Assembly (NCBI GenBank): GCA_016722945.1
Contig: JAEQMT010000066.1
Location: forward strand, 124,001-188,000
Origin: Desulfofustis sp. PB-SRB1
GTDB lineage: Bacteria; Desulfobacterota; Desulfobulbia; Desulfobulbales; Desulfocapsaceae
Direction of reading: 5' to 3'
DNA: 64,000 bases
The position numbers and the translations under genes were made by a program. Below the pieces are notes generated by a model that had not been told where the DNA came from, did not search any database, and saw only the letters and a program-made list of their open reading frames with translations. Below are positions 1 to 64,000 of the stretch, piece by piece. The first letter of the stretch is position 1. Every line of letters begins with the position of its first letter.

Positions 1-626
1 ATTTTAAAGCCGGGAAATGTCTCGCGCGGGTAGCCGCGCTTCAGCGCTACCAGATAGGTTGCTATCATCAGCGAAACCCCGGTCAGAATGCCGGGAAGAA
101 ACCCGGCCATAAACAGGGTAGAGACCGAGACGGTGCCGCCGGCGGCGATCGAATAGATGATCATATTGTGGCTTGGCGGGACAATCAGCCCGATGGTTGC
201 CGAGGTTACCGTCACATTGACAGCATAATCCGAATCATAGCCTTTTTCCTTCATCATCGGGATCAAGGTCGAGCCCAGCGCCGAGACATCGGCTACCGCC
301 GATCCTGAAATACCGCCAAAAAGCATTGACGAGAGCACGTTTACCAGGCCGAGGCCGCCACGGATATGGCCGATCATCGCATTGGCCAGCCGGACCAGTC
401 GGACGGATATGCCGCCGTGTTGCATCAACTCGCCGGCGTATATAAAAAATGGAATGGCCATCAGCGAAAAGACATTCATCCCCGAAGCCATCCGCTGAAA
501 CACGACCATCGGTGGAATGTCCATATACACCACCGTTACCATTGCCGACGCACCCAGGGTCACGGCGATCGGAACTCCCAGAAGAAGGAGCAGCGTAAAG
601 GTGGAAAAAAGAACGACCAGTTCCAT
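1..626 (-). CDS. dctM: TRAP transporter large permease (DctM subunit), partial, C-terminus beyond window
   Basis: Membrane permease of a tripartite ATP-independent periplasmic (TRAP) importer; the family moves organic acids into the cell with sodium symport. The 208 visible residues start at an ATG at 626 and run off the left edge. Hydrophobic stretches are interrupted by family-typical segments such as FGGISGSAVADVSALG and IGLIVPPSHNMIIY. The start lies one base after the DctQ stop, so the two are probably translationally coupled. The dctP-dctQ-dctM order and the adjacent uronate genes suggest a hexuronate substrate. The family call is firm; the substrate is inferred from context. About half of the usual length of roughly 425 residues is present. 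Confidence 0.93.
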   Translation of the reverse strand, partial: MELVVLFSTFTLLLLLGVPIAVTLGASAMVTVVYMDIPPMVVFQRMASGMNVFSLMAIPFFIYAGELMQHGGISVRLVRLANAMIGHIRGGLGLVNVLSSMLFGGISGSAVADVSALGSTLIPMMKEKGYDSDYAVNVTVTSATIGLIVPPSHNMIIYSIAAGGTVSVSTLFMAGFLPGILTGVSLMIATYLVALKRGYPRETFPGFK

Positions 627-627
627 G

Positions 628-1119
628 CTACCGCTCTTTCCACCCAAAAACGATGGAAAGAATGTGCTCAAGGGAAAAGAGGATAAATAATCCCCCGGCA
701 AGCGGGAACGGGAGGTAACTTACTCCCGTGGGTACCCCGAGAGTGGGAATGACGTGGGTCCAGGTTGAGCGCACCATGTCCGTTCCATACCAGACCATCC
801 CCACCCCGAAGGCCAGAACGATGAAACAGCTGGTAACCTGGACGATTTTCCGGGGGATGTCGGGCAGCCTCTGCTTGACCACCACCAGCCCGATATGAGT
901 TCCATCGCGAACCCCGGCGGCTGCGGCGAACAGGATAAAGTAGATCATCAACAGCAGGCAGAACCGCTCGGACCAGTGGGGGGTGTCATTGAGGATATAC
1001 CTGGCAAATACCTGCCAGCCAATGACCACCGTCATCAGCACCAGGCCGATGCCGCTGAACCACAGGCATGCCCGGGCAATGGTCCGGTTAAATGAGGAGA
1101 AAATCAGAAATAGTGACAT
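628..1119 (-). CDS. dctQ: TRAP transporter small permease (DctQ subunit)
   Basis: Small membrane subunit that pairs with DctM. The protein has four predicted transmembrane helices, beginning with a positively charged stretch and a helix near LWFSGIGLVLMTVVIGW. A family-typical RYILNDTPHWSER segment lies between helices 1 and 2. I chose the ATG at 1119 (MSLFLIF). An in-frame TTG at 1149 would add ten residues but has no better ribosome binding site. Its stop is separated from the dctM start by one base. It lies between dctP and dctM in the leftward operon. Confidence 0.9.
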   Translation of the reverse strand: MSLFLIFSSFNRTIARACLWFSGIGLVLMTVVIGWQVFARYILNDTPHWSERFCLLLMIYFILFAAAAGVRDGTHIGLVVVKQRLPDIPRKIVQVTSCFIVLAFGVGMVWYGTDMVRSTWTHVIPTLGVPTGVSYLPFPLAGGLFILFSLEHILSIVFGWKER

Positions 1120-1214
1120 TTCGTTGAAAGGCGGCCCACTGGACGGCAAGGGTCCCAGCGGGCCGATCCGGTTACCAGAATCCTGCTATTTAAATGACAA
1201 TATAAGAGAACTGG

Positions 1215-2198
1215 TTATTCGACCGCCTGGATGCGCTTAACCATGTCCTTGAGTTCCGGCGTATTGGCAAAGCGCTCGTAGACCGGGCCCATGGCATCGA
1301 TGAACGGCTGCTTGTCGATCTCCTCGATTACCTCATTGCCGTTTTCCATGACGATTTTCTTTGATTTTTCAACTCTCTCGTTCCACAGATCCCGCATCAC
1401 CTGGACTGATTCAACGGCGGCTTTGCGGATCATCTCCTGTTCTTCCGCGCTCAGCTTGTCCCACGATTTCTTGGACATGACCAGAACTTCAGGTGACATG
1501 GAATGTTGATCCAGTGAGTAATGGGTGGCAACCTCAAAATGACGGGTTGACTCGTAGGAGGGCCAGTTATTTTCAGCGCCGTCGATAACACCGGTCTTGA
1601 GCGCTTCATACACCTGACCGAACTCCATCGGCGTCGCATTTGCGCCGAGCGCCTCCATGGTCGCCACGAAAAGATCTGAATTCTGTACCCTGATTTTCAT
1701 TCCCTCCATATCGGCGGGCGACATGATAGGACGCTTGGAATTGTAGAAAGAGCGCGCTCCCGAGTCATAAAAAGCAAGGCCAACAAGACCGTGGGGGATC
1801 ATCGCATCGAGAATCTCCCGGCCGATCTCACCATCCATAACCTTGTGCATGTGCTCGGTTGAACGGAAGATGTAGGGAAGGGCGGGGATAGCGGTTTCCG
1901 GGATGATGGAATTCAGGGGCGCGAGATTGACACGGTTGAGATCAATGGCCCCGGCAATGGTCTGCTCTATAGTGGCTTTTTCTTCGCCAAGCTGGCGGCC
2001 CGGGTAAATTTTTATGCTCATCTGACCGTCGGTCCACTGTTCAAGCAGATCACTCATGTGCATGACCGCCTGCACGGTTGGGTAATCTTCGGCGTGGGTA
2101 TCGGCGCTGCGAAATACCTTGCCGGTGCCGAAGACTGGAAAGGCAATCATCAGAAACAGCAGACCTGCGACAATTGATCCTGTGGTTTTTCTCTTCAT
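1215..2198 (-). CDS. dctP: TRAP transporter substrate-binding protein (DctP family), probably hexuronate-binding
   Basis: Periplasmic solute receptor of the TRAP system, 327 residues. The ATG at 2198 is preceded by a strong AGGAGG ribosome binding site, so the ORF extension to 2216 is rejected. The N-terminus MKRKTTG followed by a hydrophobic run is a signal peptide. Family marks include GMKIRVQNSDLFVATMEALG, whose Arg is the usual carboxylate ligand in DctP receptors, and the PMEFGQVYEALKTGVIDGAENN signature. Neighbours for KdgF, UxaC and UxaE point to glucuronate, galacturonate or their unsaturated forms. The DctP family is clear; ligand identity is inference. Confidence 0.93.
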   Translation of the reverse strand: MKRKTTGSIVAGLLFLMIAFPVFGTGKVFRSADTHAEDYPTVQAVMHMSDLLEQWTDGQMSIKIYPGRQLGEEKATIEQTIAGAIDLNRVNLAPLNSIIPETAIPALPYIFRSTEHMHKVMDGEIGREILDAMIPHGLVGLAFYDSGARSFYNSKRPIMSPADMEGMKIRVQNSDLFVATMEALGANATPMEFGQVYEALKTGVIDGAENNWPSYESTRHFEVATHYSLDQHSMSPEVLVMSKKSWDKLSAEEQEMIRKAAVESVQVMRDLWNERVEKSKKIVMENGNEVIEEIDKQPFIDAMGPVYERFANTPELKDMVKRIQAVE

Positions 2199-2353
2199 GG
2201 TTCTCCTCCTGGTCATCTGGTTGGTGATGAATGAACACTGAAAAGAGCACCATTGCTCCGTTCAGACAACAACCTCATGTAAAAATACAGCCGGGCGGGC
2301 CAGTCAGCCTGGGTGAGCCATGGGGGTGTCGATGTCGAAACCATCGTGATCGG

Positions 2354-2734
2354 TCATGGCCTTAACAAGTCTTCGCGCAGTGGTGTAAAACAGTCAATGA
2401 GTCGTACATGTGTTGTCAACAGCATGATAGTGTGTTCAACATCAGGCGAAACGGTAAACATGTCGCCCGGACCCAGTTCCTGTTCGGTGTTCCCGATATG
2501 CACCATGATCCTTCCCGCCGCCACATAGCTCACTTGCTCATGGGGGTGCGAGTGAGGAGGGTCAGGTTCTTGAGTCGGCCCATCGCTCAAATCGATAACC
2601 ACCATCATCAAGGTGTCTGTGTGCGTGAGATAGCGCTCCCGGCCTTTACCTATTTTCTCTTTTTCCGCGTTATCTTGCTTTACTATTGACATTTTATGAT
2701 TTTTTCCGGGGTTGCGTGCCAGTGCCCGGATCAT
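2354..2734 (-). CDS. kdgF: KdgF-like cupin, unsaturated uronate ring-opening enzyme
   Basis: Small single-domain cupin of 126 residues. KdgF enzymes speed conversion of 4,5-unsaturated monouronates from pectin or alginate lyase products into the linear ketone. The sequence shows the cupin metal motif HSHPHEQVSYV, a second half LGPGDMFTVSPDVEHTI, and a C-terminal DCFTPLREDLL that resembles the KdgF ending as I recall it (no alignment run). The ATG at 2734 overlaps the ROK regulator stop as TAATG, suggesting coupling. A second ATG at 2692 (MSIVKQD) would give 112 residues, closer to the usual family length. Its place between the regulator and the TRAP importer fits uptake of pectin- or alginate-derived sugars. 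A generic cupin remains possible. Confidence 0.72.
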   Translation of the reverse strand: MIRALARNPGKNHKMSIVKQDNAEKEKIGKGRERYLTHTDTLMMVVIDLSDGPTQEPDPPHSHPHEQVSYVAAGRIMVHIGNTEQELGPGDMFTVSPDVEHTIMLLTTHVRLIDCFTPLREDLLRP

Positions 2735-3945
2735 TACAGCATCGGGACGATTCTGTTTGCCGGCGAATTATAAATCTCCTGGAGCACTAAAGCACCGGCG
2801 CCGCGGGCGTAATTCGTCGGCTCCCACTGTTGAATCAGCAGCCTGGTCGGTGACGGTTCATCAAAAGAGATACCTTGATGGAGGGTTCTCATCATATAAG
2901 GAAAGAGTAACTCTCCGGCCAGCACCCCTTTGCCGGATATGATGATATTTTCCGGATCGAGCAGAGTGTGGAGACTGTTCAAGGCTATCCCAAGTTTCTC
3001 CCCGACGCGCCGGTAGATCGCTCTGAGCGCCTCGTTTCCACGCCGGGCAACCTCCAGCACTTCTTCAATTCTCAGTGGACCTTCTTGTATGCGGGCCCAC
3101 GTCCCGTTGCGTAACTCGGCTTCGCTGTCCCGCAGAATTGCATTGTTGCCGCATATCGCCTCGAGACATCCTCGTTCACCGCACCTGCAGAGCGGACCGT
3201 CGCTGTCGATGACCATATGGCCAAGCTCTCCGGCAATGCCCCGATTGCCACGATATATCTTGCCGTCAAAGACCATGCCCATACCGATGCCATGTTCGGT
3301 GGTGACCAGTACGAAATTATCCACACCGCGTCCAAATCCGAACCACTGCTCAAATACTACCAGGGTATTGGCGCTGTTTTCAACATAAACGGGGGTCTTC
3401 AACCGTTGCGTGAGACGTTCGGCGAGGTTGACATCTTTCCACCCATAATTCGGGATGTAATAGATATAGCCCCGGCGCGATTCGATCAGACCGGGAAGGG
3501 CGATTCCGATGCCTGAGATTTTCGTTCTGGAGTAATTTGAATCCCACAGACAGGACCGAACCGCCTGGACAAGTTTCTCTACAACCGGTTCTACGGCAAG
3601 ATTACCAGGGTCGAGCAGCTCTGAATATGAATTGATGATTGCCGCCTGCAGGTTCATGAGGACAACGGTAATCCGATTAACCGAGAGATGGACTCCTACG
3701 GTATAGGCCCCGTCAGGGTTCAGAGAGAGCGGGACCGGCCGCCTGCCGCCCTCTGATTTTGCCCGATCGTGCTCACGCACCATTCCCTCCCGCAGGAGCT
3801 CGGCGGTAATTCCGGTTACCGTTGACCGGCTCAGTCCGGTTGCGTGGGAAATGTCAATCCGGGAGATTGATTCGGCGTCGCGAATGGTGTGCAGTATGGC
3901 GAACCGATTGATCGCCCGCATGAGATCTCGGTTGGCAACAAACAT
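2734..3945 (-). CDS. ROK family transcriptional regulator (NagC/XylR type)
   Basis: Sugar-responsive DNA-binding repressor or activator, 403 residues. An N-terminal winged helix-turn-helix covers about residues 10-65 (SRIDISHATGLSRSTVTGI). A ROK sugar-kinase fold follows, with GIGIALPG, the ATP/sugar region, and GELGHMVIDSDGPLCRCGERGCLEA. That last stretch includes the ExGH motif and the Cys-rich zinc motif C-x-C-x4-C. It is first in the leftward operon and divergent from the uronate catabolic operon, so it is the obvious candidate regulator of both. The effector is unknown; a uronate or pathway intermediate is inferred. Confidence 0.92.
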   Translation of the reverse strand: MFVANRDLMRAINRFAILHTIRDAESISRIDISHATGLSRSTVTGITAELLREGMVREHDRAKSEGGRRPVPLSLNPDGAYTVGVHLSVNRITVVLMNLQAAIINSYSELLDPGNLAVEPVVEKLVQAVRSCLWDSNYSRTKISGIGIALPGLIESRRGYIYYIPNYGWKDVNLAERLTQRLKTPVYVENSANTLVVFEQWFGFGRGVDNFVLVTTEHGIGMGMVFDGKIYRGNRGIAGELGHMVIDSDGPLCRCGERGCLEAICGNNAILRDSEAELRNGTWARIQEGPLRIEEVLEVARRGNEALRAIYRRVGEKLGIALNSLHTLLDPENIIISGKGVLAGELLFPYMMRTLHQGISFDEPSPTRLLIQQWEPTNYARGAGALVLQEIYNSPANRIVPML

Positions 3946-3980
3946 CGCTGGTGAAGTGATGGTTGAATTAATTCGATGGC

Positions 3981-4024
3981 AAAATTAATGTCGTAATTAT
4001 TATGTGATGTCAATTGTTAATTTT
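3981..4024. promoter_or_regulatory. candidate operator: inverted repeat AAAATTAA / TTAATTTT in divergent promoter region
   Basis: The 496-bp space between the ROK gene and the SDR gene (3946-4441) holds no credible gene. Close to the ROK start is an AT-rich stretch with perfect 8-bp inverted arms, AAAATTAA at 3981-3988 and TTAATTTT at 4017-4024, separated by 28 bases. ROK regulators such as Mlc and NagC bind AT-rich inverted sites, so this is a plausible autoregulatory operator. No direct evidence of binding. Confidence 0.35.
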
Positions 4025-4133
4025 CCCTGCACACGGTCTGAAGGTCGTCTTTCACACCATTTTCATTGTAGATATTTCTCGTTACATCATAAAGATATGT
4101 GGGAAAACGAAATTATTGGACAAAACAAAATTC

Positions 4134-4162
4134 TTGACACCGTGGAATCGATATCCTAGGAT
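4134..4162 (+). promoter_or_regulatory. sigma70-type promoter for the rightward uronate operon
   Basis: TTGACA at 4134-4139 and TAGGAT at 4157-4162 are separated by 17 bases, an excellent housekeeping promoter spacing. It lies about 270 bp upstream of the SDR start at 4442, so the transcript would carry a long untranslated leader. I see no known riboswitch in that leader. Confidence 0.6.
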
Positions 4163-4441
4163 TTGTATGTTCGTTGGGCGAATAAAGTCATTTCAGGCGG
4201 TGCCGGAAACTGTTTGCCCAGGGCGCCGAGGGCTTCCCATCCTGACGAGAACGAACTCGATTGCGGGGCGACTTCACCAGATGTCCGTTTTGCGTCATGA
4301 CAGACGCGTTTCGGAATCCATAACGTGCTGAAATGAATAGGTTTAATCGTACCCATAAAGAACCAATAGTGACGATTTCCAGTTTTTTACGAATTCATCA
4401 GGATTACGAAAAAAAGGCCGAGTACACAGCAGGGGAAGAGT

Positions 4442-5257
4442 ATGGAGTACCTTGAAGAGATGTTCAGTCTTACCGGGCGTACCGCGGTCGTCTCCGGTGG
4501 GGCGGGGGCCATTGGAACCGTCATGTCCGATGCCTTATTGAGGGCCGGGGCCAATGTCGTTGTCTGGAGCAGAACCGATAAATCACTTGAACACTTTTTA
4601 AAACGATACCGCGACAACGACGATCTTAGCACGAGGCTCTCCACCGCCGTAGTTGATGCCGGTGACGAGGACGACGTGGAGCGGGCGCTCTCCGCGGCTA
4701 CCGAACACTTTACCATGCCTGAGATTCTGGTTAACGGTGTCGGCGGCAATCGTGGTAAGCGCAGTTTTATAGATATTGAGATCAAGGAGTTCACGGAGGT
4801 TGTCAATCTCAACCTCATCGCCGGGCTGGTGGTTCCGACCAAGGTCTTTTGCCGGCACTGGATTGAGCGATCCGTTCCCGGGTCGATTATCAACCTCACC
4901 TCAATGACCTCGTACACCCCCCTGTCAGGTGTCTGGGCATATGATGCGGCAAAATCGGCGGTGTTGAACCTGACCATGGCCGCCGCCAATGAATTTGCCG
5001 CCCATCACATCCGGGTAAACGCGATCGCTCCGGGCTTTTTTCTTGGTAAGCAAAACAAATCACTGCTGATCGATAAAAAGAGCGGCGACTATACCGAGCG
5101 GGGCAGGGCGGTAATCAACCGAACCCCCTTTAAGCGGTTCGGAGCAGTGCAAGAGCTTGCCGGCGCAACGGTATTTCTGGCCAACAACAAGGCGTCGGGG
5201 TTCATTACCGGGGTCTCCATACCGGTTGACGGCGGCTATCTGATCCATAACATCTAA
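4442..5257 (+). CDS. uxuB: SDR family D-mannonate oxidoreductase (fructuronate reductase type)
   Basis: Cytoplasmic NAD(P)H-dependent short-chain dehydrogenase, 271 residues. Visible are the cofactor glycine motif SGGAGAIG (about residues 18-25), the structural NGVGG segment, catalytic Ser in LTSMTSYTP, Tyr-Lys in YDAAK, and NAIAPGFFLGKQNKSLL, a segment characteristic of the SDR-type mannonate dehydrogenases that replace the long-chain UxuB. Predicted reaction: D-fructuronate to D-mannonate. A GGGGAAGAG-type ribosome binding site precedes the ATG. It is first in the rightward operon with larA-like, uxaC and uxaE. Another sugar-acid SDR such as 2-keto-gluconate reductase is the main alternative. 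Confidence 0.78.
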   Translation: MEYLEEMFSLTGRTAVVSGGAGAIGTVMSDALLRAGANVVVWSRTDKSLEHFLKRYRDNDDLSTRLSTAVVDAGDEDDVERALSAATEHFTMPEILVNGVGGNRGKRSFIDIEIKEFTEVVNLNLIAGLVVPTKVFCRHWIERSVPGSIINLTSMTSYTPLSGVWAYDAAKSAVLNLTMAAANEFAAHHIRVNAIAPGFFLGKQNKSLLIDKKSGDYTERGRAVINRTPFKRFGAVQELAGATVFLANNKASGFITGVSIPVDGGYLIHNI

Positions 5258-5281
5258 AATAATACACCTACCGGCCAGGCT

Positions 5282-6511
5282 GTGATGCACGCACTGACAG
5301 AGTGGGAAATCGATGCCATCGTGGAACAAGCCTATACTCCCGAGCTGGTGGCTGATAAGAAGATTCTGGTTCTGACGCCGGACGCCACCCGAACCTGCCC
5401 ATTGCCCCGGATGGTAAGGCTGGTTCAAAAATACCTCGGTGAAGCCGCCGCCCGTATTGACTACATGGTGGCCCTCGGCACTCATACTCCGTTGAGCGAT
5501 GAAGCGATTCTTGCGCTATATGGGGTGTGCGCCGAGCAGAAAAGAACTGTTTTCGCCAACTCCCATTTTCTGAACCATCGCTGGGACCGGGAGGATACTC
5601 TGGCGCGCATCGGCTGGATTGGCGAGCAGGAGACCGCCGAGCTTTCCCGGGGCAGACTCAAAGAACGGGTGCCGGTTGATATCAACCGGGCTGTCTTTAA
5701 CTACGACATGATCCTTGTAATCGGGCCGGTATTTCCCCACGAGGTGGTCGGTTTTTCAGGCGGTGCCAAGTATTTGTTTCCCGGCATATCCGGCGGTGAA
5801 TTTCTCCATTTTTTCCACTGGCTGGGAGCGGTGGTTACCTGTCCGGGCACCATCGGAATCAAAAATACCCCGGTGCGTGAAGTGATTGATCGAGCCATGC
5901 GGTTTGTCGAAATCGAGGTGCAGTGCCTGGCGATGGTGGTTAAAAATCAAAATGAGTTGCACGGACTATTCGCGGGCGATGTCAAAGAGGCTTGGGCGCG
6001 CGCGGCGGATGTTTCAGCAAAAGTCCATATTATCGTTACCGAGCGTCCCTACCATACCGTATTCGGAATCTGCCCTTCCATGTACGATGAAATCTGGACC
6101 GGTGGCAAGGTGATGTACAAGCTTGAACAGGTAGTTGCCGACGGTGGCAGATTGATCATTTATGCTCCGCATATAACGCAGATATCAAGAACATGGGGCC
6201 ACCACATGGAGCGGATCGGCTACCATGTGAGAGATTATTTCCTGACCCGGATGGATACCTTCGCCGACATTCCCCGGGCCGTGTTGGCGCACTCCACCCA
6301 TGTGCGCGGCATTGGAGCCATGATTGACGGCGTTGAGCGACCACGGATCGAGGTTATCCTCGCCTCGGGCATCCCCGAAGAAATGTGCCGCACAATCAAC
6401 CTGGGATATCTGGATCCGAATGCAATCAACCCGGATGATTACCGTAATCGTGAGCAGGAGGGCATCCTTTTTGTCGAACAAGCCGGTGAAATTCTGCATC
6501 GCCTGCACTAA
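5282..6511 (+). CDS. LarA-superfamily nickel-pincer alpha-hydroxyacid racemase/epimerase homologue
   Basis: Member of the lactate racemase (LarA) superfamily, which moves a hydride at C2 of alpha-hydroxy acids using a nickel-pincer nucleotide bound to Lys. Numbering from the GTG at 5282 (an ATG follows at once), the protein has DATR at 34-37, GTH with His68, His153 in FPHEV, Lys163 in GFSGGAK, and His179. The His153-Lys163-His179 spacing of 10 and 16 equals the His174-Lys184-His200 spacing of Lactiplantibacillus LarA, so cofactor and catalytic residues appear intact. It lies 24 bases after the SDR and 22 before uxaC, inside the uronate operon. A D-mannonate/D-gluconate C2-epimerase is my hypothesis. 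Cofactor genes larB, larC and larE are not in the window. Confidence 0.85.
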   Translation: MMHALTEWEIDAIVEQAYTPELVADKKILVLTPDATRTCPLPRMVRLVQKYLGEAAARIDYMVALGTHTPLSDEAILALYGVCAEQKRTVFANSHFLNHRWDREDTLARIGWIGEQETAELSRGRLKERVPVDINRAVFNYDMILVIGPVFPHEVVGFSGGAKYLFPGISGGEFLHFFHWLGAVVTCPGTIGIKNTPVREVIDRAMRFVEIEVQCLAMVVKNQNELHGLFAGDVKEAWARAADVSAKVHIIVTERPYHTVFGICPSMYDEIWTGGKVMYKLEQVVADGGRLIIYAPHITQISRTWGHHMERIGYHVRDYFLTRMDTFADIPRAVLAHSTHVRGIGAMIDGVERPRIEVILASGIPEEMCRTINLGYLDPNAINPDDYRNREQEGILFVEQAGEILHRLH

Positions 6512-6533
6512 TTATTTAAGTCGGGAGCACCCC

Positions 6534-7949
6534 ATGAAACCCTTTCTTTCAGATGATTTCCTCCTGCACAACGAAAGTGCGCGCCGGCTTTATCATGAGT
6601 TCGCCGGCCCCATGCCGATCTTCGACTATCACTGTCACCTGCCCGTCGAAGAGATCGCCAACAACAAGGTGTTTACCAACCTTACCGCCATCTGGCTCAA
6701 TGGGGATCATTACAAATGGCGGGCAATGCGGGCCAACGGAGTGGATGAAAACCGGATTACCGGCACGGCTTCTGATAAGGAAAAATTCATGGCTTGGGCG
6801 GTTACCGTTCCCAAGACCCTGCGCAATCCGCTGTATCACTGGACCCACCTGGAGTTGAAAAAACCATTCGGCATCACCACGCTGCTTAATGAACACTCTG
6901 GTGAACACATATACCGACGGTGCTCAGAACTGCTCCAAGAGGACGGCTTCAGCGCCCGGGCGATCCTCGAGCGGATGAATGTCAAGGTTATCTGTACCAC
7001 GGACGACCCGGTGGACTCGCTTGAGCACCACCGGACAATCGCCGCCGATGCAAGCTTCACCATAGACGTTCTCCCCGCCTTCAGACCCGACAAGGCAATG
7101 GCGGTGGAGGATCCGGCCGCTTTTAACCTATACGTCGACAGGCTGGCGCAGGCGGCTGATGTGCATATAAGCAACTACGCGGAATTTCTCGAGTCTCTGC
7201 ATGCGCGTCACAGCTACTTTCATGCCATGGGCTGCCGACTCTCCGACCATGGCCTTGAGCAGCCCTCCGCGGTCGCGTTCACCGGCGACCAGGTTGCCGG
7301 TGCCTTTGCCAGGATCAGATCCGGCCGGGAAATTACGGTAGAACAAAAGCTGCAGTTTAAATCGGCCATGCTGATCGAGTTCGGCATCATGGACTATGAG
7401 CGAGGCTGGACCCAGCAGTACCATTTCGGTGCTTTGAGAAACACCAACAGCAGGGCTTTCACGGCACTCGGCCCGGACACCGGCTACGACTCAATCGGTG
7501 ATTTTCCTATGGGTAAGGCTCTTGCCGCCATGCTTGATAGCCTGGAGGCCCGGGGAAAGCTCGCCAGAACCATCCTCTATATCCTCAACCCGCGCGACAA
7601 TGAAATGATCGCGACCATGATCGGAAATTTCCAGGACGGCAGTGTCCCCGGTAAAATGCAGTTCGGCTCGGGATGGTGGTTCAATGACCAGAAGGACGGT
7701 ATGGAGCGGCACCTCAACGCCCTTTCAAATATGGGCTTGCTCTCAAGGTTCGTGGGCATGCTTACCGATTCGAGGAGTTTTCTCTCCTATCCCCGTCACG
7801 AGTATTTCAGGCGGGTGCTCTGCAACCTGTTCGGTACCGACATGGAAAACGGGGAGCTTCCCGGCGATTTTGAGCTGGTGGGCTCGACCATTCAGGATAT
7901 CTGTTACCATAACGCCGTCAACTACTTTGCGATGACCGGCGCGAAATGA
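6534..7949 (+). CDS. uxaC: uronate isomerase (glucuronate/galacturonate isomerase)
   Basis: Converts D-glucuronate to D-fructuronate and D-galacturonate to D-tagaturonate in the cytoplasm. The 471 residues from ATG 6534 match the family length (about 470). A GGAG at 6523 sits seven bases upstream. The open frame extends 5' to 6324 but that part lies inside the preceding gene in another frame. Amidohydrolase-fold metal ligands are visible as DYHCHLP (His33, His35), with further family segments GCRLSDHG, LLYILNPRDN-like ILYILNPRDNEMIATM, GKMQFGSGWWFNDQ and MLTDSRSFLSYPRHEYFRR. It links the TRAP importer to UxaE and the SDR. Confidence 0.97.
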   Translation: MKPFLSDDFLLHNESARRLYHEFAGPMPIFDYHCHLPVEEIANNKVFTNLTAIWLNGDHYKWRAMRANGVDENRITGTASDKEKFMAWAVTVPKTLRNPLYHWTHLELKKPFGITTLLNEHSGEHIYRRCSELLQEDGFSARAILERMNVKVICTTDDPVDSLEHHRTIAADASFTIDVLPAFRPDKAMAVEDPAAFNLYVDRLAQAADVHISNYAEFLESLHARHSYFHAMGCRLSDHGLEQPSAVAFTGDQVAGAFARIRSGREITVEQKLQFKSAMLIEFGIMDYERGWTQQYHFGALRNTNSRAFTALGPDTGYDSIGDFPMGKALAAMLDSLEARGKLARTILYILNPRDNEMIATMIGNFQDGSVPGKMQFGSGWWFNDQKDGMERHLNALSNMGLLSRFVGMLTDSRSFLSYPRHEYFRRVLCNLFGTDMENGELPGDFELVGSTIQDICYHNAVNYFAMTGAK

Positions 7950-8197
7950 AAGCAGCCATCGGTGCCGCTGCTCCGTCCGGTGCTGTCGAGAACGGTTGTC
8001 CACTGTTCCCAAGCAAGCCTCACCTGGGAAGTGCGAGGAAAAACGTTATGATGGTGCCGCAAAAATCTCGCTCTGATGCATTGGCTGATCGTTGGGTCTC
8101 CTCGGTGCACTGCATAGGCCCCGTAAGTAAATACGGCCTCCAATTTTTGTACGCGGAGCGGCGCCTGAAATAAACTATTTCAACGGATACCACGGCA

Positions 8198-9442
8198 ATG
8201 AGGCTTGAAAAATTTTCATTCGGAACCGGCGATCGATTCGGTCGACAGGGTAGGGCTCAACTTGATGCGCTCATCACGGCACAACAAAGAGGAGTGAATA
8301 TCGCCATTGTCTGGAATAAATCGTACCGCGAACATACCATTGTCGGAACCAGCCAGGCTGACGTGCGCAGGGAGGCTGATGCGGCGGTTGAGAGTCGCGG
8401 CTATACCGGTGCATATCATGTTGATGCTGATCATATCGGTATGGCCACCGTTGACGCCTTTCTTGATTATAGCGACTTTTTTACGATAGATGTGGCCGAC
8501 TTCATCGGCGAGCGGGGCGATGACCGCGACCTGGCAACGTTTATTGGAAAATATGAAAAGCAGTGTGGTGAATTATGGATTGACGGAATCGCCGCACCGC
8601 TTGCGATATCAAAAGAAAAGCTCCGCCACGTCGCGGAAAAATACCTTTTTGCGACCAAGCACGCGGCTGATATCTATTTCTACATTAAAAACAAGAAGGG
8701 ATCCGACCAATTTATCACCGAAGTCTCCATGGATGAAACCGCCGACCCGCAGACTCCGGAAGAATTGTTGTTTATCCTCGCCGCACTCAGCGATTACGGG
8801 GTACCCGTTCAGACAATAGCGCCAAAATTTACCGGCAGGTTCAACAAAGGAGTCGACTATCAGGGAGACCTTGCCTCTTTTGCCACTGAATTCAATCAAC
8901 ATATCTGCGTGCTGCGCAATGCCGCCGGTAGTTTCAATCTGCCCGCAAATCTGAAATTAAGCGTTCATACCGGCAGCGACAAGTTCTCCATCTACCCGGT
9001 CATTCGCAAAGCCATGGAACGGCATCAGGCAGGAATACACCTTAAAACCGCGGGAACCACCTGGCTGGAGGAGTTGATCGGGCTTGCCGAGGCAGGGGGA
9101 TCCGCCCTTGATCTGGTCAAAGAGATCTATTCAAGGGCCTGGGTCAGATTTGACGAACTGTGCGCTCCTTACGTTTCGGTAATCGACATTGACAAAGAGC
9201 GGCTCCCGGTTCCGGAAACGTTCAGCCGATGGCACGGCCCGCGGGTTGCCCGGGCCATCCGCCATGATCGTCTCTGTCCCGAGTATGACAAAAACATCAG
9301 GCAATTGTTACATGTCGGATTCAAGATTGCCGCGGAGCTGGGTGATCCCTATCTAAAGGCCCTGAGCGATCACCAGGAGATTATCGGTACAAATGTCTTT
9401 GCAAATCTTTTTGACAAGCATCTGACCCCCTTGTTTCTATGA
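8198..9442 (+). CDS. uxaE: tagaturonate/fructuronate epimerase
   Basis: UxaE-family enzyme of 414 residues, first characterised in Thermotoga, which epimerises D-tagaturonate to D-fructuronate so that galacturonate can enter the glucuronate branch. Family hallmarks are the N-terminus FGTGDRFGRQG, VWNKSYREHTIVGT, YHVDADHIGM, FFTIDVADFIGE and HTGSDKFSIYPV. A 248-bp gap without a gene separates it from uxaC. With UxaE present, no UxaB/UxaA altronate branch is required, consistent with their absence here. The ribosome binding site is weak, but the N-terminus agrees with the family. Confidence 0.9.
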   Translation: MRLEKFSFGTGDRFGRQGRAQLDALITAQQRGVNIAIVWNKSYREHTIVGTSQADVRREADAAVESRGYTGAYHVDADHIGMATVDAFLDYSDFFTIDVADFIGERGDDRDLATFIGKYEKQCGELWIDGIAAPLAISKEKLRHVAEKYLFATKHAADIYFYIKNKKGSDQFITEVSMDETADPQTPEELLFILAALSDYGVPVQTIAPKFTGRFNKGVDYQGDLASFATEFNQHICVLRNAAGSFNLPANLKLSVHTGSDKFSIYPVIRKAMERHQAGIHLKTAGTTWLEELIGLAEAGGSALDLVKEIYSRAWVRFDELCAPYVSVIDIDKERLPVPETFSRWHGPRVARAIRHDRLCPEYDKNIRQLLHVGFKIAAELGDPYLKALSDHQEIIGTNVFANLFDKHLTPLFL

Positions 9443-9503
9443 TGCGATTCACCGCCGAAAAGAGGCGTTGCTCACCCACGTTACAATCAAGGTGCCCTCA
9501 CAT

Positions 9504-9541
9504 CTTATTCAATTTTGCGTTCAAGATGCGCTTAATATATA
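9504..9541 (+). repeat. IS630 left terminal inverted repeat
   Basis: 38-bp end with ATTTTGCGTTCAAGATG and TTAATATATA; the transposase stop codon lies within it. Confidence 0.75.
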
Positions 9542-10575
9542 TTTCCAACCAGTCAAAGACTGGAGTGCTTCTGGCGAGTCTTCCATACGCCACAGGCCAA
9601 GCGCCAGTTGTGCGATGACAGCATCAAGACAATCAAATAGTTTGTTGGCAAATTCTTTCTCGCGTAACTCATCCCAGAGCCGCTCGGCCGGGTTTAACTC
9701 AGGTGAATACGGTGGTAAACGAACCAGCGCCATGTTAGCGGGGAGTTCCAGATCCTTAGAGCGATGCGAGGGAGCACCATCGAATACCATGATAATGAAT
9801 TCCCGAGGATACTTCCGTGCTATTTGATCAAGAAAAACATTCATGGTCTCCGTCTTCATTGATGAGCCCACCATCCAATCAAGGCTGCCATCCGCCGGTG
9901 TTACCCCGGCATAGGCGTATACGTATTCCCTGACCAAAGATGATGCAACCAATGGCCGCATGGGAAAGGGCACCCAGCAGCGACGAGGGTCGTTTATCCT
10001 CCCAAACCGAGCCTCGTCCTGGAACATTACGCGTACCGGTAAGTCTGTGGTGTTTTTCCCCGCTGCTTCCGCCACTGTTTGGCAGAATTTTTTTTAAAGT
10101 CGTCTTGCGCTGCCGCATCACGTTTTGGATGGTAGGTGTCGGGTGCAATCTTGCGCCAACCATGCCGGGCGAGTAACCGATATACGGTAGAAGGAGCTAT
10201 GGTACGCCCACATGCTTGTATAAGTGCTTTATGGATCGGTGGCACAATCAACACGCCGCCTTTTTCCGCTTCGGCCACCCATGGTTCAAGAAACGCTTTT
10301 TCTTCTTCAACCGTCATGAGTTGTCGGCGTCTGCCACCCCACTTTCTTTTTTGCTCGGCAGTGCCGTCGACTCGTTGGCGAATCTCTTTTTGCATCCTGA
10401 GAATTGTCGCGATACTCACGCCAAGTGATTCACCCGTGCCGGCATTGGTGAGTCCATGTTGCTTGGGGAGCAAGACGCTGAGTCCGGTACGGAGCTCTCT
10501 GGCGGTCTTTGCGCGCTTAACAAGGCGCATTGCTTCTTGCTCCATTTCCGTGGTAATTTGCGCTGGTCGTGCCAT
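9521..10575 (-). CDS. IS630-family transposase, produced by -1 frameshift
   Basis: Two overlapping frames encode the DNA-binding and catalytic parts. The first (10575 to 10027, 182 residues) has a helix-turn-helix (GESLGVSIATILRMQKEI) and a winged domain (APSTVYRLLARHGWRKI). The second (to 9521) has the DDE catalytic core: MFQDEARFGR, FDGAPSHRSK and LPPYSPELNPAERLWDEL. Reading through a run of eight A with a -1 slip joins DFKK to KFCQTVAEAAG and gives one protein of about 350 residues, the normal IS630 length. Without slippage the first frame ends in TAA at 10027. The stop lies inside the left inverted repeat. Confidence 0.88.
10088..10095 (-). other. programmed -1 ribosomal frameshift site (A8 run)
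   Basis: Eight consecutive T on the plus strand read as A8 in the transposase mRNA. The zero frame reads TTT AAA AAA AAT. The -1 frame is open from inside the run through the whole DDE domain, and it is closed by TAA immediately upstream, so slippage must occur in the run. A sequencing miscount of the homopolymer is the alternative. Confidence 0.7.
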
Positions 10576-10629
10576 GGCGTGCCCGCCTCCTTGGAGAAAG
10601 AGTGTTGCAGAAAATGGTTGCAGGCACAG

Positions 10630-10667
10630 TATATATTAATATCATCTTGAATGCAAAATAGAATTAG
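10630..10667 (-). repeat. IS630 right terminal inverted repeat
   Basis: 38-bp inverted counterpart of the left end, six mismatches, 54 bp upstream of the transposase start at 10575. Confidence 0.75.
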
Positions 10668-10876
10668 TTGTTGGCAAAAGCGCACCTTCAGGGGCGAAAA
10701 ACCACGCATGGCAGCCTCTGCAGCCGACTCAACGGTGCCGGCGGGAAGCCAAAGGGGCAAGCACGATACGCTAGATGTGATGTAACGGAAAACGAGTTTT
10801 GATCCGGTGGAGTTTGTTTGTGGGTGGAACTCGTGATACAGGCCATGTCGAACAACTTTCATGGCGGGAGAAAATA

Positions 10877-11866
10877 ATGCGGAAGACCTTTACCTTTGTT
10901 ATTATCGGCTCCGGCATGATCAGCCGCAACTATTTTCAGGCCATGAAAAAGATAGATGCCGCCGAAATTGTCGGAGTAGTAAGCAGATCAGGCGCCGGGG
11001 CGGATCATATACCCGCGCATATCGAGGTTGCCACCGATATTTCCAGGATTAGCAAAGAATTTGATGCCGTCATTATAGCGACGCCAAACGGGCTCCATCA
11101 CGAGGGCGCAATCGCATCGGCCGCGCGTGGAAAGCATGTGCTGACCGAAAAACCCCTGGATATCACCGCCGCCAACATGGATCAGATGATTGGAGCCTGC
11201 GCCGCTCACAAGGTAAAACTCGGGGTCGTCTACCAACATCGTCTGAGCCCTGACTACCTGAGCATAAAAAAACTGCTTGAGGCGAAATCATTTGGCCGCA
11301 TCTACTGCGCCGATTTTGCCGTACGCTGCTGGCGGGACCAGGAGTACTATGATTCCGGGCAATGGCGGGGCACCTGGAAGGTGGACGGAGGTGGTCCTTT
11401 TATGCAACAGGCCTGCCATGAGCTTGATCTTTATACCTGGTTCTTCGGGATGCCGGAGGAGGTTGTTGCCTTTACCGGAACTTATGGACACACCATCGAG
11501 GTCGAAGATCATGGGGTCGCGATTTTTCGTCATGCCGACGGAATGGTGGGGAGTTTCATCGCTTCAACCGTAGCCTATCCCGGCTTTGATCCTTCTCTGG
11601 CCATGCACACTGAAAGGGGTACGGTCCTGATGACTAATGGGCGGATCACCGGATGGCATATTCGAGAAATGGAGAACCCTTCCCGTCAGCTCCACCAGCC
11701 GCTTCATTCAGCGGGGGCGAGCGCGGTCGTGAAGGACGTCTCAGGACACCAGGCGGTAATCGAAGAGTTTATCAGCGCGGTACAAGAAAACAGGGAACCG
11801 TTTATCTCGGGAGCGTCGGCCAGGGCTGCCACTGAGCTTGCCCTGAGGATTTACGGCGACCGGTAA
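10877..11866 (+). CDS. Gfo/Idh/MocA family oxidoreductase
   Basis: NAD(P)-dependent sugar or sugar-acid dehydrogenase, 329 residues. I chose the ATG at 10877 (MRKTFTF), preceded by GGGAG seven bases upstream; the open frame extends to 10799 without support. The Rossmann motif is IIGSGMISRNYF, followed by ATPNGLHH and the catalytic Lys in LTEKPLD; GGGPFMQQACHELDLYTW carries the usual His. It lies downstream of the IS element and 29 bp before the next dehydrogenase. A role in uronate or pectin sugar metabolism is inferred only from position. Confidence 0.88.
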   Translation: MRKTFTFVIIGSGMISRNYFQAMKKIDAAEIVGVVSRSGAGADHIPAHIEVATDISRISKEFDAVIIATPNGLHHEGAIASAARGKHVLTEKPLDITAANMDQMIGACAAHKVKLGVVYQHRLSPDYLSIKKLLEAKSFGRIYCADFAVRCWRDQEYYDSGQWRGTWKVDGGGPFMQQACHELDLYTWFFGMPEEVVAFTGTYGHTIEVEDHGVAIFRHADGMVGSFIASTVAYPGFDPSLAMHTERGTVLMTNGRITGWHIREMENPSRQLHQPLHSAGASAVVKDVSGHQAVIEEFISAVQENREPFISGASARAATELALRIYGDR

Positions 11867-11895
11867 CTGATGATGGACACTCACGGAGCATCTTA

Positions 11896-12795
11896 ATGAA
11901 TGAGTATCGACGGACAAAGATTGGCTTTATCGGCCTGGGGTTGATGGGATCGGCCATGGTTCAGCGTTTGCAAGCGCTGGGATATCCGCTGAATGTTGTC
12001 GCCCACCGTCAGCGGGCATCAATTGATGCCGCCGTTGGACAGGGCGCCGTTGAACTTCAGACGCCCGGTGAGGTGACGGCAGCAAGCGAGATCGTGATGC
12101 TCTGCGTGGACAATTCGAACTCCGTGGAAGCAATTATGCGCGGGGAGAACGGCGTGCTGAGCACCCTCGACACTCATCAGCTGGTAATCGATTTCGGCAC
12201 CTCACTGCCTTCCTCAACCACTGCTCTGGCAGCATCATGCCGGGATCAGGGAGCTGCCATGATGGATGCGCCTCTTGGCAGGACGCCGGCCCATGCGGTT
12301 GACGGGCTGTTAAATATCATGGCGGCAGGAACCCCGGAGGATTTTGCACGGGTCAAACCGATCCTGGAAGATCTTGGGGAACATGTTTTTTATGTGGGGC
12401 CGGTGGGCTCCGGACATACCTTGAAAATCATCAATAATTTTTTCGCCATGACCACCGCTTGCGCCATGTCCGAGGCTTTTGCCATGGCCGATCGTGCCGG
12501 ACTCACCCGTGAGATGCTCTATGAGGTGATGGCTGCCGGTCCCAATAAGTCCGGTATGATGGACTTTATCAAGGCGGCGGCCGTTGATGGTAAGCCGGAA
12601 CAACTTGCGTTCAGCATCGGCAATGGCCGCAAAGACGTCGGCTATTACACGAAAATGGCCGGCGACCTGCACGCTTCGAGCTTCATCGCTCCATCGGTGG
12701 AAAGCGTCTTGAACGCAGCCGATACTGCCGGGTGGGGCGACAGATATGTCTCTGAGATGGTTGACTTTATCGCCGGAACACTTGCTCACGACTAA
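11896..12795 (+). CDS. NAD(P)-dependent beta-hydroxyacid dehydrogenase (3-hydroxyisobutyrate dehydrogenase family)
   Basis: A 299-residue member of the family that includes 3-hydroxyisobutyrate dehydrogenase and tartronate semialdehyde reductase. The N-terminal cofactor motif is GFIGLGLMGSAM. DAPLGRTPAHA stands for the substrate loop usually written as DAPVSGG, so the loop departs from consensus. SGHTLKIINNF holds the catalytic Lys. A GGAG lies upstream of the ATG. It is paired with the Gfo/Idh gene and may process a sugar acid or a small aldehyde from uronate breakdown. The substrate cannot be told from sequence. Confidence 0.85.
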   Translation: MNEYRRTKIGFIGLGLMGSAMVQRLQALGYPLNVVAHRQRASIDAAVGQGAVELQTPGEVTAASEIVMLCVDNSNSVEAIMRGENGVLSTLDTHQLVIDFGTSLPSSTTALAASCRDQGAAMMDAPLGRTPAHAVDGLLNIMAAGTPEDFARVKPILEDLGEHVFYVGPVGSGHTLKIINNFFAMTTACAMSEAFAMADRAGLTREMLYEVMAAGPNKSGMMDFIKAAAVDGKPEQLAFSIGNGRKDVGYYTKMAGDLHASSFIAPSVESVLNAADTAGWGDRYVSEMVDFIAGTLAHD

Positions 12796-12923
12796 ATACT
12801 GTTGAAGATTTCGTCGCACTTAAACAGGGGTGTGCCGAAATACTCAAGTTGGTACAGCGGCCAACACGTTCGCCACGATCAGCGATCAGCCACCCGCGAC
12901 GCCATCTAGTCCCTGAAAACCAA

Positions 12924-14012
12924 TCAGGGCTTATGCGCCGCTCTGAACTCACGCATGAATGTAGCCAGTTTGTCTGCGCCTTCCGGTGGAAACGCATTGT
13001 ACATGGAGGCGCGACAGCCGCCGATGGAGCGATGACCTTTGAGTCCCACCAGCCCCTGAGCGGCCGCTTCTTTGATAAATCTTGCCTCAAGCTCCGCGCT
13101 GGGCAGGTTGAAGGCGATATTCATCACGGAGCGTGAGCCGGGTTCGGCGTGGCCGCGATAATACTCACCCTCGTCGATCAGCTCATAGATACTGGCCGCC
13201 TTGGCACGGTTGACCTGCTCAATTTTCTCAACCCCCCCCTGTTTTTGCAGCCATTTGCATACCTCGCCCACCATATAAATTGCCAGACAGGGCGGTGTAT
13301 TGAACATGGATTGTTTATCGGCATGGGTTTTATAGCGCAGCATGGTGGGGAGGGTGTCAGGTGCTTTGTCCAACAGATCATCGCGGATAATCACCACGGT
13401 AACCCCGGCCGGGCCGAGATTTTTCTGGGCTCCCGCGAAAATGATGCCGAATTGCGAGACATCGATTGGCCGCGACAGTATATCTGATGACATATCGCTC
13501 ACCAGGGTCACGCCTTTATCCGGCATAGTACCGAACTGGGTGCCGTAAATGGTATTGTTGGAGACAAAATAGAGGTACCGGGTATCGGTTGAAACAGCAT
13601 ATTCATCATGTAACGGTACCCGGTTGAATTGCTGATCCTCGCTGGAGTAGGGAACATCGATCTCACCAAAAGCGTTCGCTTCCTTGATTGCCTTTTTCGA
13701 CCAGGTACCGGTATTGAGGTAGGCCGCGCGTTGGCCAGGAGACAGCAGATTCATGGGAACCATGAAGAACTGCGAGGAAGCGCCGCCCTGCATGAACAGT
13801 ACATGGTAGTTTTTTGGTATCCCCAATAATTCGCGCAGTAGCGCTTCCGCCGTTTGGATGATTCCGGTAAACTCGGCGGAACGATGACTCATTTCAGCAA
13901 CACCGATGCCGGTCTCCTGATAATTGACTACATCGACGGAGGTTTGTTTGAGAACATCCAGGGGCAGGGCGGAGGGGCCCGGATTGAAATTGAAGACGCG
14001 CGATGCTGTCAT
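12924..14012 (-). CDS. serC: phosphoserine aminotransferase
   Basis: PLP enzyme of serine biosynthesis that converts 3-phosphohydroxypyruvate and glutamate to phosphoserine and 2-oxoglutarate. The 362 residues start at the ATG at 14012 (MTASRVFNFNPGPSALP), with GGAG six bases upstream; the extension to 14024 is less likely. Family marks include VLFMQGGASSQFFMVPMN, the PLP lysine in IFAGAQKNLGPAG, and the C-terminal GLKGHRSIGGCRASMYNA. Length equals that of Escherichia coli SerC. It stands alone, leftward, next to the trmL-type gene. Confidence 0.97.
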   Translation of the reverse strand: MTASRVFNFNPGPSALPLDVLKQTSVDVVNYQETGIGVAEMSHRSAEFTGIIQTAEALLRELLGIPKNYHVLFMQGGASSQFFMVPMNLLSPGQRAAYLNTGTWSKKAIKEANAFGEIDVPYSSEDQQFNRVPLHDEYAVSTDTRYLYFVSNNTIYGTQFGTMPDKGVTLVSDMSSDILSRPIDVSQFGIIFAGAQKNLGPAGVTVVIIRDDLLDKAPDTLPTMLRYKTHADKQSMFNTPPCLAIYMVGEVCKWLQKQGGVEKIEQVNRAKAASIYELIDEGEYYRGHAEPGSRSVMNIAFNLPSAELEARFIKEAAAQGLVGLKGHRSIGGCRASMYNAFPPEGADKLATFMREFRAAHKP

Positions 14013-14050
14013 GAATATCTCCATAAAATTAATGGTAGCTACATCGTTAT

Positions 14051-14488
14051 TCAGCCTTGTTGCTGACGAAGCGCCTCATATAATACAATACCGGTCGCCA
14101 TTGCAAGATTGAGGCTTCTAATATTGGGGTTGGCCATGGGCAGGGTGTAGCACAGCTCTTCGTAGAGGGTGATGATCGACTCGGGCAAGCCCTTGGTTTC
14201 TTTGCCGAAAATAAGAAAATCGCCCGGCCTGTAGACAGCCTCGGTGTAGGGGCGGGCAACCTTGGTGGTGAAAAATTTCAACTGGTGTTCGGGCTGGGCG
14301 CCAAGAAACTCTTCAAGGCTATGCCACTGCCTGATGGTGACGAAGCGCCAATAGTCCAGACCGGCCCGTTTCAGCTGCCTGTCCGTAATGGAAAAGCCAA
14401 GGGGATGAACGAGATGCAGGATTGCATTGGTGGCCCCGCACAGCCTGGCAATGGAGCCGGTATTGGGTGGTATTTCCGGCTCAACCAA
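14051..14488 (-). CDS. trmL: tRNA (cytidine(34)-2'-O)-methyltransferase, SPOUT family (TrmL/YibK)
   Basis: Small SPOUT methylase that modifies the wobble ribose in some tRNA-Leu. The sequence shows VEPEIPPNTGSIARLCGAT, the family's LVHPLGF segment, FGKETKGLPES, and the knot region LPMANPNIRSLNLA. The start is odd. The only standard initiator is TTG at 14488, yet the conserved first strand (FNIVLVEP) continues upstream in frame with no ATG or GTG before a stop. An ATA at 14515 with AAGG upstream may be a non-standard start, or there may be a base error. Confidence 0.88.
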   Translation of the reverse strand: MVEPEIPPNTGSIARLCGATNAILHLVHPLGFSITDRQLKRAGLDYWRFVTIRQWHSLEEFLGAQPEHQLKFFTTKVARPYTEAVYRPGDFLIFGKETKGLPESIITLYEELCYTLPMANPNIRSLNLAMATGIVLYEALRQQQG

Positions 14489-14673
14489 GACTATATTAAA
14501 ATATGAAGTATCTATTCTTTATACCTTTTACTCAGCGGTTAACGGATAATGCTGGAAATCTTCCAGCGATTGGTGGTGTTTCAACATTGCCAGAACCTTG
14601 GCAGCGGTGCATGAGTATTGTAGAAATGCATATACAATGAGAAACTATATCGCGCAAACCTCCTGATCCACCA

Positions 14674-15096
14674 ATGGACACCCACAAATCCCAGCCGCCA
14701 CGTGACAGCCGAGTGATTGTTCTGCTGATCGTTGCCATCACCATAGTGGTTGTGCATAATCCCTGGATCAATGCGCCGACGGAACAAGAAACGGAGCAAC
14801 CACTTGTGCTTGATTGGCAGGACAACGGATTTGTTATCCGGAAGGCAGGCAGCGATACGTATGTGGGCGATGTGCCGCCGATCACGGCGCCGTTTCGGTT
14901 TAAAAAAATACCCATTAACCAGGCAGATAGTGCGTTGTTGCAGACCATCCCCGGCATCGGGCCGAAACGAGCGGAAAAAATCATTAACTCCCGCTTACGT
15001 GAAGGCCCATTTGCCGATCAGGACGATCTTATGAGAGTCGACGGCATCGGCCCCAAGCGCTCGCAAAACTTGGCGCACCATATTCATTTTGATTGA
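14674..15096 (+). CDS. ComEA-like helix-hairpin-helix DNA-binding protein
   Basis: A 140-residue protein with one N-terminal membrane helix (about residues 13-28, VIVLLIVAITIVVVH), a linker, and a C-terminal double helix-hairpin-helix domain: INQADSALLQTIPGIGPKRA and DDLMRVDGIGPKRSQNL. This is the ComEA architecture of a membrane-anchored, periplasm-facing DNA-binding protein used in DNA uptake. Its 3' end overlaps the miaA start. No other competence genes lie nearby except comM-like at 42739, so a role in natural transformation is only suggested. Confidence 0.82.
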   Translation: MDTHKSQPPRDSRVIVLLIVAITIVVVHNPWINAPTEQETEQPLVLDWQDNGFVIRKAGSDTYVGDVPPITAPFRFKKIPINQADSALLQTIPGIGPKRAEKIINSRLREGPFADQDDLMRVDGIGPKRSQNLAHHIHFD

Positions 15097-16054
15097 AACA
15101 CCCCCACATCGGCGCCGACCCATTACGAACCCGGTTATCGCCGTGATGGGGCCGACGGGGGTCGGCAAAACTTCAGCCGCTATCGAGCTGGCGGAGCGTT
15201 TTAACGGTGAGATCATCAGTGTCGATTCCATGCAGGTATATCGTCACATGGATATCGGAACCGCCAAGGCTACTGCTCACCAGCAAGGCCGGGTTGCGCA
15301 TCATCTTATCGACGTGGTAAATCCGGATGAGATGTATCATGCCGCCTCTTTTGTCCGCGATTGTACCGCGGCCATCGATGCTATTCACCACCGGGGAGCG
15401 CTGCCGATCTTGGCGGGAGGAACGGGGCTCTACCTGCGAGCCATACGTTTCGGGTTGTTTGAAGACGGGGCAAGCGACCCCGCACTTCGATCCAGACTGC
15501 AAGAGGATGTACGGCGGCTGGGGAGTGCAGCCTTACATGGTCGGCTTGCCAAGATAGATCACGATGCGGCGGAATCCATCCATCCCAACGACACCAGCCG
15601 GATTATCAGAGCACTTGAAATTGTTGAGCTTACCGGGGCGTCCATTCGAGTCCATCATGACCGGCATAAAGGTTGCACTGATACCGGGATACTTACAAAT
15701 TTTCTCTGCTGTGCACTGAGTTGTGAACGAACGATACTGTATGAGCGCATTAACCAGCGAACCAGCAAGATGATGGAAGATGGGTTGGAAGATGAGGTCC
15801 GTCACTTGCTGGACATGGGATATACACCTGAGCTGAAATCCATGCAGGCGCTTGGCTATCGACATATGGTGTACCATATCAGTGGCCGGTGGGATATGGA
15901 CAAGACCATTGAACTGCTGGCCAGAGACACCAGACATTACGCCAAAAGACAGTTTACCTGGTTCAACAAGGAACCTGATGTAACATGGTTTGACCGAACC
16001 GACCGTGACGGATTGATTGGTGCGGTTGAATCTTTTCTGGCCAAAAACAACTGA
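15089..16054 (+). CDS. miaA: tRNA dimethylallyltransferase
   Basis: Transfers a dimethylallyl group to A37 of tRNAs reading UNN codons. Visible are the P-loop GPTGVGKT (residues 21-28), SVDSMQVYRHMDIGTAK, HHLIDVVNPDE, LAGGTGLYLRA and the C-terminal YAKRQFTWF. The TTG start at 15089 overlaps the comEA-like stop by eight bases. Its TGA shares a base with the recJ ATG. MiaB, which completes the ms2i6A modification, lies 3.7 kb downstream. Length 321 is typical. Confidence 0.97.
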   Translation: MIETPPHRRRPITNPVIAVMGPTGVGKTSAAIELAERFNGEIISVDSMQVYRHMDIGTAKATAHQQGRVAHHLIDVVNPDEMYHAASFVRDCTAAIDAIHHRGALPILAGGTGLYLRAIRFGLFEDGASDPALRSRLQEDVRRLGSAALHGRLAKIDHDAAESIHPNDTSRIIRALEIVELTGASIRVHHDRHKGCTDTGILTNFLCCALSCERTILYERINQRTSKMMEDGLEDEVRHLLDMGYTPELKSMQALGYRHMVYHISGRWDMDKTIELLARDTRHYAKRQFTWFNKEPDVTWFDRTDRDGLIGAVESFLAKNN

Positions 16055-17745
16055 TGGACATCCATTCCACAACGGATCTTCACCCGGCCATAGCGATTCA
16101 TTTGGCTCGCCTGGGAATAACCGGTGATGATGCGCTGCAAGACTATCTTTATCCAACCCTGACCCAGTTGCCGGAACCTTTTCAGTTTAAGGATATGGAT
16201 AAGGCGGTGGCACTGGTGATTGCCGCCCTGCATGAAAATCGGCCGATTCTGATTTGGGGCGATTATGATGTAGACGGCATTACCGGAACGGCATTGCTGG
16301 CGAACTTCTTCAGGGCGGTGGGTAAGCAGGTACATGCGCATATCCCAAATAGATTAACGGACGGATACGGTCTAAACTGCGAAAAAATTAAGAAATTTGC
16401 CAGGCAACTGGGGAAGGGGGCACTGCTGATCACAGTGGATTGCGGCATTGCCAATCACCAGGAAATTACAGTGGCGCAGGAGTGTGGATTTTCGGTGATC
16501 GTAACCGATCATCATCAGATATCATCAACGCCGGTCTCTGCCGATGCCGTTATCAACCCGAAACAGATTGGCTGCCGATTTCCCCGCAATGATCTGGCGG
16601 GCGTTGGCCTTGCCTTTTACCTGGCGGCCGGTATCAGAAGTGGGTTGCGCAATGATTTAACCTATAAATCAATAATTAATACGATTAACCTTAAGTATTT
16701 TCTCGGTCTAGTTGCCCTGGGAACAATTGCTGATGTTGTGCCGCTCACCGGGGTGAACCGCATTTTGTGCAAGGCGGGGCTGGAGACGTACCGAACAGAA
16801 ACCCTGCCGGGTATCAGCGCACTGCTTGAGTATCTTTCCATTTCAGGACAAGACATCGATGGTGAAAGTATATCATTTAAGATGTCGCCGGCGATCAATG
16901 CCGCCGGACGGCTCGGCAAGGCGGAAATCGCTTTTTCATTGTTTACCACAACCGATCTTCAGCTGGTTGCCGAGACCGCAAAATCTTTGAGTAGTTGCAA
17001 TGATACTCGCCGGCAGATTGGTGCGGCTGATCTAGAAAATGCTTTAAAAATAATCAGCAAGACACACGTAGAACATGGTAAATGCATTGTGATCAAAGGT
17101 GACTATCACGATGGTTTGCTTGGCATAACCGCATCGCGGCTGACCGAAATGTTTGGTGTACCATCGCTTGTTTGCAGTAATCGTGCCGGTGGGCAGTTGT
17201 TGCGAGGCTCTGGTCGAGCGCCCGAACATTTCGATCTTTTTGCGGCACTTTCAGCATGTGATCATCTGCTTGAACGTTTTGGCGGGCACCGCGCGGCCGC
17301 GGGATTTTCATTAGCTGAGGATAATTTTGAATTATTTCGGAAACATTTTACCACCCAGGCCTGCCAGCAATTCAACCAGGCGCCAAATTCTGATGAAAAA
17401 AAGATTCGCCCGGAGTCTATTGAACTTCCGGTATCCGAAGCACTGGAACCGGATCTGCTCAAGGCACTTACATTGCTTGAACCAGTGGGAGAGGCGAATC
17501 CACGGCCACAATTTTTAGATAGTCAGGCCCGGTTGATCTCAATAGTCTATTTTGGCAAGAACAATTGCCATTTTCGGGCACAAGCACGTGGCACATTTCG
17601 AAATGTAGAGCTGATCGGGTTTAATCTCGGTAGCGTGATTCGTTCAAAAGATATTTCGGAGCCGTGTCGGATTGTCTATTCTCACATGCGTGATCATTTT
17701 AACGGCAGGGCAAGCTGGAAGCTCAAGGTGATCGATATCTGGTAG
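16054..17745 (+). CDS. recJ: single-stranded-DNA-specific exonuclease
   Basis: 5'-3' exonuclease acting on single-stranded DNA in recombination and repair. The DHH-family motifs are complete: WGDYDVDG (Asp70, Asp72, Asp74), VDCGIANH, VTDHHQ (residues 151-155), GTIADVVPLTG, INAAGRLG, and the DHHA1 part GSGRAPEHFDLFAAL plus FGGHRAAAGFSL. A C-terminal OB-type domain follows. The ATG overlaps the miaA TGA by one base. At 563 residues it has the core RecJ length. Confidence 0.96.
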   Translation: MDIHSTTDLHPAIAIHLARLGITGDDALQDYLYPTLTQLPEPFQFKDMDKAVALVIAALHENRPILIWGDYDVDGITGTALLANFFRAVGKQVHAHIPNRLTDGYGLNCEKIKKFARQLGKGALLITVDCGIANHQEITVAQECGFSVIVTDHHQISSTPVSADAVINPKQIGCRFPRNDLAGVGLAFYLAAGIRSGLRNDLTYKSIINTINLKYFLGLVALGTIADVVPLTGVNRILCKAGLETYRTETLPGISALLEYLSISGQDIDGESISFKMSPAINAAGRLGKAEIAFSLFTTTDLQLVAETAKSLSSCNDTRRQIGAADLENALKIISKTHVEHGKCIVIKGDYHDGLLGITASRLTEMFGVPSLVCSNRAGGQLLRGSGRAPEHFDLFAALSACDHLLERFGGHRAAAGFSLAEDNFELFRKHFTTQACQQFNQAPNSDEKKIRPESIELPVSEALEPDLLKALTLLEPVGEANPRPQFLDSQARLISIVYFGKNNCHFRAQARGTFRNVELIGFNLGSVIRSKDISEPCRIVYSHMRDHFNGRASWKLKVIDIW

Positions 17746-17795
17746 GACAAACCGACCACGATCACCTCATTTTGGCATCTCATCGCATAAATTAA

Positions 17796-17811
17796 CATAA
17801 TATATATTATG
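17796..17811. promoter_or_regulatory. perfect 16-bp AT palindrome upstream of purB
   Basis: CATAATATATATTATG reads identically on both strands and sits in an AT-rich 178-bp gap between recJ and purB, 113 bp before the purB ATG. Perfect palindromes of this size often bind dimeric regulators, so an operator for purB is possible. Chance in AT-rich DNA is the alternative; no matching known motif is recognised. Confidence 0.3.
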
Positions 17812-17923
17812 CGACATAAACATATATACAAATTTTCCCGGGATTTATGGATCCATTGATTTCTTTCATAAATATCTAAATACGGTATCTTAGAAAATAA
17901 AATTCAGATAGTCTGGAGATTAG

Positions 17924-19369
17924 ATGGATACGGATCGCTATCAAGAGCCGCTGGTAAGTCGCTATACCAGTGACGAAATGCAACGACTCTTCTCTGAACA
18001 GGTTAAATTTTCAACCTGGCGAAAATGTTGGCTGGCTTTAGCCGAGGCTCAATATGAATTGGGGCTGACGGATCTCATTACTCCGGCGATGCTCGATGAG
18101 ATGCGTGGCAATGTAGACAATATCGATTTTGCGGTCGCCAGAGATAAAGAAGCACAGATCAGACATGACGTGATGGCCCATGTCTACGAATTCGGTCTCA
18201 AGTGCCCTGCCGCTGCGCCAATTATCCATCTGGGAGCTACTTCGCAGTTTGTGGTATGCAACACCGACCAGATCATCCAGAGACAGGCACTTCATCTCAT
18301 CAAAAACGATCTGCTCAATACAATCGAGCGCCTTGCCACTTTTGCACATACACACAGAGATCTGGCCACCCTGGGCTATACTCACTATCAGCCGGCCCAG
18401 CCCACCACCATCGGCAAGCGGATGTGCCTCTACATTTACGATTTGCTGATCGATCTCACTTCAATCGATGATTTTCTCAACAGGCAGGCAGCTCGTGGCG
18501 CCAAAGGTACGGTAGGCACGCAGGCAACCTTTCTGGAGCTTTTTGACAATGATCACGGCAAAGTCAGGGAGTTAGATAAACTTGTGGCACACAAACTCGG
18601 GTTTTCCCGTGTTTTGCCGGTAACCGGTCAGACCTACAGCAGAAAACTGGACATGAAGTTGTTGGAAATTCTTGCCGGGATCGGCGCCACTGCTCATAAA
18701 TTTGGCGTAGATCTTCGCTTATCCGCCAATCTCAAGATTCTTGAAGAACCGTTTGCGGCCAACCAGACCGGCTCGTCCGCCATGGCGTATAAAAGAAATC
18801 CCATGCGCTCTGAACGGATGACCGGGCTTGCCCGCAAGCTCATGGGCCTTCCGGCAAACGCTGCCGCCACCTATGCCAACCAGTGGCTTGAGCGAAGCCT
18901 GGATGATTCAGCAATCCGGCGCATGGATATCCCCCAGGCATTCTTGTTAACCGATGCAATATTGAGATTATATATCAACATCTCATCGGGCATGGTCGTC
19001 TACGACAAACAGATTGAGCGACTACTCAATCTGGAATTGCCTTTCATGGCCACCGAAAAAATTCTCATGGAGGCGGTTCGCAGGGGAAAAAGTCGCCAGG
19101 AGATGCATGAGATAATTAAACATCACGCCGTGGCGGCCGGGGTAAAGGTAAAACAGGAGGCGAAAGACAACGATTTGCTGAAGCGGCTCGGCGATGATGA
19201 GAATATTCCGTTCACCTATGATGAACTGTGTGACATGACCACCGATTACCGGGCATTTACCGGTCGTGCATCCCAACAGACCGTTGAGTTTCTCAATGAA
19301 CATGTCTACCCGGTCCTGCATAATAACAAGAATACCATGGTACGGATAACCAGTGATGTTACCGTCTGA
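17924..19369 (+). CDS. purB: adenylosuccinate lyase
   Basis: Catalyses two fumarate-releasing steps in purine synthesis: SAICAR to AICAR and adenylosuccinate to AMP. At 481 residues it resembles the longer, eukaryote-like form of the enzyme. Visible are IRHDVMAHVYEFG, HLGATSQFVVCNTD, LGYTHYQPAQPTTIGKR and the family signature SSAMAYKRNPMRSE. It follows an AT-rich spacer with the palindrome and stands as a single gene, followed by the MITE-like repeat. Confidence 0.96.
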   Translation: MDTDRYQEPLVSRYTSDEMQRLFSEQVKFSTWRKCWLALAEAQYELGLTDLITPAMLDEMRGNVDNIDFAVARDKEAQIRHDVMAHVYEFGLKCPAAAPIIHLGATSQFVVCNTDQIIQRQALHLIKNDLLNTIERLATFAHTHRDLATLGYTHYQPAQPTTIGKRMCLYIYDLLIDLTSIDDFLNRQAARGAKGTVGTQATFLELFDNDHGKVRELDKLVAHKLGFSRVLPVTGQTYSRKLDMKLLEILAGIGATAHKFGVDLRLSANLKILEEPFAANQTGSSAMAYKRNPMRSERMTGLARKLMGLPANAAATYANQWLERSLDDSAIRRMDIPQAFLLTDAILRLYINISSGMVVYDKQIERLLNLELPFMATEKILMEAVRRGKSRQEMHEIIKHHAVAAGVKVKQEAKDNDLLKRLGDDENIPFTYDELCDMTTDYRAFTGRASQQTVEFLNEHVYPVLHNNKNTMVRITSDVTV

Positions 19370-19397
19370 TGGCGTTGTAAAAACTTCGCAAATCTTA

Positions 19398-19537
19398 TGG
19401 GAGCCTTGAAAAATGAGAATTTTCGTTCAAGATCAAGGCGCGAGGAAAATTTTACCACAGGCCGGATTGATATTGTCAGGATAAAATTTTTAGAGCAACG
19501 ATGCGGTTGGGCGAAAAGGCCATTTTTCAAGGTTCCC
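19398..19537 (+). repeat. MITE-like repeat copy A, with terminal inverted repeats and TTAT target duplication
   Basis: A 140-bp element. Its left end GGGAGCCTTGAAAAATG and right end CATTTTTCAAGGTTCCC are inverted copies with one mismatch over 17 bp. TTAT flanks it directly on both sides (19394-19397 and 19538-19541). Related copies lie at 58561-58712 (reverse orientation) and 61916-62056. The conserved inner blocks are GAATTTTCGTTCAAG and GAGCAACG. No transposase is inside, so it would be a non-autonomous element. Confidence 0.85.
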
Positions 19538-19539
19538 TT

Positions 19540-19773
19540 ATGAATCAGGTGAACCCAGTAGCGCCGATGGTTGAAACCTTCTATTGGATTGCACCGCACA
19601 CCTTTCATTTCCTCAAATCAATTCTTGAAGGATACGATAACCTGGCGATCATCTCCGCGGTTGAACCGGACACCGGATTGATTCGCATTCGCTGCGCCGA
19701 AACCGAATTGCAAGAACTTATGGAGCTGCTCACACGACTTGCTCCAGTTATCAGAAAAGACCAATTGACATAA
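19540..19773 (+). CDS. DUF4911-like small protein
   Basis: A 77-residue protein starting at ATG 19540 (MNQVNPVAPMVETFYW). The stretch FLKSILEGYDNLAIISAVEPDTGLIRIRC resembles DUF4911, a small family I recall from deltaproteobacteria, often beside miaB as here (19 bp to miaB). The function is unknown. The start codon lies inside the TTAT duplication at the right end of the repeat, and its AAGG ribosome binding site lies in the repeat's inverted end, so the element appears to supply translation signals. A later ATG (residue 10) is possible. Confidence 0.65.
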   Translation: MNQVNPVAPMVETFYWIAPHTFHFLKSILEGYDNLAIISAVEPDTGLIRIRCAETELQELMELLTRLAPVIRKDQLT

Positions 19774-19792
19774 CGATAAAATAATAAATTAA

Positions 19793-21148
19793 GTGGATAC
19801 ACAAAGTTTTTTCATTAAGACGTTTGGCTGTCAGATGAATGTACGCGACAGCGAGATCGTTGCCCAACTGCTTACCCAGCAAGGTTACCGGCCCGCACCG
19901 GAAATTTCCGAGGCCAACCTGATTGTGCTCAATACCTGCGCCATACGCGCCAAAGCGGAACAGAAAATGTTCAGCTTTCTGGGCTCACTGCGCACCCACA
20001 AAGAAAAACATCCGGATGTAAAGATCTGTGTTCTCGGCTGTGTCGCCCAGCAACTCGGCGATACCATCACCAAACGCATGGCCCATGTTGATCTGGTGGT
20101 AGGCACCCAGCAATTGTATCAATTGCCTTCGCTGCTCGAAGATCCCCGCAATCGTGTTGCTGTAGAACTCCTGGAAGACTTTGCCATTCCTGAGATTGTC
20201 AGCCCGGAAACGGAACCGGATCACCCCTCAACTCAGCCACCCTCCGCGAGTCGCTTCGTTACCATCATGCAGGGTTGCAATAACTTTTGCGCCTATTGCG
20301 TGGTACCTTACACCAGAGGCCGCGAGCAAAGCCGGGCGAAAGAAGACATTATTGATGAAATTGAGCAGCATGTCGCACGCGGCGTCAAAGAGATCACCCT
20401 GCTCGGCCAGAATGTCAATTCATACGGCAGCACGAACCCGGTGACCGCCGATGGATCGCCCTACTCTTTTGCCCACTTGGTACGCGATGTTGCGAAGATT
20501 CCCGGATTGCGCAGAATTCGGTTCACCACCTCGCACCCTAAGGATCTCTCACCCGAATTGATACAATGTTTTGCCGAACTGCCAACCCTGTGCCCGCACC
20601 TGCACCTGCCGGTTCAATCAGGCTCGAACCGGATCCTCACTCTGATGAATCGGCGCTATCGCCGCGAAGCGTATCTTGCTCTGGTGGAAACACTCAAAAT
20701 TGCCCGACCGGATATCGCCATCACCACCGATATTATTGTGGGTTTTCCCGGTGAGACCGAAACCGATTTCGCCGACACCATGGCCTTGCTGGAATCGGCT
20801 CGTTTTCACGGCTCCTTTTCATTCAAGTATTCCGATCGAGCCGGAACCTCGGCGCAGAGTATGCCCGACAAGGTGGAGGAAACTATCAAAGCAGAACGGC
20901 TCCGTACATTTCAACACCGCCAGGAAAAGATCAGCCTTGAACACAATCAGAAATACATAGACCACATTGTTGAAGTGATGGTTGAATCAAGCCGGCAAGA
21001 TAGTCTGATGGGACGAACAGGCACCAATCATATTGTCCACATTGCCCCCACCGACACCCAATTTTCTCCGGGTGAACTGGTCAACCTGCGTATCACCCAT
21101 GCCGGTCCGCATGCGCTGCGTGGGGCCGTGGCGCCTGCTCACTCCTGA
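19793..21148 (+). CDS. miaB: tRNA-2-methylthio-N6-dimethylallyladenosine synthase
   Basis: Radical-SAM methylthiotransferase that adds the 2-methylthio group to i6A37 made by MiaA. It has the N-terminal MTTase domain (FIKTFGCQMNVRDSE, LNTCAIRAKAEQK, VLGCVAQQ), the radical SAM cluster motif CNNFCAYCVVPYTRG, LGQNVNSYG, and a C-terminal TRAM domain. The start is GTG at 19793. The 3' end overlaps the oppositely oriented parC-like gene by 10 bp. 451 residues is the expected length. Confidence 0.97.
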   Translation: MDTQSFFIKTFGCQMNVRDSEIVAQLLTQQGYRPAPEISEANLIVLNTCAIRAKAEQKMFSFLGSLRTHKEKHPDVKICVLGCVAQQLGDTITKRMAHVDLVVGTQQLYQLPSLLEDPRNRVAVELLEDFAIPEIVSPETEPDHPSTQPPSASRFVTIMQGCNNFCAYCVVPYTRGREQSRAKEDIIDEIEQHVARGVKEITLLGQNVNSYGSTNPVTADGSPYSFAHLVRDVAKIPGLRRIRFTTSHPKDLSPELIQCFAELPTLCPHLHLPVQSGSNRILTLMNRRYRREAYLALVETLKIARPDIAITTDIIVGFPGETETDFADTMALLESARFHGSFSFKYSDRAGTSAQSMPDKVEETIKAERLRTFQHRQEKISLEHNQKYIDHIVEVMVESSRQDSLMGRTGTNHIVHIAPTDTQFSPGELVNLRITHAGPHALRGAVAPAHS

Positions 21149-23118
21149 ACCGGCTCTTTTTTTTCCGTACTCCCCTGCTCTTTAAGCACCCTTTCAGTGG
21201 TGTCGATTACCCGGCGCACCACCCGGGAGGAAACCCGCTTGCCTTTGGCGCCGCTGTTTTTGATGAGGTGGTCGTCAAAGGCAATCTCCACGATGTTTGA
21301 CTTGGCCCGGCGGGCAGGAACCAGCGATGCCCGGGCATGCTTGTTGACGCCGGTGGAAATCAGCAGGATGCGCGATCGTTCATGGCTGGGAAAGAGATGG
21401 TACTCTTTATCGAGGATGAATTTGGGGGCTCCGAACCGTTTTACATAGGTTATATTTTCCTCACCATCACGGTATATTACATTAAATATATCATCTTCTT
21501 TCAATATTCCGGCATAACACAGATCCGAGCCGACAAAAAGCTTTTCCGGGGCGGTGATCACCTTAAAACTGCCGTCGGCAAAGATAAGCAGAATACGATC
21601 GTACTCCGAACAGGCAAAAGAAAAACTTGCATCAGTGTCTGAACCTTTGATGGTGGTTCCGAAGAAACCGCTGTCGTGATCGTACCCGACAATGAGATTG
21701 GACAGGGCCACGGCACTGGCCACCACCTCTGAAAAAGAGGTGATCTCCGTTTGCCGCTCAAACGAGGAGCCGTATGTATCGAGAAGGGTTTGCAGATAAT
21801 CAATGGTGTAGCCGACAACATCGGCCAGATTCTTCCTGACGGCATCGATATCCTTGCGAATAGTGCTGATTTCCCTGGCCTGCCGGTCGATGTCGTAGCG
21901 CGAGATCCGCTTGATCCTGATCTCCAGCAGCCGCTCGATATCCTCCTTCATCACCGGTCGTTCAAGCTCTTCAAGAAACGGCTGCAACGAACGCTCGACG
22001 GTGGCCACCACATCGCTGTAGCTGGTTTGTTCCTCAATCTCTTTATAGAGTCGCTGCTCGATAAAAATCTGCTCCAGCAGGCGGGCGTGGAGTTTGGCCA
22101 ACAGGCGCTCCAATTCGATTTCCAGCTCTCTGGTGAGATCATTGACGAGCTTTTCCGTATTGAACCGCACCACCTCATCAACACTGCTGATCGCGGGCAT
22201 GTTTTCTCTGATCAGGGTGAGGTTGGTATTGATGGTGATTTCACAATCGGTAAAAGCGTAGAGGGCACGGATGGTTTCTTTGGCGTAGATAGTGCGGGGA
22301 AGCTTTATCTCGATCTCCACCGATTCGGCGGTAAAATCGTTGATGGAGGCAATTTTAATCTTGCCGGACCGGGCACTTTTCTCGATTGATTCAATCAAAG
22401 AAGTGGTGGTAGTACCAAACGGAATCTCGGTGATGGTAATGGTCTTCTCATCCGTTTCCACCATTTTCGCCCGGCAGCGTATCTTACCGTTACCGTTTCG
22501 ATAATCGTTGACATCTATCTGGCCGCGCTGGATAAAATCTGGATAGAGGGCAAACTCCTCGCCTTTGAGGATGGCGATTTGGGCAGTGAGCAGTTCCTGA
22601 AAATTATGGGGCAGGATGCGGGTGGCCATGCCCACCGCGATGCCTTCGGCGCCCTGCAGCAACAGGACGGGTATCTTGGCGGGCAGGGTCACCGGTTCCT
22701 GCGCGCGGCCATCGTAGGATTCCACGAAGGTGGTGAGATCCTTGTTGAACATAACTTCGCGGGCCAGCGGCGACAATCGACACTCGATATAGCGGGCGGC
22801 AGCGGCCTGATCACCGGTAAAGATGTTGCCGAAATTCCCCTGCCGCTCGATCAGATACCCCTTGTTGGCAAGATTTACCAGGGCCGCATAAATCGAAGCC
22901 TCACCGTGAGGATGAAGCTTGGTGGTGTCCCCCGACACATTCGCCACCTTGTGAAACCGACCGTCATCCATATTGTGCAGGGTCTGCAGAATACGGCGCT
23001 GCACCGGCTTGAGCCCATCTTCGATGGCGGGAATGGCCCGTTCCTTGATAACGTAGGAGGTATATTCCAGAAAGTTGGAATCAAACAACCGGTGCAGTTT
23101 GCCCATCTGTTCGTTCAT
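21139..23118 (-). CDS. parC: type IIA DNA topoisomerase subunit A (ParC-like)
   Basis: Cleavage subunit of a topoisomerase IV-type enzyme, 659 residues, paired with the ATPase subunit immediately upstream. It has the N-terminal ERAIPAIEDGLKPVQRRIL, the active-site RY at Arg109-Tyr110 (AAAARYIECRLS), and a shortened C-terminal region compared with gyrase or gammaproteobacterial ParC. At the positions matching GyrA Ser83 and Asp87 it has Ala74 and Ala78 (HPHGEASIYAA). It resembles the compact ParC type also known from Bacteroidetes and Chlamydiae. The gap to the parE-like gene is 45 bp. Confidence 0.9.
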   Translation of the reverse strand: MNEQMGKLHRLFDSNFLEYTSYVIKERAIPAIEDGLKPVQRRILQTLHNMDDGRFHKVANVSGDTTKLHPHGEASIYAALVNLANKGYLIERQGNFGNIFTGDQAAAARYIECRLSPLAREVMFNKDLTTFVESYDGRAQEPVTLPAKIPVLLLQGAEGIAVGMATRILPHNFQELLTAQIAILKGEEFALYPDFIQRGQIDVNDYRNGNGKIRCRAKMVETDEKTITITEIPFGTTTTSLIESIEKSARSGKIKIASINDFTAESVEIEIKLPRTIYAKETIRALYAFTDCEITINTNLTLIRENMPAISSVDEVVRFNTEKLVNDLTRELEIELERLLAKLHARLLEQIFIEQRLYKEIEEQTSYSDVVATVERSLQPFLEELERPVMKEDIERLLEIRIKRISRYDIDRQAREISTIRKDIDAVRKNLADVVGYTIDYLQTLLDTYGSSFERQTEITSFSEVVASAVALSNLIVGYDHDSGFFGTTIKGSDTDASFSFACSEYDRILLIFADGSFKVITAPEKLFVGSDLCYAGILKEDDIFNVIYRDGEENITYVKRFGAPKFILDKEYHLFPSHERSRILLISTGVNKHARASLVPARRAKSNIVEIAFDDHLIKNSGAKGKRVSSRVVRRVIDTTERVLKEQGSTEKKEPVQE

Positions 23119-23163
23119 GCTATCCTGCCGTCTCTCACCATATGCCAGTTCACCTGTGCCGAC

Positions 23164-24993
23164 CTAAATCAGATGTTCCATGATGTAGTCGCGCCGCTCC
23201 GGGGTATTCTTGCCCATATAAAAACTGAGCACCTTGACCACCTCGCTGACGCTGTCCACGCTTACCTGCCGAAGGCGCATATCATCGATAGTGATAAACT
23301 GCTTGAATTCACGCGGATTGATCTCTCCCAACCCTTTGAATCTGGTGGTTTCCACCTGTTTTTTAACTTTCGCCCTACCCTGCAGTTTCTTGCCGGCCCG
23401 TTCGCGCTCGTGCTCAGAATAGCAGTAAATCGTCTCCGCCTTGGTACGAACCCGGTAGATGGGGGTCTCCAGAATATGAATATAGCCAAGCTTCACCAGC
23501 GGTTCAAAATAGTGCAGAAAGAAGGTGAGCAGAAGATTTCTGATATGCAAGCCGTCCACGTCCGCATCGGTGGCCAGGATTATCTTGTCGTAACGCAGGT
23601 TGGCAATGGATTCCTCGATATCAAGGGCCTGCATCAGCGAGTACATCTCCTCGTTTTTATAGAGCAGGCTCATGGACTGGCCAAGCACGTTTAAGGGCTT
23701 GCCTTTGAGGGAAAACACCGCCTGGGTCATGGGATCGCGTGATGAGACGATGGAGCCTGCGGCGGATCGCCCTTCCGTGATGAAGATCATATTTTCCTGG
23801 CCCGGCTTGGACGGCTTGTTACGAGAAGGGTGATACTTGCAGTCTTTGAGCTGCGGGATCTTCAAGGCCACCTTCTTGGCCTTGGCACGCGCCTCTTTGC
23901 GCACGCTCTGCAGCTCCTTTCTCACCTTTTCATTTCTGGTGATCTTATCGAGCAGGATTTCAGCGGTTTCGGGATGCTTGTATAATTCAGTGGAAACCGC
24001 ATCCCTCACCGCGGCAACGATCCAGGAACGCACCTCGGTATTGCCCAGCTTGTTTTTGGTTTGGGATTCAAAAACCGGGTCTTTTAGTTTAATGGCCAGG
24101 GTACCGACGATTCCGTCGCGCACATCCTTGTTGATGAATTTTTTACCGGAAAACTCGTTGATGCCCTTGAGAATCCCTTCCCGAAAGGCGGAAAGATGGG
24201 TGCCCCCTTCGCTGGTATAGGTTCCGTTGACAAACGAGTAGTAGGAATCGCCATAGGCCTCGGTATGGGAAAAGGCAAACTCGATGGATTGATCCTTAAA
24301 GTAGATGGGCTCGTAGAGATAATTACCCTGCAACTCTTCGGCCAATAGATCAAAAAGCCCGTTTTTTGAATGAAAGATCTCTTTGTTGAACTGAATCTTC
24401 AGCCCGGCGTTGAGATAGGCATAGCGCCACAGACGCTTGGCAAGAAAATTGGGATCATAGGTGAAATCCGGGAAAATATCATGGTCCGGCAAAAATTCGA
24501 TAAGGGTGCCGTTTTTTTCGCTGGTTTCACCATTTTCCTGATTTACAAGCAACCCCTGCTTGAACTCGGCCCGGGCAAACCTGCCTTCACGAAAGGCACT
24601 CACCCGGAACCACTCCGAAAGCGCATTCACCGCCTTGGTGCCGACCCCGTTCAGGCCGACGGAAAACTGAAAGACATCGGTGTTATACTTGGCGCCGGTA
24701 TTGATCACCGAGACGCATTCGACAAGCTTTCCCAGCGGGATGCCACGCCCATAGTCGCGCACCGTGGTGACGCCATTTTCTTCGATGTGTAGATCGATGC
24801 GCTTACCGGCCCCCATGATGAACTCATCAACGGCATTATCGACGATCTCTTTAAGCAGAATATAGATGCCGTCGTCATGGTGGGAACCGTCACCGAGACG
24901 CCCGATGTACATACCCGGACGCCGCCGGATGTGATCCAGCGAACTAAGCGTCTTTATCTTGCTTTCATCATATTCCTGGACGGATACAGCCAT
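23164..24993 (-). CDS. parE: type IIA DNA topoisomerase subunit B (ParE-like)
   Basis: ATPase and TOPRIM subunit, 609 residues. The GHKL ATP site is visible as KEIVDNAVDEF (Asn53), RDYGRGIP (Asp80) and GLNGVGTKAVNAL (Lys120). The TOPRIM metal residues are Glu407 in EGRSAAGS and Asp476, Asp478 and Asp480 in DADVDGLH. The motif is normally EGDSA; here Arg409 replaces the Asp, which is not itself a metal ligand. KGKPLNVLG is the usual post-TOPRIM segment. It forms an operon with the parC-like gene. Confidence 0.92.
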   Translation of the reverse strand: MAVSVQEYDESKIKTLSSLDHIRRRPGMYIGRLGDGSHHDDGIYILLKEIVDNAVDEFIMGAGKRIDLHIEENGVTTVRDYGRGIPLGKLVECVSVINTGAKYNTDVFQFSVGLNGVGTKAVNALSEWFRVSAFREGRFARAEFKQGLLVNQENGETSEKNGTLIEFLPDHDIFPDFTYDPNFLAKRLWRYAYLNAGLKIQFNKEIFHSKNGLFDLLAEELQGNYLYEPIYFKDQSIEFAFSHTEAYGDSYYSFVNGTYTSEGGTHLSAFREGILKGINEFSGKKFINKDVRDGIVGTLAIKLKDPVFESQTKNKLGNTEVRSWIVAAVRDAVSTELYKHPETAEILLDKITRNEKVRKELQSVRKEARAKAKKVALKIPQLKDCKYHPSRNKPSKPGQENMIFITEGRSAAGSIVSSRDPMTQAVFSLKGKPLNVLGQSMSLLYKNEEMYSLMQALDIEESIANLRYDKIILATDADVDGLHIRNLLLTFFLHYFEPLVKLGYIHILETPIYRVRTKAETIYCYSEHERERAGKKLQGRAKVKKQVETTRFKGLGEINPREFKQFITIDDMRLRQVSVDSVSEVVKVLSFYMGKNTPERRDYIMEHLI

Positions 24994-25280
24994 CTATTTT
25001 TACCGTTTTCAATTTTCGATGTACTCGTAAAAACCCCAATTACCGCCATGGTGGAGTTGAACCGAAATCCATAATTACTCGATTTCCGCTTTCGCTGGAA
25101 TGAGGTAAGGAAGTAATTGCAAGTTGTGACGATGCTATCATCTCTTAGGTCGATGAGTTTCAAGCGCGGCCATACTATTTCATTACATCATACATCGCAA
25201 CTGGCCATTAAAAGAAAGAAGCAGCCTGATAGTTTACCAACACTTCTGCTCATGCGTGTTGGGGTTGCGTTTACCCGTCA

Positions 25281-26102
25281 TCAATCAGCAGGTAGAAAGA
25301 ACCGCACGGTCAGCGGTCGATGATCGGATGTATCGACCCGGGACAATATTTTCCCATCTTCAACCCTTATGCCGCGCACCAAAATTGAATCCAGCCTCAG
25401 AAAACGCTGGTCATCGGAGAATTCCACCAGCTCAAGCTCGTGCTGGTCGGCAAACCCGTAGAGGTGATCCCACCGGGCATTGTTGTAGGTGTTGAAGTCA
25501 CCGGCGACGATGAGCGGCCCCAGATGATGAGCAACCACATCTGACATCTGATTCAACTGGCTGGCAAAGGAGGTCGCTGAAACAAAATTTATCCCATGTA
25601 TATTGGCGACCAGCAAATCGTGTTCATGTCCGGTAATCGCAAAGCGGTTGTAGACAATCATTTTTGGCGTCTTGATCAGCGGCTCGCGAGCCTTGCTTCT
25701 GGTAAACGAGCGCCACACGGGCGGCCAGCGGCTGCCGATGGTGACACCGGTAGCCTTGTTTTCCCAATTTTCATAGCTCACCGCCGTTGTCCACTGTATT
25801 GATTCATGCTCTGTGAAAAAATCATACATGGCGCCGCCCAGCAGAGACTCCTGCAGCAATACCAGATCGGCTTCCCGGCTCAGCCGCCGCAAATCACCCA
25901 TCAAGCCGGGACGTGTCCCCTTGAGAACATTCCAGACCAACAGGCGATACCAGCGCTCGGCGTGCAGTTCCTGAACGGCGCCGCCATGTACCTGCAACAC
26001 CTTTTCCTCGGCCGGCACATTCATCAGCAACGAAGCTCTGGCGCCGTTAGTGAAAAATACAGTCATCATGATAATGAGGAGCCATCGCATGGGTAACTTC
26101 AA
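25281..26102 (-). CDS. secreted endonuclease/exonuclease/phosphatase-fold protein
   Basis: A 273-residue EEP-superfamily protein with an N-terminal signal peptide (WLLIIMMTVFFTNGARA), so it acts in the periplasm or outside. Superfamily residues are visible: LVWNVLKG, LLQES, ANIHGINF, AGDFNTYN, DSILVRG and SDHRPLTVRF with the catalytic Asp-His. Substrate may be nucleic acid, a phosphoester or a lipid. The start is TTG at 26102 or ATG at 26090; an AAGGAG lies just upstream of the TTG. It follows the Cys-rich gene by 8 bp. The 287-bp stretch downstream (24994-25280) shows no gene. Confidence 0.85.
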   Translation of the reverse strand: MKLPMRWLLIIMMTVFFTNGARASLLMNVPAEEKVLQVHGGAVQELHAERWYRLLVWNVLKGTRPGLMGDLRRLSREADLVLLQESLLGGAMYDFFTEHESIQWTTAVSYENWENKATGVTIGSRWPPVWRSFTRSKAREPLIKTPKMIVYNRFAITGHEHDLLVANIHGINFVSATSFASQLNQMSDVVAHHLGPLIVAGDFNTYNNARWDHLYGFADQHELELVEFSDDQRFLRLDSILVRGIRVEDGKILSRVDTSDHRPLTVRFFLPAD

Positions 26103-26110
26103 GCTCTCCT

Positions 26111-26308
26111 TCAGATTCGCATTACCCGCTCACAGTCTGGACATATCCAGGTAGGGCCATTGGTGATACCCCACGCATTTTCCTGGAAACATTCAGGACA
26201 AATCTGAAAACCACAGGGACAAATCCAGCAAAACTCTTTTTTCTTCTGGCAGCAACTACACTTATACTCGCCGATGCGCCTGCGTCTATAGCCTGTTCTC
26301 TTACTCAC
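26111..26308 (-). CDS. small cysteine-rich zinc-finger-like protein
   Basis: A 65-residue protein with a basic N-terminus (SKRTGYRRRR) and several Cys pairs: YKCSCCQ, CWICPCG, ICPEC and ICPDC. These could hold two or more zinc ions in a treble-clef or ribbon arrangement. I do not recognise a named family. It overlaps the cutA 3' end by 8 bp and precedes the EEP-fold gene by 8 bp, so the three probably share a transcript. Its compact size and Cys density support a real gene. Confidence 0.7.
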   Translation of the reverse strand: MSKRTGYRRRRIGEYKCSCCQKKKEFCWICPCGFQICPECFQENAWGITNGPTWICPDCERVMRI

Positions 26309-26630
26309 CTGAATTCACCGCCAACGTTTCCGCCAGCCATTGAAGATACGCCTTATCGCCGGCAACGATATCGGTGGCGATTATCTCCGGTACCTCATAG
26401 CGGTGATGCTCTTTAATGGTAAGACAGAGTGTATCAAAGCACTTTGCTTCGCTTTTCATGGTGACGATGAATTCAGGTTCTTCGGCAATAACATCGTTCC
26501 ACCAGTACATGCTGGTTGCGGGGGCGGAAATCTGGACGCAGGCAGCACATTTTTGGGCAAGCACGGCGCGGGCAATTGCTTTTGCATCTTCTAATGTTTC
26601 GCAAGTAGTGGTAACCAGGAGCGGTTTCAT
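26301..26630 (-). CDS. cutA: divalent cation tolerance protein CutA
   Basis: Small trimeric CutA1 family protein, 109 residues from ATG 26630 (MKPLLVTTTCETLEDAK). Family marks are KCAACVQI, SMYWWNDVIAEEPEF and EHHRYEVPEIIATDIV. CutA binds copper and has been linked to metal tolerance, though its exact role is unsettled. The upstream extension to 26651 lies in the promoter space shared with coaX and is less likely. The 3' end overlaps the Cys-rich gene. Confidence 0.95.
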   Translation of the reverse strand: MKPLLVTTTCETLEDAKAIARAVLAQKCAACVQISAPATSMYWWNDVIAEEPEFIVTMKSEAKCFDTLCLTIKEHHRYEVPEIIATDIVAGDKAYLQWLAETLAVNSGE

Positions 26631-26665
26631 GGTATGTAGAACTCCCATCATTCAGAGGTCAATCT

Positions 26666-27469
26666 ATGAGCAACCTTCTTGCAGTGGATATCGGCAACAC
26701 GCACACCGTGGCCGGGGTGTTTACCCACGATCGGCTGATTGCGCAATGGCGGATCAAGTCTGATGGCGAACGTCCGGCCGCGGAACTGGCGGTAATCTAT
26801 CATAATTTATTTAATCTTTCCGCCATTGATGCAAAGCTATTTTCCGGCGCCATTGTGGCAAGCGTAGTGCCGTCTCTGGATACGGTATACAAAGAGTGCA
26901 TGCAATCACTGTTTGGCGGGCAGCATCAATTCAGCTCTCTTAATGTTACCGCAGATTCGGTAGCCGGTCTCATCGAAGTGGATCTGGAAAATCCGGCCGA
27001 AGTCGGCGCCGATCGTCTGGTGAACGGGATCAGCGCCTACACTAGATGCGCTAAAAATGTAATCATTATCGATTTTGGCACCGCCATTACCTTTGACTGT
27101 ATTGCAGTTGGATGCAGATATCTGGGCGGCCTTATCATTCCCGGCTTAAGTCTTGCCCTGGACAGTCTGACACAGCGGGCGGCAAAGCTTCCCAAGGTGG
27201 ATTTTTCAACACCTCCCACCGAATTTATTGGACGGAGTACCGTTTCCGCCATGAAAAGCGGGGTGTTGCACGGGTATGGTACGATGATTGCCGGTCTCAT
27301 TGAGCAGCTTAAGGCAGAGATGCACAATCGTGACAATCTCACCCCGGTGGTATACGCAACCGGCGGCATGGCATCGATTCTTAAACCCTACGTCGCCGCC
27401 ATCGATGAGGTTCTACCCGACCTGACGCTGGAAGGATTACAGATAATATACCAGCGATTGACGAATTAA
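26666..27469 (+). CDS. coaX: type III pantothenate kinase
   Basis: First step of coenzyme A synthesis, phosphorylation of pantothenate. The 267 residues show the ASKHA-fold phosphate motif DIGNTHTVAGVF, the catalytic region GADRLVNG, DFGTAITFD, GGLIIPGL and ATGGMA. It is divergent from cutA. Its TAA shares a base with the ATG of the LD-carboxypeptidase gene, so translation is probably coupled. Confidence 0.96.
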   Translation: MSNLLAVDIGNTHTVAGVFTHDRLIAQWRIKSDGERPAAELAVIYHNLFNLSAIDAKLFSGAIVASVVPSLDTVYKECMQSLFGGQHQFSSLNVTADSVAGLIEVDLENPAEVGADRLVNGISAYTRCAKNVIIIDFGTAITFDCIAVGCRYLGGLIIPGLSLALDSLTQRAAKLPKVDFSTPPTEFIGRSTVSAMKSGVLHGYGTMIAGLIEQLKAEMHNRDNLTPVVYATGGMASILKPYVAAIDEVLPDLTLEGLQIIYQRLTN

Positions 27470-28389
27470 TGAATCGCCCTGCACGAGTTCCACCGCCGCT
27501 CAAAAAGGGCGACGCCATTGCCGTTATTACTCCAGCCGGTCCCGTTTCCAGTCAGGAGCGTCTGGCACGGGGTTGCGCCATTCTTACCGAAATGGGATTT
27601 GAGGTTATCAATGAAGCCACCCCGAGCTCCTCAGACTCCCACCTGGCCGCCGACGATACAACCAGATGTGCACAATTGCACCGGGTACTGCGCGATCCCG
27701 CCATCAAGGCGGTGATCGCCGCTCGCGGCGGTTTCGGTACCCTGCGACTGCTGCCTCATCTTGATTTTGATCTGATTAGCGCTACCCCAACCTGGCTGAT
27801 CGGCTTTTCCGATATCTCGATCTTACTCAACGTCATCACCCAGCGAACCGGAATCGTCACCCTGCATGGCCCGGTTGTCTCTACACTTAGCGAGTTAAGC
27901 AGTTCCGCTCACGAACGGCTCTACCGCTGCATTACGGAAGGCGTTTTCAACCTGATCAGAGAACCGGTGGAAATACTCAGAGGCGGTACCCCAGTTTCGG
28001 GCGTCTGTATGGGAGGTAACCTTACCAGCCTGCTCAGCCTGCTGGGAACGGAGTGGTTTCCAATCCAACACGGTGCGATCTTGTTTCTCGAAGAGGTAGG
28101 CGAACCGATGTACCGGCTTGACCGGATGCTTACCCAGCTTGCCTATACAGGTGTGTTTGCCAATCTCAGCGGGATTATCCTGGGAGATTTCAGTGGCCCT
28201 GAAGTAAGCGCCAACAACACAAAAATTCATATTGAGGAATTTGTCTGGGAGCGGGTACTTGAGCTGACCAGGCCCTACGAAACCCCGGTCTGGGGAAAAT
28301 TTCCCTGCGGTCATGACGGCCGTCTTATCGCCATGCCCATCGGCTGCCAGGTTACCATGGACAGTGCCAGACCATGTCTGCGGTTTTGA
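27469..28389 (+). CDS. ldcA: LD-carboxypeptidase, peptidase S66 family
   Basis: Peptidoglycan recycling enzyme that removes the terminal D-Ala from murein tetrapeptides; 306 residues. The Ser-Glu-His triad is visible as the nucleophile elbow GFSDIS, Glu in LEEVGEPMYRLDRML, and His in CGHDGR. AARGGFGTLRLL is a conserved S66 segment. No signal peptide is seen, so it is cytoplasmic, as in LdcA. The gene overlaps coaX by one base. The S66 family also includes microcin-immunity proteins, a less likely role. Confidence 0.92.
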   Translation: MNRPARVPPPLKKGDAIAVITPAGPVSSQERLARGCAILTEMGFEVINEATPSSSDSHLAADDTTRCAQLHRVLRDPAIKAVIAARGGFGTLRLLPHLDFDLISATPTWLIGFSDISILLNVITQRTGIVTLHGPVVSTLSELSSSAHERLYRCITEGVFNLIREPVEILRGGTPVSGVCMGGNLTSLLSLLGTEWFPIQHGAILFLEEVGEPMYRLDRMLTQLAYTGVFANLSGIILGDFSGPEVSANNTKIHIEEFVWERVLELTRPYETPVWGKFPCGHDGRLIAMPIGCQVTMDSARPCLRF

Positions 28390-28496
28390 TTTTTAGATAC
28401 CATCGAGATTGACGAACCGCGATTGTAATGGTTACTATCGGTTTGGTTGGATCGGACAATTTTACTCTTTCAAAATTCCATTACATTACGAGACCA

Positions 28497-28949
28497 ATGA
28501 CATCAAGACGCTTCACCTCCTTTGCCTGTTGCATGTTTTTTTCCCTGATCTTCATCCAATCAATCGTCGCTGCCGAATTTGTCAGCATCACGGGAGACGC
28601 GGTCAACGTACGCAGCGGCCCCGGCACCAATTACCCGATCAAAATGGAGCTCTTTGACGGTTACCCGCTCAAGGTAGTAACCACCCAGGGCGAGTGGTTG
28701 CAGGTGGTGGACTTTGAAAACGACGAAGGATGGGTGCACAACTCACTGGTAACTAATGATAACACCGTTATCGTCAATGGCGAAACCAGCGTCAATATGC
28801 GGGCCGAGCCCTCTACGCAAAGTGCCGTTATCGCCAGCGTCGACCGCGGCGTGGTGCTTACCACGCTTGAATCACGCGGCAGCTGGCTAAAGGTCAAACA
28901 CGCCACCGGCGTCATCGGCTGGATGTACAAACCACTGCTCTGGCCGTAG
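28497..28949 (+). CDS. secreted SH3-domain protein (two bacterial SH3 repeats)
   Basis: A 150-residue protein starting at ATG 28497 (MTSRRFTSF) with a signal peptide (CMFFSLIFIQSIVAA). Two bacterial SH3 repeats follow, each with the signature of a novel-fold RSGPGTNYP-type hairpin: VNVRSGPGTNYPIK and VNMRAEPSTQSAVI, each ending in a GW-type strand (EGWVHN, IGWMYK). Such domains bind cell-wall peptides or sit on envelope proteins. It follows the LD-carboxypeptidase, suggesting a murein link. The frame is open to 28428 without a signal-like start. Confidence 0.85.
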   Translation: MTSRRFTSFACCMFFSLIFIQSIVAAEFVSITGDAVNVRSGPGTNYPIKMELFDGYPLKVVTTQGEWLQVVDFENDEGWVHNSLVTNDNTVIVNGETSVNMRAEPSTQSAVIASVDRGVVLTTLESRGSWLKVKHATGVIGWMYKPLLWP

Positions 28950-28963
28950 GTTTCATTTTGGTA

Positions 28964-29005
28964 AGTTGAAAGGCGTTATTTGACGCTTAACTGTTTGTTC
29001 TTTTT
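28964..29005 (+). terminator. possible rho-independent terminator after the SH3 gene
   Basis: An imperfect hairpin pairs AGTT (28964-28967) with AACT (28989-28992) and GCGT (28973-28976) with ACGC (28983-28986), with unpaired bases between, and is followed by a T-rich tract. It lies between convergent genes and could serve the plus-strand transcript. Confidence 0.35.
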
Positions 29006-29046
29006 ATATTTAGCTGTACTGATTCGGAACTTTTTCCCACAATTTT

Positions 29047-31353
29047 TCAACACCCGATCAAGTTGAGCAGCAGCGCGGTTGCCTGTTTATCGATAGGACG
29101 GTTGCCTGAGCCGCATTTTGGGGAATGAACACAACTGGGGCAGCCGTGGTCACAGGCGCACCCCGCCACCGTTTCGCCGGTATGGGTGAGCAGTTCGGAG
29201 AGTCTGGCAAAGGCCTCACGGCAGAGACCGGCGCCGCCCTGAAACCCGTCGTAGATGAAGATCGTGGCCGCCTGGGTCTGGTCATGACTGGGATAGCAGA
29301 TACCGCCGATATCGTTGCGATCACACAACACAATGAGCGGCATCATACCGATCATGGCGTGTTCAAGGCCGTGAATGGCGCCCATAAAGTGCATCCGGCG
29401 CTTTTCAATCTCCTCCTGGTGCGGGGCTGAGATGGTTATCCACATACCTTCCGTTTCGATTTCCCGCTCGGGCAGATCAAGCGCTTTTTGCGCGATTACC
29501 GTGCCGCCGCGAATTTCCACCTGCTGGAAGCCGGTAACCTTTTCCCGCACCCGAACGCGGCCGTATGAGGCCATCGTTCCCAACACCTCAGCATCATCCA
29601 GCCGCTCGATGATTTCGGTGTGTTTGTCGATGGTCGGCCGGGTGTAGTGCGGCAGTCGGCTCTGGTTGACCACCACCTCACCCGCCTCCAGATCGAGCTT
29701 ATTGACCAGCAGAGTGACGGCCTGATGCAGATAAACGGCGCCGGGATGGGTCTCCTTGAGCGCCCGACCATACTCGATTTCACCGATAATCTCACCGCTG
29801 GCCCCGTCTATGATGGAAAAGAGCCGCCCGCCACCGCGCAGATCGATATCTTTATGCGGATATGTTTCCGGGTTGAACCAGCGTTTATCCTTGTTGGGGG
29901 CGACAAGCAATTTACTGGCGGTAAGTTCACGCAGGGTGCGGATGACGGCCGGGTTTTTCGAAACTAAAGGTTCGTCGCGAGAAAGCGGCGTCTCGGCTGC
30001 GGCGCAGAGCAGATGCTGGGCCATAATGGCGCCGTTTTCGGGGTTGAGGGCGCCATGTTCCGGGCGTCGTTTGAAAAAATTATCGGGGTGGCGCATAAAG
30101 TATTGATCCAGGGCGTCTTCGCCGGCAACCATGATGATTGCCGAGGTGGTTTGACGCCGCCCTACCCTGCCGCCGCGTTGCCAGGTAGCCATGATGGAGC
30201 CGGGGTAGCCCACCAGGATGCACAGATCGAGATGGCCGATATCGATGCCCATTTCCAGTGCCGAGGTGGTAATTACCGCAAGGAGCTCACCGTCCGCCAG
30301 TTTAGACTCGATCTCGCGGCGCTGCGCCGGGGTGAATCCGGCCCGATAGGATCGTAATCGCCCGGCCATCGTACCGAGACGTTTTTTCGTCCACATGCTG
30401 ATCAGCTCGGTGAGTTTGCGAGATTTGGAAAAGACGATTGTCCGAATCCTTTGTGCCATGGCCTGTTGCACCAGGGTGCAGACCGAGTAGGCCGGGTTTT
30501 CCATCGGGTTGATGAAGAGTACATGTTTGGCGCCGGCGGCGGCGCCGCTGGTAGTGATCACCCGGACTGGTCTACTGATCAGCTTTTCCCCCATCTGGGC
30601 CGGATTGCCGATGGTTGCGGAGAGCATGATAAATCGCGGATCGGCGCCGTAATGGCGGGCAAGGCGAAGCAGACGGCGCAGCACCCAGGCGATATGGGAG
30701 CCAAACAGGCCTCGATAGCCGTGCACCTCGTCAAGCACCACGTAACGTAACCCTGTCATGAAGGAGCGCCAGAGCTGATGATGGGCGAGAATCCCGGCAT
30801 GGATCATGTCCGGCGTCGAGATCAGCACCGGCGGCGGGTTTTCCCTCAGTCGGCGGCGTTGTAAGGCGGAGGTATCACCGTCGTAGACACCGGCCACCGC
30901 TTCATTTCTCCAGTGAGGCGACATGTTTGCCGCAAGTTGTGCAATAACCCGCTGTTGATCACGGGCCAGCGCCTTGAGAGGAAAAAGATAAAGGGCATGG
31001 CCCCCCTTTCTCTCCAGCAGCATCTTCGCCACCGGTATATTGTAGATAAGGCTTTTACCCGAGGCGGTGGGAGTAGCCACCAGCACATCGTGGCCGGCCT
31101 CGATTGCATCAATTGCCTGCACCTGATGATGATAGAGCCGCTCTATACTCATTGCCCGCAGAGCGCCCGCGAGTGGTTTGGGAAGAGGAGTGCTCGGACG
31201 CCCGAAGCGTGGATTTTTTGGTGGTATCGTGGTGTGGTGAGATATCTGCGTGGAAAATCCATTCGAGTTACGAACATCATCGATAAATCGATCGATCTCG
31301 TCTCTCTCGTCTAAAACCTTTGTGAATCTCTGCTGAAATTTGCCTTTCATCAC
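29047..31353 (-). CDS. mrfA: DEAD/DEAH-box helicase with C-terminal DUF1998 (MrfA-like)
   Basis: Superfamily 2 helicase of 768 residues related to MrfA, a repair helicase acting on mitomycin-type damage with a partner exonuclease. Motif I is ATPTASGKS, motif II DEVH, motif III SATIGNP, and the C-terminal helicase half shows TTSALEMGIDIG and QRGGRVGRR. The DUF1998 zinc-binding end has four Cys: CACDHGCPSCVHSPKC. An mrfB-like exonuclease is not adjacent. It is divergent from the prephenate gene. Confidence 0.92.
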   Translation of the reverse strand: MMKGKFQQRFTKVLDERDEIDRFIDDVRNSNGFSTQISHHTTIPPKNPRFGRPSTPLPKPLAGALRAMSIERLYHHQVQAIDAIEAGHDVLVATPTASGKSLIYNIPVAKMLLERKGGHALYLFPLKALARDQQRVIAQLAANMSPHWRNEAVAGVYDGDTSALQRRRLRENPPPVLISTPDMIHAGILAHHQLWRSFMTGLRYVVLDEVHGYRGLFGSHIAWVLRRLLRLARHYGADPRFIMLSATIGNPAQMGEKLISRPVRVITTSGAAAGAKHVLFINPMENPAYSVCTLVQQAMAQRIRTIVFSKSRKLTELISMWTKKRLGTMAGRLRSYRAGFTPAQRREIESKLADGELLAVITTSALEMGIDIGHLDLCILVGYPGSIMATWQRGGRVGRRQTTSAIIMVAGEDALDQYFMRHPDNFFKRRPEHGALNPENGAIMAQHLLCAAAETPLSRDEPLVSKNPAVIRTLRELTASKLLVAPNKDKRWFNPETYPHKDIDLRGGGRLFSIIDGASGEIIGEIEYGRALKETHPGAVYLHQAVTLLVNKLDLEAGEVVVNQSRLPHYTRPTIDKHTEIIERLDDAEVLGTMASYGRVRVREKVTGFQQVEIRGGTVIAQKALDLPEREIETEGMWITISAPHQEEIEKRRMHFMGAIHGLEHAMIGMMPLIVLCDRNDIGGICYPSHDQTQAATIFIYDGFQGGAGLCREAFARLSELLTHTGETVAGCACDHGCPSCVHSPKCGSGNRPIDKQATALLLNLIGC

Positions 31354-31422
31354 TAAAAAAGATATGGTGCCGCGCTACGTGAAGCCGGCGGTCGCAGCCG
31401 TCGAATATTTTTCCCTCACCAT

Positions 31423-33126
31423 ATGTCTATTATGACCCGTATCGCAACTCTGGGTCCGGCCGGTTCCGACAGTGCCGCCGCCGCCCGCATCTACCGCCCG
31501 GAGGCGGAGGTAGTGCTGTATGGCCACAGCAGTGAGGCCATGAGCTCATTTGTGGAAAAGGAGGCGGATCTTGCCATCATCCCCGTCTACAATACCCGTG
31601 AGAGTGAAGGTAAGCACTACTTTCGGCTGATGGATGCACTGACCACCGGGTATTGGCACGACAACGTCGTTGTGCCCATCAACCTCTCCATCGGCGCCCT
31701 TGACGACAACGTCGATCTGCGCGGGGTAACCAAGGTTATTGCCCGTACCACCGTTTTACGCCAGTGCGACGATTTTCTCGCCACCACCCTGCCCCAGGCC
31801 ACCCTGGTTGCAACGCCTTCCATTGAAACCGCCATTGATGAAACAAGACGGGGACGTCATGCCCGGCACCTCATCATCGACTCGGAACCGCTGCTCAAAA
31901 GCCATGGACTGAAAATTGTTCAGCGAGATATTGCGCCGCACAATCGCACCAGATTTGCCGTTCTCGCTCATACCCCCCATCAGCATACCGGCTACGACGC
32001 CACCTCGATCATCACGGTGCCACTGGCGGATCGGGTGGGACTGTTAGTGGACACCCTTAATGAATTTACCAAACGTGGTATCAGTATTATCAATCTGCAC
32101 TCGGAAAACGATGTCAAAACACAGAAACTGCAGATTTACCTGGAGGCCGAAGGTCACCGCGACCATCCTCTGATGGCCGAGGCCCTTACCAATATCGAAA
32201 ACAAGGTGATTCAGCAACCCGGCTGTCTGAAGATACTCGGTTCGTTTCCCCGTGTCGATATGCGGGCCAAACATATCAAATCGTTTGGCTTTATTGGTTC
32301 CGGCCAGATGAGCCAATGGTTTGCCGAGCAATTGCGCAGTGACGGCTATGAAACGATCATCACCGGTCGCAGCTCGGCGATTGCTCCGGAAGACATGATC
32401 GGCACCGTCGATGTCGTCGCCATCTGCGTTCCGATATCGGCCACCACCGAAACAATCAACCGCTATGCCCCGCTTTTGCGCGATGGCCAGGCCCTCATTA
32501 TCCTGGCGGGCGAAGCACGGGCGCCGCTTGCCGCCGCCCTTGAAAGGTGTACCGACGGGGTCGAGGTGATGCTGGTGCACAATCTCTGGGGGCCACAGGC
32601 GGCGACCATGAAAGACAAGAACGTGGCGGTGGTGCGCACCCCCCGCAGCGGCCGGTTGTGCAACGAATTTGAGTCGTTTCTCTACAAGTTCGGGGCTGAA
32701 ATACACAACGACAGCGCCGACCAACACGACCTGCTTATGGGCATGTGCCAGAAGCTGCCGACCTCGCTTTCGGTTGCGTTGGCCATGTGTCTTCCCCAAC
32801 TCGGTATCGAGGCGGAAGAACTGGATCGTCACTCGACCCTCACCTCCCTATATTCGGTGCTTTCCATGGCCCGGGTGCATAACCAGCGGGCCCGCACCTA
32901 CGCGGAAATTATGGCGGCGGGAGGGGCGGGGCAAAAAGTCGTCGACCAATTCATTGAAAATCTTACGCAGATTGCTGAACTGGCCGGTGAAAAGCGAATC
33001 GATGAGCTCACCGATCTTATCGATCGCAACACCACGACGATCGGTGATAAATTCTTACGAAAAAAGATGCAGCAGGCACGCTCAATCGATACCGCTCTCA
33101 GTGACATCGGTTACAAAGATGACTAA
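31423..33126 (+). CDS. prephenate dehydratase-like / ACT / prephenate dehydrogenase fusion
   Basis: A 567-residue three-part protein of aromatic amino acid synthesis. Residues about 5-190 resemble prephenate dehydratase (IATLGPAGSDSAAAA, and NRTRFAVL with Thr176). Residues about 195-275 form an ACT regulatory domain (VGLLVDTLNEFTKRGISIINLHS). From about 283 a Rossmann prephenate dehydrogenase follows (FGFIGSGQMSQWFAEQL, MLVHNLWGP). The dehydratase ENS motif reads YNTRES and the dehydrogenase LPH motif reads LPT, so either half may be altered. No chorismate mutase domain is present. An alternative start is Met4. Confidence 0.83.
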   Translation: MSIMTRIATLGPAGSDSAAAARIYRPEAEVVLYGHSSEAMSSFVEKEADLAIIPVYNTRESEGKHYFRLMDALTTGYWHDNVVVPINLSIGALDDNVDLRGVTKVIARTTVLRQCDDFLATTLPQATLVATPSIETAIDETRRGRHARHLIIDSEPLLKSHGLKIVQRDIAPHNRTRFAVLAHTPHQHTGYDATSIITVPLADRVGLLVDTLNEFTKRGISIINLHSENDVKTQKLQIYLEAEGHRDHPLMAEALTNIENKVIQQPGCLKILGSFPRVDMRAKHIKSFGFIGSGQMSQWFAEQLRSDGYETIITGRSSAIAPEDMIGTVDVVAICVPISATTETINRYAPLLRDGQALIILAGEARAPLAAALERCTDGVEVMLVHNLWGPQAATMKDKNVAVVRTPRSGRLCNEFESFLYKFGAEIHNDSADQHDLLMGMCQKLPTSLSVALAMCLPQLGIEAEELDRHSTLTSLYSVLSMARVHNQRARTYAEIMAAGGAGQKVVDQFIENLTQIAELAGEKRIDELTDLIDRNTTTIGDKFLRKKMQQARSIDTALSDIGYKDD

Positions 33127-33196
33127 AATCTTGCACAAATAGCACTTTTTTTTGAGCGCAAATAAGCGCTTGTAATCTCTATTGTGTGAATGAATT

Positions 33197-33850
33197 ATGG
33201 CTACAGATTACCGCAGATTTTTTGAAAATATCCCCACCTGTCCCTATTGTGAGACGGAACTCAGCGTTTGCGAGGCGCCGCCTGTCCACGTGGGCGACGG
33301 GCTCGGCTGGGGGTCCGAGGTGCTCTACATCTGCCTCAACGACGAATGCAAGGTTTTTGTCAACGGCTGGAAACAGATCGAGGAGCAATTTGGCCACAAC
33401 TCATCGTATCGGTATATGCGCATTCCCGGCAGCAACGAATCCAACGTGATGATGGTGGGTACCGCCGATGCCTTCAAGGGCAGCATCATCGATCTGGCGG
33501 AGGTGGAAAGTCAGAACAAGCGTTTTCAGGAAGAAAAGGCCGCCGTTGCCCAGTTTGACACCGCCGTAGCCGATAAAAACATGGCCCCGCTGCTGCGCGT
33601 ACTACTTGATGAGGCCGCGACGCTGGCCAGTCGACAACGGGCGGTGGTCCTGCTGAAAGAGTTGAATGATATTGCATGCGTCGATGCCATCCGCAACCAC
33701 ACCTTTCGCAATACCGGTCTCGGCATGGAGGCCAACAACGCGGCAAGCCATGTGCTGGAGCGCAATTTCAAGAAAGAATGTCCGCATTGCGCGGAGATAA
33801 TCAAGGCGCGGGCGATAGTGTGTATGCATTGCAAGCGTGATCTTGCTTGA
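33197..33850 (+). CDS. hypothetical protein with two zinc-ribbon-like ends
   Basis: A 217-residue protein I cannot assign to a named family. An N-terminal zinc-ribbon-like part has CPYCETE and CLNDEC. The middle contains repeat-like helices with RQRAVVLLKELNDIACVDAIRNHTFRNTGLG, resembling a HEAT-type motif. The C-terminal ribbon has CPHCAEIIKARAIVCMHCKRDL, a pattern common in membrane or ribosome associated proteins. It stands between the prephenate fusion and tRNA-His. Confidence 0.75.
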   Translation: MATDYRRFFENIPTCPYCETELSVCEAPPVHVGDGLGWGSEVLYICLNDECKVFVNGWKQIEEQFGHNSSYRYMRIPGSNESNVMMVGTADAFKGSIIDLAEVESQNKRFQEEKAAVAQFDTAVADKNMAPLLRVLLDEAATLASRQRAVVLLKELNDIACVDAIRNHTFRNTGLGMEANNAASHVLERNFKKECPHCAEIIKARAIVCMHCKRDLA

Positions 33851-33915
33851 GTGGCCCGTGATTTTTCTTGCACTCAGCGCTCTTATGTCATAAAAGTAAG
33901 GGTTTCCAGTCGGGT

Positions 33916-33993
33916 GGTGAGTGTAGCTCAGCAGGTTAGAGTATCTGGTTGTGGCCCAGAAGGTCGGGGGTTCGAGTCCCCTCACTCACCCCA
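33916..33993 (+). tRNA. tRNA-His (anticodon GTG)
   Basis: A cloverleaf can be folded. The acceptor GTGAGTG pairs with CACTCAC. The D arm is GCTC-GAGT, the anticodon stem TCTGG/CCAGA has loop TTGTGGC (anticodon GTG), and the T arm GGGGG/CCCCT has loop TTCGAGT. An extra G at 33916 opposite C33990 is the G-1 identity base of tRNA-His, and CCA is encoded at 33991-33993. Confidence 0.95.
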
Positions 33994-34027
33994 ATCTTTC
34001 CCCCAATTCATCGATTAGCCTGGATAT

Positions 34028-34768
34028 ATGATGGACCTCCAGCACCTCACCAGTCTCACCATTACCGCCGGCCCGGATGTACGGTTCACCGGTGTGCTTC
34101 ACGACAGTGGCAACGATAACCCGCTTATTGCCCTGTTTCCCGCTGACTGCCGCCCGTCGGACAGCTACTATCCACTGATCAAGCAGTTAGCCGCGGAGAA
34201 CATCAATACCGCTTTTCTAGCCTACCCCGGGTGTGAGTCGGATTCTGATGCACCATCAAACAATGCGGCACGAACCATTGACCTGACCCATCCGGGCAAA
34301 ACCCCGGCGCCGTTTTTCGTGATGGGCCAATCTATCGGCAGCCTGCATGCCTTGCACTTCATTCAGCAGGCGGCTGATAATGTTACCGGCATCATCCTGG
34401 AAAGCCCGGTTATCGATCTGGATTCATTTCTTAGCGATGCAGGCACCACGCACACCGCATACACTCTACCGCCATCGGTTGCCATCGATCCGCACGCAGT
34501 GCTTAAAAAGCTGGATGTTCCGCTGCTTATCATATACGGCCAGCGTGATGAATATGTCGGAGCTCTTGAAACAGAGGCTCTGCACTTGGCCGGTATCGCC
34601 AAAAACAAACAATATTATATCGTGCCCGGCGCCACTCATTTTTCCATCGCGGAACGTGCCGGATCGCTCTACGTAGCCGGCTTAACCAGATTCATCAATC
34701 AGATCACGGGGCGCAATACCTGGCGTGACAAGCGGAGAAAATTCAAAGCCGCGGGCACAGCTTCATGA
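34028..34768 (+). CDS. alpha/beta hydrolase
   Basis: A 246-residue cytoplasmic serine hydrolase. The nucleophile elbow is GQSIGS, the oxyanion region LIALFPADCRPSDSYYPL, and the acid and His of the triad fit GQRDEYVG and GATHFS. The length suits a minimal lipase or esterase-like fold with no lid. The substrate is unknown. Its TGA overlaps the ATG of the dCMP deaminase gene by four bases, so they are co-translated. Confidence 0.85.
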   Translation: MMDLQHLTSLTITAGPDVRFTGVLHDSGNDNPLIALFPADCRPSDSYYPLIKQLAAENINTAFLAYPGCESDSDAPSNNAARTIDLTHPGKTPAPFFVMGQSIGSLHALHFIQQAADNVTGIILESPVIDLDSFLSDAGTTHTAYTLPPSVAIDPHAVLKKLDVPLLIIYGQRDEYVGALETEALHLAGIAKNKQYYIVPGATHFSIAERAGSLYVAGLTRFINQITGRNTWRDKRRKFKAAGTAS

Positions 34769-35265
34769 ACACGGCGGCTGCCAAACGTACCGATTATCTG
34801 AGTTGGGACGAATATTTTATGGCGGTGGCGCTGCTCTCGGCGCAACGCAGCAAAGACCCCAATACCCAGGTAGGGGCCTGTATCGCCAGCCGGGAAAACA
34901 AAATTGTCGGCGTCGGCTACAACGGTTTTCCCATCGGCTGCTCCGATGACGAACTGCCCTGGGCGCGTCAGGGCGATTATCTTAACACCAAGTACCCATA
35001 TGTCTGCCACGCTGAGCTCAACGCAGTGCTCAACGCCATCTCCACCGATCTGCGCCACTGTCGGATCTACGTCAGCCTGTTTCCCTGCAACGAGTGCACC
35101 AAGGTAATTATTCAATCCGGCATTGCCGAGATCATCTACCTGCACGACACCTATGCCGATACCGATCAGACCAAGGCAGCCAAGCGAATGATCGATATCT
35201 GCGACCATATCAGCTATCGCCCCTTTGCATCATCACGGAGTCTGATTACACTTTCATTTTCTTAG
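34765..35265 (+). CDS. dCMP deaminase
   Basis: Zinc cytidine/deoxycytidylate deaminase family, 166 residues; converts dCMP to dUMP on the route to dTTP. The zinc-site motifs are CHAELNAVLNA (His and catalytic Glu) and FPCNECTK (two Cys). The segments DPNTQVGACIAS and VGVGYNGFPIGCSDDELPW are typical of dCMP deaminases. The ATGA overlap with the hydrolase suggests an operon. Confidence 0.94.
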   Translation: MNTAAAKRTDYLSWDEYFMAVALLSAQRSKDPNTQVGACIASRENKIVGVGYNGFPIGCSDDELPWARQGDYLNTKYPYVCHAELNAVLNAISTDLRHCRIYVSLFPCNECTKVIIQSGIAEIIYLHDTYADTDQTKAAKRMIDICDHISYRPFASSRSLITLSFS

Positions 35266-35346
35266 CGTATTTTCTGTTTGCTGAGCGAATCAGTGTCGGC
35301 ATCATGTGCCGGCATCTTACCCAGCCATCATACCACGAAGATATAC

Positions 35347-36399
35347 ATGACCATTTCGACCAATCTGCTTGATCGTCTGGACAGCGGCGCGGTGATCGTT
35401 GCCGAAGGGTTTCTCTTTGAGCTTGAGCGGCGCGGCTATGTCAGCGCCGGCTCGTACGTTCCGGAGGTGGCGCTGGAATATCCGGATGTGCTGGAGAACC
35501 TGCATCGTGATTTTCAGCGGGCCGGCTCCGATGTGGCCCTCGCCTTCACCTATAACGGACATCGGGAAAAAATGCGGGTGATCGGCAAGGAAGAACTGCT
35601 CGAACCCCTCAACCGGGCCGCCCTGCGCATTGCCAGAAAGGTGGCGGATGCACGGGTCGGCGATATGATGGCGGGCAATATCTCCAATACCAATATCTGG
35701 GCCCCGGATGATCCAGACAAACAGCGCGAAGTGCGTGCCATGTTTGGTGAGATGGTGGGCTGGGCAATGGAGGAAGGGGCCGATTTTCTGGTGGGCGAAA
35801 CCTTTTACTTCGCAGGTGAGGCCTATGCCGCCTTGGAGGTGATGAGAGATGCGGACGTGCCGGTAGTGGTGACCCTGGCGCCGATGGCCGGCAACACCAT
35901 GATGGATGGGGTGGGAATCGTTGAAACCTGCAGGGAACTGGAAGCACGGGGGGCCGACGTGGTGGGGATGAATTGCTTTCGCGGCCCCGCCACCATGCTG
36001 CCCTATCTTGCCGAAATTCGCGCCGCGCTAAGCTGCCCGGTGGCCGCCCTGCCGGTGCCGTTTCGCACCCACGAAAAAGAGCCGACCATCTTCAACCTCT
36101 CCGACAACAACCGGTGCAGCTGCCCGTCACCGCACGGTCGGCCCTTCCCCACCGCGCTGGATCCGATGCTGTGCAACCGCTATGAGATTCGTGCCTTTGC
36201 CGAGCAGGCCTGGGAAATGGATATCCGCTACCTGGGCGTCTGCTGCGGCGCCGCCCCCATCCATATTCGCGAAGTGGCCGAGGCGGTGGGCCGCACACCC
36301 GAGGCCAGCCGCTTTTCCGAGACCATGCAAAATCACTTCATGTACGGCGACAACGAGCGCATCCCGGATCATATCAAGGCACTGGGAGAGCAGGCGTAA
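35347..36399 (+). CDS. homocysteine S-methyltransferase family protein (BHMT-like)
   Basis: A 350-residue zinc thiol methyltransferase domain protein; the family moves methyl groups from betaine, S-methylmethionine or similar donors to homocysteine. Zinc ligand Cys are visible in GADVVGMNCFRG and YLGVCCGAAP. The ATG at 35347 (MTISTNLLDRL) is chosen over an open-frame extension to 35278. The last 38 codons plus stop are repeated at 37517-37634 after the vapBC pair. The methyl donor cannot be told from sequence. Confidence 0.88.
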   Translation: MTISTNLLDRLDSGAVIVAEGFLFELERRGYVSAGSYVPEVALEYPDVLENLHRDFQRAGSDVALAFTYNGHREKMRVIGKEELLEPLNRAALRIARKVADARVGDMMAGNISNTNIWAPDDPDKQREVRAMFGEMVGWAMEEGADFLVGETFYFAGEAYAALEVMRDADVPVVVTLAPMAGNTMMDGVGIVETCRELEARGADVVGMNCFRGPATMLPYLAEIRAALSCPVAALPVPFRTHEKEPTIFNLSDNNRCSCPSPHGRPFPTALDPMLCNRYEIRAFAEQAWEMDIRYLGVCCGAAPIHIREVAEAVGRTPEASRFSETMQNHFMYGDNERIPDHIKALGEQA

Positions 36400-36400
36400 T
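36283..36400 (+). repeat. 118-bp direct repeat, copy 1 (3' end of the methyltransferase gene)
   Basis: Matches 37517-37634 with an offset of 1,234 bp and about seven mismatches by hand count. This copy is part of the intact gene. Confidence 0.9.
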
Positions 36401-36620
36401 CCGTATGGCAAACGTGTACTATGGCCTTGGCCTTTTTGCCCACCCTCTTTGTTGCTCATATAACAGGTCCAATAGCTCGCTTCGCCCCTCAGTGTCGTTA
36501 TATGCTGTTTATATGTATCGAGTCAATTGCCGAAGGTTTCGACAAATCGCTCAATATGGGTGGATGGTCTCATTCTGATTACTGAACAAAAAATGTTGGT
36601 TCTTGCCTTAGCCCAGCAAA

Positions 36621-36651
36621 GGTATTACCATTTAGTAACTTTAATAATACC
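36621..36651 (+). promoter_or_regulatory. candidate VapB operator: inverted repeat GGTATTA / TAATACC
   Basis: Seven-base perfect inverted arms at 36621-36627 and 36645-36651, 17 bases apart, end 12 bp before the vapB ATG and overlap its probable promoter. Ribbon-helix-helix antitoxins usually repress their own operon from such sites. Confidence 0.45.
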
Positions 36652-36663
36652 AATGAGGTGGTC

Positions 36664-36903
36664 ATGCACACACTTACATTGAAAGTACCGGAATTGTTGC
36701 ATACACGGCTCAACAGGTATGCAAAACAAAAGGGCTTAAGTAAATCTGAAATCGTCCGACTCGCACTGCAAAATTATTTTTCACAAGAAGCGGGGGTCCG
36801 TGGTGCATCTATTTATGATCTCGCTCAAGACCTGGCGGGTAGTGTCGAAGCCCCAGCCGATCTTTCCGCGAACAAAGCCTATTTAGAGGGTTACGGAGCG
36901 TGA
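36664..36903 (+). CDS. vapB: VapB-type ribbon-helix-helix antitoxin
   Basis: A 79-residue CopG/RHH antitoxin: an N-terminal strand HTLTLKVPELLHTRL and the helix pair KQKGLSKSEIVRLALQNYF form the DNA-binding fold. The C-terminal part (DLAQDLAGSVEAPADLS) is of the kind that wraps the toxin. GAGG at 36655-36658 precedes the ATG at 36664. The toxin gene starts within its stop codon (GTGA). The pair lies between two copies of a methyltransferase 3' end, indicating insertion. Confidence 0.88.
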   Translation: MHTLTLKVPELLHTRLNRYAKQKGLSKSEIVRLALQNYFSQEAGVRGASIYDLAQDLAGSVEAPADLSANKAYLEGYGA

Positions 36904-37322
36904 ACCGCAAGCGGGTCATTGTCGACACCGGGCCCTTGGTCGCATTTATCAACAAAAGTGACGCCCACCATCAGTGGGCCAAAACTCAATTTTCCCTTAT
37001 TACTCCACCATTCATCTCGTGCGAATCAGTCATATCTGAAACATGTTTTTTACTCCGTAAGAGCGCCAACGGACCAACTCGCATTGTGCAATTAATCGAA
37101 CGAGAACTAATCGTTTTTCCCTTTGATCCGCAGGCGGAAGCATCATCAATACGAAAACTTATGGAAAAGTATCGCACTGTGCCGATGTCGTTTGCCGACG
37201 CATGTCTGGTCAGACTTTCGGAGCAAATATCTGAAAGCGTTATCTGTACGATTGATCGTGATTTTGCCATCTACCGCAAACACAGACGGGACGTCATCCC
37301 ATTAATTATACCGGAAGATTGA
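36900..37322 (+). CDS. vapC: VapC-type PIN-domain ribonuclease toxin
   Basis: A 140-residue PIN-domain RNase. Acidic active-site residues are visible: Asp9 in VIVDTGPLVAF, Glu in VISETCFLL, Asp in SFADACLVRL and Asp in TIDRDF. It starts with GTG at 36900 overlapping the vapB TGA. VapC toxins cleave tRNA or rRNA and are held in check by VapB. The base composition of the module appears lower in GC than its neighbours, consistent with acquisition by transfer. Confidence 0.92.
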   Translation: MNRKRVIVDTGPLVAFINKSDAHHQWAKTQFSLITPPFISCESVISETCFLLRKSANGPTRIVQLIERELIVFPFDPQAEASSIRKLMEKYRTVPMSFADACLVRLSEQISESVICTIDRDFAIYRKHRRDVIPLIIPED

Positions 37323-37516
37323 ACTGAGCCCAACTTTTCAGATTTTACTCCATTTGCGGAGCTATATCATGTTAGGATTAAGATTAGCCGAAAAATATAA
37401 TAAGTAAATATGATGAATTCTGAGGTGGTTTCTGTTTGTTGGACAGTGTAGCGGCAGAGTTAAGGTGAAATCCTCTCATTTTTATTATGCCGTATTGACG
37501 CTCACCAGAGAGCCAT

Positions 37517-37634
37517 GCGGTGGGCCGCACCCCCGAGGCCAGTCGCTTTTCCGAGACCATGCACAACCACTTCATGTACGGCGACAACGAGCGCATCCCG
37601 GATCATATCAAGGCCCTGGGAGAACAGGCATAAT
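37517..37634 (+). pseudogene. 118-bp duplicated 3' fragment of the homocysteine methyltransferase gene (direct repeat copy 2)
   Basis: The last 38 codons and stop of the methyltransferase gene at 35347-36399 recur here with no upstream part. Of about seven differences, six are synonymous third-position changes and one changes Gln to His. The fragment's stop touches the stop of the oppositely oriented restriction-modification gene. It is not expected to be expressed. Confidence 0.85.
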
Positions 37635-40600
37635 TAGCTGCCGGCCTCTTCAACAATATGGATTTCTTTTTCAGTTAGACCATAGAGTTCGTATACCAAA
37701 CGGTCGATGCGGCTATCGGCGGCACCGATGGCACGGGATAGAACGGCTTTATCATGTCGGGTCTTGACCACGGCAAAACGTTGTTGCAGGTCGAGCATGT
37801 GTTCGACGTTTTCCTCTATATCATTATGCTGAATAGACCCAAAACTGCTTTTCAATGAAAGAGCTTTTATGGGTGTCAGTTTTACGTACTGATCAAAAAA
37901 TCGTAAGTATCCCCCACGATATACGGACAAAACGTTTTTATAATATGAATGAATGAGCGAGGAATTGAGGACTCCCAAAAGGTAAAATTCAGAGTTAGGA
38001 ATCATATAGGCTGTGTTTGCAAAATATTTTCCGCCCTCTCTATCTAACGAAAAACTTCCTCGTTCCGATATGTCAGGATAGAGTATTTTCGGCTTTTCAA
38101 ATTCACGGTAGTAGTCGCATGCGCGTAATTCCCACCAATAATCACCCTTGTCATAGCGGAGCGTGGCCTTCTCTTCAAACTGCGCAAGGTGATCGGCTAT
38201 GGCCGGATACTGCTCTTTGAGCCACTGCCATTGTCGTTCATGCGGGCATCGGACAGTGGTAAACCCCCGAGGAAAAAGAATCAAATACTTAACGGTTGAC
38301 AGGGCTTGATACCGTTTTATATCACGCCCGGCCAGAAACGGTTTGATAATCTGCGCACTTGCCGGGTCTTGCGTGATCAGGTGATCCCTCATCTGCTCGC
38401 TGATCACGAAGGCTTCGTTTAAGCCGGTTTTAATACCGTAATAAATTTTCCCTCCGACATATTCACTGAGGGGAATTCCCACCTCATATAGTTTGTCCAG
38501 CAAATCCTGTTTATCCCGGCTCACCAGCGCCCAGCCCGCGTCGCTGAGCGATCCTTGGCGGACGTCATACCGGTGATTGTTGATATGATCCGCAAGGTTT
38601 TGAACGGGCAAACGCATCAGCCTTGCGGCGGCAAAGGTTGGCCGTGGCGGCCGCTTTCCAACCACCAGAATACAGGGGTAGGTCGTGGCTTGGGAAAATA
38701 CCGGCAGATCACCAAAATCGATTATCTGTTCAATACAGTGCGTCTTGAGCCAGCGTCTCAACGCGGTACCGTAGTTGGCGCGGAGCCACTTGTTGGCGAC
38801 AATATAGGAAAAGAGACCACCTTCTTTCAAAAGAGAGATACCTTTTTCAACGAAATAGACGTACAGATCCGCCATGCCGTGATAGCTCGCATAGTGCGTC
38901 TTAAAATAGTGTTTAGCCTCTTTTAACCCTTCTTGCCTGACATAGGGTGGATTTCCGATTACCACATCGAAACCGCCCTCCTCCATTATTGAGCTGAATT
39001 CTGCTTCCCAATCGAATACGTTGAGCCGGTGAAGCACTTCTTCATCAGCAAAGAAAGACCGTTGATGGTCATAAAAATCATTGCTAATCAGTGAGTTACC
39101 GCATTTGATGTTGCCGCTCAGATCAGGCAGAACCCGTTGCTGAAAAAGACGGAGCTGGGTGCCGATGGTTTGCTCATCTTCGCCCTCAAGAACCTTCAAC
39201 AAGAGTGACAACTTGGTGACTTCCACCGCCTGATAATCTCTATCAACCCCAAAAATATTATTGAGCAATATCCGCTTGCGCTCCTGGGTAGTTAGGCGCC
39301 AATGCCCGCCCATACCCTGATAAAGGGCCGGGTTTTTGCCGCTCGCCCATTTTTCGGGGTCATCTTCCAGGTAGCTTTCAAGATGCCAGTCAAGAAGAAA
39401 CTGGTAGGCACCCAACAAAAACGATCCTGAACCGCAGGCAGCGTCTACGATTTTTAATCGACTCACCGCTCCGCGCGGGCCCGGTTTTTTGCCGCGAACT
39501 AACCGACCAACGGTGTTATCTACGATATAGTCAACGATGTAGCCGGGGGTATAGTAGACGCCGCCGGCTTTTCGAACTTCAGGTTTTTCCTCTATTTTTG
39601 CTTGATGTGTGGCGGTGAGACGGATGACCTTCCCCAGAAAACGCTCATAGACCTGTCCGAGTATATCAGCGGGAAGAACGCTGAACTCGTATGGACTATC
39701 CGGATAATAGAGGTTCTTGACAACATCCTTGATGACCTTGTCGTCAATTTTAAGATGGGGGGTAAAATTATCATGATCAGGCCGATGTTTCTCCGCCCTG
39801 AAGTGAAAGAGACCGGAATTGTACTTGTCATCGGCCTGTCGGAACAGATGGAGCAATCGCTCATAACACTGTACGCCATTGCCCAGGCTGAGCAAGCGTC
39901 CATACTCTTCGATACCGCGATCCTCGCAAATGCGCAGAAACACAATTCGATCAATCGTGCGCTGAACGCCGATATTGAGTTCGCGCTGGGTAAGAGACGG
40001 GTTGCGTAGGCTGACATTTCTGGCAAGCAGTTCACGCCAACGCTCTATTTCCCGCAAAAATTCATCATCAACTTCGGTGGTGCCCTTTTTGGTTTTATTT
40101 GACTCAACATATTTATCAAAAGACCCTTTCAGGACAGCCTCACGAGAAAAAACAGCGGCCAATTCCTCCCAGCGAGTAAGATAGTCGGAAAAAGTGAGAT
40201 AGAGAATGCGGCCATGCGAAACCTTATCGGTTTTTGTCGGCCTGACCCGGCAATCGTAGACGGCGAACTCTTCAAAATCGGTGAGAATGCTCAGCGGTAA
40301 TTTGGCGCTCCAGCCGTAGCGCCGTAACTGGAAGGCAGGATGAAAGTCTTCTTTTATATTGACCGCCGGCTTTTTGGCCTCAAGAAAAAACTTACGGGTA
40401 CCGCCGATTCTGAAACAGTAGTCGGGCGCCTTGGTGAAACCGCCGATTTTAATGGCATCTTCATGAATAACGTCTTTATATGCCTCGGCATATCCCTTTT
40501 TATTGGCAACATCCCAGCCCAGTTCTTAAAAAAGCGGATCAATAAACTCACGCCTCACCTGGGTTTCATTGTATTTCCCACTCTTATAAGCCGAGACATT

Positions 40601-40648
40601 ACAGCCGAAGGTTTCAACGAGACGTAGTACTCTGTGCGGGGCTTTCAT
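37634..40648 (-). pseudogene. type IIG-like restriction-modification enzyme, interrupted by an in-frame stop
   Basis: The full frame from ATG 40648 would give 1,004 residues but codon 41 (40528-40526) is TAA, where family context suggests Lys. The N-terminal part after the stop, residues 42-162, carries a PD-(D/E)xK nuclease motif: Asp76 in KAPDYCF and Glu90-x-Lys92 in FFLEAKKP. From about residue 163 (a TTG at 40162) an uninterrupted 842 residues encode an N6-adenine methylase: DAACGSGSFLLG (motif I), VVIGNPPYVRQEG (motif IV), and a TaqI-like specificity domain at the C-terminus. Its ATG overlaps the upstream gene's TGA. The methylase may still be made. Confidence 0.82.
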
Positions 40649-41034
40649 TTCACCCGGCGCAGCAGTGCTTTGGAGGGCGGTGGCGAAGAATCATCGGGCG
40701 GTTGTTCGCCCGGACTGGACCCTTCGCTCAAATCGAGGGCCTGGAAGAAACGTTCCTTGCCGCCCATGGTGAAGATCTCGCGACCGGTCATCTGCTCGGT
40801 GCGCAGGGTCCAGACCGCCTTCTGCAAGGGAACGGTGAGCAGGGTGAGGCTGATATTCCACCATTCATCCCGCTTGTTGGCGTCACGGACGATATCGGTG
40901 ACCATGGCATAGAGCAGCATATGCGGGTCTTCGGCGGCGATCAGGACGACATCACCTTTGGCGGTGGTCTTTTTAAACGGCATAACGGTGCGCAACTCGG
41001 CCACCAGCTTTTCCATTGTGTCAGTGTGTGCCAT
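40645..41034 (-). CDS. conserved hypothetical protein
   Basis: A 129-residue protein of unknown function. The body has EDPHMLLYAMVTDIV, DEWWNISLTLLTVPLQKA and MTGREIFTMGGKERFFQAL; the C-terminus is Pro/Ser-rich and probably disordered (PPDDSSPPPS). No signal peptide or membrane helix. It overlaps the lipoprotein gene by 14 bp upstream and the restriction-modification gene by four (ATGA) downstream, so it is part of the comM operon. Confidence 0.75.
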   Translation of the reverse strand: MAHTDTMEKLVAELRTVMPFKKTTAKGDVVLIAAEDPHMLLYAMVTDIVRDANKRDEWWNISLTLLTVPLQKAVWTLRTEQMTGREIFTMGGKERFFQALDLSEGSSPGEQPPDDSSPPPSKALLRRVK

Positions 41035-42742
41035 GAGCGGTTAGTTCTATATTTATCGTCTTATCTGATTGATACACCCTGCCGTCCACCTGCTCGATCC
41101 TGCTGATCATATCCACAAGCGGGGCCACCACGGTATTGTTGAGCATCATAACCCGGCCCGCTATCTCCCTGTCCTTGAGGGAGAAGATAGAGCCGATCCA
41201 CCAGGTTACCATTGGCTGTACCATGGCTTTGAATTTCGATACATCCAGATAAGTTCGCAGCTGCGCCTGCCGGCCCTCTTCGGCAACCGGCTGCTCACCT
41301 GATTGGTGGGCAATTGTTGTTAACCCGTCGTTCTCTTTCATGACGATGAATTCTTCAATCTGTCGCCTGCTGCTGGCCAGCAACAGATAGTTATCCACCA
41401 GGGCGGCCGCCGGCTGCAGATCGGCGCGTGACCAGACCCCTCCCCAGGAGATCACCTGGTGGGTGCCCAGACGGCTGCGCAAGACGGGAATATCATGAGT
41501 TGCAATGATACCATCGAGGATCTCTTGCCATCTTGTCTCATCGTCAATGCCCACCGCCAACAAGACATGGGGCAACGGTATGGTATACCCGTCGGAAAAG
41601 GATTTGAAGGCAATCAGCCCCTCACTGTTCTCGATCTGGTCAAACAGATCGGTGTTGAGTCCCACCAGGGTAAGGAGCTCTTCTGTTAAAGGCAGTGCGG
41701 CAAGCCCTGAATCCGCATCCACATCGGCGTTGAACAGACCGATGATATATGGTGAAATATGCAGGTGTCTGGCCCAGATAAAACCAACCGTATCGTCACC
41801 AAGTCGCTGATACACGGGAGATGCGGCCTCGTTTTTTAATATAGGGGCCCGGCCGATACGAGAAGATGATGATCGGAGCAGAGTTTTTGTCATGCTGAAA
41901 GAAACGGAACGCTCAGTAGATGTGGTGGCGGCTATCATTCGTTGGGTCTTGAGCAGCGAGGATACATAGGCGGTTATGCCGCCGGTCTGCCGCATGGGCC
42001 ACAGCAGCCTGCCGTCGACATAGCACCATGCTTGTGGCGTGGTTAGCTGTTCTCGCAGTTCGACAAAGTGAGGGTGCACCGCTACACCGGACGGACGTTT
42101 GGCGAAGCGATCAAGCGCTCGTCTCACCAATGGTTCTGAAAAACTGAGCAGCAGGTAATCCCTGGCCCGGGCCAGAGCCAGGGTGTGTCGGTCATCGAGT
42201 TGAAATCGTTTGATGCGGTGGACGCCGTAAGTAACCTCTTCCCGCTTGCTTTTGTCAACTCCCAAGGCTCGACCAATCCCGCTCAGATACATACGGTTAG
42301 TTGGGCGCAGTACGATAAGCGCCGAGCCGGCCGAAATTCTCGGGCCAGCCGCTGTCATATCCTTATACGGTTCGAAGGCGACTAATACATCGTTGTTAAA
42401 CATAGTAAACCAGAGCGGATCGGTTCTGATGAGCGCAAGCGCCCGCATCAGATCGTTGAGACTGTCGGTATCTGTTTGATCCATGCTGATAAATGCGCTC
42501 AGGTGTTCTGGCTGAATCGTTTCCAGCCGGCTTCCCAGCGGGCTTGCGGCCAGGGCGACGAGATCATCGGACAATCGGTGGTGATAATAGATGATCGGGG
42601 CATCTTCCGAGATAAACGATTCCATCTCATAATAGCTGGGACGACGCTCACATGAACAGAGCAGCACCATCGAACCGCAGCACAACAGAGCAATGAAACG
42701 CCATCTTGTGCAGGTGAGCTGATTTTCCACGTTCCCTCTCAT
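41021..42742 (-). CDS. putative lipoprotein of unknown function
   Basis: A 573-residue exported protein. Its N-terminus has a charged part, a hydrophobic run and a lipobox-like LLCSC with Cys31, predicting a lipoprotein. The rest is mixed alpha/beta with no motif I recognise, although GLIAFKSFSDGYTIPLPHVLLAV and repeated hydrophobic strands suggest a large folded domain. It starts inside the comM stop (ATGA) and overlaps the next gene by 14 bp. The tight packing suggests a shared transcript rather than a shared pathway. Confidence 0.78.
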   Translation of the reverse strand: MRGNVENQLTCTRWRFIALLCCGSMVLLCSCERRPSYYEMESFISEDAPIIYYHHRLSDDLVALAASPLGSRLETIQPEHLSAFISMDQTDTDSLNDLMRALALIRTDPLWFTMFNNDVLVAFEPYKDMTAAGPRISAGSALIVLRPTNRMYLSGIGRALGVDKSKREEVTYGVHRIKRFQLDDRHTLALARARDYLLLSFSEPLVRRALDRFAKRPSGVAVHPHFVELREQLTTPQAWCYVDGRLLWPMRQTGGITAYVSSLLKTQRMIAATTSTERSVSFSMTKTLLRSSSSRIGRAPILKNEAASPVYQRLGDDTVGFIWARHLHISPYIIGLFNADVDADSGLAALPLTEELLTLVGLNTDLFDQIENSEGLIAFKSFSDGYTIPLPHVLLAVGIDDETRWQEILDGIIATHDIPVLRSRLGTHQVISWGGVWSRADLQPAAALVDNYLLLASSRRQIEEFIVMKENDGLTTIAHQSGEQPVAEEGRQAQLRTYLDVSKFKAMVQPMVTWWIGSIFSLKDREIAGRVMMLNNTVVAPLVDMISRIEQVDGRVYQSDKTINIELTAHGTH

Positions 42743-44265
42743 TGGGTGAACCGCTCATGGAGACCGCGACGATACCCCACCGCCTCGGCCACATGATGAA
42801 ATTCGATGGTTTGGCGGGCGTCAAGATCGGCGATGGTGCGGGCCAGTTTAAGAATTCGATGATAGGCACGGGCGGAGAGGCCGAAACTGGTAACCGATTT
42901 TTCCAGCAATCTTGTGGCAGGCTCATCGATGGAGCAGATCTGCTCAATCTCTTTTGGCCCCATATGTCCGTTGGCATGGATTGCCGGAAAACTGGCAAAT
43001 CTGGCTTTTTGCAAGGTGCCTGCTTCGTTAACCCGTTTTCGGATCTCCGCGGATGATTCCGCCGGCCGGCTGGAGCTGAGTTGTTGAAAATCGATGCGCG
43101 GCACCTCCACGAACATATCGATTCGATCGAGCAGCGGGCCGGAAATCCTGCCGGTATAACGCTGGATCTGGGTTTCATTGCACATGCAGGAGGCGGCGGG
43201 ATCGCCGAGATATCCGCAGGGGCAGGGATTCATCGCGCCGATAAGAAGAAATCGGGCCGGAAAGGTAGCGCTTAACTGCGCCCGGGAAACGGTTACTACC
43301 CCATCTTCCAGGGGCTGACGAAGCATTTCCAGAAGATGTTTTTTGAATTCGGGCAGTTCATCGAGAAAGAGCACCCCATGATGGGCCAGAGAGACCTCGC
43401 CGGGCCGCGGTATCGAACCGCCGCCGATGAGCCCGGCATCAGATATGGTGTGGTGCGGTGAGCGAAACGGCCGCCCCTCGATCAAGGCATCGTAGCCGTT
43501 GGTAGCGATACTGTATATTTTGGTGGTCTCCAGTCGTTCGGCAAAGCTCCAATCCGACAAAATAGATGGCAGACATTTAGCCAGCAGCGATTTGCCGGAT
43601 CCAGGCGGCCCCGAGAGCAGCACATTATGCATACCGGCGGCGGCAATCTCCAGGGCCCTTTTGGCTTGTGCCTGGCCTTTGACCGTGGCAAAATCCCAGC
43701 GATAACTGGAGCTTTTGTCGAGATCGGCATCGGTACTGATACAATCAGCCTGGCGTACCCCTTTGAGTATTTCCACCACCTCATAGAGGGAATGAGCGCC
43801 AATCACCTCAACATCTTTCACCAGCGCCGCCTCACCACCGTTTTCCACCGGCACGATCATTTTTTTGTAGCCCGCCTGCGTCGCCGCCAGGGCCATTGGC
43901 AATACCCCGGGAACAGCCCTGATTGAACCATCCAGAGAAAGTTCGCCGACCACGAAAAGCCCGCTGACACTTTCTTGATCGAGGAGCCCGTAGGCAATGA
44001 GCATTCCCAGGGCAATGGGCAGATCATACAGCGGGCCTTCCTTGCGCAGATCGGCGGGAGCAAGGTTAACGGTTACCTTGCGCGATCTGAATTTATACCC
44101 GCAATTCTTGATGGCCGCCTTCACCCGGTCTTTACTTTCCCGCACCGAATGATCCGGCAGCCCCACCGTGGTGAAACTGGGCAGGCCGTTGCCTACGTCG
44201 ACTTCCACCAGCACCGGCACCCCGTCGATTCCCTTGATGGCGCCACTGGTTACCCTAGCAAGCAT
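42739..44265 (-). CDS. comM: YifB/ComM family Mg-chelatase-like AAA+ ATPase
   Basis: A 508-residue ComM-type protein, a hexameric helicase that in transformable species promotes branch migration during integration of incoming DNA. An N-terminal Lon-protease-like fold (VDVGNGLPSFTTVGLPDHSVRESKDRV) precedes the AAA+ core: Walker A GPPGSGKS, Walker B LFLDELPEF, and the zinc-like Cys cluster CPCGYLGD. The C-terminal Mg-chelatase domain ends SARAYHRILKLARTIADLD. It heads the leftward chain of four overlapping genes. Confidence 0.95.
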   Translation of the reverse strand: MLARVTSGAIKGIDGVPVLVEVDVGNGLPSFTTVGLPDHSVRESKDRVKAAIKNCGYKFRSRKVTVNLAPADLRKEGPLYDLPIALGMLIAYGLLDQESVSGLFVVGELSLDGSIRAVPGVLPMALAATQAGYKKMIVPVENGGEAALVKDVEVIGAHSLYEVVEILKGVRQADCISTDADLDKSSSYRWDFATVKGQAQAKRALEIAAAGMHNVLLSGPPGSGKSLLAKCLPSILSDWSFAERLETTKIYSIATNGYDALIEGRPFRSPHHTISDAGLIGGGSIPRPGEVSLAHHGVLFLDELPEFKKHLLEMLRQPLEDGVVTVSRAQLSATFPARFLLIGAMNPCPCGYLGDPAASCMCNETQIQRYTGRISGPLLDRIDMFVEVPRIDFQQLSSSRPAESSAEIRKRVNEAGTLQKARFASFPAIHANGHMGPKEIEQICSIDEPATRLLEKSVTSFGLSARAYHRILKLARTIADLDARQTIEFHHVAEAVGYRRGLHERFTQ

Positions 44266-44299
44266 TGTCTCTCATGTGGCCGTCTGTTCTCTTTACGGT

Positions 44300-45058
44300 T
44301 CACGGCTGATAGCAGCGATGCAGCCAGTGGCACTCTTCTCCTCCCCGGCGGGTATACAGATAGCGCGGCGGATGGGTGATGGCCGTTACCGTTGCACGTC
44401 TGGTAGCACCGATCAGCACTCTCACCGGGTTCATCGCCTCCGGATAGGGGTAGATGAATTGTTGCCTGAACACGGATACATCATGACGCTTCAAAACCTC
44501 ACAAAGCTCCATCACCAGGTGGGCAGGATATATGAAATAGGCGGCCCCGTCAATGCACAGGGTAGAGCGGGCAGCCGCAACAAAAGAGTGTAAAGATGAG
44601 TCGAGGCGACGGGTGGCACGCAGGCGCTGCCGGTTACCACTGTTTCTGCCATCTCCTATCTGATAGTAAGGAGGATTGCACACTACCAGCGAGTAGCACT
44701 TTTTCTCACACAATCCGAGATGGTCGGTAACGCTGCCGGTAATCACCTCAAACTGGTTCATGTATCCGTTTACCCGAATGTTTAACCGGGCAAGTTCCGC
44801 CAGTTCCGGCTGCACTTCCACCCCGGTTACCCGCTCAATTGCACTCTGATGCCGATACAAAAGGATAAGGCCGAGGATACCGCCGCCGGCGCCGATATCA
44901 AGCACCCGGTGTCGGCCCCTGATCTCGGGGAAATGGGCAAGCATCACCGAATCAAGGGAAAATCGATAGCCGCTGCGGTATTGATAATAGATGAGCCGTT
45001 CAGCAAAAAGGGTATCACGGCTCAGGTGGGGGACTGGGTTATTCACCTTGAAATACAA
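44300..45058 (-). CDS. tRNA1(Val) (adenine(37)-N6)-methyltransferase-like enzyme
   Basis: A 252-residue class I SAM-dependent methylase of the TrmN6/YfiC group. The N-terminal segment YQYRSGYRFSLDSVMLAHF, the SAM motif VLDIGAGGGILGLIL, the acidic EVQPELAELA and the catalytic VCNPPYY are visible. TrmN6 methylates A37 of tRNA-Val1 in Escherichia coli. Its gene is upstream of comM with a 34-bp gap and divergent from queD. A related N6-adenine methylase specificity is possible. Confidence 0.85.
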   Translation of the reverse strand: MYFKVNNPVPHLSRDTLFAERLIYYQYRSGYRFSLDSVMLAHFPEIRGRHRVLDIGAGGGILGLILLYRHQSAIERVTGVEVQPELAELARLNIRVNGYMNQFEVITGSVTDHLGLCEKKCYSLVVCNPPYYQIGDGRNSGNRQRLRATRRLDSSLHSFVAAARSTLCIDGAAYFIYPAHLVMELCEVLKRHDVSVFRQQFIYPYPEAMNPVRVLIGATRRATVTAITHPPRYLYTRRGGEECHWLHRCYQP

Positions 45059-45212
45059 TGGTGTCTTCTCATCACCATCAAGAAAATTCGGTGTGCCGTC
45101 TCATTGCATGAGAGCGGAACCCTTGAGGGTTTGGCTGCAATGCACTATGATAAGGGCTGAAACGATGTCCATGAATCTTCCCTGTTCGCGGACAAGGACC
45201 AGAACAGTTTCC

Positions 45213-45250
45213 AGGAACCTTGAAATATATGAATTTCGTTCAGGGTGTTC
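45213..45250 (+). repeat. degenerate fragment resembling one end of the MITE-like repeat
   Basis: The stretch GGAACCTTGAAATATATG followed by AATTTCGTTCAGG resembles the left end of copy A at 19398 (GGGAGCCTTGAAAAATG then AGAATTTTCGTTCAAG). Only the first 35 bases or so are similar; the rest is absent. It may be a remnant or a chance hairpin. Confidence 0.3.
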
Positions 45251-45276
45251 CTCTCACTTAACCACACGGAAGGGAT

Positions 45277-45660
45277 ATGTACGATATTTTTATCAATACC
45301 CACTTTTCCAGCGGCCACCATTTACGTGATTACCCCGGCTCCTGTGAGTACCCTCACGGCCATAACTGGAAGGTGCGGGTCACGGTGCGGGCCCACGAAC
45401 TGGACGAGGTCGGCATGGGAATCGATTTCAAGGTGCTGAAACAGCATGTCAAGGTGGTCATCGAACAACTCGATCACCGCAACCTCAACGAGATGGAACC
45501 CTTTACCACGGTAAATCCCTCGTCTGAACATATCGCCCGCTACATATTCGAACAGCTTCAGGCCCCGCTCGCCACTGCCCGCTACCATCTCTTCAGCGTC
45601 AGTGTACATGAAACGGACAGTGCCGGTCTTATCTACTATGGAAAAAGCGACCGACCGTAA
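45277..45660 (+). CDS. queD: 6-carboxy-5,6,7,8-tetrahydropterin synthase
   Basis: Second step of queuosine (7-deazaguanine) synthesis, converting dihydroneopterin triphosphate to 6-carboxytetrahydropterin. The 127 residues show the zinc His in SSGHHL and HGHNW, the active-site Cys in CEYPHGH, GIDFKVLK, LDHRNLN and the C-terminal HETDSAGLIYY. AAGGGA lies upstream of the ATG. It precedes the nucleotide-sugar dehydrogenase by 20 bp; other queuosine genes are not in the window. Confidence 0.94.
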   Translation: MYDIFINTHFSSGHHLRDYPGSCEYPHGHNWKVRVTVRAHELDEVGMGIDFKVLKQHVKVVIEQLDHRNLNEMEPFTTVNPSSEHIARYIFEQLQAPLATARYHLFSVSVHETDSAGLIYYGKSDRP

Positions 45661-45680
45661 CCGCTTGCTGGTATAAATAG

Positions 45681-46949
45681 ATGACCGCGCCACATATCGG
45701 TATTCTCGGTCTCGGCTACGTCGGGCTGCCCCTTGCCGTTGCATTCGGCAAACACTATCAGACGGTGGGGTTTGATCTCGATGCAACACGCATCGCCGAG
45801 CTCAACGCTGGGATCGATGTCACCCGTGAAGTTGAGTCAGATGATCTCGCCGAGGCACGTCAGCTTCGCTTTTCACATACAAAAACAGATCTTGCCCATT
45901 GTACCTGCTTCATCGTGGCGGTACCCACTCCCATCGATGCCTGGCGGCGGCCTGATCTGCACCCACTGCGCTCAGCCTCGGAGATAGTAGGCGAATTTCT
46001 AAAACCGGGAGATATCGTCATCTATGAGTCGACGGTGTATCCCGGCGCCACTGAAGAGGTATGCGTACCCATTTTAGAGAAAGTATCCGGGCTGCGCTAC
46101 AATCAAGACTTTTTCTGCGGGTACAGCCCCGAACGTATCAACCCGGGCGATAAAGCCCATCGATTGACGGATATCGTCAAAATCACCTCCGGTTCCACTG
46201 AAGAGACCGCCAACCGGGTGGATGAATTGTACGGCTCCATCGTCACCGCCGGTACCTACCGGGCCGGCTCCATCGCCGTAGCCGAGGCCGCCAAGGTGAT
46301 CGAGAATACCCAGCGTGATGTCAACATTGCATTGGTCAATGAACTTGCCCTAATCTTCGACCGGCTGAACATCAATACCGCGGAGGTATTGACGGCGGCC
46401 GCCACCAAATGGAATTTTCTGCCGTTCAAGCCGGGCCTGGTGGGCGGTCACTGCATCGGCGTCGATCCCTACTATCTTACCCACAAGGCCCAGGAAATCG
46501 GCTATCACCCAGAGATGATCCTGGCCGGCCGGCGCATTAACGATGCCATGGGATCATATGTTGCCCAGCGGGTCATCAAGTTGATGCTGCAAAAAGATAT
46601 CGAGATGAAGGGGGCCGAGGTACTCGTGCTTGGCCTGAGCTTTAAGGAAAATTGCCCCGATCTGCGCAATACCCGGGTGATTGACATCATCAACGAGCTC
46701 AGCGAGTATGGGCTCACGATTTCGGTGCATGACCCGTGGGTATCCAGCCACGAGGCGTGGGAAAAATACCATATCAAAACGCTCCAATCTGCCGCCGGAA
46801 AGCGCTTTGAGGCGGTGGTGCTGGCCGTTGCCCATGAAGAATTCACCAGTCGCCCGCCGGAATTCTGGCGCGGCCTGCTCAAAACTCCCGCCGTGCTGTT
46901 TGACGTGAAGGGGATTCTACCGCCGACGCTTATTGACGGATCTCTTTAG
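45681..46949 (+). CDS. tviB: nucleotide-sugar dehydrogenase (TviB/WecC type, UDP-HexNAc 6-dehydrogenase)
   Basis: Oxidises the C6 of a UDP-sugar to a uronic acid for surface polysaccharide. The 422 residues have the NAD motif GILGLGYVGLPLA, VPTPID, YESTVYPGATEE, GYSPERINPGDK, and the substrate segment GGHCIGVDPYYLTHKA characteristic of the TviB subgroup (UDP-N-acetylglucosamine or galactosamine). The catalytic Cys is in GGHCIG. No glycosyltransferases or export genes adjoin it. Its end overlaps the convergent smr gene by four bases. Confidence 0.9.
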   Translation: MTAPHIGILGLGYVGLPLAVAFGKHYQTVGFDLDATRIAELNAGIDVTREVESDDLAEARQLRFSHTKTDLAHCTCFIVAVPTPIDAWRRPDLHPLRSASEIVGEFLKPGDIVIYESTVYPGATEEVCVPILEKVSGLRYNQDFFCGYSPERINPGDKAHRLTDIVKITSGSTEETANRVDELYGSIVTAGTYRAGSIAVAEAAKVIENTQRDVNIALVNELALIFDRLNINTAEVLTAAATKWNFLPFKPGLVGGHCIGVDPYYLTHKAQEIGYHPEMILAGRRINDAMGSYVAQRVIKLMLQKDIEMKGAEVLVLGLSFKENCPDLRNTRVIDIINELSEYGLTISVHDPWVSSHEAWEKYHIKTLQSAAGKRFEAVVLAVAHEEFTSRPPEFWRGLLKTPAVLFDVKGILPPTLIDGSL

Positions 46950-47248
46950 GCGTCGTCTCTTCTCAACTCAACCAGAGTCGCTCCCCAGCTGCCGCCGGTT
47001 TCATCGGCCAGGCGGAAGTGAGCCACCCAGGATATCCGGCTGAGGATTGCGTGGACTGAACGGCGCAACGCCCCACTACCCTTGCCGTGCACTATCCTGA
47101 CGGTAAGAATCCCCTTGCCGCGGCACTCTTCAAGGTAGTCTGGAATCAGATGTTTCAGATCTTTGGGCGAGAAGTGATGCAAATCCAGGGTACCGTCTAT
47201 GGCCAGAACAACCGGTTCGTGGAAATCCTCTGCCATGGGGTTATCCAT
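46946..47248 (-). CDS. Smr domain protein
   Basis: A 100-residue small MutS-related domain, a putative nicking nuclease or RNA-processing fold. It has the motif LDLHHFSPKDLKHLI and the signature VRIVHGKGSGALRRSVHAIL. The ATG at 47248 lies in the last codons of lpxB, overlapping by eight bases; the frame is open to 47296. Stand-alone Smr proteins have uncertain roles, including action on RNA of stalled ribosomes. Confidence 0.88.
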   Translation of the reverse strand: MDNPMAEDFHEPVVLAIDGTLDLHHFSPKDLKHLIPDYLEECRGKGILTVRIVHGKGSGALRRSVHAILSRISWVAHFRLADETGGSWGATLVELRRDDA

Positions 47249-48395
47249 TTTCTTGCAATAGCTCCCGGGCAACCTGAGCAGCGCGGCGGGACGCACCCGG
47301 CTTGCCGAGCAGTTTACGCACGGTCATAAAATTTTGTCGTGTGGAATACGCGGTGTGCTCATCGTACAGCAGCTTGTCGAGCCACTTTGCCAGCGCAGGG
47401 GCGGTGACCTCATGCTGTAACAACTCGGGAACAATTCGTTTACCAGCGATGAGATTAACCAACGAGAAGTAGTCGATTCTGACCAGCATACGGCCGAGCC
47501 AGTAGGTAAGCGGGCTGAGTTTGTAGGTAACGATCATCGGCGTATTGAGCAAGAGCAGTTCCAGGGTTACCGTGCCCGAGGCGGTAATCACCGCCTCGCA
47601 GGAGGCCATCAGCTCATAGCGATGATCCGACACCACCCGAATATCGAGCAGATCGCGATAACCGGCAAGACCGCAGCGATCAAGTTCATCCTCGCTGATG
47701 GTTGAGGCCCGGGGGATGACAAAGCAGAAGCGCTCAGACCGTTTTTCACTGATTTCTCGGGCCGCATCCAGAAACAGTGGTAACAGCCGTTTTACCTCCT
47801 TTACCCGGCTGCCCGGCAGCAAGCCCACCACCCGGACACCGGGGGCGATGGCATAACGGGATTTGAACTCTTCCGTGCTGAATTGCGTTACTACCGAGTC
47901 CAGTAACGGGTGACCGACATAGTGGGCATCGACGCCATGGGAGCGGTAAAAAGATTCCTCAAAGGGCAGGATGACACCGATGCGGTCGATTCGATTGGCC
48001 ATGGTTTTCACCCGGCCTGTGCGCCATGCCCAGATCTGCGGACTGATGTAGTAAAAAATGGGAATTCCCAGTTTTTTTGCCCGACGGGCCAGCAGAAGGT
48101 TAAAATCGGGCAGATCGACGAGGATAAGCAATTTTATATTTCCCCGGGAAAGGCGGCGGCGAAGAACCCTCTGGGCACCGAGGATATCACCCAGATGAGA
48201 GATCACCTCAAAGATTCCCACCACCGATATTTTTGCCGCATCACAGAGCAGTTCGACGCCTGCCCGGTCCAATTCTTGGCCCCCCATCCCGGAAAAATGA
48301 ATCGAGGGAACCAGGGTACGCAGTTCGGCAACCAATCGGCTGCCATGCAGATCGCCGGACGCCTCACCGGCGACGATCATAATCTCATCACCCAT
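47241..48395 (-). CDS. lpxB: lipid-A-disaccharide synthase
   Basis: Glycosyltransferase joining UDP-2,3-diacylglucosamine and lipid X to make the lipid A disaccharide, at the inner membrane. The 384 residues show VAGEASGDLHGSRLVAEL, ISPQIWAWRTGRVKTM, HYVGHPLLD, LLPGSRVKEV and ASGTVTLELLLLNTPMIVTY. It overlaps the upstream Gfo/Idh gene by eight bases and smr by eight. lpxK and lpxC lie 6-8 kb away on the other strand. Confidence 0.97.
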   Translation of the reverse strand: MGDEIMIVAGEASGDLHGSRLVAELRTLVPSIHFSGMGGQELDRAGVELLCDAAKISVVGIFEVISHLGDILGAQRVLRRRLSRGNIKLLILVDLPDFNLLLARRAKKLGIPIFYYISPQIWAWRTGRVKTMANRIDRIGVILPFEESFYRSHGVDAHYVGHPLLDSVVTQFSTEEFKSRYAIAPGVRVVGLLPGSRVKEVKRLLPLFLDAAREISEKRSERFCFVIPRASTISEDELDRCGLAGYRDLLDIRVVSDHRYELMASCEAVITASGTVTLELLLLNTPMIVTYKLSPLTYWLGRMLVRIDYFSLVNLIAGKRIVPELLQHEVTAPALAKWLDKLLYDEHTAYSTRQNFMTVRKLLGKPGASRRAAQVARELLQENG

Positions 48396-49383
48396 GAGTG
48401 CGAGGGGATCGCAGGTGCTGAAACAATTCCAGTTGCTGGTGGGCCTTGATCTGATCGATTACCTGGAGCACTACATCCAGGGCATTGCGCCCCTCGCGCC
48501 CGGAGACATCCGGTCTGGTCCGGGTGCGGACATGGTGGATGAATTGTTCAATCTCGCTGTAGAGCGCGTCGCCGCCTGGAAACGAACGCACCTCGGTGGT
48601 CTGTTTGGGCAAGCCGTTTTCCTGTAACTCGTCGCCAAGATCAATGGTCATAACCTTTTTGTTGGCAAAATCGACCGTAATATGCGAGCCGGGTTGAAAA
48701 ATTCTCATCTTCCGGCTGGTGGCCATGGCAATTCTGGAAACGGTGATATTGGCGGTGGCGCCGTTTTCAAAAATCAGCCGGGCATTGGCGATATCGGTGG
48801 TGGCGGTTACCACCGGGGCGCCTACGGTATGGATGGTTTTGAGCGGTGATTCGATGATGGTGAGGATAATATCGATGTCGTGAATCATCAGATCCAGCAC
48901 CACATCGACATCCACACCACGTGGTTTGAACGGGGCCAACCGATGACTTTCGATAAATACCGGGCTGGTCAGCAATGGTTTGATCGCCATCACCGCCGGA
49001 TTAAACCGCTCCAGATGGCCAACCTGAAGAATCGCCTGCCGGGCATCGGCCTGATCAATCAGCTCATCGGCCTGTGCCAGGGTGACGGTCATCGGTTTTT
49101 CCAGCAGTACATCGATGTTTTGCTCAAGACAAGTTAGGGCAACGGGGAAATGGTCGCTGGTGGGAACGACAATGGAAACCGCGTCAACAAGCGGCAGCAG
49201 TTCGTGATAGTTGGTAAATGACCGGCAACCGCATTCCTCCCCTACTTCATGGGCCCGCTTCTGGTCGATATCGACAACACCGACAAGCTCGACATCGGCC
49301 AGCGCCTGATACTTCTGGGCATGAAACCGCCCCAGATACCCGACGCCAATCACCCCGGCTTGTATTTTTTTTCCCGTGCTCAC
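48388..49383 (-). CDS. Gfo/Idh/MocA family oxidoreductase, GnnA-like
   Basis: A 331-residue NAD(P)-dependent sugar dehydrogenase. The Rossmann motif is GVIGVGYLGRFH, the catalytic Lys in LLEKPM, and GHLERFNPAV and DLMIHDIDIIL are visible. Its overlap with lpxB suggests a lipid A role. GnnA, which oxidises UDP-GlcNAc at C3 so that lipid A carries diamino sugars, is a family member found beside lpx genes. The transaminase partner GnnB is not in the window. A generic sugar dehydrogenase is the alternative. Confidence 0.85.
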   Translation of the reverse strand: MSTGKKIQAGVIGVGYLGRFHAQKYQALADVELVGVVDIDQKRAHEVGEECGCRSFTNYHELLPLVDAVSIVVPTSDHFPVALTCLEQNIDVLLEKPMTVTLAQADELIDQADARQAILQVGHLERFNPAVMAIKPLLTSPVFIESHRLAPFKPRGVDVDVVLDLMIHDIDIILTIIESPLKTIHTVGAPVVTATTDIANARLIFENGATANITVSRIAMATSRKMRIFQPGSHITVDFANKKVMTIDLGDELQENGLPKQTTEVRSFPGGDALYSEIEQFIHHVRTRTRPDVSGREGRNALDVVLQVIDQIKAHQQLELFQHLRSPRTHG

Positions 49384-49408
49384 CTGAAATTATACGTGGC
49401 GCCACCTG

Positions 49409-50116
49409 CTACATGCCGAGGTATGCCTTTTGTACCTCCGGATTGTTCAGCAATGTCTCGGCACTGCCGGTGGTGGCGATCTTGCCGTTTTCCAATACAT
49501 AGCCACGATTTGCAACCTGCAGTGCCTGGTGGGCGTTCTGCTCCACAAGAAAGATGGTGGTGCCGTTGTCGTGGTTTATTTTCTTGATGATCTCAAATAT
49601 CTGTTTGATGATAAGCGGCGCCAGTCCCATGGATGGTTCATCCAGCAGCAGAAGTTTCGGTCTGGCCATGAGCGCCCGGGAAAGCGAGAGCATCTGCTGT
49701 TCGCCACCGCTGAGCGTGCCGCCGTCCTGATGGCGGCGTTCGGCCAGGATCGGAAACAGGGAAAAGACGTATTCCAGGTCTTTTTTCACCTCTCTGGTGT
49801 CGTTTCGCAGAAACGCGCCCATGTCGAGATTTTCCTGAACCGTCAGTTCTGGAAAGATATGCCTTCCCTCAGGAACCTGCACCACCCCTTTTTTGACGAT
49901 TTCATCGGTGGCAAGGGCCTGAATTTCTTCCTCGTTAAGCAGAATTTTTCCGGTTCGGCAGCGAACAATGCCGGAAATGGTGAGCAGCGTGGTGGATTTA
50001 CCGGCTCCGTTGGCGCCGATCAGAGTGATGATTTCGCCGCGGTTGACCTCGAGGCTTATCCCCTTTACCGCCAGGATATTACCATAGCCCGACTGCACGG
50101 TCTCGAGCTTAAGCAT
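49409..50116 (-). CDS. livF: branched-chain amino acid ABC transporter ATP-binding protein
   Basis: ATPase subunit, 235 residues from ATG 50116 (MLKLETVQSGYG), with GAGG just upstream; the TTG extension to 50131 is rejected. Walker A is GANGAGKST, the signature LSGGEQQMLSLSRAL, Walker B LLLDEPSMGL, and the segment LVEQNAHQALQVANRGYVLENG is typical of LivF. It overlaps livG by eight bases and is the last gene of the operon. Confidence 0.95.
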   Translation of the reverse strand: MLKLETVQSGYGNILAVKGISLEVNRGEIITLIGANGAGKSTTLLTISGIVRCRTGKILLNEEEIQALATDEIVKKGVVQVPEGRHIFPELTVQENLDMGAFLRNDTREVKKDLEYVFSLFPILAERRHQDGGTLSGGEQQMLSLSRALMARPKLLLLDEPSMGLAPLIIKQIFEIIKKINHDNGTTIFLVEQNAHQALQVANRGYVLENGKIATTGSAETLLNNPEVQKAYLGM

Positions 50117-50897
50117 CGACCTCTTCCCCAAGATAGGCTTTGATTACGGTGGGGTTGTTGCGAATCTGCTCGGGGGTGCCCTCGGCAATTTTTTTACCGT
50201 AATCCATAACAAATATCCGCTCGGACAGATTCATCACCAGTTTCATATCATGTTCGATAAGCAGAATCGACTGGCCCTCGGCGGCAATGGATTGAATGAG
50301 GTTGACCAGCTCGCTGGTTTCCTGCGGATTCATACCGGCAGCCGGCTCGTCCAGCAGCAGCAGTTCCGGCTCGGTGGCCAGGGCCCGGGCAATCTCCAGC
50401 CGCCGTTGGGCGCCGTAGGGAAGATTCTTGGCAATCTCATTTTCATACTGGGTAAGCCCGATCTTGACAAGCATACGATGGCTGCTCTCAATGATGCTGT
50501 CTTCTTCCATCCGGGTACTTGTATTTCGTACCAGAGCCCCGAAAATGGTTGAACTGGTGCGGCAATGGCGACCGATCATAACATTTTCCAGCACCGTCAT
50601 CTGCGGGAAAAGCCGGATATTTTGAAAGGTTCTGGCCAGTCCCACCTCCGTTACCCGATTCGGCTTCATGCCTTTCAGACTTGCCCGGGAAGAACCCTGT
50701 CGATACAGAAATATATCACCCTTGGTTGGGCGATAAAGACCGGTTATACAATTAAAAAATGTGGTTTTGCCGGCCCCGTTGGGACCGATCAGGGCAACGA
50801 TCTCGCCCTGCTTGACATCAAGATCAACGTTGTTGAGGGCCCGTATCCCGCCAAAGTCCATGGTGAGACCGACTACCTCGAGAATTCGCCCGTTCAT
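50109..50897 (-). CDS. livG: branched-chain amino acid ABC transporter ATP-binding protein
   Basis: Second ATPase of the importer, 262 residues. Walker A is GPNGAGKTT, followed by the LivG-type LARTFQNIRLFPQMTVLENVMIG, the signature LPYGAQRRLEIARAL, Walker B LLLDEPAAGMNPQE and IEHDMKLVMNLSERIFVMDYG. It is one base after the livM stop and overlaps livF. Confidence 0.95.
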   Translation of the reverse strand: MNGRILEVVGLTMDFGGIRALNNVDLDVKQGEIVALIGPNGAGKTTFFNCITGLYRPTKGDIFLYRQGSSRASLKGMKPNRVTEVGLARTFQNIRLFPQMTVLENVMIGRHCRTSSTIFGALVRNTSTRMEEDSIIESSHRMLVKIGLTQYENEIAKNLPYGAQRRLEIARALATEPELLLLDEPAAGMNPQETSELVNLIQSIAAEGQSILLIEHDMKLVMNLSERIFVMDYGKKIAEGTPEQIRNNPTVIKAYLGEEVDA

Positions 50898-50898
50898 G

Positions 50899-52134
50899 TC
50901 AGGAAGTGGTACCCTTTTTGGTCGGGGTATAGGTATACACCCGTCGAATACTGCCGATCAGTCCCTGCGGGCGAAACACCATCATGAGCACCAGAACGGC
51001 GCCGAAAGCAAGCATGCGATACTCGGCCAGCGCCCGCAGATATTCCGGCAGCAGAATCAAGACAAGGGCGCCGAAAATAACGCCGATGATGGAGCCCATA
51101 CCGCCCAGCACGACGATGGAAAGAATGATTGCCGATTCAAGAAAGGTGAAACTGGCGGGATTGATAAAGGTTGTCTTGGCGGCAAACACCACGCCGATGA
51201 TACCGGCCCAGAAGGCGCCCAGGGAAAAGGCCGCCAGCTTGGTCTTCATCTTGTCGATGCCCATCGCCTGACAGGCAATCTCGTCTTCACGCAGGGCGAT
51301 CCAGGCCCGGCCCAGTCGGGAATCCTGCAGCCGATTGACAAAAAATATGGTAACCACCACAAACAGTACCATCAGGTAATAAATGTAGATGATGGCCTGA
51401 TCCAGGGTAAGATCGATGCCGAAAAAACCGGGCCGGGAGATGTTGGAGATCCCGCTTGGCCCTTGTGAAAAGTCCCCCCAGTTCTCCAGAACCAGACGGA
51501 TAATCTCGCCAAAGCCCAGAGTGACAATGGCCAGATAGTCACCACGCAACCGCAGGACCGGAAAACCCAGTATAATGCCGAACAGGGCGGCCAGAATACC
51601 ACCGATGGGCAGCACCACCCAGAAACCGAGCCCGAAATGATAATTCAACAAGGCATAGGTGTAGGCGCCAACCGCATAAAAGGCGACGTAGCCGAGATCG
51701 AGCAGACCGGCAAGCCCCACCACGATATTGAGCCCCAGACCGAGCACCACGTACATGAGTGCCGTGGTCATGATGTTTACCTGATAGGTCGAGGAGAGGT
51801 AAGGCATGTGAGGAAAGGCCAGGGCAACCGCCAGCAGGCTTACAAAGATGATAGTTCGTGAGCGGGTATTGCTCAACCAGCGGTGGATAAGGGTCTGGTC
51901 GGGGTTACTTTGGCCGCTCTCTTTTCTACTGGTTTGAATATCTCTTCTGTGAAGCAGGTATCTGAATATGATGGAGAGGAAAAAGCTGCCGACAATGACA
52001 TAGACCATATTGTGCCAACGCCACAATACCGTGCTCTCCACCGGATCAACCCGCACCACCATGATGGGAAAGGTGAGAAAGGCAAACCACAGCGATACGA
52101 CCAGTGATTTTTTTAATTCACCCGCGGAAATCAC
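50899..52134 (-). CDS. livM: branched-chain amino acid ABC transporter permease
   Basis: Membrane subunit of 411 residues with about ten helices. An extra N-terminal part of roughly 90 residues with two helices (residues 12-70) precedes the core, as in the long LivM form. The core shows GLGLNIVVGLAGLLDLGYVAFYAVGAY and GDYLAIVTLGFGEIIRLV, and a C-terminal GGMGSIIGVIFGA. It is four bases after livH and one before livG. Confidence 0.94.
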   Translation of the reverse strand: MISAGELKKSLVVSLWFAFLTFPIMVVRVDPVESTVLWRWHNMVYVIVGSFFLSIIFRYLLHRRDIQTSRKESGQSNPDQTLIHRWLSNTRSRTIIFVSLLAVALAFPHMPYLSSTYQVNIMTTALMYVVLGLGLNIVVGLAGLLDLGYVAFYAVGAYTYALLNYHFGLGFWVVLPIGGILAALFGIILGFPVLRLRGDYLAIVTLGFGEIIRLVLENWGDFSQGPSGISNISRPGFFGIDLTLDQAIIYIYYLMVLFVVVTIFFVNRLQDSRLGRAWIALREDEIACQAMGIDKMKTKLAAFSLGAFWAGIIGVVFAAKTTFINPASFTFLESAIILSIVVLGGMGSIIGVIFGALVLILLPEYLRALAEYRMLAFGAVLVLMMVFRPQGLIGSIRRVYTYTPTKKGTTS

Positions 52135-52138
52135 GGCC

Positions 52139-53041
52139 TCACACCTTTTGCGACTCGACCTTACCGAGTAGGCCGGAAGGCTTGAAGATGAGGATCAGGA
52201 CCAGCAGTGAGAAGGCAAATACATCCTCATAATCGCTGGACACATAGCCGGTGGCAAAGCTCTCGGTCAGGCCAAGCACGACGCTGCCCAACACCGCCCC
52301 CGGCACCGAACCGATGCCGCCTAAAACGGCGGCGGTAAATGCCTTGATACCGGCCAGAAAACCGATGGAGAAATTGATCTGGCCGATATGAGAGGCAATC
52401 AGCAACCCTCCGATGGCGGCCATGGAGGAGCCGATAATAAAGGTGACGGAGATAATCCGGTCGACGTTGATACCCACCAGCATGGCCATGGTTCGATCCT
52501 GAGAGGTGGCACGCATGGCCTTGCCGATTTTAGTATATTTGATCACCACCGTGAGAATCAGCATGGCGATGGTCGTGGTTACCAGAATCACCAGATCGGT
52601 GGAACCGACGATATGGGCGATGGGCTCCATGAAGGGAAAATCCGGGATCAATTGCGGAAAGGGCAAAAACTCCGATGTTTGCGCCAGCAGCACATAGTTT
52701 TGCAGGAAAATGGACATGCCGATGGCACTGATCAGCGCGGACAGTCGCGGTGCCTTACGCAGCGGCTTGTAGGCGATTTTTTCGATGGTGTAGCCATATG
52801 AGGCCGACCAGATAACGGCGGCAAGGCCGGCCAACACGATAATGGCAAGCAGCGGGAATCCGTAGATAGATAAAATGGTAGCGACGATAAACGAGGTGAA
52901 GGCGCCGATCATGTAAATCTCGCCATGGGCGAAGTTAATCAGCCCGATTATACCGTACACCATGGTATAGCCCAAGGCGATCAGGGCATAGATTGCACCG
53001 CGAGTCAAACCGCTGAGCAAGAGTTCAATAAAATATTCCAT
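52139..53041 (-). CDS. livH: branched-chain amino acid ABC transporter permease
   Basis: Membrane subunit of 300 residues with about eight helices. LGYTMVYGIIGLINFAHGEIYMIGAF and VLGGIGSVPGAVLG are diagnostic of LivH. It is separated from livK by 72 bp containing a strong stem-loop and is closely packed with livM. Confidence 0.95.
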   Translation of the reverse strand: MEYFIELLLSGLTRGAIYALIALGYTMVYGIIGLINFAHGEIYMIGAFTSFIVATILSIYGFPLLAIIVLAGLAAVIWSASYGYTIEKIAYKPLRKAPRLSALISAIGMSIFLQNYVLLAQTSEFLPFPQLIPDFPFMEPIAHIVGSTDLVILVTTTIAMLILTVVIKYTKIGKAMRATSQDRTMAMLVGINVDRIISVTFIIGSSMAAIGGLLIASHIGQINFSIGFLAGIKAFTAAVLGGIGSVPGAVLGSVVLGLTESFATGYVSSDYEDVFAFSLLVLILIFKPSGLLGKVESQKV

Positions 53042-53054
53042 GGCGCTATAAGAG

Positions 53055-53090
53055 AAACTGGGGCAAAAGCCGATGCTTAAGCCCCAGTTT
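53055..53090 (-). promoter_or_regulatory. intercistronic stem-loop between livK and livH
   Basis: AAACTGGGGC at 53055-53064 pairs perfectly with GCCCCAGTTT at 53081-53090 (10 bp, 16-base loop). On the minus strand it follows the livK stop and ends 13 bases before the livH ATG. Such hairpins after a binding-protein gene protect or partly terminate the mRNA so that more binding protein than permease is made. It lacks a long U tract, so full termination is unlikely. Confidence 0.6.
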
Positions 53091-53113
53091 TAAAAAGGCG
53101 GTAACGACGCGGG

Positions 53114-54232
53114 TTATTCAACCTCGACAAATACGCCGTCTTTCACCTGATAGACGGAAAAGCCGACGCCGATGGCATCGCCTCTCTCATCAAAAGAGAT
53201 GGAGCCAACCGGGGTGTCTACCGATTCACTCTGTAATACCTTTTTCAGCGCATCGAGATCGGCTGAACCGGCCTTGGCATAGGCGTTGGTCATGGCCAGC
53301 ATGGCTGAGTAGGCATTGTCAAAAAACTGCCCTGGGCCTGTGCCATATTTCTCCTTGTGTTGCTCTATTGCTTTTTTAGCTAGTGGATTTGTAGATGTAT
53401 CTTTTGGCCCCGAGGCATAAACGCCTTCCGCGGCATCACCAGCAACATCTATGAATGTTTGAGCTTGCACCCCATCATCAGAGATGAAAACAGCGTCAAC
53501 TTTCTTTTTTTTCATAGTTGTTACTATTTTTGATGCTTCAGGATGATAGCCACCATAGATAACAGAATCTGCACCCGATCTTTTTATTTTCTGTACTATT
53601 GCAGAGTAATCTATTGCATTCGGAGTTATTCCCTCAAAGAGAACCACTTCCGCCTTTCCTGACTCCTCTATGAATTTCTTAGCAAATTCGGCAAACCCTT
53701 TACCGTAATCCTGTTTGTCATGAATTACAGCGATTTTTGAAAGGCCCAAGTTATTAATGGCAAAATCGACATCGAGCTGGGCCTGGGCATCATCAGGTGC
53801 GATTGTCCTGAAGAAGTTGGGATAATCTCCGCTCTGGGTCAGCGGCGGATTGGTGGCGGAAGGAGACATGACCAGAATTCCCGCATCGAGATAGATGGGC
53901 AGCGCCGCCTTGGTGGCGCCTGAGCAGATACCGCCGAGCACCATTTGAGCGCCATCGGATACCAGCTTGGTGGCAGTATTGGTGGCAATTTCTGGTTTGC
54001 AGACGGTGTCTTCAATAAGCAGTTCGATCATTTTGCCGTTGATACCGCCGGCCGCATTGATTTCTTCGGCAACGAGTTTAGCAGCGTTGACGCTGGGCAG
54101 GCCGTATGAGGCGAGATCGCCGCTGTGCGGGCCGGCAACGCCGATTTTAATGGTATCGGCGGTAAATCCCGCGGTGGCGAACGCCACACTTGCCACCAGG
54201 CAGACCACCAGTGATTGAACACGTTTACTCAT
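53114..54232 (-). CDS. livK: branched-chain amino acid ABC transporter substrate-binding protein
   Basis: Periplasmic type I binding protein, 372 residues. A signal peptide (SLVVCLVASVAFATAGFT) precedes a mature part beginning IKIGVAGPHSG. The segment LVLGG-like MVLGGICSGATKAALPI and ATNPPLTQSGDYPNFFRT are typical of Leu/Ile/Val receptors. It is first in the livKHMGF operon. The DNA from about 53341 to 53760 (residues 157-297) is visibly AT-richer than both flanks, suggesting a recombined segment. Confidence 0.94.
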   Translation of the reverse strand: MSKRVQSLVVCLVASVAFATAGFTADTIKIGVAGPHSGDLASYGLPSVNAAKLVAEEINAAGGINGKMIELLIEDTVCKPEIATNTATKLVSDGAQMVLGGICSGATKAALPIYLDAGILVMSPSATNPPLTQSGDYPNFFRTIAPDDAQAQLDVDFAINNLGLSKIAVIHDKQDYGKGFAEFAKKFIEESGKAEVVLFEGITPNAIDYSAIVQKIKRSGADSVIYGGYHPEASKIVTTMKKKKVDAVFISDDGVQAQTFIDVAGDAAEGVYASGPKDTSTNPLAKKAIEQHKEKYGTGPGQFFDNAYSAMLAMTNAYAKAGSADLDALKKVLQSESVDTPVGSISFDERGDAIGVGFSVYQVKDGVFVEVE

Positions 54233-54431
54233 AATTTCCTCCTTTTACCTGTGATGATTTGTTCAGTTGTAAAAATATAGTACACTCCCCTGCTCGTTCC
54301 CATACCGTCGGGGTCGAGGCGTAAACGCAGACGATATTAGTCATTTCCGTAGCAATTTGCAAAAAAGAAACGCAGGATTATGATCAATCACAAAATTTTG
54401 AAATACATTAGGCGGACACTACCATAGCAGC

Positions 54432-55544
54432 ATGATATCACATTCAGTAAAAGCCCGCCGGTGGCTAGAGTCACACAAGAGGGGGCTGTTTGTCATCGGA
54501 CGGCCGTTTTCCCCATTTTACTCGGCTCTGATGATGCTTCGTGCCCGCCTCTATAGTTACGGCGCCATGCCTGTTCATCAGTTGCCGGTACCAGTGATAT
54601 CGGTGGGCAATCTGATCATGGGCGGCTCCGGTAAGACCCCGCTGGTAATTCACCTGAGCGGTCTGCTGGCCGACAACGGCTATGCTCCGGCGGTGGTGAG
54701 CCGCGGCTATGGGGGAACGGCACGCTCTGAGGTAAATATAGTCAGCGACGGCACCACCAGACTGCTCTCCTCAGCACAGGCAGGGGATGAACCGGCGCTG
54801 ATCGCCCACCACAAAAAAGGAATCGTAGTAGCTACCGGCAGGCGGCGTATCCACCCATGCAGGGCGGTAATTGAGCGCTACGGTTGCGACGTCATCGTCC
54901 TCGATGACGGTTTTCAGCATATCTCGGTGGGACGGGATATAAATCTGGTGCTGTTCGATATTGATTTTTTTGCCGGCAACAGCCGTGTATTTCCCGGCGG
55001 CGATTTACGCGAACCGGTTAGCGCCTTGAATCGTGCCGATACATTCGTGCTGACCGGGCTGCACGAACAAAACAGGGATCGAGCTGAAAAATGTAAAACA
55101 TTACTGCACAAAAGGTTCCCCAATACTGCCCTGTTTACCCTATCCGCCGGCTTTGACGAGATGTACCGGTACACTCAGAAAGACGGGGAAATGGTTGTTG
55201 AGCAGGTACCGTCTGACTCCCTGCCCGATGATCTTGTCGGTTTCTGCGGAATCGCGCAGCCGCTTCGATTTGAGGCGATGCTTGCAAGAAATGGTATTAC
55301 TCTTGGTAAATACATCGTTTTTGCCGATCACCATTGCTATCAACATAGTGATCTGGCCATGTTGTGGGAGGAGGCGGCGAATCACCGGGGAGCGAACTTC
55401 ATCACCACTGAAAAAGATATGGTAAAGTTGGCCGATCTTAATCTGGGCACGGCACAATTCTTTGTTCCACGACTGAAAATCGGCTCCAGTCATGCACTTG
55501 ACGACTATATTTTGCGTATGATCGCGGTTCGTACCAGCAAGTGA
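54432..55544 (+). CDS. lpxK: tetraacyldisaccharide 4'-kinase
   Basis: Phosphorylates the 4' position of the lipid A precursor to form lipid IVA at the inner membrane. The 370 residues show an N-terminal membrane-associated helix, SVGNLIMGGSGKTP (P-loop, Lys68), VVSRGYGG, and VIVLDDGFQH. The family's FAGNSRVFPGGDLREP and FADHHCY follow. It is divergent from livK. The ribosome binding site is weak. The length is slightly above the usual of about 330. Confidence 0.96.
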   Translation: MISHSVKARRWLESHKRGLFVIGRPFSPFYSALMMLRARLYSYGAMPVHQLPVPVISVGNLIMGGSGKTPLVIHLSGLLADNGYAPAVVSRGYGGTARSEVNIVSDGTTRLLSSAQAGDEPALIAHHKKGIVVATGRRRIHPCRAVIERYGCDVIVLDDGFQHISVGRDINLVLFDIDFFAGNSRVFPGGDLREPVSALNRADTFVLTGLHEQNRDRAEKCKTLLHKRFPNTALFTLSAGFDEMYRYTQKDGEMVVEQVPSDSLPDDLVGFCGIAQPLRFEAMLARNGITLGKYIVFADHHCYQHSDLAMLWEEAANHRGANFITTEKDMVKLADLNLGTAQFFVPRLKIGSSHALDDYILRMIAVRTSK

Positions 55545-55770
55545 ATTTCCGGGTGATCACTGCCGTTGAACGTGTGTGATTTGCCTGTCAACACTGAAAT
55601 AGTGTGGAAAAACACACACCACAGGGTGCCGGGCAATAGATAGCGATTATTCTCAACATATTGGAAACATTATATATATCTGAGACACAGTGATAAGAAG
55701 TTTGGTTAGCACAAATCTTGCAAAGAACTAGCGCTAAATCATTTTATCATTTTACAAAATAGGCGCATCC

Positions 55771-56736
55771 ATGCCTCATATCATAGCATATCAACATACC
55801 ATTCAAAAACCGGTCAGTTGTTGCGGGGCCGGACTTCATTCCGGAAAAGCCGCGCATCTGACCATCAAGCCGGCGCCGCCGGCCAACGGCATCACCTTTT
55901 ATCGCACCGACCTGCCGACCAAGAGCAGAAAGATCAAGGCTCATATCGGTATGGTCAGCGGCACCCACCTGGCCACTACCATCGGTTACAATGGAACCAG
56001 GGTTTCCACCGTGGAGCATTTGCTTGCCGCCCTGCACAGCAGCGGTATCGATAACGTCGATATCGAGGTCGACTCGGCCGAGGTTCCCATCATGGACGGC
56101 AGTGCCGAGCCCTTTATCAAACTGATCAAACAGGCGGGTATCAAGCGCCAACCCTACCTGCGCACCTATCTGCGCATCAAACGACCGATCAGTTATCGTT
56201 CCGGCGCCACCACAATTCGGATCGAGCCGCACGACGGATTCAAGGTGAGCGCCAAGATCCGCTTCAACGATTCACTGATCAAAACGCAATCGTTTAGTAA
56301 CGAGATCAGTACCGAGCAGTTTACCAGGGATATCTCCCGGGCACGTACCTTCGGCTACGTGGAAGAGGTTGAAGAGTTGTGGGCAAACGGCCTGGCACTG
56401 GGATCATCCCTGGCAAACGTGATTGCTATTCACTGGAACCGCAAGTCAATTCTCAACGAAGATGGCCTGCGCTACGACGACGAGTTTATCCGGCACAAGG
56501 TACTGGATCTGGTTGGTGATTTGAGTCTAATCGGCTACCCGCTGCTCGGTCATGTCCATGCCCTTAAAGCCGGACATGCCCAACACATTGCCTTCCTCAA
56601 GGAAATAACCGAACATCCCGACTGCTGGGAGTTGATACAATTTGGCGCCGACGGTTACCAAGCGGTACTTGACAGGAAAAACCTTATTGTCCAGCCGCCC
56701 AAGGTTACCCAACCGACGCTGGTAATGGCCTCGTAA
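55771..56736 (+). CDS. lpxC: UDP-3-O-acyl-N-acetylglucosamine deacetylase
   Basis: Zinc deacetylase that commits UDP-GlcNAc to lipid A. In 321 residues the zinc ligands are His83 (STVEHLLAAL), His242 and Asp246 (RHKVLDLVGDL), with the general acid His269 (KAGHAQH). CCGAGLHSGK and PIMDGSAEPF are further family segments. It stands 226 bp after lpxK on the same strand. A hairpin with a short T tract follows it. Confidence 0.97.
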   Translation: MPHIIAYQHTIQKPVSCCGAGLHSGKAAHLTIKPAPPANGITFYRTDLPTKSRKIKAHIGMVSGTHLATTIGYNGTRVSTVEHLLAALHSSGIDNVDIEVDSAEVPIMDGSAEPFIKLIKQAGIKRQPYLRTYLRIKRPISYRSGATTIRIEPHDGFKVSAKIRFNDSLIKTQSFSNEISTEQFTRDISRARTFGYVEEVEELWANGLALGSSLANVIAIHWNRKSILNEDGLRYDDEFIRHKVLDLVGDLSLIGYPLLGHVHALKAGHAQHIAFLKEITEHPDCWELIQFGADGYQAVLDRKNLIVQPPKVTQPTLVMAS

Positions 56737-56754
56737 GCCGCGCAAGAGCGGTGC

Positions 56755-56773
56755 GCTTCGTCTCGAAGCTTTT
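56755..56773 (+). terminator. possible rho-independent terminator after lpxC
   Basis: GCTTCG (56755-56760) pairs with CGAAGC (56764-56769) around a three-base loop, followed by four T. The stem is short, so it is a weak terminator at best. Confidence 0.4.
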
Positions 56774-56809
56774 ACAGCAAGTTCAGGGAGTTTCGCCTCT
56801 CTCTAGTAG

Positions 56810-57226
56810 TCAACCGCCGATAATCTTGATCAGCACCCGCTTTTTCCGGCGGCCATCAAACTCGCCGTAAAATATCTGTTCCCAGGGGCCAATATCCAGT
56901 GCCCCGTCGGTGATCGCCACTACCACCTCCCGCCCCATGATCTGCCGCTTCAAGTGGGCGTCGCCATTGTCTTCGTAGCCGTTGTGGCGATACTGACTCA
57001 CCGGCTCATGGGGGGCAAGTTTTTCCAGCCACACCTCATAATCGTGGTGCAGACCGGCTTCATCATCGTTGATAAATACCGAAGCGGTAATGTGCATGGC
57101 GTTGCACAAGAGCAGTCCTTCAACGATTCCGCTCTGCTCAAGAGCGGTTTCCACCTCTTTCGTAATATTGATAAAGCCACGCCTGGCGGGCACCTCAAAC
57201 CACAACTCTTTTCGATAACTCCGCAT
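56810..57226 (-). CDS. yjbQ: YjbQ family protein (secondary thiamine-phosphate synthase-like)
   Basis: A 138-residue YjbQ/UPF0047 protein. Family marks are [17 protein letters not shown], the His-rich [29 protein letters not shown] and [15 protein letters not shown]. Members have been reported to have weak thiamine-phosphate synthase activity; the biological role is unsure. The gene is 12 bp downstream of icd on the same strand and may be co-transcribed. Confidence 0.92.
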
Positions 57227-57238
57227 ACTCCGGCCCGC

Positions 57239-58456
57239 CTATTTGTTCATTGCCGCCTGCAATCGACTATCGATGGCATCGAGAAACTCTTCGGTGCTGA
57301 GATATGGTTGAGAATCACCCACGAGCAGGGCTAAATCCTTGGTCATCTTGCCCTGCTCCACGCAGGTTATGCATACCTCTTCCAGGGTGGCGGCAAATGT
57401 AACGACATCGGGCGTGTTGTCGAATACGCCGCGGTGATGCAGCCCTTTTGTCCAGGCAAATATCGAGGCAATAGGGTTTGTTGATGTCTTGTTCCCCTGC
57501 TGATGCTGACGATAATGTCTGGTTACCGTACCGTGTGCCGCTTCCGCCTCCACCGTTTTACCATCTTCGGTCATGAGTACTGAACTCATCAAGCCCAGCG
57601 AGCCGAACCCCTGCGCCACCGTATCCGACTGCACATCGCCGTCGTAGTTCTTGCATGCCCAGACAAAACCGCCCTCCCATTTCAGCGCGGCGGCAACCAT
57701 ATCATCGATGAGTCGGTGTTCATAGATGATGCCCGCCTCCTTGAAACCATCGGCAAATTCATCGGTAAACACCTGCTGAAAAAGATCCTTGAACCGGCCA
57801 TCATATGCCTTAAGAATCGTGTTTTTGGTTGACAGATACACCGGCCATTTAAGCTGTAATCCATAATTGAAACAGGCCCGGGCAAACCCCCTGATCGAAT
57901 CATCGAGGTTGTACATACCCAGGGCGCACCCGCTTGATGGGAAATCAAAGACCTCGTAGTGGTGTGGTGCTGAACCATCGGCCGGCTCAAAACTCATGCG
58001 CAGTTTTCCCGGCCCGGGAATGAGAAAATCGGTGGCCCGATATTGATCGCCGAAGGCGTGTCGGCCGATGACAATCGGTTTCTTCCAGCCCGGCACCAGC
58101 CGCGGTATATTGGCGCACAAAATAGGTTGCCTGAATACCGTTCCCCCGACAATATTGCGAATGGTGCCGTTGGGTGAGCGCCACATCTTCTTCAGGCCGA
58201 ACTCTTCCACCCGCGCCTCATCCGCCGTTATGGTGGCGCATTTAACGCCAACCTGATAGCGCTTGATGGCATGGGCTGCATCCACGGTGATCTGGTCATC
58301 GGTTTTATCTCTGTTTTGAATGGAGAGATCGAAATACTTCAGATCGATATCAAGGTAGGGCAAAATCAGCTTCTTTTTGATAAATGCCCAGATGATTCTT
58401 GTCATCTCGTCGCCATCCAACTCGACGACGGGATTGTGGACGGTGATTTTCTTCAT
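57239..58456 (-). CDS. icd: NADP-dependent isocitrate dehydrogenase (eukaryotic-type subfamily)
   Basis: Converts isocitrate to 2-oxoglutarate and CO2 with NADP in the TCA cycle. The 405 residues match the homodimeric eukaryote-type enzyme rather than the Escherichia coli type: [42 protein letters not shown], the metal-binding [10 protein letters not shown], and the NADP segment [19 protein letters not shown] precedes the ATG at a good distance. It is followed by yjbQ. Confidence 0.96.
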
Positions 58457-58560
58457 AGGTTCTCCCCTGTTATGTTCTCCTGACGCCTGTTCGCAGGCAG
58501 ACAGCTCATCCGAAACCGCATCGTATCAGTCTACACCGCAAAATACCACTTGTCACCGGT

Positions 58561-58712
58561 GGATACTTAAAGGAACTTTGCAAAATAGCCTTTTCGCCCA
58601 GTCTCAACGTTGCTCAAAAACTTTCATCCTGGCAATATCGGTCATACGCCGCCTGAGGTAAGATGTTCCCGGCGCCTCGACCTTGAACGAAAATTCTTAC
58701 TTTTCTAGCTCC
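58561..58712 (-). repeat. MITE-like repeat copy B (reverse orientation)
   Basis: On the minus strand this reads in parallel with copies at 19398 and 61916: GAATTTTCGTTCAAGGTCG, then CAGGATGAAAGTTTTTGAGC, ACTGGGCGAAAAGGCTATTT and GCAAAGTTCCTTTAAGTAT. The ends are more degenerate than in copy A. It fills much of the 412-bp gap between icd and the ketosynthase gene; nothing else is seen there. Confidence 0.82.
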
Positions 58713-58868
58713 CCATTGGATGTGCATGAAAATTTTATGTTTTCCAAACCTGAACGGTGAGAATAACTTGCTTTTCTCACTGATATGTCATAGAGGTGTT
58801 GGATTTTGAACGATCAGCCTGTCTGATCCACCGCTATCCACTATGTATACACCTTATCTGCATTCTCA

Positions 58869-60104
58869 ATGGTTGTCCCTGCCACCCGCATAGTTATTAC
58901 CGGCGTGGGTTTGATCGCCCCCAACGGCAACAATCTTCAGGAATTTCGGGCCAACCTTCTGGCCGGCAAAAGTGGGATCAGCCACATTGAGCACCGCTAT
59001 TTCGGCAGGGCGCCGGCCGGGTGCTGCGATTTTGACACGACCCGCTACCGAAAGAAAAAGGAAAACAAGAAAGGGACTCGGGCCGGCTGTATCGCGGTAT
59101 ATTGCGCCCACGAAGCGATGCTCGACGCACAGATTGATGAAACCCATTACGCTGGGGATAGAACAGGGGTTTATCTTGGGCTTACCGAACACGGCACCGT
59201 TGAGACCGAACATGAAATTTACAATATCAAGGGATACGATTACGATGTTCGGTACTGGAGCCATCACCACAATCCGCGCACCGTACTGAACAACCCGGCC
59301 GGCGAGATCACCGTCAGTCTTGGTATTACCGGCCCCCACTATAGCATCGGAGCGGCGTGTGCGGCCGGCAATGCGGCCCTGATCCAGGGCGCCCAGATGC
59401 TGCAGCTGGACGAGGTTGATATAGCGCTGGTCGGCGGGGTCTCCGAATCCACCGAATCGTTTGGCATATTTGCCAGTTTTCAATCACAAAATGCCCTGGC
59501 CACCCATGATGATCCCCATAAGGCGTGCCGCCCCTTCGATCAACAGCGCAACGGCATCGTGGTATCAGAGGGGGGCTGCGTCTTTGTTTTGGAAAGGCTC
59601 GATGCAGCTCTTGCCCGCAAGGCCAGGATATATGGAGAAATCGTTGGCTATGCCATGAATTCCGATGCCGGTGATTTTGTGTTGCCTCTGGGAGAGAGAC
59701 AGGCCCAGTGCATGGCAAAGGCAATTGCAAGGGCCGGGATGCAGGCCGCCGATATCGATCTCGTCTCAAGCCATGCCACCGGCACCAAACAGGGCGATGT
59801 TGAAGAATGCAAGGCCATCAGGGAAGTGTTCAGCCAAGGTTCACACACCTACATTAACAATACCAAGTCGATTATCGGTCATGCCATGGGAGCGGCCGGC
59901 GCCCTCGAACTGGCGGGCAACCTCCCTTCTTTTGACGACAATGCAATTCACCCTACCATCAATATCGACACTCTCGATCCCGCCTGTGCATTACCCAATC
60001 TGGTTGTGAACGAACCGGTGCACGACGTATCGGTGCACACCATACTCAATAACTCGTTTGGCATGCTGGGTATCAATTCTACCGTTATCGTGAAGAAGTT
60101 TTAA
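58869..60104 (+). CDS. beta-ketoacyl-ACP synthase (FabF/KAS II type)
   Basis: Condensing enzyme that extends acyl chains bound to ACP. The 411 residues keep the full catalytic set: Cys164 (SIGAACAAGN), His302 (SSHATGTKQGD), Lys333 and His338 (NTKSIIGHAMGAAGALEL), and NNSFGMLGINS at the end. ACAAG instead of the usual ACATG marks it as divergent from housekeeping FabF. The ACP is 149 bp downstream. Two CrtI-like oxidoreductases and a FabG-like gene follow. It probably serves a dedicated lipid pathway. Confidence 0.9.
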   Translation: MVVPATRIVITGVGLIAPNGNNLQEFRANLLAGKSGISHIEHRYFGRAPAGCCDFDTTRYRKKKENKKGTRAGCIAVYCAHEAMLDAQIDETHYAGDRTGVYLGLTEHGTVETEHEIYNIKGYDYDVRYWSHHHNPRTVLNNPAGEITVSLGITGPHYSIGAACAAGNAALIQGAQMLQLDEVDIALVGGVSESTESFGIFASFQSQNALATHDDPHKACRPFDQQRNGIVVSEGGCVFVLERLDAALARKARIYGEIVGYAMNSDAGDFVLPLGERQAQCMAKAIARAGMQAADIDLVSSHATGTKQGDVEECKAIREVFSQGSHTYINNTKSIIGHAMGAAGALELAGNLPSFDDNAIHPTINIDTLDPACALPNLVVNEPVHDVSVHTILNNSFGMLGINSTVIVKKF

Positions 60105-60253
60105 GCAAACTTTGCTTGGTATTCGCATCAACACATACGAAAAGGCATGAAGTTTTACATTTCTTATGGTAGGATTTGCGGTTTAACCTATAAGCCCAAA
60201 ACAACTCCCAGATCAGGCACCTGCAATAATTGTTAGAGAAGTTGGAGATATTC

Positions 60254-60505
60254 ATGACTCGCGCTGAAATCAGAGATTTAATTATAGAAATCATCAAAGA
60301 CATCGATGACGAAGCTCAATTTGACGATGTCAGTCCCGATGAGCCACTCCGTGATCAGCTTGACCTTGATTCCATGGATTTCCTCGATATTGTCATGGAA
60401 TTGCGCAAGCGTCACAAACTACAGATCCCTGAAGAAGATTATCCGCAATTGGCCACTCTCAACAGCTGTGTGAATTATCTCGAGCCGTTGCTCCACAACG
60501 CATAA
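60254..60505 (+). CDS. acyl carrier protein
   Basis: An 83-residue phosphopantetheine carrier. The attachment serine is Ser40 in LDLDSMDFLDIVMELRK, a DSM version of the usual DSL. GGAG at 60244-60247 precedes ATG 60254; the ORF extension to 60230 starts with TTG and is rejected. It is acidic like all ACPs. Its position between the ketosynthase and the oxidoreductases makes it the likely carrier of the pathway intermediates. Confidence 0.92.
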   Translation: MTRAEIRDLIIEIIKDIDDEAQFDDVSPDEPLRDQLDLDSMDFLDIVMELRKRHKLQIPEEDYPQLATLNSCVNYLEPLLHNA

Positions 60506-60515
60506 CACATAATCC

Positions 60516-61910
60516 GTGGGAGCCCCTCATATCGTTATCGGTGGCGGGCTCTCCGGCTTGGCCGCGGCCATTCGGCTGGCCAGATTCGGAGAACCGGTTG
60601 TCATTATCGAACAGCACAACCGGCTTGGTGGCCTCAACTCCTACTACACCCGCAACGGTCGGTTGTATGAAACCGGCTTGCATGCCATCAGTAACTTCGC
60701 CCCTCGGAAGCAACGCCACGCCCCGCTCAACAAGTTGTTGAAACAATTGCAACTATCACGCGATGATCTATCCATCTGTGAGCAGTTACGTAGTGAAATT
60801 CACTTTCCCGGCACTGAGCCGCTGCTGTTTTCAAATGACTTTTCGCTGCTGCGGGACACAATAGATGATGTGTTCCCGCACGCTCTGGCCGGTTTTGACA
60901 GATTGGTGCAGAGGCTCGATCACCACGACCCCTTTGCTCCCGCCCCGTTTACCGCCACCAGAGAGATACTCTCATCGTTTCTCAATGACCAGCAGCTTAT
61001 TGAGATGCTGCTCTGTCCCTTGCTTTTTTATGGCTCCAGTTGGCAAGACGATATCGACTTTAACCAGTTTACCATATTGTTCCGGGCAATTTATCAGGAC
61101 GGGTTTTTCAGGCCTGCCGGCACAATCAAAGATTTACTCGACCTGCTTACCGAAACCTTGATCGAGCGCGGCGCCACGATTATTACCGGCACCGGCGTAG
61201 AACACCTGAGAGTTGTCGATGACCGGGTAGAATCGGTGATCCTGGAAAATGGTGAAGAACTGGATTGCAATATCGTTATCAGCACCATCGGGAGCGACGA
61301 GACTCGCCGACTTGCGGGAAAAAACATAGACAAGACAGATATTGTCCGGCTCAGCTTTTTTGAGTCGATCTTCACCGTTGATTCGACCGGCAAAACCGCT
61401 GTTTCAAAGGATGCGACCTGCATTTTCTTCTGCCGGCAAAACAGGTTACGGTATCGCAAGCCCAACACCCCGGTTGATCTTAAAAGTGGGGTTATTTCCC
61501 TGCCTGATAACTTTAGTGGGCGTGAGGCCGGCACTATGCGTGATGTGCGGATAACACACCTGGCAAACTACCAGCAATGGTTTGATGCCAGGGCGGCATC
61601 GGCCTCCTCTTACGATGATCTGAAAGCAGCATATGCACGCAAGTCGGCCCGGGTCGCGGAAGCATACGTCGGCTCCTTTTTTGAGGCAATCACCTACCAG
61701 GACAGCTTTACCCCGCTTACAGTGCAGCGTTATACCGGGAAAATTGAAGGTGCGGTCTACGGCAGCCCTAACAAACACACCGACGGCGCCTGCGGTTTTG
61801 CCAACATGTTTCTGGCCGGTACCGACCAGGGATACCTTGGCATCATCGGGGCGATGCTCAGCGGGGTGCTCATGGTGAATCGACACATCCTGCCCAAACT
61901 GGCAAAATAG
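60516..61910 (+). CDS. phytoene desaturase (CrtI)-like FAD/NAD(P) oxidoreductase
   Basis: A 464-residue FAD flavoprotein. The dinucleotide motif is VIGGGLSGLAAAIRLARFG, followed by EQHNRLGGLNSYY and TGLHAIS; the C-terminal FAD segment is FANMFLAGTDQGYLGIIGAMLSG. The fold is shared by carotenoid desaturases, retinol saturase-like enzymes and acyl-chain desaturases. It begins 10 bp after the ACP, so an ACP-bound substrate is plausible. No other carotenoid genes are visible. Confidence 0.85.
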   Translation: MGAPHIVIGGGLSGLAAAIRLARFGEPVVIIEQHNRLGGLNSYYTRNGRLYETGLHAISNFAPRKQRHAPLNKLLKQLQLSRDDLSICEQLRSEIHFPGTEPLLFSNDFSLLRDTIDDVFPHALAGFDRLVQRLDHHDPFAPAPFTATREILSSFLNDQQLIEMLLCPLLFYGSSWQDDIDFNQFTILFRAIYQDGFFRPAGTIKDLLDLLTETLIERGATIITGTGVEHLRVVDDRVESVILENGEELDCNIVISTIGSDETRRLAGKNIDKTDIVRLSFFESIFTVDSTGKTAVSKDATCIFFCRQNRLRYRKPNTPVDLKSGVISLPDNFSGREAGTMRDVRITHLANYQQWFDARAASASSYDDLKAAYARKSARVAEAYVGSFFEAITYQDSFTPLTVQRYTGKIEGAVYGSPNKHTDGACGFANMFLAGTDQGYLGIIGAMLSGVLMVNRHILPKLAK

Positions 61911-61915
61911 ATAGG

Positions 61916-62056
61916 CGAATTTTGAAAAACGAGGATTTTCGTTCAAAACCGAAGCGCGAGGAACATGGTACCGCAACCATCTCACAGATTTTGCCTGGAA
62001 AATATTTTTTTGAGCAACGCTGAGATTGGCCGAATAGAGTATTATACAAAGTTCCC
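61916..62056 (+). repeat. MITE-like repeat copy C
   Basis: Same orientation as copy A, with GATTTTCGTTCAAAACCGAA, GCGAGGAACATGGTACCGCA, TTTTTTTGAGCAACGCTGAG and ACAAAGTTCCCATAAGTATT. The ends are only partly inverted. It occupies nearly all of the 169-bp gap between the two CrtI-like genes and its right end lies just before the second gene's leader. Confidence 0.82.
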
Positions 62057-62079
62057 ATAAGTATTAGATACGGGTTGCT

Positions 62080-63480
62080 ATGCATTCTTCTTCATCACAC
62101 ACCTATGACGCGGTCGTGGTGGGCTCCGGGCTGGGCGGTATGACCACCGCCAACCGGCTTGCCCGTGCCGGCCATCGGGTACTGCTTCTGGAGCATCATC
62201 ACCGGCTTGGCGGTCTGGCCACCTGGTTTAAGCGAAAGGGTCATATCTTCGATATATCATTGCACGGCTTTCCTCACGGGATGGTAAAAACCTGTAAAAA
62301 GTACTGGAACCGTGCCATCACCGAATCCATCGTTCAGCTTGAAGAAATCGTCTTTGACAACCCGCAGTTCAGTTTGAAAACAAGCTTCGATAAAGAAGAT
62401 TTCACCAGGCTACTGCAGGATCATTTTGGAATTGAGCGGGCCGTCATTGACAAGTTTTTTTCCCATGTCAGTGCCATGAACTTCTATGACGATCAGCGTC
62501 AGACCACCCGGGAGTTGTTTGAAGATTTTTTCCCTGGACGCTCAGACGTGCATCGTCTGCTGATGGAGCCGATCACCTATGCTAACGGCTCCACTCTTGA
62601 CGACCCGGCCATTTCATACGGTATCGTGTTTTCAAACTTTATGAGCAAAGGTGTATTCACCTTCAAAGGGGGAACAGACAGACTCATCGGACTCATGAAA
62701 GAAGAGCTGGAGGAAAACGGAGTCGAAATCCGTACCAGGGCACGCGTATCTCAAATTGTTGTAGAACAGGGAGAGGTTGCCGGTGTTGTCGTGGACGACT
62801 CTTTTATCGGCGCCAGATCAGTAATATCAAACGGCGACATTGTCCAGACCATAGACGAGATGGTTGGCCCCACTCATTTCGATCACTCATTTTTACGCAG
62901 GCACCGTGGTGTCCGGGTCAATAATTCAAGCTGCCAGGTATACATCGGGATAGCCGCCGGTGAGAAAATTGATCCCATTGGAGATCTGATCTTTTTTTCC
63001 CATGCACCGCAATTTGATTCAGCCGAACTGCTCGACTTTGCAACCAGATCGAAAACATTTTCCATCTATTACCCGAAGACCCGGCCCGGCCACGACCGCT
63101 ACACCATCGTCGCCTCCATGAATGCCGACTATGACGCCTGGCATGCCCTGTCGCCATCCGCCTATGAGGAGGCAAAACAGGCCATGATGGAGCAAACGGT
63201 GACCGATCTGTGCCGCTATATTCCCGATGTCAGGGAGAAAATTGACTGGCTCGAAGCGGCAACACCGCTTACCTTCAAGCGCTATACCCTGCATACCGGA
63301 GGAACATCGTTCGGCACGAAATTTGAGGGGCTGGACATTTCACGTTCACTGCACAAACATATCGGCGGGCTATTTCATGTGGGCTCAGTGGGTATTATTA
63401 TGTCCGGCTGGCTGGGCGCCATAAACTACGGGGTTATTGTCGCCAATGATGTTGATGCATATCTCAGAGCCTGCCATTGA
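62080..63480 (+). CDS. second phytoene desaturase (CrtI)-like FAD/NAD(P) oxidoreductase
   Basis: A 466-residue flavoprotein with FAD motif VVVGSGLGGMTTANRLARAG, HHRLGGLATWFKRKG and SLHGFPHG. It ends with GLFHVGSVGIIMSGWLGAINYGV. It is related in fold to the preceding gene but clearly divergent, so the pair may form a heteromeric or sequential desaturase/reductase. It lies 12 bp before the FabG-like gene. The retinol saturase-like group is an alternative. Confidence 0.85.
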   Translation: MHSSSSHTYDAVVVGSGLGGMTTANRLARAGHRVLLLEHHHRLGGLATWFKRKGHIFDISLHGFPHGMVKTCKKYWNRAITESIVQLEEIVFDNPQFSLKTSFDKEDFTRLLQDHFGIERAVIDKFFSHVSAMNFYDDQRQTTRELFEDFFPGRSDVHRLLMEPITYANGSTLDDPAISYGIVFSNFMSKGVFTFKGGTDRLIGLMKEELEENGVEIRTRARVSQIVVEQGEVAGVVVDDSFIGARSVISNGDIVQTIDEMVGPTHFDHSFLRRHRGVRVNNSSCQVYIGIAAGEKIDPIGDLIFFSHAPQFDSAELLDFATRSKTFSIYYPKTRPGHDRYTIVASMNADYDAWHALSPSAYEEAKQAMMEQTVTDLCRYIPDVREKIDWLEAATPLTFKRYTLHTGGTSFGTKFEGLDISRSLHKHIGGLFHVGSVGIIMSGWLGAINYGVIVANDVDAYLRACH

Positions 63481-63491
63481 TTGGGCTGCTC

Positions 63492-64000
63492 ATGATTGAT
63501 TTTTCACATAAAAAAGTTGTTATTACCGGCGCCACGCGAGGCATCGGCAAAGCAATCGCCGAGAAATTCATCGCCCATAATGCCACCATAATCGGCATTT
63601 ACCACGCCAATTATGAGGCTGCCGCCCGGATGAGCGAGCAGTATCAGGCAAAGGGCGCTGATCTTACCCTATATCAATGCGATGTTGCCGATCCCGATGC
63701 GGTTTCAAAGCTTTACAAAGAACTTGAAGAAACACACGGTACTATAGATGTTTTGGTTAATAACGCCGGAATACGCAACGATGCAATTGCCGCCCTCATG
63801 AGCAGCGATCAGTGGCGTTCGGTGATCGATATTAACTTAGGCGGCTCGTTTTATATGGCGAAAGGGGCCATCCCGCTGATGCTCAAACAGAAGTACGGAC
63901 GTATCATCATGATCACCTCACCGGTGGCCTGGCTTGGGATTGCTGGACAGACAAATTACGGCGCCGCCAAGGCCGGGCAGATCGGGTTGATGCGCTCACT
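63492..64000 (+). CDS. SDR family 3-oxoacyl-ACP reductase (FabG-like), partial, C-terminus beyond window
   Basis: NAD(P)-dependent ketoreductase; 169 codons are visible from ATG 63492. The cofactor motif is VVITGATRGIGKA, NNAGI follows, then the catalytic Ser in MITSPVAW and Tyr-Lys in YGAAKAG. It starts 12 bp after the second CrtI-like gene. With the ketosynthase and ACP it gives the first two steps of an elongation cycle. A dehydratase and others may lie beyond the window. Confidence 0.93.
   Translation, partial: MIDFSHKKVVITGATRGIGKAIAEKFIAHNATIIGIYHANYEAAARMSEQYQAKGADLTLYQCDVADPDAVSKLYKELEETHGTIDVLVNNAGIRNDAIAALMSSDQWRSVIDINLGGSFYMAKGAIPLMLKQKYGRIIMITSPVAWLGIAGQTNYGAAKAGQIGLMRS

Follow-up and report, generated by a model that had tools for sequence, protein, structure and literature searches.

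A duplicated methyltransferase gene end around a vapBC pair in Desulfofustis sp. PB-SRB1, a probable scar of one-sided homologous recombination

The duplicated gene end and the genes around it

The stretch of Desulfofustis sp. PB-SRB1 DNA analysed here (the window, 64 kb in length) contains a complete gene of the homocysteine S-methyltransferase family, which is followed by a vapBC-like gene pair, a second copy of the methyltransferase gene end and, on the opposite strand, a type IIG restriction gene (Table 1). An earlier note on this DNA had claimed that the last 38 codons and the stop of the methyltransferase gene recur downstream with vapBC in between, and this was confirmed by a repeat search, which reported a direct repeat of 118 nt with 94% identity (36283-36400 and 37517-37634; spacing 1234) and no other direct repeat of 50 nt or more across the window. 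Read in the methyltransferase frame, the repeat comprises residues 313-350 and the TAA stop, with identity extending from the GCG codon of residue 313 to one base beyond the stop, and its coding part amounts to 117 nt. A search of the whole 4.69 Mb genome gave no third match at E ≤ 0.001. The upstream edge of copy 2 is abrupt (37516/37517), the sequences that follow the stops of the two copies are unrelated, and the stop codon of the restriction gene (37634-37636, opposite strand) abuts copy 2. The duplication around vapBC is a real feature of this DNA. An inverted repeat that lies around the direct repeats (36259-36280 and 37642-37663, 82%) falls inside the coding sequence of both genes and is taken as chance.

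Table 1. Features of the locus, with positions in the window
Feature	Position	Strand	Basis
Homocysteine S-methyltransferase family gene, complete, 350 aa	35347..36399	+	Pfam PF02574, E 1.9e-37
Copy 1 of the duplicated gene end (codons for residues 313-350 plus stop), within the complete gene	36283..36399	+	Repeat search, codon alignment
Remnant (31 nt) of a dispersed MITE-like repeat, between copy 1 and vapB	36428..36458	+	BLAST within the genome, best E 8.7e-5
vapB-like antitoxin gene, ribbon-helix-helix, CopG type (marginal)	36664..36903	+	PF01402 exactly at cut-off, 20.5 bits
vapC-like PIN-domain toxin gene, 140 aa	36900..37322	+	PF01850, E 1.1e-9, 39.4 bits (cut-off 23.6)
A+T-rich spacer, 38% G+C, ending abruptly at copy 2	37323..37516	.	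Composition, own-genome search
Copy 2, consisting of the gene end only	37517..37633	+	Repeat search, codon alignment
Type IIG restriction enzyme-methyltransferase gene, readable part, 842 aa	37634..40162	-	PADLOC REase_MTase_IIG, E 6e-159
Upstream frame of the restriction gene, EAKKP-containing stretch with one in-frame stop	40163..40648	-	ORF reading

The start of the vapC-like gene (36900) overlaps the end of the vapB-like gene directly upstream (36903) by 4 bases. With a PIN-domain toxin and an overlapping antitoxin both present, 36664-37322 is predicted to encode a VapBC type II toxin-antitoxin pair, in which the antitoxin assignment is marginal because its RHH_1 score lies exactly at the cut-off; for neither gene was there an NCBIfam model above cut-off or a PADLOC model. 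Relatives of VapC occur in 7 of 92 other genomes of the family, in viral contigs (two relatives, 42-43%) and in plasmids (42 records, the best at 50%), and none was found in phages at E 1e-5. At the DNA level, a comparison of 36200-37700 with plasmids gave a single match of 53 bases, and an Rfam scan of 36200-37800 returned nothing up to E 1.

The MITE-like repeat whose remnant lies in the spacer after copy 1 is about 140 bp long, and at least 40 matches to it at E below 1e-25 were obtained in the genome (40 of 166 candidates scored). The alignment of this remnant to the MITE consensus beats 500 of 500 mononucleotide shuffles, and nhmmer alone gives E 0.23. In relatives, a copy of the MITE-like repeat was found in one of 117 loci (1.59 Mb in all), which belongs to another genus of the family (L197). 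The remnant makes it likely that the left spacer once resided in this lineage or a related one, and it argues against a very distant donor. Elsewhere in the window, the MITE-like repeat is present in three copies that measure about 140 bp and have terminal inverted repeats (19399-19537, 58571-58714 and 61915-62056). The window also contains an IS630-family transposase gene (9521-10575, minus strand) that is read in two overlapping frames, one part scoring above and one below the family cut-off. The right spacer has no match below E 0.8 in its own genome, the methyltransferase gene included, other than to itself. An insertion of vapBC into a MITE was considered because of the remnant in the left spacer, but it was not accepted, since the right spacer resembles the MITE only weakly (P 0.048, 500 mononucleotide shuffles, either strand).

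The match of the restriction gene to the REase_MTase_IIG profile spans positions 170-1003 of 1011, and Eco57I and TaqI_C domains were found. Its readable ORF starts at a TTG, and the frame runs on upstream to an ATG that overlaps the stop of the neighbouring gene for a 129-aa protein (p129). The methylase and TaqI_C parts lie in the readable ORF, and a nuclease-like part, with the sequence EAKKP that we take to be a nuclease motif, lies upstream behind the in-frame stop. The restriction gene may be broken, or the in-frame stop may be a sequencing error.

Substitution pattern between the two copies

The two copies differ at seven sites (four transitions and three transversions), all seven of which are third codon positions. 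In agreement with an earlier hand count, the codon alignment gives six of the seven differences as synonymous, and where many nonsynonymous changes had been named as speaking against the reading proposed at that time, a single one was found, Q328H; position 328 is variable, homologs having E, Q, S, A, R, H, K or other residues there. The codon-level alignment of homologs has 83 rows, with codon counts that are approximate and with one row (L031) that probably derives from the same contig as another (L004). For the comparison of identities 80 homologs were used, L004-L006 being left out. Between the two copies dS is about 0.26 (range 0.11-0.58) and dN is 0.012.

If the synonymous share of random mutations is taken as 21-27%, the probability of at least six synonymous changes in seven is 0.0005-0.002 where every change is neutral, and 0.009-0.026, varying with the assumed transition bias, where one copy is free to change and the other accepts silent changes only. 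For seven of seven changes at third positions the latter model gives a probability of 0.004. The expectation of the earlier note that a neutral duplicate should not show a silent bias is thus upheld under the model with one free copy. Because such a bias is improbable for a decaying duplicate, allelic divergence is favoured over decay in place, and the copies would have diverged as parts of working genes, a reading for which the statistics are thin since there are only seven differences. The silent-site divergence of the scar would then provide a rough measure of the distance between the two alleles.

A simple tandem duplication in which sequence was later deleted or inserted and copy 2 decayed neutrally would fit the observation that, among the sequences compared, the copies are nearest to each other, with 94% identity as against at most 80% for the 80 homologs. 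However, neither the third-position and synonymous bias nor the unrelated sequence after the two stops agrees with this course of events, which we hold to be quite improbable. Given this sampling, the clustering of the two copies, which the earlier note had named as a refuting outcome, tells neither for nor against the reading of that note. Polarising the seven sites with the same 80 homologs placed 22 nearer to copy 1 and 32 nearer to copy 2, with 26 ties, and gave no clear direction of change.

The main rival, which appears doubtful to us, is an insertion of vapBC or of the restriction gene that generated a target duplication of about 117 bp, the copies then diverging and copy 1 possibly being replaced later by another allele. 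A direct repeat of the order of 100 bp, and thus of the right size, does surround the selfish gene pair, no integrase lies between the copies and a restriction gene adjoins them; restriction systems are described, in the available portions of the literature, as inserting with long and variable duplications, of the order of 100 bp according to a review (PMC3874152; PMC3031569). Copies that arise in this way start out identical, with one of them free to decay, so that a later allelic replacement is needed to account for the silent-site bias, and the restriction gene lies outside the repeats rather than between them.

Composition and chromosomal setting of the block

Relative to a baseline of 38 hand-picked genes of the window (mean G+C 53.7%, sd 1.9), the methyltransferase gene has a G+C content of 61.1% (z +3.9), which exceeds that of all 38. 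The restriction gene (z -2.9), vapB (z -3.5) and vapC (46.1%, z -4.0) are the poorest in G+C among the compared genes as the methyltransferase gene is the richest, G+C being a less certain measure for vapB and vapC because both are short. Three composition classes thus adjoin, the methyltransferase gene being high and vapBC and the restriction gene low.

The distribution of the methyltransferase is patchy. Orthologs with 64-74% identity were found in 3 of 57 other genomes (G016, G018 and G001, the last with one internal stop), and the remaining matches in those 57 genomes are at 32% or less. A protein search in plasmids returned 84 records, all of them under 60%. The neighbours of the methyltransferase gene differ in each of five relatives, as judged from their unannotated ORFs. 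A wider survey of methyltransferase loci covered the best 80 of 297 relatives, among which records very near the present genome may be absent. Eight proteins were searched against 106 loci, 80 of them named, with flanks of at most 8 kb and often shorter, and within the 80 named loci vapB, vapC, the restriction gene and the flanking genes had no match at E 1e-3.

The block occupies the slot between a dCMP deaminase gene and p129, which in this genome extends from 35266 to 40644 and holds the methyltransferase gene, vapBC, the second 3' end and the restriction gene. For comparison, 16 loci of the family were hand-chosen from the 76 of 93 genomes that match the neighbouring lipoprotein-like gene. 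Both the dCMP deaminase gene and p129 were found in 15 of the 16 loci, and they lie no more than 1,333 bp apart in 14; in L198 the distance is about 4.3 kb with another gene in between, and in L201 the dCMP deaminase gene was not found in the fetched locus. In 12 of the 16 loci the slot is taken by an ORF of thiamine-phosphate kinase type, referred to here as thiL-like (two of the 12 were profile-checked as thiL and the other ten are so called from their sequences), and it is nearly empty in L205 and L206, with gaps of 42 and 27 bp. The thiL gene of the present genome is located on another contig (C1:61367-62341, 283.7 bits). Both outer flanks of the block agree with the gene order of the relatives, and the block within the slot looks accessory and composite.

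An assembly artefact that joined two strain variants is highly improbable as the source of this arrangement: the draft genome consists of 71 contigs and has 3.83% contamination, and strain variants can be mis-joined, but there is no N run at the junction, the spacer that precedes it is not repeated in the genome and the flanks fit the order seen in relatives.

Owing to its odd G+C content, and because the block occupies the usual place of the thiL-like gene, the methyltransferase gene itself was probably acquired. A native methyltransferase gene joined by a foreign vapBC was considered and rejected, since the methyltransferase gene is compositionally odd and sits in a slot that is thiL-like in 12 of the 16 loci. 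The earlier note had regarded the vapBC-bearing piece as the foreign part; this is not supported, as a deviant G+C content is found in the methyltransferase and restriction genes as well as in vapBC, and the whole block lies where most of the compared loci have a thiL-like gene. The gene end beside the restriction gene may therefore just as well have been the newcomer.

Origin of the duplication and comparison with known systems

With a probability of roughly 0.6, the locus represents the scar left when two alleles of a mobile methyltransferase gene recombined by homology on one side only. The arrangement itself, the third-position bias and the accessory character of the slot are shown by the data; we infer the allelic origin of the two ends, and with it a mechanism and a number of steps that would run as follows. 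One methyltransferase allele would have been followed by vapBC and the other by the type IIG restriction gene, and the strands would have met within the shared methyltransferase gene. The other side would have been joined without homology, either from a linear fragment by homology-facilitated illegitimate recombination or, alternatively, from a circle with a truncated gene end that integrated by single crossover. The outcome, reached either in this genome or before the block arrived, would be a full gene with the 3' end of one allele, vapBC behind it and, displaced beyond vapBC, the 117 nt that once ended the other allele. On one side of the joined DNA the two 117-nt gene ends provide the homology, and on the other side the junction is non-homologous, formed by the right spacer with its lack of other genome matches. 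The part of the earlier note that invoked joining by homologous recombination therefore fits on one side of the insert, whereas the foreign status that it assigned to the vapBC piece is not supported.

Neither a donor allele nor an empty site was found in 257 genomes of the order, with at most two candidates scored in each and with no second genome of the same genus among the genomes compared. Outside its own genome, this DNA search detected only the gene end in three relatives (73-76%) and, in G154 as a fourth relative, about 42 bases from this end. Against one-sided recombination between alleles it must be said that the pattern would be no different if an ordinary duplication had come first and copy 1 had then been replaced by another allele.

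In E. coli, according to the accessible part of one study, 14 sequenced clones carried duplications of 109-950 bp, which were ascribed to single-crossover integration of a circle whose gene end was shortened, true illegitimate integration being the rarer outcome in those experiments (PMC3240628). Illegitimate joining is likewise described as rare in extracts of a second study, which explains the Vibrio type VI effector-immunity arrays by such joining, the effector 3' end being displaced and the immunity genes retained (PMC5361080). The rarity of illegitimate integration in E. coli and elsewhere counts against that variant of the mechanism.

The locus might also be what is left of a site-specific integrative element whose attachment site was a replacement 3' end for the target gene and whose integrase was lost or acts from elsewhere, or else an integron cassette, and both of these origins are improbable. 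Site-specific elements have a left copy that completes the reading frame of the target, as the left copy does here. An integrase between the repeats is excluded, in line with the earlier note, because the longest ORF wholly within these 1.2 kb is the 140-aa vapC and is too short to encode one; furthermore, the repeats are only 94% identical. An integron integrase gene is located at C36:1702-2637 (365 bits, above the family cut-off; L138, L146), and copy 1 is followed by perfect 8-nt attC-like arms (36455-36515), which were attained in 17 of 2000 mononucleotide shuffles of this spacer in a test made after the arms had been noticed. The arm region, however, folds no better than shuffled sequence (z -0.66 and -0.65 on the two strands), and because the site in the window has no significant fold, the integron cassette stays unproven. 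An attC-like hairpin is located on contig C4 (6845-6907; L147).

The event is most likely one of a known kind and not a new mobile system. It is very improbable that the locus represents a minimal mobile unit in which a toxin-antitoxin pair is accompanied by a working substitute for the 3' end of a widespread metabolic gene; if it did, insertion via host recombination would never break the target and would need no integrase. The general view is unchanged by the finding, which would serve as a clear illustration of the way in which toxin-antitoxin pairs and other selfish genes could become established in chromosomes with no integrase involved, an accessory gene acting as the landing pad and the displaced gene end being left as a scar.

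Like other chromosomal vapBC type II loci, the pair described here combines a ribbon-helix-helix antitoxin that overlaps a PIN toxin with a low G+C content, and it differs from them in nothing unusual of its own. With the long target duplications of restriction-modification systems, as far as the literature at hand describes them, the locus has in common a direct repeat of about 100 bp that flanks a selfish unit without an integrase; in contrast to these, the repeats enclose vapBC and not the restriction gene, and most differences between the copies are silent. Homology-facilitated illegitimate recombination and single crossover in Streptococcus, Acinetobacter, Pseudomonas stutzeri and E. coli resemble the present case in their one-sided homology with foreign DNA at the other end, in the portion of the source available (PMC3240628), whereas the event here is deduced from one genome. 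In the Vibrio type VI clusters and Rhs loci, too, a module enters by one-sided homology and the old 3' end is pushed downstream, the anchor gene there being the toxin itself, with ends that differ in kind, according to the excerpts of that work (PMC5361080). In the locus described here, by contrast, the anchor is a metabolic gene, and both ends encode nearly the same peptide.
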